A stretch of DNA of 30,180 bases from positions 1 through 30,180 of IMG/VR virus record IMGVR_UViG_3300023061_000424, one strand, 5' to 3'. Both the position numbers and the translations under genes were made by a program. Shown piece by piece: positions 1-30,180 of this stretch (position 1 is the first letter of the stretch; every line of letters begins with the position of its first letter). This DNA is from a virus. The notes beneath the pieces are model-generated. The model worked only from the letters and a program-made list of their open reading frames with translations, did not search any database and was not told the origin of the DNA.

Positions 1-374
1 AATACAGTCGCATTAGCTACTGCTGAAAGTTCGTAAATATCATAACTATTACAATCAATAGCTGCGGTTGCATCATCTGTAGTTGTAACTAATCTTTGTG
101 TTATTCTTTTGTTTGTCAGCGTTTCTGTATCGGATATAAAAGATAAATTACTATCTTCAATAGCTTTTGACGTTACAAATTTAGCGTCGTCTGTGCCTGT
201 GTTTATTTCAGTCCCAGTTGCTTTTACTGGTACAGTCACACTAGATTTTAAATTAGCTACTGTTATTTTTTTAGTTATTGGAGTTCCGACAACATCATCA
301 ACGATAGCCAAAATATCGGCATCATCTGGTGTCGCTGCTAGAGCGTCCAACTCGGAAATTTTAAAATCACCCAT
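1..374 (-). CDS. Tail fibre/tail structural protein, N-terminal part (partial)
   Basis: The reading frame starts with ATG at 374 and is still open at the window edge, giving the first 124 residues. Its opening pattern (KISELDALAATPDDADILAI, then a KKITVANL segment) is the short N-terminal motif common in phage fibre and tail structural proteins. It is followed by NTGTDDAKFVTSKAIEDS and SDTETLTNKRI, also typical of such fibres. The leader has no Shine-Dalgarno site, only A-rich sequence ending in ATATATG. It lies directly downstream of an HNH endonuclease gene (10 bp gap), as the last visible gene of the transcript that starts near 1862. The role in host contact is inferred from the family pattern; the receptor-binding end is outside the window. 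Confidence 0.7.
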   Translation of the reverse strand, partial: MGDFKISELDALAATPDDADILAIVDDVVGTPITKKITVANLKSSVTVPVKATGTEINTGTDDAKFVTSKAIEDSNLSFISDTETLTNKRITQRLVTTTDDATAAIDCNSYDIYELSAVANATV

Positions 375-383
375 ATATTTAGT

Positions 384-965
384 TTAATTAATTATTTTTG
401 TTAATGCTTTTTCAATAGACCAATTATAATTTACCAATCTCATTCCCAATGTACTTCTTTTAAGCCCTGTCTGTTTTGCCCACTCACTGATTGTTTTTGC
501 TATGCCATTGAAAGTAATATGTAAAGCTTCTTCGATATTTTTAGTATTATTTGCTTGTTCTTTTTTTGTCGCCCATCTACAATTTCTTAGACAATAATTA
601 CCATTATTATCAATTCTATCTAATGTTAAACCGTCTTTACATGTCATTGCCATATCATCAAAAAAATTCTTAAAAGTATTCCATCTTTTACAGACTGTAA
701 TGCCTCTACCTCCATATCTACAAAATCCTTTAGCACTAGGATTATTACAACGACTAAGCATATTCGACCATACTCGATAAATATGAGACTGATATAATTT
801 TTTATCGTAAACTTGTCCATTTTTATATCTATGTTTATTGCCTAATATAGAACAGGACCTGCAATATCCTGTATTCTTACCAGTTTTAATTAAAAAAATC
901 ATACTATGAGATACCTTTCTTATCTTTTTACAAAGAGGGCATTTTATTTCAATTTTATCTGCCAT
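384..965 (-). CDS. HNH homing endonuclease with zinc ribbon and C-terminal helix-turn-helix
   Basis: This 193-residue protein probably cuts phage DNA at a specific site to promote its own spread. An N-terminal zinc ribbon has Cys at 9, 12, 35 and 38. The core matches phage HNH enzymes: YGGRGITVC near 84-92, then LDRIDNNGNY at 115-124 and NCRWATKKEQANN at 128-140. These carry the conserved Asp/Asn and NCRW signature of this family. The C-terminal part (about 150-190) reads like a NUMOD1-type helix-turn-helix (FNGIAKTISEWAKQTGLKRS). It sits between tRNA-Thr and a tail-fibre gene as a free-standing gene with no visible intron. The start at 965 fits the local AAAAAATATG leader. Confidence 0.88.
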   Translation of the reverse strand: MADKIEIKCPLCKKIRKVSHSMIFLIKTGKNTGYCRSCSILGNKHRYKNGQVYDKKLYQSHIYRVWSNMLSRCNNPSAKGFCRYGGRGITVCKRWNTFKNFFDDMAMTCKDGLTLDRIDNNGNYCLRNCRWATKKEQANNTKNIEEALHITFNGIAKTISEWAKQTGLKRSTLGMRLVNYNWSIEKALTKIIN

Positions 966-998
966 ATTTTTTAGTTAATTTAATTATTATTTAATTTG

Positions 999-1071
999 AG
1001 CTAGAGAAAGGACTTGAACCCTTAACCATCGGTTTACAAAACCGGTGCTCTACCAATTGAGCTACTCTAGC
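999..1071 (-). tRNA. tRNA-Thr (anticodon UGU)
   Basis: A full cloverleaf can be folded on the minus strand. The acceptor stem is GCTAGAG/CTCTAGC, the D arm is GCTC-AATTGGTA-GAGC, and the anticodon loop is TTTGTAA, giving UGU. The T arm is AAGGG-TTCAAGT-CCTTT with one G-U pair. The anticodon stem has one C-A mismatch at its outer pair (27-43). The discriminator base is T and no CCA tail is encoded. It lies just downstream of a terminator-like hairpin and upstream of the HNH gene. UGU reads ACA, a codon likely common in this AT-rich genome, so a translation-supply role is plausible. Confidence 0.93.
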
Positions 1072-1132
1072 TTTGTTTAAAATTAATTCATTTCACTTTT
1101 ATGTTAAAAATAATACAAAAACGAAATGAAAG

Positions 1133-1163
1133 GTGGGGGAGTTTGTTTTAGCAGTTCCCCCAC
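1133..1163 (-). terminator. Terminator-like hairpin after the small-gene cassette
   Basis: GTGGGGGA at 1133-1140 pairs perfectly with TCCCCCAC at 1156-1163 around a 15-nt loop. On the minus strand the stem is followed by CTTTCATTTCGTTTTTG, a broken T-rich tract, so it could act as an intrinsic terminator between the membrane peptide gene and tRNA-Thr. An alternative, mutually exclusive pairing of AGCAG with CTGCT (1151-1170) uses part of the same sequence. Confidence 0.6.
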
Positions 1164-1170
1164 TCTGCTT

Positions 1171-1257
1171 TTAGTTTCTATGCTTGTGTTGTGCCCTTAA
1201 AAAAGACACCAATGCAATTACAATCAGAATAGATATAAAAATAAGAATTGCTTTCAT
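1171..1257 (-). CDS. 28-residue single-span membrane peptide
   Basis: A very small gene. It encodes Met-Lys, then about 20 hydrophobic residues (AILIFISILIVIALVSF), then a short basic tail (LRAQHKHRN), as in a single-pass membrane peptide with a charged end. A strong AGGAGG at 1265-1270 lies 7 nt before the ATG at 1257, which decides the start over the in-frame ATG at 1263 (only 1 nt away). The ribosome site lies inside the last codons of the upstream zinc-ribbon gene, so translation is probably coupled. The function is unknown; small toxic or lysis-regulating peptides look like this, but nothing proves it. Confidence 0.62.
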   Translation of the reverse strand: MKAILIFISILIVIALVSFLRAQHKHRN

Positions 1258-1259
1258 TT

Positions 1260-1517
1260 TCATACCTCCTTTAAGTATTTCTTGATTTCCTTATGACAAT
1301 TTGTCATTGTCATCTCAACTCCGTAGAAAGGACATTTTTTGTTCCAACAGGCAAACCTGATGACTTCTTTTCCTTTGCCATAGGCGTGAACTGTCGTTAT
1401 AACATGACATCTATGGCAAGGTATTTTGGCGTTTTTCATAAAGAACTCAAGATCTCTTTTCTTGTACTGAGCTACTCTGTGAATGTATGCTATCTGTTTT
1501 CTTCGTTTTCTACCCAT
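1260..1517 (-). CDS. Small zinc-ribbon protein (85 aa), unknown function
   Basis: The N-terminus is very basic (MGRKRRKQ). Two cysteine pairs follow: CHRC near residues 34-37 and C-x5-C (CWNKKC) near 57-62, spaced as a zinc ribbon. A nucleic-acid-binding role is plausible but not shown. GGGGAGGT at 1525-1532 sits 8 nt before the ATG and overlaps the final codons of the upstream gene. It is the middle gene of a three-gene cassette with strong ribosome sites, unlike most of the window. Confidence 0.7.
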   Translation of the reverse strand: MGRKRRKQIAYIHRVAQYKKRDLEFFMKNAKIPCHRCHVITTVHAYGKGKEVIRFACWNKKCPFYGVEMTMTNCHKEIKKYLKEV

Positions 1518-1522
1518 AACCT

Positions 1523-1726
1523 TTACCTCCCCATTTTAATTGCTGTTGTTTTACCAGTCGCTTGACAGATGACCATTACTTGTTTGAGCTTTTTAGTTCT
1601 CTTTGCCCAAAGGATTTGAGCAATGTCATCTGACTTCATTGCAGATTTTAACATATCGCTTGGTATAGGTAATGCTTCGCAATATTCTTCACAACCCTCG
1701 CACTGTATAAACAATTTCTGTCCCAT
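1523..1726 (-). CDS. Small cysteine-rich protein (67 aa), unknown function
   Basis: I place the start at the ATG at 1726 rather than the upstream in-frame GTG at 1735. AGGAGG occupies 1735-1740, exactly 8 nt before this ATG. The protein opens MGQKLFIQCEGCEEYCEA, with three closely spaced Cys suggesting half of a metal site, followed by a helical middle and a basic end. I do not recognise a family. It is the first gene after the promoter at 1863-1883, with a leader of roughly 135 nt, and its stop overlaps the ribosome site of the next gene. Confidence 0.65.
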   Translation of the reverse strand: MGQKLFIQCEGCEEYCEALPIPSDMLKSAMKSDDIAQILWAKRTKKLKQVMVICQATGKTTAIKMGR

Positions 1727-1734
1727 AACACTCA

Positions 1735-1740
1735 CCTCCT
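1735..1740 (-). promoter_or_regulatory. Strong Shine-Dalgarno AGGAGG deciding the start at 1726
   Basis: AGGAGG followed by TGAGTGTT and ATG. The 8-nt spacing favours the ATG at 1726; the GTG at 1735 would overlap the ribosome site itself. Comparable sites precede 1517 (1525-1532) and 1257 (1265-1270), while nearly all other genes in the window lack one. Confidence 0.85.
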
Positions 1741-1862
1741 GGTTTTATTCTGGCTATCTATATAAAAGAACTAACTAATATTGTATAAAAAAAAGACAAA
1801 ATACGCCCATATAGGACATTATATTTTATCTTCATAATCTAAAAGATGAACTTCATCTAATT

Positions 1863-1883
1863 GTATATATTATAGCACAAGTA
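1863..1883 (-). promoter_or_regulatory. Extended -10 promoter (TACTTGTGnTATAAT family)
   Basis: The minus strand reads TACTTGTGCTATAATATATA. TATAAT is at 1869-1874, preceded by TGTG one base upstream, the TRTGn extended -10 known from Gram-positive sigma-A promoters. No TTGACA-like -35 lies at the right distance. The same 14-20 bp block recurs at 17301-17314, 25873-25887 and, with one change in the -10, inside a gene at 10643-10657. It would start RNA near 1862 for the small-gene cassette and perhaps tRNA-Thr and the fibre gene. Confidence 0.72.
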
Positions 1884-1895
1884 TGTAGGATAATG

Positions 1896-2891
1896 CTATT
1901 TTTGTTTTTTTTCTGTCAATTTGAGTTGAGCTAGCTGTTGATCTGTCCAACCTGGCACGGGCCAGAACTTTTCAATCAAAAAACTAACTGGGTGAATCTG
2001 CTTATCCCACTTATTATTCCAGAATAAATCCTTAACTCTTTCTTTGGTCTTTTTTACATCTCTACCAGACTGTGGATATGGAAAACTAAAATCTCCTCCC
2101 TGAGTCCTAAAACAGTGGCTGTAATGCGTAGAATGATTTATTAGAACTCTTCCACCTGATAACCAGAATTTACAAGCAACGGTTAAACCTTGATGGCCCC
2201 AGCTACCTAAACTTTCATCGTCTATATCAAGAGAAAAATACTTCTCACGGGTGCACATGAAAAAACTACCTTGTAACGACATCGACTCCGTTATTCCTTT
2301 TTCTGCTTTATCTTTTATGTACTGTGGTCTATGTTTCCAGTCTTCAAAATATTGAAAATGTGGAGTAGCGTCAAAACAGTAAGATGTAGAATGCACACCA
2401 TGCCTAGACTTCCACACAATTTCCTTTCTTAATTTATTTGATTTACCACAATTAGGACATACTGTTGGCGAGGGTCCCTGATACTTAGACCACCCACAAT
2501 AATTGTGATAACAGCGCCAATTAAAAACATGGAGATTATTCATCACTGGTACCATAACTACGTTATCTCCAGTCTTTTCAAATGCTTCTAACATCTTACG
2601 ATCGAATCCCTGGTCGAAGGCACAGTGCGCATCACATTTTATTATATATTTTGCCGAAGAAAGACGTGCACACATTTTAGTAATTGCTCTTTGTCCGATA
2701 GCTTCGGGTACATAAACTATAGTTACATCAGGATGGTCATTTATAACTGGGTCAGCCAATTTTCCGTCGAGACCTATAATTATTTCAGTTTCAGCCTCTT
2801 TGTGCTGGAGAATGTCTTCTACGGTGCGAGCAAGCCATTCTTCATTCCGGGCCGGTATGCAGATCGAAATTTGATACTTTTTCTTACTCAT
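1896..2891 (-). CDS. Family 2-like glycosyltransferase with inserted Cys cluster (331 aa)
   Basis: The start reads ISICIPARNEEWLARTVEDI, the nucleotide-sugar-binding strand and helix of GT-A family 2 enzymes. IIIGLDGK follows near 37-44, and the acidic metal-binding strand is IIKCDAHC near 83-90, with Asp87 and His89 in place of a plain DxD. It should move a sugar from a nucleotide donor to an unknown acceptor in the cytoplasm. An unusual insert has Cys at 127, 132, 145 and 148 (CxxC near the end), probably a zinc-binding loop. It is the last visible gene of the sugar/methyl cluster and has an AAAAAATATG leader. The acceptor and sugar cannot be read from the sequence. Confidence 0.83.
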   Translation of the reverse strand: MSKKKYQISICIPARNEEWLARTVEDILQHKEAETEIIIGLDGKLADPVINDHPDVTIVYVPEAIGQRAITKMCARLSSAKYIIKCDAHCAFDQGFDRKMLEAFEKTGDNVVMVPVMNNLHVFNWRCYHNYCGWSKYQGPSPTVCPNCGKSNKLRKEIVWKSRHGVHSTSYCFDATPHFQYFEDWKHRPQYIKDKAEKGITESMSLQGSFFMCTREKYFSLDIDDESLGSWGHQGLTVACKFWLSGGRVLINHSTHYSHCFRTQGGDFSFPYPQSGRDVKKTKERVKDLFWNNKWDKQIHPVSFLIEKFWPVPGWTDQQLAQLKLTEKKQK

Positions 2892-2906
2892 ATTTTTTAT
2901 TTTATA

Positions 2907-3674
2907 TTATATATTAGCATGATATATTAGTTCTGCTTGGGTTCTTGCAAAAACAGCATCTTTAAAATTTGTAAAATATCCCAAATGTATTTGTTTTTTA
3001 TCATAACTTAACCAAGCTCGCCATTTTTTATCTCGTTTATACCAAGAAACTCCTGCTATTCCTGATTTATTATTTGGTCTTATCATCCCCCTGTGTGTAG
3101 CTGATATTTTTTCTTTTGATTCTTTTGTCCATTCGTGTTGTAAATTATTAATTCTTTTTATTCTTTCCTTTTTTGTCATATTATCCCATACCTTTTTGCC
3201 ACTTTTACTCATATTCTTTTTAGTAATATCACTTGCCTTTTTCCCTTTCAATGCTAATGATATTTTAATTCCTGCTTTTTTCCTTATTTCAGGATTTCTA
3301 TTTTTCAATGCTATTTTAATTTTTCTAATACTTTCTTTTTTATGTTTGAATCCTTTTTCTCGTCCATCCCCTCCATTCGTTTCATTAGTTAATAATAAGT
3401 TTTTAGATTTAAAATGATTAATCCAATATTTTTCTTTCTTTTGCCATTCTGAATTATCTATTTTTTCTAAAATAATTAATTTAGGTTTCAAACCTTTTGC
3501 TAATAATTTCTTTATCCAACGAGTTTTATGACTATTAGAATTTAACTCATATTTAATATGACGCATAAACCTAGCATCCAAATCAATAGTTTTTCCAACA
3601 TATCTTATTTTTTTAATTATCGGACATTCAAGTCCATAAATATAACAATCTTCTACTTTACATATTTTCTTCAT
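2907..3674 (-). CDS. GIY-YIG homing endonuclease with C-terminal AP2-like domain
   Basis: A 255-residue endonuclease. The GIY-YIG core starts with YIYGL at 11-15 and RYVGKT at 24-29, followed by Arg35/His39 in DLDARFMRHI as expected. Lys-rich NUMOD3-like segments fill about 110-190 (KHKKESIRKIKIALK and similar). The last part (about 203-255) reads SGIAGVSWYKRDKKWRAW and then IHLGYFTNFKDA, an AP2-type DNA-binding domain. These parts suggest site-specific DNA cutting to spread the gene. It stands between two glycosyltransferase-type genes, 15 bp from one and 5 bp from the other, with no sign that either is broken. Confidence 0.88.
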   Translation of the reverse strand: MKKICKVEDCYIYGLECPIIKKIRYVGKTIDLDARFMRHIKYELNSNSHKTRWIKKLLAKGLKPKLIILEKIDNSEWQKKEKYWINHFKSKNLLLTNETNGGDGREKGFKHKKESIRKIKIALKNRNPEIRKKAGIKISLALKGKKASDITKKNMSKSGKKVWDNMTKKERIKRINNLQHEWTKESKEKISATHRGMIRPNNKSGIAGVSWYKRDKKWRAWLSYDKKQIHLGYFTNFKDAVFARTQAELIYHANI

Positions 3675-3679
3675 ATATT

Positions 3680-4411
3680 TTATTTTTTATCTAAGTCAAA
3701 CAACTTACGCAAATCCCATCCAGGAACGTCTTTCACTGGTCGCTCTTCCCATCCAGTTGGTTTGTGCTTAAACGACTCAAGTGTAATCTTTGGTGAAGAG
3801 AATGTCCTTCCATGTCTAATGTCTATATTTGGTAATTCAGAATGCCAGACTTCACTCACATCATCTGAAAATCCTCCACGTCTTTTCGACTTCCGTGCTG
3901 GCTCGTAGCCCCATTTGCGTGCCCATCGAGGCTCTCTACTTCTTATTTTATCAAGTCCCCACTCTTTTATTTTAACTTGTCTTTTATAATAATGGTTTAA
4001 CGCAAACTCCCTATTTGCACACATGCAAGAAAGAGGTAACATACCATCATATCTAATAGCAATATCATCGCCACCATAACGCCAACGCCAAACATTAGAA
4101 TTATAATAAAAAACATTATCTTTGGGTGGCACGAACGAAAAATTTTCTACAGAATATAGAACGTCATGTTCCGCCATGTAAATATAATTTGCAGTACTTT
4201 TTTCTAGAGCCAAAACAATCTGATCGACCATAGTTGGGTATGAACGAAAACGATTTTTTAGCACGTAATTCTTTCCGAAATCCAATGGTTTTAAAGACGT
4301 AGATATAATCTCTCCTTTAAAAGCTTTTTTAAGTTGTTCTCGGCAAACCTTTATTATTGGATGATCCTCGAGACGAGAATCTGTATAATATATCACACCA
4401 ACTTTACTCAT
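3680..4411 (-). CDS. Glycosyltransferase-like protein, paralogue of 6424-7089 (243 aa)
   Basis: It starts with GVIYYTDSRL and carries an acidic centre, YIYMAEHDVLY (about 98-108), resembling the metal-binding strand of GT-A folds. The following FVPPKDNVFYYNSNVWRW lines up with FTPPVDNKIYYYDNLW in the product of 6424-7089, so the two are diverged copies. The C-terminal part is rich in Arg and Trp. I see no named family with certainty; sugar transfer is inferred from the fold-like pattern and its place in the cluster. The neighbours on both sides are GIY-YIG endonucleases. Confidence 0.62.
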   Translation of the reverse strand: MSKVGVIYYTDSRLEDHPIIKVCREQLKKAFKGEIISTSLKPLDFGKNYVLKNRFRSYPTMVDQIVLALEKSTANYIYMAEHDVLYSVENFSFVPPKDNVFYYNSNVWRWRYGGDDIAIRYDGMLPLSCMCANREFALNHYYKRQVKIKEWGLDKIRSREPRWARKWGYEPARKSKRRGGFSDDVSEVWHSELPNIDIRHGRTFSSPKITLESFKHKPTGWEERPVKDVPGWDLRKLFDLDKK

Positions 4412-4418
4412 ATTATTT

Positions 4419-5294
4419 TTACTTTAATTTTTTATTCCACGATATATTACCTTTTTTAAATTCAGTATTTGGTGAAGAATGCTTTCCTTTTCTTGCCTCA
4501 CTTAATTTTCTTTTACATTCTTCAGAACGATGTTTACCTTTATTTGCTATACTTATTTTTCTTTTTGATTCCTCGGAAAGCTTGAGACCCTTATGAGATT
4601 TACTCATTTTTTTTCTTATATCTTCAGAAAGTATTATTCCTTTTCTATTAGAAATTCTTCCCTTACTGGATTTACTTATTTTTTCTCTAGTCTCTTTAGA
4701 TATAATTCTACCTAAATTATTTTTACTAATTTTTTTTCTTGTCTCTTCACTAACAATTCTCCCTTTACTTGCCTCACCTATTTTTCTCTTATGTTCTTCC
4801 GTAAATTTTATACCCTTACGACTTTCTGACATTTTTTTTCTTGTCTCTATAGATGCTTTTTTACCCTTATTTTTTCCAATATTATTAATTCTAATTTTCA
4901 TTTTAGTTTCTTCTGTATGATGTTTACCAGTCCACCTTCCTTTACTTTTTAAACCAATCTTTATTTTTGTTTCTTCCGAATGCATTCTACCTAGTGTTGA
5001 ACCAGCAGTTAAACATATATTATAAATATTTTCTCTTCCATATCTAATCATTAGAGCATCAATAGTAAGTTGTTCATAAAATATTAAATCTTTTATTTTA
5101 CATTCTAAATATTTTTCAAAAGAAAAATTATCTTTTCCGTCTTTATTCCATGCTCCCTGTAAATGAACATTACAATGAATATTTTTATTTAATGCCCTGA
5201 TATGTTCATAAAATCTTTTTTCAATATTAACAGCCGAACCAATATAAATTTTATTATTAATTAAATTTTTAATTATATATATTCCAGACTTCAT
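4419..5294 (-). CDS. GIY-YIG homing endonuclease with tandem NUMOD3 motifs
   Basis: A 291-residue protein. The catalytic GIY-YIG domain is in the first 90 residues: GIYIIKN at 4-10, KIYIGSA near 15-21, KRFYEHI near 26-32, and the later WNKDGKDNFSFE. The rest is an array of about eight NUMOD3 DNA-contact motifs of the type SEETKxKIxxxxKGR, giving a very Lys/Ser-rich tail that ends SPNTEFKKGNISWNKKLK. Such arrays track along the DNA target. The gene stands alone in the glycosyltransferase cluster, downstream of a methyltransferase gene. The start at 5294 lacks the usual AATATG leader (it reads GTGAATTATG). Confidence 0.92.
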   Translation of the reverse strand: MKSGIYIIKNLINNKIYIGSAVNIEKRFYEHIRALNKNIHCNVHLQGAWNKDGKDNFSFEKYLECKIKDLIFYEQLTIDALMIRYGRENIYNICLTAGSTLGRMHSEETKIKIGLKSKGRWTGKHHTEETKMKIRINNIGKNKGKKASIETRKKMSESRKGIKFTEEHKRKIGEASKGRIVSEETRKKISKNNLGRIISKETREKISKSSKGRISNRKGIILSEDIRKKMSKSHKGLKLSEESKRKISIANKGKHRSEECKRKLSEARKGKHSSPNTEFKKGNISWNKKLK

Positions 5295-5311
5295 AATTCA
5301 CTGGTTATTTT

Positions 5312-5911
5312 TTATTCTTTAATCCAAAACCAAGAGGCACACTTATCTTTTCCGTCTCCTACAACATAAAAATTCTTAACGCCAAATATCTTAGTACAAA
5401 CATCTACGGCATACTTCACATGACAAGCTCTAATCCAATAAGGATTGTGGCTGTCAATGAAATAATCATGACCAGATATAACTCCACCAACTTTAACCTT
5501 CCTATTCCATTCATAAATATCCTGAATTATGTATGGTATGGAATGATTTCCGTCAATGTAGCAAAAGTCGAGACTGTCATCTGGTATGTCGGCTAACGCC
5601 TCCATCGATGTCTTTCTAATCAAAGTAAAGTCATAGGGGGCTAATTTTTGCCTCGTCATACTCTCTAGTTCTTCGTATGGGAGCTCCTTAGGGTGCTTCC
5701 TATAGTTTTTATAGGTTATATATGGATCGACACCATAAAGCTTTAAACCAGCCTTACAGAGCAATTCTGAATACTCTCCCTTATACACGCCGATTTCAAC
5801 TCCAGTTTTATATCCTCTGTCAACAAAGAACTGAGGTAGGTCATTTCTACTACTATCTTTTATTACTATAGGAGAACCTTTAAATTTTAATCCTTCTTCA
5901 ATTTTATTCAT
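5312..5911 (-). CDS. Class I SAM methyltransferase (Methyltransf_24-like, 199 aa)
   Basis: Motif I is GVEIGVYKGEYS (about 37-48), with an acidic motif II in LYGVDPY (58-64) and a later SLDFCYIDGNHSIPYI strand followed by VKVGGVISGHDY. This order matches the Methyltransf_24 type of class I methyltransferase, often found in sugar or small-molecule O-methylation. It lies inside the glycosyltransferase cluster, 4 bp from the next gene, so methylation of a sugar in a glycan is a reasonable inference. The substrate is unknown. Confidence 0.82.
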   Translation of the reverse strand: MNKIEEGLKFKGSPIVIKDSSRNDLPQFFVDRGYKTGVEIGVYKGEYSELLCKAGLKLYGVDPYITYKNYRKHPKELPYEELESMTRQKLAPYDFTLIRKTSMEALADIPDDSLDFCYIDGNHSIPYIIQDIYEWNRKVKVGGVISGHDYFIDSHNPYWIRACHVKYAVDVCTKIFGVKNFYVVGDGKDKCASWFWIKE

Positions 5912-5915
5912 ATGT

Positions 5916-6422
5916 TTATAATAAATTTATTAAATCATTTTTATTACTAAAGACAACTGTATTCGGATATAGTTTATCGTAATCATATCTATATTTATAT
6001 AGCTCATTTATTGTTGAATAATGATATAATTTATCATTCCTCGGTTCAGAGTCGTGCGCCACTACATAGTCAGCGTTATTAGTCACTCTAGCCATCTCTA
6101 ATATTCTTTGTTCTGCTGGATAGTGGTCAACGAATACTAATCCCCAATATTCAGATATATCAATCTTACTCCAATCTTCAACGAAATTTACTTCATGGAA
6201 GTCTGTAGCATACCTTTTAACTACTTCAAAATAATCTGCTGAGGACTCATATGATACAAGTTTCCTTTTGTTTTCTGCACATATCCAATGTAAAATAGGC
6301 GTAGAATAAAAGCCAGTCCCTAATTCAAGGATTGGTCCTTCTGACATTTGTATCATTTTAATCAATACAGGTATATGAGAACCAGATGCTACTTTAAAAT
6401 TTCTTTGTGTAAATCTTGCCAT
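5916..6422 (-). CDS. Methyltransferase-like protein, paralogue of 8493-9032 (168 aa)
   Basis: The sequence GPILELGTGFYSTPILHW gives a Rossmann-type SAM-binding motif I, RKLVSYESS a second strand, and WGLVFVDHYPAEQR plus YVVAHDSEP later strands. The same elements occur in the same order in the product of 8493-9032 (GPVLELGTGLFSTPFLHW, WGIVFIDHNPGPRR, YVVVHDTDD), so the two are clearly paralogous. A class I methyltransferase role is likely but the acceptor is unknown. The gene follows 6424-7089 with a 1-bp gap. Confidence 0.7.
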   Translation of the reverse strand: MARFTQRNFKVASGSHIPVLIKMIQMSEGPILELGTGFYSTPILHWICAENKRKLVSYESSADYFEVVKRYATDFHEVNFVEDWSKIDISEYWGLVFVDHYPAEQRILEMARVTNNADYVVAHDSEPRNDKLYHYSTINELYKYRYDYDKLYPNTVVFSNKNDLINLL

Positions 6423-6423
6423 A

Positions 6424-7089
6424 TTATTTAAACGGTTTAAAATATTTAGCTTTTAATGTAGCTATATCGCCCCAATAATTAATTTCTTTAATCTTTTCAT
6501 TTATAAAGGTAGTCCTAGAACTAACTCCATCGCCTGTCTTAAAAGAAATCATTGGGTCACCATTAAATAATGCTTCTTCTGGGAAAAACTTTCTAACTGT
6601 TTTATTTTCTTCCTTTCTTGTCATTGGTTCCCAATTATCACCCAAGTCTTTTCCAAACAATGGTTCTAATCTTGAAATCCAATATTCTCTTCCACATATT
6701 TCAGCTCCTTCACAATGACCAGTCTTTTTATAAAATCCATTATGTCTTCTCCACACTATCCATAGATTATCGTAGTAATATATTTTATTATCGACAGGTG
6801 GAGTAAAATTAAAGTAACTTTCTGGATAGATACAATCGGCTTCTGCTGTAATACAGAATTTTGTTTTAGCTGCTTTTAAACCAATTAATAGCTGCCTCCA
6901 TTCGTTACTGTAAGAGACAGGAACTTCACCAACACAGATATTAGTTCCAAGATTAATTTTTTTCCTAGTTATACTTATTATTGGGATGTCACCAGCCTTT
7001 TTTACTAAATCATCTCTTATTAATTGTTCAAATTCTGGATTTTCTGTGCAGGCTGAATAATACAGAATGGTTTTATCTTGATTACTCAT
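6424..7089 (-). CDS. Glycosyltransferase-like protein, paralogue of 3680-4411 (221 aa)
   Basis: It starts with ILYYSACTENPEFEQLIRDD and has KTKFCITAEADCIYPESYF, an acidic strand that could bind a metal and nucleotide sugar. FTPPVDNKIYYYDNLW matches the paralogue at 3680-4411. A Cys/Glu-rich segment (GHCEGAEICGREYW) follows. The overall pattern suggests a GT-A-like fold, but I cannot assign a named family. It is packed between a family 2 glycosyltransferase (4 bp away) and a methyltransferase (1 bp), consistent with one biosynthetic unit. Confidence 0.6.
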   Translation of the reverse strand: MSNQDKTILYYSACTENPEFEQLIRDDLVKKAGDIPIISITRKKINLGTNICVGEVPVSYSNEWRQLLIGLKAAKTKFCITAEADCIYPESYFNFTPPVDNKIYYYDNLWIVWRRHNGFYKKTGHCEGAEICGREYWISRLEPLFGKDLGDNWEPMTRKEENKTVRKFFPEEALFNGDPMISFKTGDGVSSRTTFINEKIKEINYWGDIATLKAKYFKPFK

Positions 7090-7093
7090 AATA

Positions 7094-7768
7094 TTACATT
7101 CTAAATTTTAAATATGGATATTTCTCCCTAAATCTTTGTTTATTAGCACGATAAATTCTATGATAATTTCTAGGAGATTTTTTATTAAATTGTCCTCCAA
7201 TAGTTAAGCTACCTAAATGGACGACTTTCGTATCTGCTTTCGAATATTTTAATCCACTTTCTACAAGTCTTTGTGAATAATCTAAATCTTCAAAAAGAAA
7301 GGGATAAAACTGTTCGTCTACATATCCTATTTTATCTAATGCTTCTTTATCTATTAAAAAGAACCAGCCTAAGAAGACTACATGCGGATGTTGGTTTTTA
7401 TCATAGGCAGATACAACGTGCGAACCACTATCAAATTCTTTTAAACAAGCATCCCACCAACCATCAGAAATTGTTATATCGTCGCTTAGAAGCGCGAAGT
7501 GTGTACAACCGTCTTTTAAACCTTCATCTATGCCAGCATTCCACGAACGAGCTGTCCCACCATTATCATCATTTAGAATAGCTTTAATATTTTCCTGAGA
7601 TTTAAGCCATTTAATTGTTTCTTCTTTCTGTCCATTCTCAATAACGTAAATTTGATAATCACCATTAGTATAATCAACTACGCTTTTTATTAACTCCTTG
7701 AGAATATCAAGCAGATTGAATGTCGGTATGATTACCGCTAGTTTACTCTTCGTTTTTGTTGAATCCAT
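7094..7768 (-). CDS. Family 2 glycosyltransferase (224 aa)
   Basis: It opens LAVIIPTFNLLDILKELIKS (10-29), the GT2 nucleotide-binding unit. Then come YVIENG, GGTARSWNAGIDEGL (70-84) and the FALLSDDITI strand with Asp96/Asp97 as the metal-binding pair. FYPFLFEDLDYSQRLVESG (about 150) is the conserved acceptor-side ED motif. These are the marks of an active GT2 enzyme of rhamnosyltransferase-like type, although the sugar is unknown. The end of the preceding gene overlaps its first 26 bases (7743-7768), showing tight translational coupling. Confidence 0.9.
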   Translation of the reverse strand: MDSTKTKSKLAVIIPTFNLLDILKELIKSVVDYTNGDYQIYVIENGQKEETIKWLKSQENIKAILNDDNGGTARSWNAGIDEGLKDGCTHFALLSDDITISDGWWDACLKEFDSGSHVVSAYDKNQHPHVVFLGWFFLIDKEALDKIGYVDEQFYPFLFEDLDYSQRLVESGLKYSKADTKVVHLGSLTIGGQFNKKSPRNYHRIYRANKQRFREKYPYLKFRM

Positions 7769-8477
7769 ATTTGTTAAAAATTTTAATTAGTTCCTCTGGT
7801 ATTATCACTAAATTTAATTTATTATTACCTAATACGAAAAAATCGTATTTATCTGGTGTTAGGTGAAAGTGAACTGCTTTAATCGGTTTATTAGTCGTTG
7901 GATAACAAGTTTTAATATTCCATTTCTGAAAAGCGTAGGTTGTATTTAATAGCTTAACTCTTTTGCCAAGTGTATCTTTATTTCTATTGATTAATCTCAT
8001 GATACATATTTCTTCATTTACTTTTGTTCTATCTGTATCTTCCTTTAAACTTCTAAAAATATCTTCAGCACCTTTCTTAAAAAACATACTGGCTGAACAA
8101 AGTCGTTCTCTTCTGCCGTAATTCGATAAACCCATATCGTGTCTTTCTAGTTCTAATTCTCCTTCTGTAATTTCGTTCAATTGAAAACAATCAAAGTCAT
8201 GGTACCAATACATCTCATTCTCTTCTATCATCCCTAAATTAAACAGTTCAACAATCACATATATTTTAGTAGTAAAGAAGAAATAATCACAATAATTTTC
8301 ATCTCCAATAACTATCGACTTAACTCCATTATGTTCGTAATCAAAATTAGTAACTAACAGAATATCTTCTCTCTTCCATCCAAGCCTTAAACTATTATCT
8401 ATCTGTATCTTAACTGCCATTTGGTGTTCGGCATTGAACTTCTTGTCTGGACTAATATAAGTAAATAGTTGTTTCAT
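7743..8477 (-). CDS. Putative glycosyltransferase, GT-A-like (244 aa)
   Basis: It reads MKQLFTYISPDKKFNAEHQ, then a central MYWYHDFDCFQLNEI with a DFD acidic triplet like the DxD metal site of GT-A enzymes. YAFQKWNIKTCYP and a late AVHFHLTPDKYDFF contain His residues that could be the C-terminal metal ligand. Phage-encoded proteins with this layout occur among uncharacterised glycosyltransferases. It lies between a methyltransferase-like gene and a GT2 gene, overlapping the latter by 26 bp. The function is inferred. Confidence 0.58.
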   Translation of the reverse strand: MKQLFTYISPDKKFNAEHQMAVKIQIDNSLRLGWKREDILLVTNFDYEHNGVKSIVIGDENYCDYFFFTTKIYVIVELFNLGMIEENEMYWYHDFDCFQLNEITEGELELERHDMGLSNYGRRERLCSASMFFKKGAEDIFRSLKEDTDRTKVNEEICIMRLINRNKDTLGKRVKLLNTTYAFQKWNIKTCYPTTNKPIKAVHFHLTPDKYDFFVLGNNKLNLVIIPEELIKIFNKYGFNKNEE

Positions 8478-8492
8478 ATGTATTATCTCTTA

Positions 8493-9032
8493 TCAAAGTG
8501 AAAAATTAGATAAATCCTTAAAGTTTGACAATACTGTAGTCCGTGGATAAAAATCTGAATCCCACCTATATTTAAACAATGGGAAATATTCTGAATACTT
8601 ATAATACCAATCATTCTTGTCATCCGTATCGTGAACTACGACATATTCAGCATTATTAGCTACACGTCTCATTTCTTCCCTTCTTCTTGGTCCGGGATTA
8701 TGATCAATAAATACTATTCCCCAATTTCCAGTTAAATCTAAAGCATCCCAATCACTCTTTTCTACAAAATTAACTTCGTGATAATCATAGCCATTATCTT
8801 TCTCTCTCTCATCATCATAAATCCAAAAATCTTTATATTCTTTCTTATTCTCGTAAGAAACTAATTTTCGTTTTGTATTAAAACATGCCCAGTGTAAAAA
8901 TGGCGTAGAGAATAAGCCTGTACCTAATTCTAAGACTGGTCCAGCTGTTAACTCTAAAACCTTCATTAATACAGGTAAGTGAGAACCACCGCCAACGTGG
9001 CAATGGGATTTTAAAGTCTTCATAGTTGACAT
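8493..9032 (-). CDS. Methyltransferase-like protein, paralogue of 5916-6422 (179 aa)
   Basis: It contains GPVLELGTGLFSTPFLHW (motif I of a SAM-binding fold), KRKLVSYENKKEY, YHEVNFVEKSDW, WGIVFIDHNPGPRR and YVVVHDTDD. It shares these blocks in order with 5916-6422 and is about 10 residues longer, mainly by an insert after the second strand (WIYDDEREKDNGYD). A class I methyltransferase role is likely, and duplication within the cluster suggests two related acceptor positions. The leader has no ribosome site (AATATAAAAATTATG). Confidence 0.7.
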   Translation of the reverse strand: MSTMKTLKSHCHVGGGSHLPVLMKVLELTAGPVLELGTGLFSTPFLHWACFNTKRKLVSYENKKEYKDFWIYDDEREKDNGYDYHEVNFVEKSDWDALDLTGNWGIVFIDHNPGPRRREEMRRVANNAEYVVVHDTDDKNDWYYKYSEYFPLFKYRWDSDFYPRTTVLSNFKDLSNFSL

Positions 9033-9037
9033 AATTT

Positions 9038-9568
9038 TTATATTATTTTTTTAAATTTTGCGTATATCTTTTTAAATTTTACTTCTGCTTTTCCCTCTAA
9101 TTTAAAGCCATTATTCTCAATAAGTTCTATTAACTCTTCCTGATTCCAATTATTATAGTGAAACGATTCTACTATTTTCTGTGGTAGCGGAGCCACTATA
9201 TATAGATATTCCTTTATTACTCGACTAGCTTCCTTAAGCGCCAACTCCGGAAACTCAAAATGCTCTAAAACATCACCCATAAAAGCAGACTCAAACTGCC
9301 TATCTACAAATGGCAGTTTGTAGGCATCCCCCAGTATAATATCAACACCTCTTTTTTTAGCAGCCTTGATTGCGTATGGTTCATTATCTATTCCTGTTAT
9401 GCCTGTTAAAGACACTAATAATCCTTCACCTGCTCCTATGTCGAGAACGTCCTTGCCTTTTATCCATTCTGCAACATTATCAACATGTTCTTTGTAGGCA
9501 CCATTTCTATTATACCATTTGAAATGATAGCCACCATATTTTTTATATTTCGAGAATCTTATTTGCAT
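9038..9568 (-). CDS. Class I SAM methyltransferase (Methyltransf_11-like, 176 aa)
   Basis: I choose the ATG at 9568 over an in-frame GTG at 9595. The ATG follows the stop of the upstream gene by a few bases in the preferred AATATG context, while the GTG would overlap that gene by 22 bp. Motif I is DVLDIGAGEG (40-49), the acidic strand is GITGIDNEPYAI, and IILGDAYKLPF plus MGDVLEHFEFPELALKEASR are the classic motifs of small-molecule methyltransferases. YLYIVAPLPQKIVESFHYNN forms the end of the substrate side. It probably methylates a sugar or lipid made by the cluster. Confidence 0.85.
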   Translation of the reverse strand: MQIRFSKYKKYGGYHFKWYNRNGAYKEHVDNVAEWIKGKDVLDIGAGEGLLVSLTGITGIDNEPYAIKAAKKRGVDIILGDAYKLPFVDRQFESAFMGDVLEHFEFPELALKEASRVIKEYLYIVAPLPQKIVESFHYNNWNQEELIELIENNGFKLEGKAEVKFKKIYAKFKKII

Positions 9569-9573
9569 ATTGA

Positions 9574-10398
9574 TTAAATATTGTCTTTTTCCCACTTAGG
9601 TAATAATTCATTCTTATAATAATCTTCAAACATATTTATTGATGCCATCCAACTTGCTTCTCTATTAGACGGATTTTCTGGAGAACCCTCCTGATGCGTT
9701 CTAGAGAACGATCGATGTTTGTGACTATAAAATGTGTTTTTTGTTAATAAAAGTTTTCCTCCAGCTTTCCATACTGCCATACAAACTTCTACAGAGTCCT
9801 GATAGGTTGGTCCGAAAATATCTGTTCTTAATTCTCCTATTAGTTCATCCCACAATTTTTTTGGCATTACCCAAAAACTGCCCTGGATTGCTTGGTTTTC
9901 ATCTACCATAATATCTGCTCTTTTTCTTGTTTTACTTCTCCATTTCTGTCCAGAGAATTTACGAATACCATTTCCCATGTCTTGAATAACTAATCTCTCA
10001 TAGTCTACATAACCATGTTCTTTCATTATTTCCCACTTAACAGGATCTAAAAAATATCTACGAGGAGAAATTATTGTATTTGGTAAACATTCGTCTGTAA
10101 GGATTCGATCATACCCTTTTCCAAATAAACAGTGCTCGTCAAGTCTTCCTACAAACTCACCTCTAGCAATGGCCATACCTGCGTTTATAGCGCCCCTCAT
10201 GCCACGATTGGACCCTAAGTGGACTATCCTAACCCTCCTGTCGCTTTTAAGCGGTATTTGTGGCCATCTAGCGTCAAGTACAACTATAACCTCTAAAGCG
10301 TCACCAAGCTCCGAACTCTCTAATAAAGAGTCGACTGTTTGTTGCAGATACTGATCTGCATATGATGGAATTACTACGGATAATTTTATATCACTCAT
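9574..10398 (-). CDS. Family 2 glycosyltransferase (274 aa)
   Basis: The N-terminus LSVVIPSYADQYLQQTVDSL is the GT2 opening motif. VIVVLDARWP and SNRGMRGAINAGMAIARG (63-80) continue the nucleotide-binding half. FVGRLDEHC (82-90) is the metal-binding strand, with Asp87 and Glu88, similar in form to IIKCDAHC of the enzyme at 1896-2891. The acceptor half has IQGSFWVMPKKLWDEL and TYQDSVEVCMAVWKAGGKLL. It is the first gene of the sugar cluster, after a 110-nt untranslated stretch with a predicted pseudoknot. Confidence 0.88.
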   Translation of the reverse strand: MSDIKLSVVIPSYADQYLQQTVDSLLESSELGDALEVIVVLDARWPQIPLKSDRRVRIVHLGSNRGMRGAINAGMAIARGEFVGRLDEHCLFGKGYDRILTDECLPNTIISPRRYFLDPVKWEIMKEHGYVDYERLVIQDMGNGIRKFSGQKWRSKTRKRADIMVDENQAIQGSFWVMPKKLWDELIGELRTDIFGPTYQDSVEVCMAVWKAGGKLLLTKNTFYSHKHRSFSRTHQEGSPENPSNREASWMASINMFEDYYKNELLPKWEKDNI

Positions 10399-10431
10399 AT
10401 TTATTTTTATATTATTTATTTACATAACAAA

Positions 10432-10500
10432 GTAGAGCACCCCAAATACAGGGGACCGTGAGGAACCTGCACTTGAAAATGCTCTACGCTGTTCACGGTC
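10432..10500 (-). ncRNA. Intergenic RNA with interleaved 8-bp pairings (pseudoknot)
   Basis: Two perfect 8-bp complementarities are interleaved. GACCGTGA (10454-10461) pairs with TCACGGTC (10493-10500), and GTAGAGCA (10432-10439) pairs with TGCTCTAC (10480-10487). A small CCC/GGG hairpin (10441-10443 with 10451-10453) lies between them. In the minus-strand RNA the order is stem 1, 5-nt linker, stem 2, 18-nt segment, stem 1', hairpin, stem 2', which cannot fold without a pseudoknot if both stems form. It sits between the holin-like gene and the first glycosyltransferase. No known riboswitch or ribozyme class fits. Confidence 0.65.
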
Positions 10501-10508
10501 ATTATATT

Positions 10509-10712
10509 TTATTTTTTTCCAATACCCAATTTAGCCATTCCACCCTTAAAAATACTTACGACTACACTCTCTTTTCTACCTAATAAATAGGCAACTAACG
10601 CAGTTAATACTGGAACTAATACTTCTACACTCTCACCTATATATAATAGCACAAGTACACCGACTAAACAGATAGCCGTAATTGTGCCAATAATAGCATC
10701 AATTTTTAACAT
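10509..10712 (-). CDS. Holin-like two-span membrane protein (67 aa)
   Basis: Two hydrophobic segments are visible, IIGTITAICLVGVLVLLYIG (about 7-26) and VEVLVPVLTALVAYLLG (about 29-45). A Lys-rich tail (GGMAKLGIGKK) follows. Size, topology and position next to a probable cell-wall-active peptidase and an XhlA-like protein fit a holin that opens the cytoplasmic membrane at lysis. Membrane peptides of this size are not specific, so the call rests mainly on context. The gene contains a near-copy of the phage promoter motif in its codons. Confidence 0.6.
   Translation of the reverse strand: MLKIDAIIGTITAICLVGVLVLLYIGESVEVLVPVLTALVAYLLGRKESVVVSIFKGGMAKLGIGKK
10643..10657 (-). promoter_or_regulatory. 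Possible extended -10 promoter inside the holin-like gene
   Basis: The minus strand reads TACTTGTGCTATTATATATA, differing in one base from the promoter block at 1863-1883 (TATTAT instead of TATAAT). It would start RNA about 240 nt ahead of the first glycosyltransferase gene, passing through the pseudoknot region. Because it is translated as LVLLYIG, chance similarity in AT-rich coding sequence remains possible. Confidence 0.35.
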
Positions 10713-10732
10713 ATTGTTTTTATTATTAATAA

Positions 10733-11764
10733 TTAGAACAAACCACCCTTGGGCAATTTATTATATAATTCTGTACTAATTGTAAGACCACTTCCATTGT
10801 TAGTCTGTACGTAAATAGAAGCAGATGGTTCTCTCTCTTTTGTTAATTCAAGTAATTTACCATTGACTAGAACGCCTTTTCTACCAACTCCAGCTCCCTC
10901 TATTATAAATTTCTTTTCATTTTTAGCTAATACACCCTGTACTTCTGGATCATTAGTAGCTTCAGTAATATTTGGCTTATCTATTACTAGCCATGGGTTA
11001 AATTGATATAACTTATTAAAATAATCATGTCTTAGTTTTTGCCAACCATCTGGATGAAGTTCATCTTCCTTTCTCTCGCCCCAACTGTTTGGAGTTGCTA
11101 TGTATTTACCTTTTTCATCTATTCCGAATTTCCCATAATATATACAGTGTCCGTTAATTCTATCAGATGGAGTTGGTTCATTTGTTCTCCATGAACCATT
11201 ATTACCTACATACACGCCCCCAACGACACCATAATTATCTCTTATAGCCATCGCGAATAAATCCATATTATCTCTTGCTTCTATAACTCTATATTCTTTA
11301 GCTTGTAATACCTTTGCTATTTTATCTATTTCTTCGTTCTTCCATGATAATTCTCTCATAAAATCTTCTGTTGGTAATTTTTCATTTTTATATGAAGAAA
11401 CTAAACTCTCATAGACAGCTCCCCAATTAACACATAGTTTGAAAATATCGCGGATATAGGCTCCACCATTTGGTAAAAATATCTGAGAATAAAGACTTTT
11501 AGCTGATACTTCTATATACTCTTTAAGTTCAACTAAGTTTAATATACCAAAATAATAACTTCCCCCCTGCCCAGTGCATGAAAGGCTCTGTCCCTGATTC
11601 TTAATTGGTAAAGTAAAATTTAATTCCTTTTCAATATCATATCCTTTATTCCAATCGACTGGTGCTGCACCTAAAGCAACATCTTCATATTTTTTATCAC
11701 GGAGATCTAGCGGGTCTTGAAAACACGCATCATTTATTTGTTTTTTCCAAAATTTCATATTCAT
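10733..11764 (-). CDS. Papain-like (C1) cysteine peptidase, possibly a lysis enzyme (343 aa)
   Basis: LPIKNQGQSLSCTGQG (53-67) aligns with the papain box KNQGxCGSCWAF, placing the catalytic Cys at 63 and the oxyanion Gln at 57. The His is in INGHCIYYGKFG (His206) and the Asn in YIATPNSWGE (Asn226), so the Cys-His-Asn set is complete. This is unusual for a phage. A C-terminal 70-residue extension follows. Placement between an XhlA-like and a holin-like gene suggests cell-wall peptide cleavage at lysis; virion-protein processing is the alternative. No signal peptide is seen, so export would need the holin. Confidence 0.78.
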   Translation of the reverse strand: MNMKFWKKQINDACFQDPLDLRDKKYEDVALGAAPVDWNKGYDIEKELNFTLPIKNQGQSLSCTGQGGSYYFGILNLVELKEYIEVSAKSLYSQIFLPNGGAYIRDIFKLCVNWGAVYESLVSSYKNEKLPTEDFMRELSWKNEEIDKIAKVLQAKEYRVIEARDNMDLFAMAIRDNYGVVGGVYVGNNGSWRTNEPTPSDRINGHCIYYGKFGIDEKGKYIATPNSWGERKEDELHPDGWQKLRHDYFNKLYQFNPWLVIDKPNITEATNDPEVQGVLAKNEKKFIIEGAGVGRKGVLVNGKLLELTKEREPSASIYVQTNNGSGLTISTELYNKLPKGGLF

Positions 11765-11773
11765 ATTTTTAAA

Positions 11774-12037
11774 TTATGATAATTGTAAATATGCTTTTCC
11801 TATTAAGGCTATTAAGCCTATTAAAAATGTACCACCAGCAATCGCTCCTGCCCAAAGTAAAAATCTTTCTGCCCATTGTGTATCATTCTTGGCGTATATT
11901 TTATCAGCTGAAGATATCCAACTATCAATTTTTTTCATAATAACACTGTGTTCAACTGTATTTTGGTCAGACCCTTCTTTAAGATATTCAATATCTTTTT
12001 GTAACTTTGTCATAGTAATTTCTAATTTATCGTCCAT
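11774..12037 (-). CDS. XhlA-like small membrane protein with coiled coil (87 aa)
   Basis: The N-terminal half is a charged helix with heptad-like spacing (LEITMTKLQKDIEYLKEG). The C-terminal half is one hydrophobic span, FLLWAGAIAGGTFLIGLIAL (about 63-82). This coiled-coil-plus-anchor layout matches haemolysin XhlA-type proteins that assist holins in Gram-positive phages. It lies immediately upstream of the papain-like peptidase and holin-like genes, so a lysis cassette is likely. The family match is judged by layout only. Confidence 0.55.
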   Translation of the reverse strand: MDDKLEITMTKLQKDIEYLKEGSDQNTVEHSVIMKKIDSWISSADKIYAKNDTQWAERFLLWAGAIAGGTFLIGLIALIGKAYLQLS

Positions 12038-12102
12038 TTGTTTAATCTAAAAATTAATCAATGCTTCAGTGCTTATGAAAAACAATTCAGCAAATTCTTA
12101 TA

Positions 12103-12132
12103 TCTAGGGGTAGGTTCTAAGCTACCCCTAGA
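12103..12132 (-). terminator. Perfect 11-bp hairpin after the Ser-rich protein gene
   Basis: TCTAGGGGTAG (12103-12113) pairs perfectly with CTACCCCTAGA (12122-12132) around an 8-nt loop. It lies 21 bp past the stop of 12153-13175. There is no T-tract on the minus strand, so it may slow or partly end transcription, or protect the mRNA end, rather than act as a textbook terminator. Confidence 0.5.
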
Positions 12133-12152
12133 CACTAACATCTTTGATAATA

Positions 12153-13175
12153 CTAAAAACTTGGTGAAACTGAAGGACTAATTGACGGACTGAGTGACGG
12201 AGATATAGACTGACTATATGACGGAGAGATAGACGGACTGAGTGACGGACTAATAGACGGACTAAGTGACGGAGATAATGAAGTAGAAGGACTTACTGAA
12301 GAACTTATTGATGGAGATAATGAAGTAGATGAACTGAGAGAAGGACTATGTGAATTCGGTGGACTTACTGACGGACTAATCGAAGCTGAAATAGAAGAAC
12401 TAATCGATGGACTTAATGAGGTAGATACTGACGAACTGATTGACGAAGATAAGGAAGGACTGAGTGACTGAGAAGCACTAACTGAAGGACTAATTGAAGG
12501 ACTAATTGATGGAGAGATAGATGGACTCAAAGAAGCTGAAGGGCTAGTTGATGTAGATGGAGAAGTACTCGCAGAAGTAGAAATCCATAAATTAGGTTTA
12601 CTATAAAATATTTTTCTAGCATCCCTAAGTTCTATGTAGTTAATAGACATATTATCATTAGCTGCATTAGAAACATACATTGGTGTTAATGATTGTCTTG
12701 GAACTTTGGTGAAGTGAGAAGCTACCTTTCTTCCACCCACCCAAAAATCTACTCTATCTATTGACCAAACAATTTTATAGTCTACTTGAGCATTCGTCCA
12801 ACTTGCATCCCACTCTAATGTGGTTGACTCAGATGTCATGCTACTATCGCCATACGATCTTGCATAAAAACTGGTACCGCTAATATAAAAATAAGCGGAA
12901 TTTCTGTTTTTAATAGCTCTAGAATAAAAACCCCAGATTCTAGTATCTCCTGCTGTAGGTGCAGTAGGGATTGTCATACCATAAATTAATTCTCCAAACA
13001 TAAACATGGTTGTAGAATTAACGCTACCTGAACTCGCTGAACCAGAATTTATCCTAATTTTCCCATTAACACAATCGATTGTGCCGGAGATCGTCTTAAA
13101 AAAACTGTCATCATATCCGTAGATATAAGGGTCATAGAATAAGTGACCTTTGTCACTAATTATTGTTGCATCCAT
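12153..13175 (-). CDS. Virion-type protein: lectin-like domain plus long Ser-rich repeat tail (340 aa)
   Basis: Residues 1 to about 195 look like a beta-sandwich of the concanavalin/LamG type (VDYKIVWSIDRVDFWVGGRK near 131-150, preceded by RIWGFYSRAIKNRNSAYFYI). Residues about 199-340 are a low-complexity tail in which at least every second residue is serine, in units such as SPSI, SPSL and SSSI, ending SPSVSPSF. It carries no enzymatic motif and no signal peptide or anchor. It follows the head genes, so a surface or fibre protein is likely. The tail resembles O-glycosylated serine-rich repeats of bacterial adhesins, and the nearby glycosyltransferase cluster makes that worth testing. Confidence 0.65.
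   Translation of the reverse strand: MDATIISDKGHLFYDPYIYGYDDSFFKTISGTIDCVNGKIRINSGSASSGSVNSTTMFMFGELIYGMTIPTAPTAGDTRIWGFYSRAIKNRNSAYFYISGTSFYARSYGDSSMTSESTTLEWDASWTNAQVDYKIVWSIDRVDFWVGGRKVASHFTKVPRQSLTPMYVSNAANDNMSINYIELRDARKIFYSKPNLWISTSASTSPSTSTSPSASLSPSISPSISPSISPSVSASQSLSPSLSSSISSSVSTSLSPSISSSISASISPSVSPPNSHSPSLSSSTSLSPSISSSVSPSTSLSPSLSPSISPSLSPSISPSYSQSISPSLSPSISPSVSPSF
12156..12581 (-). repeat. Imperfect 12-bp coding repeat (Ser-Pro-Ser-Ile/Leu units)
   Basis: Within the gene, DNA such as GACGGACTGAGT and GACGGACTAATA on the plus strand recurs in 12-bp steps across about 425 bp. It encodes four-residue units in which positions 1 and 3 are Ser. The copies differ by codon choice, so expansion and contraction with later drift are likely. 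Tail length may vary between related phages. Confidence 0.85.
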
Positions 13176-13200
13176 ATAGGTTAATAACTATCGATTAATT

Positions 13201-13758
13201 TTATGCATTTTCATTTGATTTTTTGGTATCTTCGATGATTTCGGCATCTACTACTTCTGGGGTTTCTTCTACTTCTTCAACTTCTACTTCATCAGCTACT
13301 ACTTCTTCTTTTTCTACTTTTGGCTTAGAAGATTTCTTATTTTTAGCAGAACTAATTAGCTCTTTAATCGCTTTTTTAGTCATCTCTTTTGCCATCTCTT
13401 TAGCAGTTTCTTTAATGATTTCCTTTTGCTCCTTGGTTAGTTGAACTGGTGCTTTATCACCAACAACTTTTCCAACATGGCCATAGTCAATTTCAGTAAT
13501 TTGATGTGGTGGTTCACTGCTAGTTTTATTTTCAGTAAATTTATCTGCACCATCATCGCCTTCCATAATAAAATCTTGACCAAATCTTGGATGTTTTTTC
13601 ATTAATTCAACCGTTTCTTCATTATTAATTTGTACGATACCATCTTCAAATTTAGCATACAAACCAGGTACAGACTCTTTACCAGCAAGCTGATTAGAGG
13701 GAATACCAGGTTTTAAAACAACTCGATAATTTTGTTGATTACTTATAAACGTTGTCAT
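13201..13758 (-). CDS. Conserved head-module protein with acidic tail (185 aa), unknown role
   Basis: The first 65 residues are compact (NYRVVLKPGIPSNQLAGKES, then GLYAKFEDGIVQINNEETVELMKKHPRFGQDF), a pattern I associate with small proteins next to phage capsid genes. The rest is a Lys-rich helix (about 105-140) followed by an acidic, Glu/Val-rich end (EEVVADEVEVEEVEETPEVV). The change from basic to acidic suggests a flexible assembly or connector protein. It follows the decoration-like gene after a GC-rich hairpin. No function can be named with confidence. Confidence 0.6.
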   Translation of the reverse strand: MTTFISNQQNYRVVLKPGIPSNQLAGKESVPGLYAKFEDGIVQINNEETVELMKKHPRFGQDFIMEGDDGADKFTENKTSSEPPHQITEIDYGHVGKVVGDKAPVQLTKEQKEIIKETAKEMAKEMTKKAIKELISSAKNKKSSKPKVEKEEVVADEVEVEEVEETPEVVDAEIIEDTKKSNENA

Positions 13759-13795
13759 ATTTTTTTCTTCATAATAATAAATTAATATTACAAGC

Positions 13796-13815
13796 GGAGG
13801 GGTTTTACCCCCTCC
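13796..13815 (-). terminator. GC-rich hairpin between head genes
   Basis: GGAGGGG (13796-13802) pairs with CCCCTCC (13809-13815) around a 6-nt loop, 10 bp past the stop of the 242-residue protein. There is no downstream T-tract. It resembles the stable stems after the capsid gene and after the Ser-rich protein gene, so mRNA 3'-end protection or partial termination is plausible. Confidence 0.45.
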
Positions 13816-13824
13816 ACAAATAAT

Positions 13825-14553
13825 TTATTCTCGTGTGTAAGAACTAATAAGATAGTTGCCGGCAGCATCACCGATTGAAGTAGTGTCTTTGACACGTACA
13901 ATCAAATCATTACCGATACCAGCATCTAATGTTTTATTGCCAGAAGCAAAATTAACAGTAGTAGCAGTAGTATCGACAGAAGCTACTTGATAAATAGCAG
14001 TTTCTGTTTTAGCTTTAGCATCCCACTCAAAAATCTGGAAACCCTTTGCTTCAATACCATTAACATTTACACTATATTTCACTTCTGATAATCTAACTCT
14101 GTGTGAACCACTTGGTTTCTCTGAACCTGGTTCTCTGTTGTATGCACATCTATAAGTGTAGATAAAATCTCCACCTGCATTTTGTGCTACACTTGTATCA
14201 ACAGTTACATCATAAAAACCAGCAGATGATACTGTAATTACACCATCAACAAAATCAGAGTTATTTGTTTGATCTGTTCTTAATGCATCAAGGACTAATG
14301 CTTCCCAATAAGCACTAGCATTAATAGCATCAGCTAAGGTAGCAATAGTTGTGTAAGTTGCGAAAGCAAAAGTTTCTGTACCACCATCTGATGTTATCAT
14401 TTCAAGATCAGTACCAGTATCAACAGTTACACTTGTAATTGTTCCTGTACCAAGATACTTTAGTCTTAATGCTACTGGACCGTCATCAACAACTGTGCCA
14501 ACTTTATTTTGAGCGATACCTTGTTTTACTAAGATTGAGTCTAATGAACTCAT
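13825..14553 (-). CDS. Probable capsid decoration/structural protein (242 aa)
   Basis: The sequence is rich in Thr, Val, Asp and Gly with alternating hydrophobic residues (TITSVTVDTGTDLEMITSDG, GVITVSSAGFYDVTVDTSV), as in all-beta virion proteins. It lacks enzymatic motifs, membrane segments and Cys pairs. It is the first gene after the major capsid protein, separated by a structured 170-nt gap, the usual place for head decoration or head-tail joining proteins. No specific family is recognised. Confidence 0.6.
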   Translation of the reverse strand: MSSLDSILVKQGIAQNKVGTVVDDGPVALRLKYLGTGTITSVTVDTGTDLEMITSDGGTETFAFATYTTIATLADAINASAYWEALVLDALRTDQTNNSDFVDGVITVSSAGFYDVTVDTSVAQNAGGDFIYTYRCAYNREPGSEKPSGSHRVRLSEVKYSVNVNGIEAKGFQIFEWDAKAKTETAIYQVASVDTTATTVNFASGNKTLDAGIGNDLIVRVKDTTSIGDAAGNYLISSYTRE

Positions 14554-14666
14554 ATTTTTTTATTTAGTAGGTAAACTACGGTAGATTACCCGCTACCTGG
14601 TCGGGATGACAGACAAACTGCCATGAGAGTGTATTTAACCGTCCTCACTCCCGTCGGACTCTGCCC

Positions 14667-14709
14667 GGGAGGTGGTTTAAAAAGGACCACCTCCCATAAA
14701 GACTTTATG
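14667..14709 (-). terminator. Paired hairpins just after the major capsid gene
   Basis: CATAAAG (14695-14701) pairs with CTTTATG (14703-14709). GGGAGGTGGT (14667-14676) pairs perfectly with ACCACCTCCC (14686-14695) around a 9-nt loop. In minus-strand RNA they begin 15 nt past the capsid stop and are followed by GC-rich sequence without a T-tract. The 170-nt gap to the next gene holds no ORF. Partial termination or RNA protection to give extra capsid mRNA is the likely role. Confidence 0.5.
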
Positions 14710-14723
14710 TAAAAATACTCAAT

Positions 14724-15974
14724 TTAAGCTTCTACATTTTTTAACAACGCACATTTAGCAGCGCTATTTCGCTCTAAACCAGCTTCAGTGATGTATTGAT
14801 CTAATTGACCATCAACATCTGGAGACTGTATGTTTGTCATTAATTTGGTATCACGATTATTCATGTTTCTATATCTGAAACAATCCATGTCTAGCAAGAA
14901 CGCATATCCTGCATAGTCTTGTACAAATAAAGGATTATGAACAATATTAATGTTACCAAATGCACTTTGCCATTCGCTAATTTTTACACCATATGTTTTT
15001 GAACCAACAACAGTGTTCAATTGGCCTCTAGCAATTTCGTTAATAGCTTGTAGTACTTTACCACCAGCAAATAACATTTTTGTACCTTCACCATAAGTGA
15101 AACCTTCTCTTAAGAAGGTATTCAAATCTGGAGCTGTCAATGCACCACCTTGGTCCTGTACGTATGAACCACCTGAATTGATGAATTCTTCAATACCACC
15201 GGTTGCACGTTGAGGATGACTATCAACAGTTACACTTTCTTTCTCACCAAACCAGAATGCTCTTTCAATATCTAATGCATGTTCGGTAGCTTTTTTAGCT
15301 CTCTGATAAACTAAGTCTTTTGGACCATATAGTTTAGCTTCTTTTTCTGTGCCTGATGCACCTATTGTGGTTTTAAATATCTGTGTATAGTTTGTGGCTT
15401 TTGTTGACTGTGTAGTATTGATGTTTCTAGCACTACCATTTTCAGCACTTACGTTACCGATAATGTATAAACTATCTCCATCAAGACCAGCTGCTTCTGC
15501 TGTAGAACCAAATCCTCTACCGACAGCTGCAACAGTAATAGTAGTTGCAGTAGGAACAGTAGCAACTTTCATTCTTTCGCCAGTTCTATAATTTAAAAAT
15601 ATATCACCAACGGTAAAAATGTAAGCTGAACTTGAACCAGCTCCAGTGACAGTAATTGTGTCTGCACCAGTAGTATAAGTACCACTAACCTTTGCATAAC
15701 GACCTCCGTATTTGTCCTCAAAGCAATCGAATGAAGGATTGAACGTAGACGCTTTTCTCAAAGCAGACCCTGTCCAACTCTTTCCATCATAAACTCTTCC
15801 AACGTTTGTTAGTAAAGTTACTAATGGATGTTTATTTACTTCAAGTAGAAATACTTTATCAACTGCGTCAACTACTAATCTACCTTCTGTCGCGGATGTA
15901 GAGGTATCTCTAGCGGCTGCAGCAACTGTTCCGGTTGTATGTGTAGGCTCATCGTGGTAAGGATAACTTCCCAT
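14724..15974 (-). CDS. Major capsid protein, HK97-fold, SU10/DUF5309-like (416 aa)
   Basis: Length, composition and position after a scaffold-like gene fit a major capsid protein. The start MGSYPYHDEPTHTTGTVAAA has no long Lys-rich delta domain. VFLLEVNKHPLVTLLTNVGR, an inserted Thr/Gly beta region (about 95-155), ERAFWFGEKESV (about 239-250) and the late LLDMDCFRYRNMNNRDTKL resemble DUF5309 proteins found in SU10-type phages. The C-terminal LDQYITEAGLERNSAAKCAL is the usual end strand. The leader GTTAGAAAACATATG lacks a Shine-Dalgarno site, which is striking for what should be the most abundant product. The family call is from pattern memory. Confidence 0.85.
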   Translation of the reverse strand: MGSYPYHDEPTHTTGTVAAAARDTSTSATEGRLVVDAVDKVFLLEVNKHPLVTLLTNVGRVYDGKSWTGSALRKASTFNPSFDCFEDKYGGRYAKVSGTYTTGADTITVTGAGSSSAYIFTVGDIFLNYRTGERMKVATVPTATTITVAAVGRGFGSTAEAAGLDGDSLYIIGNVSAENGSARNINTTQSTKATNYTQIFKTTIGASGTEKEAKLYGPKDLVYQRAKKATEHALDIERAFWFGEKESVTVDSHPQRATGGIEEFINSGGSYVQDQGGALTAPDLNTFLREGFTYGEGTKMLFAGGKVLQAINEIARGQLNTVVGSKTYGVKISEWQSAFGNINIVHNPLFVQDYAGYAFLLDMDCFRYRNMNNRDTKLMTNIQSPDVDGQLDQYITEAGLERNSAAKCALLKNVEA

Positions 15975-16032
15975 ATGTTTTCTAACTTTAATTATTTAAT
16001 TGTAAAACAACAACTAAATCTCATGTTTCAGT

Positions 16033-16872
16033 CTAATTAAAGATGTTTGGATCGGTTCTTCCACCAACAAGTTCGTCGATTAAATCTTTTCCACCTTCTA
16101 CTCCGGAAGCTTGAGATTGACCACCAGCAGCATTAGCTGCTATTTCTTTAGCGGTCTCACCACCATCTTCCTTCTTCATTCTCTCGACTTCCTCAATAGC
16201 TTTATTACCTTTTGCAATATTGTAAGCAGTTTTGATATCAGTAATTTCTGGATGTTCATCCAAAATCTTATTGATTTCAACTATATACTCAGGAAAATCT
16301 TTATTGTTTGCTACAAAATCCTTAGTTAAATTCTCATATTCTCTTTGCTTTTCTGAATCACTTACTTTTTTTGTAAATGTTTTTGTTACTTCAGCAATTT
16401 TGTCATCAACCAACTTATTGATTTTTTCTGGAGACATTTTCTCATACTCTTTTTCTCCAACCTCTTTTTTAACATCGTCATGAGCTTTTGTTACAGTTTC
16501 AGCTTCTTTAACCGAAACCTTACCTTCTAAAGCATCTTGAATTAAATCAGGACTAATCTTATCAGCAAGGATAGCTTTAACCAACTCTGGACTTTCATCC
16601 AGCTTTGCTAGTAATGGTCCTGCGTCTTTCATGAAATCACGCAATTCACCAAGCTCTTCGCCTTGTTTTCCAAGTTTAGTTTCTAAATCTTCGTACTGTT
16701 TTTTAGGTATTGTTTCGTTTTCTTCATCTTTCTTGTCTTTCGTTGATGTTTGAACTGACTCCCCAGACCCCTGATTAACATCAGCAAGATTTGGATCAGC
16801 ATCTTTTTTACCAATTAAATTATCTGAGCTCCCCGCGTCAACGGACTCAAATACTTTTTTTTCTTCAGACAT
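16033..16872 (-). CDS. Capsid scaffolding protein (279 aa)
   Basis: A highly charged, helix-rich protein. It has a disordered acidic N-terminus (about 1-55), a coiled-coil stretch YEDLETKLGKQGEELGELRD, long amphipathic helices and a final Gly/Ala-rich linker (AANAAGGQSQASGVEGG) before a short end, DLIDELVGGRTDPNIFN. This plan is typical of phage scaffolds that guide capsid assembly, with the C-terminal end contacting the shell. It lies immediately upstream of the major capsid gene (58 bp), the standard order. Confidence 0.78.
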   Translation of the reverse strand: MSEEKKVFESVDAGSSDNLIGKKDADPNLADVNQGSGESVQTSTKDKKDEENETIPKKQYEDLETKLGKQGEELGELRDFMKDAGPLLAKLDESPELVKAILADKISPDLIQDALEGKVSVKEAETVTKAHDDVKKEVGEKEYEKMSPEKINKLVDDKIAEVTKTFTKKVSDSEKQREYENLTKDFVANNKDFPEYIVEINKILDEHPEITDIKTAYNIAKGNKAIEEVERMKKEDGGETAKEIAANAAGGQSQASGVEGGKDLIDELVGGRTDPNIFN

Positions 16873-16922
16873 AAATTTTCTTCATATTAAATTATTAATG
16901 AAATAATTTTCAAGCTTAAAAA

Positions 16923-17105
16923 TTATTCTTCATCTTCAGATGAATCTAGATCATCTGTTTTTTCTTTTTCTAGATTTCTTTTAGCTAACTTCTTGGCTAA
17001 AGCATTTAGGTCAACGCCATCTTTAGCGTCTTTTCCTTTTTTTAGTCTATCAAAAATAACCTGAGAAATCTTTTTTGCCTCTGTAGGCATTTTTTTTAAA
17101 TTCAT
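16923..17105 (-). CDS. Small charged head-module protein (60 aa), unknown
   Basis: A Lys/Asp-rich, helical protein (MNLKKMPTEAKKISQVIFDR, later NALAKKLAKRNLEKEK) with an acidic end DDLDSSEDEE. I recognise no family. The start overlaps the stop of the 52-residue gene upstream (GTATGA), so the two are probably translated together. It sits between the promoter at 17301 and the scaffold gene, suggesting a minor assembly role. Confidence 0.65.
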   Translation of the reverse strand: MNLKKMPTEAKKISQVIFDRLKKGKDAKDGVDLNALAKKLAKRNLEKEKTDDLDSSEDEE

Positions 17106-17260
17106 ACTTTTTTCTTCATATTTAAAATATTATTTAAAAATTTTCTTCTTTTTCCTCTAGTATTAGCATCAACTAATGGTCCTTGACCTTGACCTATGCC
17201 TAATCCTCGACCAGTCCCATCAGAACGTATTTTAGACTTTCCATCACATTTTGTATTCAT
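17102..17260 (-). CDS. Small Gly-rich basic protein (52 aa), unknown
   Basis: It begins MNTKCDGKSKIRSDGTGRGL, then GIGQGQGPLVDANTRGKRRK and a short hydrophobic-basic end. The DGTGRG and GQGQGP pieces resemble small Gly-rich phage and bacterial proteins of the DUF5320 kind, but this is weak. It fills the otherwise empty space between 17106 and 17313, overlaps the next gene by 4 bp and starts 41 bp after the promoter's -10, which supports it being real. Confidence 0.6.
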   Translation of the reverse strand: MNTKCDGKSKIRSDGTGRGLGIGQGQGPLVDANTRGKRRKFLNNILNMKKKV

Positions 17261-17293
17261 ATATTCTATTTATTTAATTATTTACTTTCTTCT

Positions 17294-17314
17294 TATATAT
17301 ATTATACCACAAGT
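17294..17314 (-). promoter_or_regulatory. Extended -10 promoter for scaffold-capsid genes
   Basis: The minus strand reads ACTTGTGGTATAATATATA, with TATAAT at 17301-17306 and TGTG directly upstream. It begins at the stop codon of the 101-residue gene and would drive the 52- and 60-residue proteins, scaffold and capsid. It shares at least 13 of 14 core bases with the blocks at 1869 and 25873. A -35 is not evident. Confidence 0.72.
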
Positions 17315-17619
17315 TATTGGCTTTCTGATATTTTTGCCTCTTCTTTCTGAAGTCTCTCTGTTTCACCATTAACAAAATCTTTAAAAGCTAACATATTAGA
17401 ATGTTCACCCTGAGCTCTAGCTAGGGCAGTCGGACTAGTCATTGGATCAATTGAGTGCATTAATGTATCTATATCAGCTATACGTCTTTTATGATATTCA
17501 TTGATAGCTTGCCAATATTCAGTTACTCCTAGTTGACCGAGTACATTCTTCATTCTATTCTCTGTCCAATCGCTTGTATCAGTAATTGGCTCTGGCACTT
17601 GTTGTTCTTTTTTCTTCAT
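17314..17619 (-). CDS. Small head-module protein (101 aa), unknown
   Basis: Largely helical and charged: WTENRMKNVLGQLGVTEYWQ, then YHKRRIADIDTLMHSIDPMT and a C-terminal helix ending KEEAKISESQ. There is no metal site or membrane span. It lies between the portal-side 110-residue gene and the capsid promoter, with an AAAAATATG leader. A minor head role fits the context; the sequence itself gives no function. Confidence 0.6.
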   Translation of the reverse strand: MKKKEQQVPEPITDTSDWTENRMKNVLGQLGVTEYWQAINEYHKRRIADIDTLMHSIDPMTSPTALARAQGEHSNMLAFKDFVNGETERLQKEEAKISESQ

Positions 17620-17640
17620 ATTTTTATATTATTTATTAAT

Positions 17641-17973
17641 TTACTTAGGCAATTTTACATCATTTAATTTCTCATATTCTTTTCTCTTTTTTTCAATAAA
17701 ATCTCTAGCTTGTTTCATTCTCCCATCTTTAACCATATCTGCAACTTCTCTTTTTCTCTTTCCCCAAGTATCGGTACCAATAGTAGTAGATGAAGGATAT
17801 CTTGCCATCATTTTATCTACCAATTCTTTTTTCATTTTTTTAGTCTTCAAATCTGTCTCACCAGTTTCTTGTCTCATTTTCTGTATCTCGTTTAAATGAG
17901 GAACTTCTTTCAATCCTCCACTTATTTTTCCTAATAATCCCTTTAAAAATGTATTTCTTTTATTGTCTGCCAT
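17641..17973 (-). CDS. Small basic head-module protein (110 aa), unknown
   Basis: A Lys-rich helical protein (MADNKRNTFLKGLLGKISGG, then DLKTKKMKKELVDKMMARYP and MKQARDFIEKKRKEYEKLND). It follows the portal gene by 17 bp, and its ATATATG leader matches the neighbours. No family is recognised. Abundant positive charge could mean contact with DNA or with the acidic scaffold. Confidence 0.6.
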   Translation of the reverse strand: MADNKRNTFLKGLLGKISGGLKEVPHLNEIQKMRQETGETDLKTKKMKKELVDKMMARYPSSTTIGTDTWGKRKREVADMVKDGRMKQARDFIEKKRKEYEKLNDVKLPK

Positions 17974-17990
17974 ATATTTGTATTAATTAA

Positions 17991-20033
17991 TTATTTTTGT
18001 AGACTAGATGCTTGATTTTCCAAAGATGCCTCTGGATTAGCATTATCTTTAGTGCTTACATTAGTATTTACTTTTCCCCCTCTGTTGAGTCCACGTGGAT
18101 TAGTTGTAGCTTGTTTTACTCCTCCTGGTGTTGGCGGTACTTTACCACCCTTTAATAAATTTACAGGAGATGCTAGTTCTGCTAATGGAGAAGCACTAGA
18201 ACCATATTTATCTTTACCCTCAAGCATACTCAATACCTTCTCAACAACATCAGGAGAAACTTTTCCACCACCAGCAACAGCCTCTGGTTGCTCTTCTACT
18301 GGCTGTTCAGCTCCTTCTGGGCCAGCCATCATTTCTTCCGGTATTGGCTCTTCAGCTTTAATTAAAGATTTAATATTCCACGACCAATCATGTAAAATTT
18401 TAGATGTAAGTTTCTCTGGATCAATAAATGGAAGATTAATAAGCAATTGAAATAAATCCATATCTTGCTTTTTCTTGATATCATTCTGACCAGCAATGGC
18501 TGGGATGACAGTTGCTTTATAATCGAATTCACCCTTTAAGTCATCTTCTGCTATTATCGGAAATTCTATATCTCCTCCATCTCCAGTAATTCTTATTATT
18601 AATTCCTTTGTATAGAATTGTCGCCACATTGATATCCAATCTCTCATTAATATCGCATACCCATCACCAAGATGATTAATGAATAATCTAACTCTCTCTA
18701 GAGTTGATTCTCTTAAATGTCTAACTTCAGTAGCGCTTGGTGTACCTCCACCAGACCCCATTGAAAAATCATCAACGCCTGAACCATATCTCATATCACC
18801 TTTTAATAATTCTTCTTCTTTATAGGCGCTTGGCTTTATGTCACTCGATTGAACTTCTCTTACTCCATTTGGATCAGGTGAATAAATAATTCCATATGGT
18901 CTAGCTACTAATTCTTCTTTCTTCACATTCGCCAGTGGATTTACAACCCACATCTTATGAATGTTTAATGTCATGGCATCAAGTCTCTGGTTCTTAACCA
19001 TATTAAGCATTATCTGTGGATTCTCTAATATCATTGGTAAACCATAACCTTCAAACTCACCAGGTAATCTTAAATAAGGAACACTAATAAAGAATGTCTC
19101 TTTAAAATCATATGGATTTGGCATTGACGCTCCTTTCAAAATCGGCACATCATTTACCATAACAGCATAAACATCATCAAACGGTCTTAGCCATTCAAAC
19201 ACTTCGTGCATTTTTACATTAGAATCTTTATAAATATCACCACCAGTTGTACCAATGGTTCTATCAGCTCCCTTAGTTATTTTATCTTGAGTACCTTTTA
19301 CTTGAGTTCTGATAGATGCATAATCGGTCAAATCTCCACCACCACTTTCAACAGCCATCTCCATTCTCTTTTTATCAGCCATTGGATATTTTCTTTTTAT
19401 TTCTTCTTCACTTAGTAATAATCTTTTAAACCAATACTGTTTACTAACAGCTGATATATTATGCCAATCATACCATAAAGAATAATTATCAACCCACTCA
19501 ACAGATGGTGCGTCATAAAAAGTTCTCTTCTCTTTCTTCCATTCATATTTCTTTTTACCAACATCTTTCGTTTTTAAGAAACTAAGATTTCTAACATCTT
19601 TCTTCCAACTAACTTGCATATGACCAGTGCCATACACCAAAGAAGAAGATACTAAATCTTCTGATACTTTATCAGTTTCAGCTACTTCCCATGTGTAATC
19701 AGCTAGAGATTGTAGTTTAGAAGCCTTCGGTTGGTCTTCTTCATTCCTTCCTTGGATAGTAAATTCTGGTCTAGCATCAAGAATACGTGGCTTCAATGTT
19801 TCAACCACAGCATGAATATATGGAACAGATACATTAGCCTGCCATTTTTTAATTTCTTTAGCCCTGTCGCTATTATCAGATATATATAATTTATATGATC
19901 TGTCCAAACGAGGTTTAATACAATTTTCAAAATAAAGTTTTGCATCATCCCTTTGCTGTACAAATGTTGTCATTAAGGCACCTTCTTTTTTGCCTCCCAT
20001 TTTCTCAGCATTATATGTCTCTGTTATTGCCAT
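17991..20033 (-). CDS. Portal protein (680 aa)
   Basis: Portal rings form the DNA entry vertex and dock terminase and tail. The N-terminal half shows the typical pattern: long helix DDAKLYFENCIKPRLDRSYK, WQANVSVPYIHAVVETLKPR, then ARPEFTIQGRN and DLVSSSLVYGTGHMQVSWKK. The middle reads YSLWYDWHNISAVSKQYWF and YGLPMILENPQIMLNMVKNQ. The ATEVRHLRESTLERVRLF helix (about 432-450) fits the crown/stem region. The last 100 residues are low-complexity, rich in Pro, Gly and Asn. Length and motifs resemble long podovirus/SU10-type portals. Position after terminase and before scaffold supports the call. Confidence 0.85.
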   Translation of the reverse strand: MAITETYNAEKMGGKKEGALMTTFVQQRDDAKLYFENCIKPRLDRSYKLYISDNSDRAKEIKKWQANVSVPYIHAVVETLKPRILDARPEFTIQGRNEEDQPKASKLQSLADYTWEVAETDKVSEDLVSSSLVYGTGHMQVSWKKDVRNLSFLKTKDVGKKKYEWKKEKRTFYDAPSVEWVDNYSLWYDWHNISAVSKQYWFKRLLLSEEEIKRKYPMADKKRMEMAVESGGGDLTDYASIRTQVKGTQDKITKGADRTIGTTGGDIYKDSNVKMHEVFEWLRPFDDVYAVMVNDVPILKGASMPNPYDFKETFFISVPYLRLPGEFEGYGLPMILENPQIMLNMVKNQRLDAMTLNIHKMWVVNPLANVKKEELVARPYGIIYSPDPNGVREVQSSDIKPSAYKEEELLKGDMRYGSGVDDFSMGSGGGTPSATEVRHLRESTLERVRLFINHLGDGYAILMRDWISMWRQFYTKELIIRITGDGGDIEFPIIAEDDLKGEFDYKATVIPAIAGQNDIKKKQDMDLFQLLINLPFIDPEKLTSKILHDWSWNIKSLIKAEEPIPEEMMAGPEGAEQPVEEQPEAVAGGGKVSPDVVEKVLSMLEGKDKYGSSASPLAELASPVNLLKGGKVPPTPGGVKQATTNPRGLNRGGKVNTNVSTKDNANPEASLENQASSLQK

Positions 20034-20050
20034 ATTTTTTATTTATACGC

Positions 20051-20067
20051 TTAAATGCATTCTCATC
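20051..20067. repeat. Inverted repeat, left copy (partner 20518-20534)
   Basis: TTAAATGCATTCTCATC here matches 16 of 17 bases of the reverse complement of 20518-20534. The pair encloses exactly the 126-residue coiled-coil gene with its ribosome site. It could form a long-range RNA stem or mark the ends of an inserted cassette. Confidence 0.6.
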
Positions 20068-20115
20068 AAAGCATTTATTTATTTTTTATTAATGATATTA
20101 TTAACTACCAAATAT

Positions 20116-20496
20116 TTAGTAGTAATAAAAGTTATCTTTTGTTTCGTATGTTCCACCAGTTAATGTTATCCATGGAGTATTTGTAATATCCGTACAAGTA
20201 TCCATTGGAATAGCATAATCTCTTACTTTAGTAAAAATATCTACTGCACTAACATTTCTAGCAATCTTTGATTTCTTAATCCTTTCTTCAATCTTTTCAA
20301 AACGACCATTCTTCAAATCTTCTAAATCAAGTTTTAATATTCTTAACTCTTCTTCAATGATATTTTTTTGTTTCTTTTTTTCTTCTATCTTTTTTAATGT
20401 TTCAAGGATAAATCCCTTAACCATTTTTATTTTTTCTTGTATCAATTCCTCTTCTGCCTGCTTGTAGGCAGTTTTATTGATTTTTTCTTCACCCAT
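20116..20496 (-). CDS. Coiled-coil protein (126 aa), unknown, flanked by inverted repeats
   Basis: Residues about 8-85 are a strongly charged coiled coil (AYKQAEEELIQEKIKMVKGF, then KIEEKKKQKNIIEEELRILK). The end is compact and aromatic (ITNTPWITLTGGTYETKDNF, then YYY). No family is recognised. AGGAG at 20505-20509 lies 8 nt before the ATG, one of the few such sites outside the 1.2-1.7 kb cassette. A 17-bp inverted repeat flanks the gene. Both oddities suggest it joined the head operon separately. Confidence 0.66.
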   Translation of the reverse strand: MGEEKINKTAYKQAEEELIQEKIKMVKGFILETLKKIEEKKKQKNIIEEELRILKLDLEDLKNGRFEKIEERIKKSKIARNVSAVDIFTKVRDYAIPMDTCTDITNTPWITLTGGTYETKDNFYYY

Positions 20497-20517
20497 ATAT
20501 TTTGCTCCTATGGCAAA

Positions 20518-20534
20518 GATGAGAATGCGTTTAA
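20518..20534. repeat. Inverted repeat, right copy (partner 20051-20067)
   Basis: GATGAGAATGCGTTTAA is the reverse complement of 20051-20067 except for one base, and weaker similarity continues outward for several positions. It lies 9 bp upstream of the AGGAG ribosome site, so pairing could also affect ribosome access. Confidence 0.6.
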
Positions 20535-20547
20535 ATGTACAATATAT

Positions 20548-20997
20548 TCATTTTTTTAAATAACCCTCTTTTTCAAAATAATACGCCATCAATCTTGATA
20601 ACTTCTCTGTTAATTTTTCATTCTGTATTGTCAGTATTTCGTCTGTAATAAATCTTGACCTAGCTAACCATTCAACTGGTGTAGTAATAATGTGTGATAA
20701 TTCATGTATAATAAACTTCTTTATAAAAAGTAATTCACCTTCTTGTAAAAATACTCTATATGCCTTTGGATAAACATTAACATCAGCCGATAAATAAGCT
20801 TCGCTAGTATCAATATCCATTACTGTAAATCCGTCGTTAGAATTTTCACTTAATTCATCACTACTCTTAAAAACAAAATTTATATTATAGTTTTCAAATA
20901 ATTCAGTAGCAATTAGTTTGTAAAACCAATGATGAATAAAATCCTTGAAGCTCTGTGGATATTCAAATAGTTTTGGTTTTTTATTTTTCTTATCCAT
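20548..20997 (-). CDS. HExxH metalloprotease-like protein (149 aa)
   Basis: FIIHELSHIITTPVEW contains HELSH (about 98-102), the zinc-binding HExxH of zincin peptidases, in a hydrophobic helix. The upstream part is YPQSFKDFIHHWFYKLIATE and an acidic loop. I set the start at the ATG at 20997 (AAATAATATGG). The ORF can extend nine codons upstream, but that extension overlaps a 29-codon basic ORF whose stop lies 1 bp before this ATG. Proteins like this near terminase genes are seen in phages with unknown function. Whether it cleaves anything is unproven. Confidence 0.7.
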   Translation of the reverse strand: MDKKNKKPKLFEYPQSFKDFIHHWFYKLIATELFENYNINFVFKSSDELSENSNDGFTVMDIDTSEAYLSADVNVYPKAYRVFLQEGELLFIKKFIIHELSHIITTPVEWLARSRFITDEILTIQNEKLTEKLSRLMAYYFEKEGYLKK

Positions 20998-20998
20998 A

Positions 20999-21088
20999 TT
21001 ATTTTTTTGATTTATAAAAAACACTTAATACTTTATTCTTCTTCACTTTTAATTTATGTTCTTTTTTTCTTCGTTGTTTACTCTTCAT
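20999..21088 (-). CDS. Tiny basic peptide (29 aa), unknown
   Basis: An ATG at 21088 opens a very Lys/Arg-rich peptide (MKSKQRRKKEHKLKVKKNKV, then LSVFYKSKK). It fills the gap between the terminase stop and the HExxH gene start, with a TAA 1 bp before that start. Such placement and charge suggest a nucleic-acid-binding peptide, but low-complexity A-rich DNA can produce ORFs like this by chance. Confidence 0.4.
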   Translation of the reverse strand: MKSKQRRKKEHKLKVKKNKVLSVFYKSKK

Positions 21089-21102
21089 TAATTAATATAT
21101 TA

Positions 21103-23664
21103 TTAGTATGAGAATGATTTTGGTAAATAAAGGCTATTGTCTATCTGTTCTAATTTTCCTGAATAAAGTGTCTTAAATCCCTGGAAACCGATAGCTGCCG
21201 AAAATATGCTATCATCATGAAAAGTTTTACTCTCTGGTCTCATGTTATCATTATCGTCATAAATAAAGACTGACATTTCATCTATTAAAATTTTACTATG
21301 TATTGTTAGTACTCCATCTCTTAGCGCTTTAGCATATTCACTTATCATTAATGGTCTAGTAATTCTAGTTGTTCTCCAACCGAGTTTATCTGTCATTGAT
21401 GAACCAAGTGATTCAAATTTATTCGGTCTGAAATAAAGATTTGGATATGCTTTCTGTTTTAATATTGTTAATGTAGTAAGACCTTGATTATTTATTTCTG
21501 GAACCATGTAGGAATTATTATATCTTCTACCCCACTTATCTAGTAAATCACCAAATCTGTCTGGTGCAATATATCCTCTATACATTGCAACTTCTTCACC
21601 TGTTTTTCTATCCCAGATAATAGCTACAGAATAGTCACCACCAGATACACCATCAGATACATCCGCTCCGGTAACGTATATTCCTTCTTCTTCTGGTTCT
21701 TTGTAAATAACCCATCCTTCTTCTTCGTAGACTTTATGTTCATCATTCATATCTCCAATGTCCAATAAATTCTTTCTTTGGCTATCTATAATCTTTTGTT
21801 CAAAGACTGACCGACCAGATTGTAAGAATGAACATTTGTACTCTTGAGCGAATATTTGTGGGTCATTAACTTCACGTTCTATTTGTTTAATTTGTTTTTC
21901 CGAATATCCCCACCAGTAATCATATCTTTTCTTTACCCAATCATTTTCTTCGGTCCACATTCTATGGTACAAACCACCTACGCCTTTTGGCGAACTCTCT
22001 ATTACAAACGTTCCACCAAGTGGTATAGCAGGCATTAAAGATGCCATCTTTTCTTCTGCCTTATCAAGCTTTGAAAGTTCTGTCAAGAGGCAATTGTGGA
22101 CTACTCCGGATGTTGTTAAAAAACTATGTGGTTCTTTCTCTAATGCTATATCATAAACAAATTCTTCATGTTGAGATGATCCTATTCTCTTTATCCTTGC
22201 CCAATAATGAAATCTACCCCTACGCCAATATCCATGTCCTTGATTTGCAGTCGGTTGATGTTTTAATCTATATCTAGCTCTACCATTATTATATACTGGC
22301 AATTCAAATCCAAGTTTTCTTCTTAATTTATAATTTCCTTTTCCACCTAACATTAAATCATATCTTGGTCTACTCTTTACTCCATATCTATATACGTCTT
22401 CTTTATAATAAATATTAGCTAAACCGATTCTTAAAGAAATTAATAATTTCTTTAATTGATATATAAGCTGACCATTAACTGATGTAAATACAGCTATATC
22501 TGTTTTTGTTAAACAACCATCACCAAGAAATAATCCTTTTAACATTCCATATGAAAATTGCCAACCCCATTCCCATACAGAATCATTAATAAACTTATCA
22601 TCACATTTCTTTCCAAATTTTTCTCCAATAAACCTAGAAAAATTTACACCGTATAAAACAATAGTAGCAGATTTACTTACTTTAGAATATTGAACATTTA
22701 CACTCCTAACATTTTTAATGATACTCTTATTAATAACTTCCATCACATATGGAACTTCATCACGATGAATCGATATTGTTATTTTTCCATAACTACTTGT
22801 TCCTTCTGATAAATACCAACCAATGAATTCTCCAAAATCAAAATTAATATCTATTTCATTATCTTCTACAAGATCACCCTGAATTTTTTTATTCTCAAAT
22901 TTTATTTTATTACACCTACTTCTACATTGATAATATGGATAAGCAACATAATCTTTTTTAGTAATATCTTTAGCTTCTTTCCATACTCCTTTACTATTAT
23001 CTTCTAAAGTTCCTCGTACTAATACTTTATGGTCTTCAGTAAGGACTAAGTCTTCAGTACCATAGATGCTTATCCTTAGCATCTTCTTTTCATTTTTATT
23101 TTTGATTATTTTTTTTACTTTACTTGGACCACCAATACCATTAATAATTTTATCTCCTTCTTCTACATCTTTAATCTTTTTAGTAAAACCATTCTTAATA
23201 AATATATTAGTATTACCAGATAGGCAATTATGAATTGTATATCCGCTTCCTACATTCTCTGAAGATGGTAAAATTAATATCTTAGAATCCATCTTCGGAA
23301 AACTAATTTCATACTTAGAATTGTACTGTATAGTTGGTCTCAATGCTGCTGGTGTTGTCCTAATAAATGTTTTTATTTTATCTAATAACTCTGATACTAA
23401 ATCACTATTATATCCTATCAATGCTGACGTGATACCAACGTTCATTATGGTATTGACATAAAAATATCCAGCTACTGCGGTCGAAAATCCTAATTGTCTG
23501 CATTTCAAGATCATCACCCTTGTATTATCCCTGAGAGTATTAAACAAATCTTTCTGAGCTTCATTTAAAATGAACGGATGTAATCCACCCTTCTTTGTTT
23601 TTATTTTACAAAAATTCTCCAAATAGAATTTCGGGTCTCTTAATTTATCTAAATTTTCATTCAT
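21103..23664 (-). CDS. terL: Large terminase subunit with in-frame intein (853 aa precursor)
   Basis: This is the packaging motor: an ATPase plus a nuclease that cuts concatemeric DNA. Walker A is the deviant MILKCRQLGFSTAVAG (51-66). The Walker B strand CLLTELSKLD starts at Cys525, right after the intein. The coupling motif is FVIESSPKGVGG. The RNase H-like nuclease has VTGADVSDG, then MVPEINNQGL and a final FHDDSIFSAAIGF with paired Asp. Removing residues 147-524 leaves 475 residues, a normal length. The intein must splice for the ATPase to work, because it splits the domain between Walker A and B. The gene follows the small subunit by 5 bp. Confidence 0.93.
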   Translation of the reverse strand: MNENLDKLRDPKFYLENFCKIKTKKGGLHPFILNEAQKDLFNTLRDNTRVMILKCRQLGFSTAVAGYFYVNTIMNVGITSALIGYNSDLVSELLDKIKTFIRTTPAALRPTIQYNSKYEISFPKMDSKILILPSSENVGSGYTIHNCLSGNTNIFIKNGFTKKIKDVEEGDKIINGIGGPSKVKKIIKNKNEKKMLRISIYGTEDLVLTEDHKVLVRGTLEDNSKGVWKEAKDITKKDYVAYPYYQCRSRCNKIKFENKKIQGDLVEDNEIDINFDFGEFIGWYLSEGTSSYGKITISIHRDEVPYVMEVINKSIIKNVRSVNVQYSKVSKSATIVLYGVNFSRFIGEKFGKKCDDKFINDSVWEWGWQFSYGMLKGLFLGDGCLTKTDIAVFTSVNGQLIYQLKKLLISLRIGLANIYYKEDVYRYGVKSRPRYDLMLGGKGNYKLRRKLGFELPVYNNGRARYRLKHQPTANQGHGYWRRGRFHYWARIKRIGSSQHEEFVYDIALEKEPHSFLTTSGVVHNCLLTELSKLDKAEEKMASLMPAIPLGGTFVIESSPKGVGGLYHRMWTEENDWVKKRYDYWWGYSEKQIKQIEREVNDPQIFAQEYKCSFLQSGRSVFEQKIIDSQRKNLLDIGDMNDEHKVYEEEGWVIYKEPEEEGIYVTGADVSDGVSGGDYSVAIIWDRKTGEEVAMYRGYIAPDRFGDLLDKWGRRYNNSYMVPEINNQGLTTLTILKQKAYPNLYFRPNKFESLGSSMTDKLGWRTTRITRPLMISEYAKALRDGVLTIHSKILIDEMSVFIYDDNDNMRPESKTFHDDSIFSAAIGFQGFKTLYSGKLEQIDNSLYLPKSFSY
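22093..23226 (-). mobile_element. Intein with LAGLIDADG endonuclease domain (378 aa)
   Basis: The intein starts at Cys147 (CLSGNTNIFIKNG), has the block B TEDHKV, and ends VYDIALEKEPHSFLTTSG then VVHN, with Cys525 as the first extein residue. So all splice-site residues (Cys1, Thr-x-x-His, terminal His-Asn, Cys+1) are intact. Two LAGLIDADG helices are present, FGEFIGWYLSEGT (about 277-289, acid at Glu287) and YGMLKGLFLGDG (about 372-383, acid at Asp382), so the endonuclease may be active. The insertion point in the extein is TIHN/CLLTE, at the Walker B strand, a highly conserved site of the kind inteins favour. Confidence 0.95.
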
Positions 23665-23669
23665 AATTT

Positions 23670-24206
23670 TTATCCGTACAAGTCTTTTCCAGCTTCATCT
23701 TCTTTCTCTATCATCTCTTTTCCTTCTTCTGGAATAACCGGTACATTTACTTCATATAAATCTCTTTTATGTTTGTTGTCGCTAGATTCTTCTTTCTCTA
23801 ACTCTTTCTTCAATGTATCTTCCCATCCACTCTTTGCTTCATCTGCTGTTTCTTTATATTCGTCCAGCCCAAGTGATTTTAATAATATCTGATAACCACG
23901 TAACCTAATAGCAGACGAATCACTATTCTCGCATTCTTTCTTAATACCACCAACAATAGAAACTAAGTCTAATCCTTTGTCTATCAACGCCTGATGATAT
24001 TCTCGCCTAATAGCTATCTTATCTAATGTCCGATAAACCTCAGCAACATTCCTAAACCCAGCCATCTTCTTTAATTTCTCCGGATCGGTGGTTACTTGCA
24101 ATGCTCGCAACAATAAATTCTGTTGGAATAAATTCTTACGATGATAGTTGTAATCACCTTTAACAAAGATAACCGGTTTTAATTTTTTATTTTCTACTTC
24201 ATTCAT
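23670..24206 (-). CDS. terS: Small terminase subunit, probable (178 aa)
   Basis: The N-terminal part has a helix-turn-helix-like stretch (LRALQVTTDPEKLKKMAGFR then NVAEVYRTLDKIAIRREY), and a helical middle (LVSIVGGIKKECENSDSSAI) suits an oligomerisation core. The end is acidic and disordered. This plan and its position 5 bp before the large terminase gene fit the DNA-recognition subunit of the packaging motor. The start ATG overlaps the stop of the upstream gene as ATGA, showing translational coupling. The assignment rests on context more than motif. Confidence 0.7.
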   Translation of the reverse strand: MNEVENKKLKPVIFVKGDYNYHRKNLFQQNLLLRALQVTTDPEKLKKMAGFRNVAEVYRTLDKIAIRREYHQALIDKGLDLVSIVGGIKKECENSDSSAIRLRGYQILLKSLGLDEYKETADEAKSGWEDTLKKELEKEESSDNKHKRDLYEVNVPVIPEEGKEMIEKEDEAGKDLYG

Positions 24207-24835
24207 TTTTGTTTCTTTACTTTAACGTATGATAGATATTGCCAACTAGCTACACTAAATTCATAGATATCTTTTCCATGCTCATCATTATAGCAATTAA
24301 CATAATTAATTAAATAATCTAGAAACTTGCCGTATGTCATTTTCTGCTTTTCGCAATAATCAAGTATCTCTAATCTTTCTGGCATTAGGTAAACGGCAAA
24401 TAGATATTCAAACCCAACGTACTTATATGGATATTCCATTTTTTCTTTGAATGGATTTCTGGCATCAAAGTCTGGGAAGAAGTCGTCTACGTATGTCGCT
24501 ACTTTACCGAGTATGTATTCTCGCGTAATGACTCCGTGGTGTGTGCCAACATGACATTTCATGAATACACCAAAAGCATGGTCTATGTGACCATTGCGTC
24601 CTGGCTTAGATTTTCTGGTGCCTTTATAACAGAATCTTCTAAAAAGCCACTGTGTCTTTAGTACACTGTCGAAAGCCTTAAGCCTATATTCAACCATTGC
24701 ATCCCTCACCATTCCAATGTACTCGTTTATTTCGTAACCTTCATCAGTACTAACTTCAGAAAGATCACATTTTTTCAAAGACCTCTCTCCAGAAAATACA
24801 TCTTCATAGGTCTTTTTGTATTGGCGCATAGCCAT
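24203..24835 (-). CDS. Unknown protein upstream of terminase (210 aa)
   Basis: I use the ATG at 24835 (GAAAATATGGC), which fits the local leader rule, instead of a start 12 codons earlier. The protein is rich in aromatic residues (YKYVGFEYLFAVYLMPERLE, FSVASWQYLSYVKVKK) with a CxxxxR patch (RRFCYKGTRKSKPGRNGHID) and several His (HAFGVFMKCHVGTHHG). No metal-site or fold signature is convincing. It is translationally coupled to the small terminase gene (ATGA overlap), so a packaging-related role is possible. Confidence 0.6.
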   Translation of the reverse strand: MAMRQYKKTYEDVFSGERSLKKCDLSEVSTDEGYEINEYIGMVRDAMVEYRLKAFDSVLKTQWLFRRFCYKGTRKSKPGRNGHIDHAFGVFMKCHVGTHHGVITREYILGKVATYVDDFFPDFDARNPFKEKMEYPYKYVGFEYLFAVYLMPERLEILDYCEKQKMTYGKFLDYLINYVNCYNDEHGKDIYEFSVASWQYLSYVKVKKQK

Positions 24836-24902
24836 ATTTTCATAATTATTACATCTTTTTATTAAAACCAAATTAGTGAAGTCAAAAGTAGGTGTTAGTT
24901 AA

Positions 24903-25352
24903 TTAATTTTTTTCTGCTACTTCTTTTTGTTTTTTAACAACCTTTACTAATTCGTATGTGATAATATCATTTTTTATTTCTTGCCAAGTTTCATAACAAT
25001 ATTTTCCATCTGATAAATCTCTTCCTCTATTCCAATCTTCACCAGCTCTCGGTTTTCTAGTAAGCACAGTACAGCCAAGATAACCACCGTCATCTTCTTT
25101 AAATCCTTCTGTAGGATAATCTGCTGGAAGAACTTTGTTAGTTTCTAACATTTTCTTACTACCCTTCTCTGGTAATCTAGCAATAATATTATATATGTTT
25201 TCTTTTGTATAACAAGATACACACATTCTATCATATTTATAGTCAAGTAGAATAAAATCTTCTACATTGTGATAGCGACTAATTTCTTTAAGCCAATCAT
25301 AAAGTTCTAAATATTTGACTTTCAATACATCTAACGGTTTATAATTACTCAT
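24903..25352 (-). CDS. Unknown phage protein (149 aa)
   Basis: The start at 25352 matches the AAAAATATGAG leader; the open frame extends 15 codons further up without supporting signals. It reads MSNYKPLDVLKVKYLELYDW and has CVSCYTKENIYNIIARLPEK and GGYLGCTVLTRKPRAGEDWN, with a Lys-rich end. There are two adjacent Cys (CVSC), but no second pair is clear. It belongs to the packaging operon from the promoter at 25873. No function can be given. Confidence 0.6.
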   Translation of the reverse strand: MSNYKPLDVLKVKYLELYDWLKEISRYHNVEDFILLDYKYDRMCVSCYTKENIYNIIARLPEKGSKKMLETNKVLPADYPTEGFKEDDGGYLGCTVLTRKPRAGEDWNRGRDLSDGKYCYETWQEIKNDIITYELVKVVKKQKEVAEKN

Positions 25353-25404
25353 ATTTTTATACCGTTCTGACTTCACTAATTTAATTTTAATGTACAATAT
25401 TGCT

Positions 25405-25821
25405 CTATTCTGCTGGTTGTATCATACTCTGTCTAAGATTACTAAGTCTATTCGGCATTACTGCTTCTACTTCTGGTGCAACCACATCTCCTGCCATTGC
25501 TGGATTAACATTCTCTCCTTCTGTAATTCCGCCAAGTAATTGTTCAAACAATTCTCTTAAATCTGGATTTCTCATCTCAAGTTTTTGTAAAAATCTACCG
25601 ATAGATACAACATCATTCAGATTAACACCCGCATCTGTCATTGCTTGAAACACCTTATTAAGCATTTCTTGTTTAGCAACAGTTAATTCATCTTTGCCGA
25701 TAGTAGTATTTTCTCTCAATGCTTTGTCCTTAGCACTAATTTTTGCTAGTTCAGCCATCAATTCATCTTTTCTGTAGCTGGTTTGTGGTGTTTTATTATT
25801 TTTGATGTTCGTTTTTGCCAT
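25405..25821 (-). CDS. Unknown protein, first gene of the packaging operon (138 aa)
   Basis: A basic, helical N-terminus (KTNIKNNKTPQTSYRKDELM, then AELAKISAKDKALRE) precedes a helical middle (VAKQEMLNKVFQAMTDAGVN) and an acidic, Gly/Ala/Val-rich end. It has no known motif. It starts about 50 nt after the promoter at 25873-25887, with the AAAAATATG leader. Position before terminase may mean a role in packaging or head assembly. Confidence 0.6.
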   Translation of the reverse strand: MAKTNIKNNKTPQTSYRKDELMAELAKISAKDKALRENTTIGKDELTVAKQEMLNKVFQAMTDAGVNLNDVVSIGRFLQKLEMRNPDLRELFEQLLGGITEGENVNPAMAGDVVAPEVEAVMPNRLSNLRQSMIQPAE

Positions 25822-25865
25822 ATTTTTATATTTTATATCTAGAAATAAAAAAAATTATACCTTTA

Positions 25866-25887
25866 TAGTATAATTATAACACAAGTA
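25866..25887 (-). promoter_or_regulatory. Extended -10 promoter for the terminase operon
   Basis: The minus strand reads TACTTGTGTTATAATTATAC, with TATAAT at 25873-25878 and TGTG at 25880-25883. It sits in the only sizeable gap of this region, 50 bp before the 138-residue gene. A second weaker TATAAT-like element follows near 25858-25863. Confidence 0.72.
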
Positions 25888-25919
25888 TTTCTTTTTTAGT
25901 GAGAAATTGTGTTTAGTGT

Positions 25920-26318
25920 CTATTTCAACTTCATAAACGCGTCTTCGTATGTAGAGATACCACCATACAGACTGCCTGATAAATCTTTAGCAACTATTAT
26001 TCTCAATTTGTTTCTTTCATTCCGATCTTTGACACTTTGCAATTGTCGCCGGTATGCCTGCAATTCCATCTTCAATCTAAAACTGTCATCTGCCAAATAT
26101 TGTTCAACCCAATTATCGAGACCATATTTAGCTTGCTGTTTAAAATGAGTTTGCTCATGAATGATTAAGTGGTCTGGTAGAGAGTAGTTTGCGTAAATCA
26201 CATTGTCGTAAGCGAAGATAGTTCTTTCGTTTATATCGAACCTCTCTTTATACCTTGCCAATAGAGGAAACTCGCTTGTCGGTTTTAGTGTTACCTCGTT
26301 TTTTAAGTTCTTTTCCAT
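25920..26318 (-). CDS. HExxH zinc metalloprotease-like protein (132 aa)
   Basis: LIIHEQTHFKQQAKYG carries HEQTH (54-58), and RLKMELQAYRRQ contains the Glu about 27 residues later that can be the third zinc ligand (Glu85). This combination is known in small phage-encoded zincins of unknown function. I use the ATG at 26318; the open frame begins with a TTG nine bases earlier. The start lies inside a 48-residue ORF in another frame. It is the last gene before the terminase promoter region. Confidence 0.72.
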   Translation of the reverse strand: MEKNLKNEVTLKPTSEFPLLARYKERFDINERTIFAYDNVIYANYSLPDHLIIHEQTHFKQQAKYGLDNWVEQYLADDSFRLKMELQAYRRQLQSVKDRNERNKLRIIVAKDLSGSLYGGISTYEDAFMKLK

Positions 26319-26394
26319 AGTTATCAAAAGACTTTTTAAACTCTTTATCTTTTAATTTATCTTTTAAGTAAGTATCAAAGTCGTTATTTTTCAT
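26248..26394 (-). CDS. Small charged protein (48 aa) overlapping the metalloprotease gene
   Basis: It begins MKNNDFDTYLKDKLKDKEFK, like the N-terminal helix seen before many HTH antitoxins (LKDPEFKKEYE type), but it ends after 48 residues with no HTH. Its last 71 bases overlap the next gene in another frame. The start has a plain leader and fills the gap between the kinase stop and the metalloprotease start. It could be a decayed or minimal regulator. Confidence 0.45.
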   Translation of the reverse strand: MKNNDFDTYLKDKLKDKEFKKSFDNYGKELKKRGNTKTDKRVSSIGKV

Positions 26395-26409
26395 ATCATT
26401 ATGATACGA

Positions 26410-26901
26410 TTAATTAATTAAAGCTAACACCTGTACTTTTAAATCATCTATGGTCCCATCATTTTTTATCTCAATGTCAGATACTATCTCATCTTGTTCG
26501 ACCTCAGAAGCATGAGAATTACCATCACAACCATCGCGCACTAAACGAACTACGATACCACCGAGTTCTCTTATTTTATAACTTTCATTTAAAAAACGAA
26601 CATCATCTACTACGTAATTACCTTTTGTATCAATTTTAATTCTATCTACCCAATAATTATTGTCGTCTGCTCGACGTACTTCTGTCCCATAGTTCTTTAA
26701 TAAAGCCCTAACAACGTCATGATGCCACCATTCCTTTTTCTTAACATCCACATTTAATTCTTTTAAAACAAGTGGAAATCTATCAGCTACTTCCTGAACT
26801 AAAGCATCCTTAAAACCAACTCTAGTAAAACCATTCTTTTCTAAGGCCTGAGATGCTATTGATTTTCCAGATTGTGATTTACCAGTAAAGCCAATTATCA
26901 T
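26410..26901 (-). CDS. Deoxynucleoside monophosphate kinase (163 aa)
   Basis: The enzyme would phosphorylate dNMPs to feed phage DNA synthesis. The P-loop is IIGFTGKSQSGKSIASQAL, with Gly7 to Ser14 as the Walker A. FTRVGFKDALVQEVADRF, KNYGTEVRRADDNNYWVDRI and VVDDVRFLNESYKIRELGG are the lid and base-binding segments seen in phage T4 gp1/T5-type kinases, including the DDVRF acidic pair. HASEVEQDE follows near the end. It has an AATATG leader and neighbours a zinc-ribbon peptide gene. Other P-loop nucleotide kinases are less likely. Confidence 0.85.
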   Translation of the reverse strand: MIIGFTGKSQSGKSIASQALEKNGFTRVGFKDALVQEVADRFPLVLKELNVDVKKKEWWHHDVVRALLKNYGTEVRRADDNNYWVDRIKIDTKGNYVVDDVRFLNESYKIRELGGIVVRLVRDGCDGNSHASEVEQDEIVSDIEIKNDGTIDDLKVQVLALIN

Positions 26902-26912
26902 ATTATTAAGAT

Positions 26913-27062
26913 TTATTTTAATTTATCTAACTTTATCAATAACTTTGCTTTCTTCTTACTAATCATTTTATCGTCTGCAAAAAACTTATTACAACTACTA
27001 CAAAATCCAATAGTTGTATCTGATGATATTTTAGCTTTACACTTTGGACAAATTAACTTCAT
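26913..27062 (-). CDS. Mini zinc-ribbon protein (49 aa)
   Basis: CPKC at 5-8 and CSSC at about 21-24 form a compact zinc ribbon, followed by a Lys-rich helix (KMISKKKAKLLIKLDKLK). Its ATG overlaps the stop of the upstream gene (CAATGA), which supports translation. Nucleic-acid binding or bridging of another protein is plausible. Nothing is known from the sequence beyond this. Confidence 0.7.
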   Translation of the reverse strand: MKLICPKCKAKISSDTTIGFCSSCNKFFADDKMISKKKAKLLIKLDKLK

Positions 27063-27232
27063 TGTTTTAAACGTTTCCTAAAATTCTTGATACTGCCAAA
27101 ATAATCATCTAATATTTTTTTATTGCCATCTCCTCTACTACACAAAACAACAATATCATTAATGCTACTATTAATATTATTCTCGTTAATGTCGAGCGAT
27201 TTTATCTTCTTTGTGATGTCTTCAATTCCCAT
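27059..27232 (-). CDS. Small helical protein (57 aa), unknown
   Basis: It starts MGIEDITKKIKSLDINENNI, then NSSINDIVVLCSRGDGNKKI, and ends in a basic helix, IKNFRKRLKQ. There is no recognisable family. It overlaps the membrane peptide gene by 11 bp at its start and the zinc-ribbon gene by 4 bp at its end. That chain of overlaps makes chance ORFs unlikely. Confidence 0.6.
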   Translation of the reverse strand: MGIEDITKKIKSLDINENNINSSINDIVVLCSRGDGNKKILDDYFGSIKNFRKRLKQ

Positions 27233-27335
27233 CAAAAAAGAATTTATAAATTAGCTTAACTGCTATCCCAAGTAATGCTATCTCAGCAAATATCAGAATG
27301 AGTGTTCTAACCTCATCTATTTTTTTGCCCTCCAT
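27222..27335 (-). CDS. Small membrane peptide (37 aa)
   Basis: MEGKKIDEVRTLILIFAEIA continues into LLGIAVKLIYKFFFDGN: a charged start, about 20 hydrophobic residues and a basic-aromatic end, so one membrane span is likely. It follows the epimerase gene by 20 bp and overlaps the next gene by 11 bp. The function is unknown. Confidence 0.58.
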   Translation of the reverse strand: MEGKKIDEVRTLILIFAEIALLGIAVKLIYKFFFDGN

Positions 27336-27355
27336 GTATTTACTTTAATATTTAA

Positions 27356-28228
27356 TTAAAGTTCTTTATCTAAAATCTTTTTTATATTCTTCTCAAAATT
27401 ATCTTCTGGTGCATAACCGAGTATAAGAAAAGCCTTACTCGTATCAGCGAACGAAGACACCACATCACAAGCTGGTAATGTATAATATTCAACAGTCGCT
27501 TTTTTCTTCTTCTTAACTAAAACGCTTTCAAACATATCAAGTAATTCCTGTAAACTAATAACCTCATTACCGCCAATGTGATATATCTCATTTTTACAAT
27601 TATCCCATACATCAGGAGAAATTAAACCATAAACTGCTTCGACTAAATCATGAACGTTCGTATAGCCACGTTCAGTCTTACCATTACCATAAAAAGTTAT
27701 ATCCTTACCTGAATTAATCTGATTGATCCATTTATAAATTCCCATGTCTGGTCTACCATTCAAACCATAAATAGTAAATGGTCTAATCGTCACATATTCA
27801 ATCCCGCCCGTCTCAACAATCTTCTCAGCACAATACTTAGTCATGGCATAAATAGATTGTGGATTTGGTTTGTCTTCTTCATTTAATCCTTCTTCTGTTA
27901 TATTACCACCTAAGACAGATGAACTACTAAAGTTAATTAACTTCACATCATATTCTTCACACATCTCAACAATGTTCCTAGTGCCAATTATATTAGTGCT
28001 TAGATATTCTTCTGGAAAATTTTCACTACGTCTAACACCAGCTAAGGCTGCCAAATGAATCACCATATCATATTGTCCTGCTTCAAAAGCCCTATCAAGT
28101 TTCATTTTATCCCTAATATCATTACCGTCGACTAAATCGTAACCTTCAAAATCAATCTTCTTGGACTTTAATAGATTGCAAAGATAAGAACCTACGAACC
28201 CAGCATATCCAGTTACTAAAATTTTCAT
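27356..28228 (-). CDS. NAD-dependent sugar-nucleotide epimerase/dehydratase (290 aa)
   Basis: An extended short-chain dehydrogenase of the GalE/RmlB-like kind that reshapes nucleotide sugars. ILVTGYAGFVGSYLCNLL (3-20) gives the TGxxGxxG NAD site. INFSSSSVLGG carries the Ser catalytic region, and YAMTKYCAEK gives Tyr127 and Lys131. RPFTIYG and FYGNGKTERGYTNVHDLVEA are the sugar-nucleotide part. The exact reaction (epimerase, dehydratase or reductase) cannot be set from sequence. It lies among early-type genes, far from the glycosyltransferases it may supply. Confidence 0.88.
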   Translation of the reverse strand: MKILVTGYAGFVGSYLCNLLKSKKIDFEGYDLVDGNDIRDKMKLDRAFEAGQYDMVIHLAALAGVRRSENFPEEYLSTNIIGTRNIVEMCEEYDVKLINFSSSSVLGGNITEEGLNEEDKPNPQSIYAMTKYCAEKIVETGGIEYVTIRPFTIYGLNGRPDMGIYKWINQINSGKDITFYGNGKTERGYTNVHDLVEAVYGLISPDVWDNCKNEIYHIGGNEVISLQELLDMFESVLVKKKKKATVEYYTLPACDVVSSFADTSKAFLILGYAPEDNFEKNIKKILDKEL

Positions 28229-28237
28229 AATTTTTAT

Positions 28238-28507
28238 TTAATCTTTAATTATATCTTTACTTTTCTTTGGTGTTAATACAAACATAACGCTATCTTCTTT
28301 ATTCTCTGCTCTTAAATATCCGCCTCTACATTCATAAACATCTACGCCAAATATTTCTTCTTCGTCATCGTGAAAACTGCCACGCTTAATAACTGTATGA
28401 ATATCATCATTCGGTGATATGTATTTTAATGCCTCTTTCTCATTGTCGTTTTCAGGAGTGAACATAATTTGTTTGACTCCTTGCGTAATTAAAATTGATG
28501 TTTTCAT
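28238..28507 (-). CDS. Conserved small phage-type protein (89 aa), unknown
   Basis: KTSILITQGVKQIMFTPEND and EALKYISPNDDIHTVIKRGS precede a mixed beta/acidic part, FGVDVYECRGGYLRAENKED. I associate this style with small phage-encoded proteins but cannot name a family. The leader is AATAAAAAAATATG. It directly precedes the epimerase gene (9 bp). Confidence 0.6.
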   Translation of the reverse strand: MKTSILITQGVKQIMFTPENDNEKEALKYISPNDDIHTVIKRGSFHDDEEEIFGVDVYECRGGYLRAENKEDSVMFVLTPKKSKDIIKD

Positions 28508-28513
28508 ATTTTT

Positions 28514-28834
28514 TTATTTAATAATTAAACCATCCCCATTCAATTTATATTTTACAGCTTCCCATAGTGCATCTACTAATTCAGACCAACTAGAAAATGA
28601 ACAATTTTTAAGAAAGACTTCATAATAGATTCTATCTTCATAACCATCTTCCATGTGTAAAGAATCATAATCTCTTTCTATTTTCTTTAAATCATCTCCT
28701 AAGTATTCTGTCATTTGACCGATAGATATTATTTTCCAAGGATAGTCTGTTTCATATACTAATCCTATTAATAAAGTTTGGACTTCTTTATTGTCTAACT
28801 CATTCCATTGTTCTTTTGTTATTGATTGTTTCAT
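28514..28834 (-). CDS. Conserved small phage-type protein (106 aa), unknown
   Basis: It begins MKQSITKEQWNELDNKEVQT, with IISIGQMTEYLGDDLKKIER in the middle. The ITKEQW and IGQMxEYLGDD pieces occur together in small uncharacterised phage proteins. The rest is acidic with a C-terminal helix FSSWSELVDALWEAVKYKL. No catalytic or binding residues stand out. It lies 6 bp before the next gene in the early operon. Confidence 0.62.
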   Translation of the reverse strand: MKQSITKEQWNELDNKEVQTLLIGLVYETDYPWKIISIGQMTEYLGDDLKKIERDYDSLHMEDGYEDRIYYEVFLKNCSFSSWSELVDALWEAVKYKLNGDGLIIK

Positions 28835-28838
28835 ACTT

Positions 28839-29126
28839 CTATTTATTAAGATGCTTTTTTAATTTATAGTTTGTCGTAAACTTAATGCCTTTCCGTGAAC
28901 CGACTTGTTGCTTGCACCCCTTGCTGGGAATATGCTGTAGTCTGCCCTTCAGCTCATAGACTTTGAACGCGCCCCACTCAGGAAACTCGACTATCTGATG
29001 TAGTTTGATATTGCGACCAAAATATCTGACAAAGCAATAATACAATCTCTCAACTTCTTTTAAGTCTGATAGTCTGAATTCAATCGCTAACTCTTTGAAG
29101 AATTTTGCTTTATCTGATTTTGTCAT
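28839..29126 (-). CDS. HU/IHF-like DNA-binding protein (95 aa)
   Basis: The layout follows HU: an N-terminal two-helix part (FFKELAIEFRLSDLKEVERL then YYCFVRYFGRNIKLHQIVEF), then WGAFKVYELKGR in place of the GFGxFxVxxR saddle strand. A short basic arm (KGCKQQVGSRKGIKFTTNY) follows, then a C-terminal LKKHLNK like the FKPGKxLK end of HU. The arm tip lacks the canonical Pro. DNA bending or genome compaction is the likely role. The gene sits in the early operon, 71 bp after a small membrane-protein gene. Confidence 0.6.
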   Translation of the reverse strand: MTKSDKAKFFKELAIEFRLSDLKEVERLYYCFVRYFGRNIKLHQIVEFPEWGAFKVYELKGRLQHIPSKGCKQQVGSRKGIKFTTNYKLKKHLNK

Positions 29127-29138
29127 TTGTTATATATT

Positions 29139-29187
29139 ACAATAATTATTGTGACTTATGACAACCAACGATTTGTAGATTGTCATA
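29139..29187. promoter_or_regulatory. Palindrome and inverted repeat before the HU-like gene
   Basis: ACAATAATTATTGT (29139-29152) is a perfect 14-bp palindrome. TATGACAA (29157-29164) is inverted at TTGTCATA (29180-29187). Both lie between the membrane-protein stop and the HU-like start. They could be an operator or an RNA stem that holds the HU-like start site, but palindromes also arise in AT-rich DNA. Confidence 0.35.
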
Positions 29188-29197
29188 TGTAAACTTA

Positions 29198-29362
29198 TTA
29201 ATCTCTAAACTGTATAAAATCAATACTATGCATATCACCAACAATATCATCTCCACGAAGTATTATATTACTCTGATCTCCGGAAACAACATAAAGACAA
29301 AAACCAGCAACTAATAATATAACTAATATTGATAACAAAATAATTATATTCGCTTTATGCAT
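29198..29362 (-). CDS. Small single-span membrane protein (54 aa)
   Basis: The first 28 residues (MHKANIIILLSILVILLVAG, then FCLYVVSG) form one hydrophobic span or uncleaved signal. A short polar domain follows (DQSNIILRGDDIVGDMHSID, ending FIQFRD), probably outside the membrane. No family is recognised. It fills an otherwise empty 246-bp gap, with its start 11 bp after the previous stop. Confidence 0.6.
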   Translation of the reverse strand: MHKANIIILLSILVILLVAGFCLYVVSGDQSNIILRGDDIVGDMHSIDFIQFRD

Positions 29363-29372
29363 AGTTATTATG

Positions 29373-29570
29373 TTAGTCTTTAATATTTAATTCTTTCTCA
29401 TATTTCAGCGATAATAATGTTGCGTATGCTTGTAGTTCTGATTTCATTCTACTTTTTATATCTTCTTTTCTTATTATTAGTCTATTAGAGGTAAATATAC
29501 ATAATCCACATATTTCTTCATTACAATCATAAACCTTTTTCGTAATATGTTTTTTCATACTTTTATTCAT
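29373..29570 (-). CDS. Small Cys-containing protein (65 aa), first gene of the early operon
   Basis: I start at the ATG at 29570 (TTTATATATG), which lies after the leader hairpin; the frame could extend upstream to 29624 through that hairpin. MNKSMKKHITKKVYDCNEEI is followed by CGLCIFTSNRL with a CxxC, then a helical end. It could bind a metal with the preceding Cys. It is the first gene after the strong promoter at 29700-29728, with a leader of about 120 nt. The function is unknown. Confidence 0.55.
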   Translation of the reverse strand: MNKSMKKHITKKVYDCNEEICGLCIFTSNRLIIRKEDIKSRMKSELQAYATLLSLKYEKELNIKD

Positions 29571-29593
29571 ATATAAACTTATTAAATTACAGT

Positions 29594-29654
29594 GGTAAAT
29601 AGTGGGCACGCTTGTCGACACCAATCGCTTGATGTATTAAACCCACTATCTACC
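29594..29654 (-). promoter_or_regulatory. Structured leader hairpin
   Basis: GGTAAATAGTGGG (29594-29606) pairs with CCCACTATCTACC (29642-29654): 13 bp with a single G-U pair in minus-strand RNA and a 35-nt loop. It lies inside the untranslated leader expected from the promoter at 29700-29728. It may control mRNA stability or translation of the first gene. Confidence 0.55.
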
Positions 29655-29699
29655 TTACTCGGGAACTCCTAAAGGCCTTATGAAAAAACCTATACAGAC

Positions 29700-29728
29700 A
29701 GTATAGCACACATATACTCTACTGTCAA
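29700..29728 (-). promoter_or_regulatory. Strong sigma70-type promoter for the early operon
   Basis: The minus strand has TTGACA (29723-29728), a 17-bp spacer and TATACT (29700-29705). TGTG lies just upstream of the -10, as in the other promoters. It is the only one with a perfect -35. RNA would start near 29693 and run into the early genes. Confidence 0.82.
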
Positions 29729-30148
29729 CCATACTTTTGAAATTTTTTTATTTTTTTTCCATAGAAACGTTTTCAGATTGAACAATGCAGGGGGGGGGTA
29801 TAGAAAGCCACCAGAAGCCATAGGATGACGTATGCGACGTTTAAGCTGTAGATTGTAGTATTTATGCTGTTGTGGGGGTTTGGGGGCGTAGGGAGCAGTG
29901 TGTAGGGTGAAGTTTGTAGAGGATATAGGGGAGAGGTTCTGGGGGAGGAAAAAGTGGGTGTGAGTACCGATAAGATACTTCGGACTACTTCGGGTCCCAT
30001 TAGTCGAAACCACTCCCCCCTCTTACTCTCTACAATCGCCACTCTTTTACTACATTCTACACGCTATACGCTATCATTTTAGCCTTTATTATAGAACTAT
30101 GCACTTATCCACCGACAAAAACGCTAATGTTAGCCGTAGGATAGCTAT

Positions 30149-30176
30149 GCGTCGCACAATATAAGTTGTGCGACGC
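30149..30176. repeat. Perfect 11-bp hairpin near the right edge
   Basis: GCGTCGCACAA (30149-30159) pairs exactly with TTGTGCGACGC (30166-30176) around TATAAG. It is GC-rich in an AT-rich genome and has no T-tract on either side. It could be a terminator of genes beyond the edge, a protein-binding palindrome or a replication element. Confidence 0.6.
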
Positions 30177-30180
30177 CTAA

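Follow-up and report, generated by a model that had tools for sequence, protein, structure and literature searches.

The DNA analysed here (the window) comprises positions 1 to 30,180 of the virus record IMGVR_UViG_3300023061_000424. The gap of interest, at 10399-10508, is 110 nt long, as a preliminary description of the locus had given it, and separates the gene for a small membrane protein from a glycosyltransferase gene. The upstream protein had been described as holin-like. Pfam, PHROGs and NCBIfam return no identification for it and so give this identity no support, and the name holin must be regarded as unproven. Upstream of the start codons of the window genes the sequence is rich in A, with T at position -1, and a Shine-Dalgarno sequence is found in 3 of the 35 genes. 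A-rich starts with almost no Shine-Dalgarno resemble initiation of the Bacteroidota type, which suggests where the host may lie.

Two perfect helices of 8 bp, here named P1 and P2, can be drawn on the coding (minus) strand of the gap, interleaved exactly as the preliminary description had reported. Read on the plus strand, GTAGAGCA (10432-10439) pairs exactly with TGCTCTAC (10480-10487), and GACCGTGA (10454-10461) pairs exactly with TCACGGTC (10493-10500). The flanking genes all lie on the minus strand, so the strand that had been described must be reverse-complemented to give the RNA of interest. The order of this RNA is 5'-GACCGUGA-ACAGC-GUAGAGCA-UUUUCAAGUGCAGGUUCC-UCACGGUC-CCCUGUAUUUGGGG-UGCUCUAC-3', and the parts are listed in Table 1.

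Table 1. Features of the intergenic RNA element and its flanking genes in the window.
Feature	Position	Strand	Evidence or remarks
Upstream gene, 67-aa small protein, apparently a two-helix membrane protein, called holin-like	10509..10712	-	
Whole element, match of covariance model R1	10424..10501	-	68.2 bits; the window is among the three training sequences of R1
P1 5' strand GACCGUGA, the 5' foot that can pair with the apical loop	10493..10500	-	pairs with 10454-10461
5-nt linker ACAGC	10488..10492	-	sequence; 4-9 nt in relatives
P2 5' strand GUAGAGCA, base of the long hairpin	10480..10487	-	pairs with 10432-10439
5' arm of P3 with the adjoining 5' side of the apical loop (18-nt linker of the preliminary description)	10462..10479	-	predicted pairing with 10440-10453
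P1 3' strand UCACGGUC, inside the apical loop of the hairpin	10454..10461	-	
P3 3' arm CCCUGUAUUUGGGG	10440..10453	-	predicted fold
P2 3' strand UGCUCUAC	10432..10439	-	sequence, pairing
U-rich 3' foot UUUGUUAU	10424..10431	-	sequence and alignment; U-rich in all four phages
Downstream gene, family-2 glycosyltransferase, with which the glycosylation genes begin	9574..10398	-	Pfam PF00535, E 4.4e-14

Two such matches had been considered unlikely to arise by chance. Across the window as a whole this does not hold: when the window was dinucleotide-shuffled 200 times, 189 of the shuffles contained at least one interleaved 8+8 pair spanning no more than 110 nt, and the 200 together contained 1464 such pairs, or about seven per window; the real window gives six listings. 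Within the gap itself it does hold, with interleaved 8+8 pairs in 9 and 10 of 20,000 shuffles (approximately 1 in 2,000). Since these pairs are frequent by chance in 30 kb, the pattern alone is weaker evidence than had been thought. The predicted folding energy of the sense strand of the gap is -34.7 kcal/mol (z -5.6 relative to shuffles), compared with -22.9 kcal/mol (z -2.1) for the other strand, and the gap has the lowest z-score among the intergenic gaps of the window that are at least 40 nt long.

The element is also found in three distant relatives, whose capsid proteins are 59-67% identical to that of the window and whose small membrane proteins are 27-31% identical. In all four phages it follows the same small membrane-protein gene and precedes a glycosyltransferase gene, which is the placement originally noted. 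The downstream gene itself differs, being a family-2 glycosyltransferase in the window and an unrelated protein of about 480 residues in the relatives. The relative L068 (contig IMGVR_UViG_3300035698_007650) was reached by a search with this protein of about 480 residues, and its copy (AAUCGUGGG...AUGAAAAC...CCCACGAUU...GUUUUCAU) was first spotted by eye. L097 (contig IMGVR_UViG_3300005935_000111) was reached through the capsid protein, and carries AAUCGUGGG...AUGAAGAC...CCCACGAUU...GUUUUCAU. With the portal protein as query, 42 loci at 56-70% identity were obtained, among them G015 (contig IMGVR_UViG_3300033145_002224, loci L049, L058, L067 and L110), in which the gap after the membrane-protein homologue reads UAAUCGUG-UAUAAAAUU-AAACUUCUC-...-CACGAUUA-...-GAGAAGUUU, with the same topology and different stems. 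A search with the glycosyltransferase gene gave one distant locus, which lacks the element.

Among the loci scanned with its profile, this subfamily of membrane proteins occurs only in these four phages, and in all of them the element follows directly. A scan for stem pairs over all loci without restriction gave many chance matches; limited to intergenic gaps, it placed L097, the window and G015 among the top five. In L014 and L031, which are close relatives, the gene order is unchanged, but the gap is only 20-30 nt long and lacks the element, which is thus not essential. No copy was found at the corresponding junction, or before a related glycosyltransferase, in L001, L014, L031, L050, L053, L071 or L072.

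A covariance model, R1, was built from the window, L068 and L097 only, and was run against both strands of 84 loci (1.03 Mb). It recovers G015, on which it had not been trained, with 28.3 bits and an E value of 0.0034, and nothing else in the 84 loci rises above noise. The whole contigs behind 23 of the loci contain no further convincing match. Weak matches in G023 and G031 (E 0.02-0.08) were rejected, there being nothing comparable at those places.

In the model alignment of the four phages, which was fitted to the P2/P3 structure, in which three of the four rows trained the model, and in which P1 lies outside the fitted structure and is written as a pseudoknot, 91.5% of cells are paired and 12 of 30 pairs have changed on both sides. 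The covariation score of this alignment was reached by none of 500 shuffles, and sliding the partner strand by 1-3 columns reduces the paired cells to 38-54%. With each phage in its own register, all 32 cells of P2 are paired and all eight of its pairs show double changes. In P1, again in own registers, 31 of 32 cells are paired, and three of the eight pairs show double changes around an invariant CGUG/CACG core. These three all separate the window from L068 and L097, and two of them also separate it from G015; they therefore mark the branch of the window, so that support for P1 is good, though it comes mostly from one branch. Compensatory changes in homologous gaps were the test that the preliminary description had itself put forward, and both stems have come through it. 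The sense strand has 27 G.U pairs and no 1x1 A.C mismatches, and the antisense folds are much weaker. This surplus of G.U without A.C, together with the weak antisense folds, points to selection on the mRNA strand, and the sequences and predicted folds indicate that it is the sense-strand RNA on which selection acts. The structured RNA originally suggested is thus supported by covariation, by fold energy and by conservation in three relatives. Because it is conserved in these relatives with matching base-pair changes, we conclude from the sequence comparison that the element is a real structured RNA, probably cis-acting in the phage mRNA.

The dominant predicted fold in all four phages is one long hairpin of about 22-30 bp, formed by P2 and the segments previously taken as linkers. 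The linker lengths of 5 and 18 nt were given correctly, but the 18-nt segment is not free: it is predicted to pair with the segment 10440-10453 (as P3), extending P2. A mini-hairpin had also been described, and CCCC (10440-10443) can indeed pair with GGGG (10451-10454), but this helix is not conserved and its bases pair elsewhere in the predicted fold. The long hairpin is nearly continuous in three of the phages, and is interrupted by small internal loops in G015. Its apical loop carries the 3' strand of P1 in all four (z -4.7 to -8.7), and in each of them the U-rich foot comes after the 3' strand of P2.

The two interleaved helices of an H-type pseudoknot are possible in every one of the four phages. 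In a nested energy model, which considers nested folds only, P1 and the full hairpin compete, and the long hairpin is better than folds containing P1 by about 10-22 kcal/mol. By a simple geometric estimate of our own, the 5' foot, which lies only a few nucleotides from the base of the stem, can reach the loop only when the stem is partly open. P1 would then probably be an alternative or early state, or depend on a partner.

The element is apparently undescribed. Rfam 15 contains no family that matches it at the gathering score, the only hit being a tRNA elsewhere in the window, and relaxed searches gave noise or nothing. No homologue was found by DNA similarity search of phage and plasmid collections, by tblastn of the small membrane protein against phage records, or with an exact 22-mer of the hairpin arm. 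The literature consulted, which was limited to open-licence papers and is weak evidence, contained no description. An exact-pattern scan of viral contigs with the stems of the window gave six matches, all in one unrelated coding locus, and a scan with the core of the first two copies (CGTG...GGTT..CACG) gave seven that lack the second helix; both sets were attributed to chance. A degenerate tRNA, an integron attC site and IS605-type ends were dropped on inspection, since no matching features were seen.

Judged by its sequence and layout, the element would work like an intergenic mRNA hairpin with a pseudoknot between its loop and its flank, and we set it in no named family. The hairpins cut by RNase III in T7-type early mRNAs are likewise long and imperfect, and lie between co-oriented genes on the mRNA strand. 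They differ from the present element, in which the apical loop can pair with the 5' foot through a conserved core, and no sequence relationship is known. With H-type pseudoknots the element shares two interleaved helices, P1 and P2, which compensatory changes have preserved, but the classical loops are short, whereas those seen here pair into a long hairpin that competes with P1. Flavivirus exoribonuclease-resistant RNAs (PMC5760640) also place a pseudoknot at a transcript junction, where it could protect one side from decay, but the element shows no three-way junction or ring and has no Rfam relation to them. Intrinsic terminators and attenuators likewise combine a hairpin with a U-rich stretch after it where operon parts meet, and differ from the present stem, which is long and not G+C-rich. 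Scans for a canonical terminator, a G+C-rich stem with a T run directly after it, gave nothing in any of the three relatives; the window yielded no more than an inner 5-bp stem.

On the basis of these observations, we tentatively favour a role for the element as an mRNA processing or stability boundary between the structural and lysis genes and the glycosylation genes, which we judge to have somewhat less than an even chance of being correct. Of the functions put forward in the preliminary description, it corresponds to the processing site between the two groups of mRNAs. It is ranked ahead of a translation-coupled attenuator and, in third place, a protein operator, on account of the position at the junction, the length of the stem, and the negative terminator, ribozyme and Rfam tests. 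RNase III typically acts on stems at least two helical turns long, and the predicted stem has about two turns or more and lies between co-oriented genes. The element would mark a boundary within a long co-transcript. A nuclease of RNase III type might cut the double-stranded stem, or the stem might shield the 3' end of the upstream message, and the structural and lysis genes could thereby reach different mRNA levels from the glycosyltransferase genes. P1 may pair first during transcription, as its loop half is transcribed ahead of the 3' arm of the stem, and in so doing would delay or limit the full hairpin and tune the boundary. The invariant CGUG/CACG core and the complementarity of loop and foot would not by themselves be explained by a processing site alone.

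The translation-coupled attenuator is given a distinctly lower probability. A ribosome finishing the membrane protein would cover P1, the full hairpin would form ahead of the U-rich foot, and transcription would partially terminate; with no ribosome there, P1 would hold the loop and transcription would read through into the glycosyltransferases. P1 does lie within or near the footprint of a terminating ribosome in three of the four phages, the U-rich foot is present in all four, and P1 competes with the full hairpin. The scans for terminators described above argue against it, as do stems that are long and rich in A+U and G.U, and the variable spacing from the upstream stop codon, P1 starting 8, 9, 11 and 21 nt past it in the four phages. 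More doubtful still is a two-state switch, in which the presence or absence of a ribosome finishing the membrane protein would determine which of the two forms, P1 pseudoknot or full hairpin, is adopted, linking translation of this protein to expression of the glycosylation genes; if true, this would represent an attenuator of a new kind, consisting of a single hairpin with a loop complementary to its own 5' foot. Placed between these two in our estimation, and rather unlikely, is an operator, where a phage or host protein would regulate how the glycosyltransferase is translated by binding either the hairpin and loop or the core of P1. The core of P1 is invariant while P2 varies, as expected of sequence-specific recognition, but there is no candidate protein, the glycosyltransferase start lies at a variable distance of about 20-35 nt downstream of the element, and the downstream genes differ.

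Other readings of the structure fare worse. The P1-P2-P1'-P2' order resembles that of a self-cleaving ribozyme of the HDV-like kind, and HDV-like theta ribozymes do occur in phages (PMC10879173). Set against the definition in that work, the four sequences on inspection lack the nested double pseudoknot with P3 and a catalytic C in J4/2: the P2-P1' segment pairs with the P1'-P2' segment, leaving no separate P3, there is no unpaired J4/2 with its C, no tRNA is adjacent and Rfam gives no match, so that a ribozyme is very improbable. Pseudoknot-driven recoding at the end of the membrane-protein gene, by readthrough or -1 frameshifting, is brought to mind by the end of this gene in the window, GGA AAA AAA TAA, which forms a slippery run; beyond it, neither the zero nor the -1 frame is interrupted within the element. 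In the three relatives these frames close within a few codons and no slippery run is present, and recoding is rejected for this reason as barely credible. In the window only, positions 10417-10512 (minus strand) hold the slippery A_AAA_AAA before the stop and two open frames, including a 28-codon ORF with an ATG start. This ORF was dropped, the frame being closed in the relatives and the peptide without a relative. An equally slight chance is given to fortuitous inverted repeats, or to a repeat acting at the DNA level such as a protein-binding site or the end of a mobile element. By chance, 30 kb will often contain interleaved 8+8 repeats, and the pattern matches found elsewhere were due to chance, but neither explanation accounts for compensatory changes in four phages or G.U pairs on one strand only, and the covariance-model search finds no second copy of the element in any of these genomes.

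The window contains a second and different conserved RNA, at about 14580-14661 on the minus strand, in the gap 14554-14723 that comes immediately after the gene for the SU10-type major capsid protein. It is found in more than 20 relatives, for example L093 (10325-10420), L094, L103, L114 and L115, with two copies in L098 and L102, and has no Rfam match. It has an apparent H-type pseudoknot at the 5' end, a hairpin, and a pseudoknot at the 3' end (roughly CCCGA..RRNCACGGGUNAUUGNYY) that is clearly H-type, with 96.5% of cells paired, double changes in seven of nine pairs, and no score as high in 500 shuffles. Strong perfect hairpins, mostly without T runs, lie in the gaps 12038-12152, 13759-13824 and 1072-1259 (minus strand) of the same operon; a 14-bp GUGUCUAGGGGUAG hairpin is an example.

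It is worth adding some observations on interrupted genes. The capsid genes of L018, L024, L047 and L049 are split into pieces about 0.5-1 kb apart, and a group I intron lies just upstream of the capsid-gene match in L102 (8903-9131). Reading of the translations shows an apparent intein in a large terminase-like ORF of 853 aa in the window (21103-23664, minus strand), with splice junctions CLSGNT...VVHNC, and ORFs resembling GIY-YIG and HNH homing endonucleases at 2907-3674, 4419-5294 and 384-965 (minus strand), two of them among the glycosylation genes.

The intergenic element thus adds, in a group of uncultured phages, an RNA that is supported by covariation and has no Rfam match. Its architecture makes it a concrete and testable candidate for separating expression of the structural and lysis genes from that of the glycosylation genes. 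Taken with the second conserved RNA, downstream of the capsid gene, it suggests that several structured elements, as yet undescribed, organise the mRNAs in this group.
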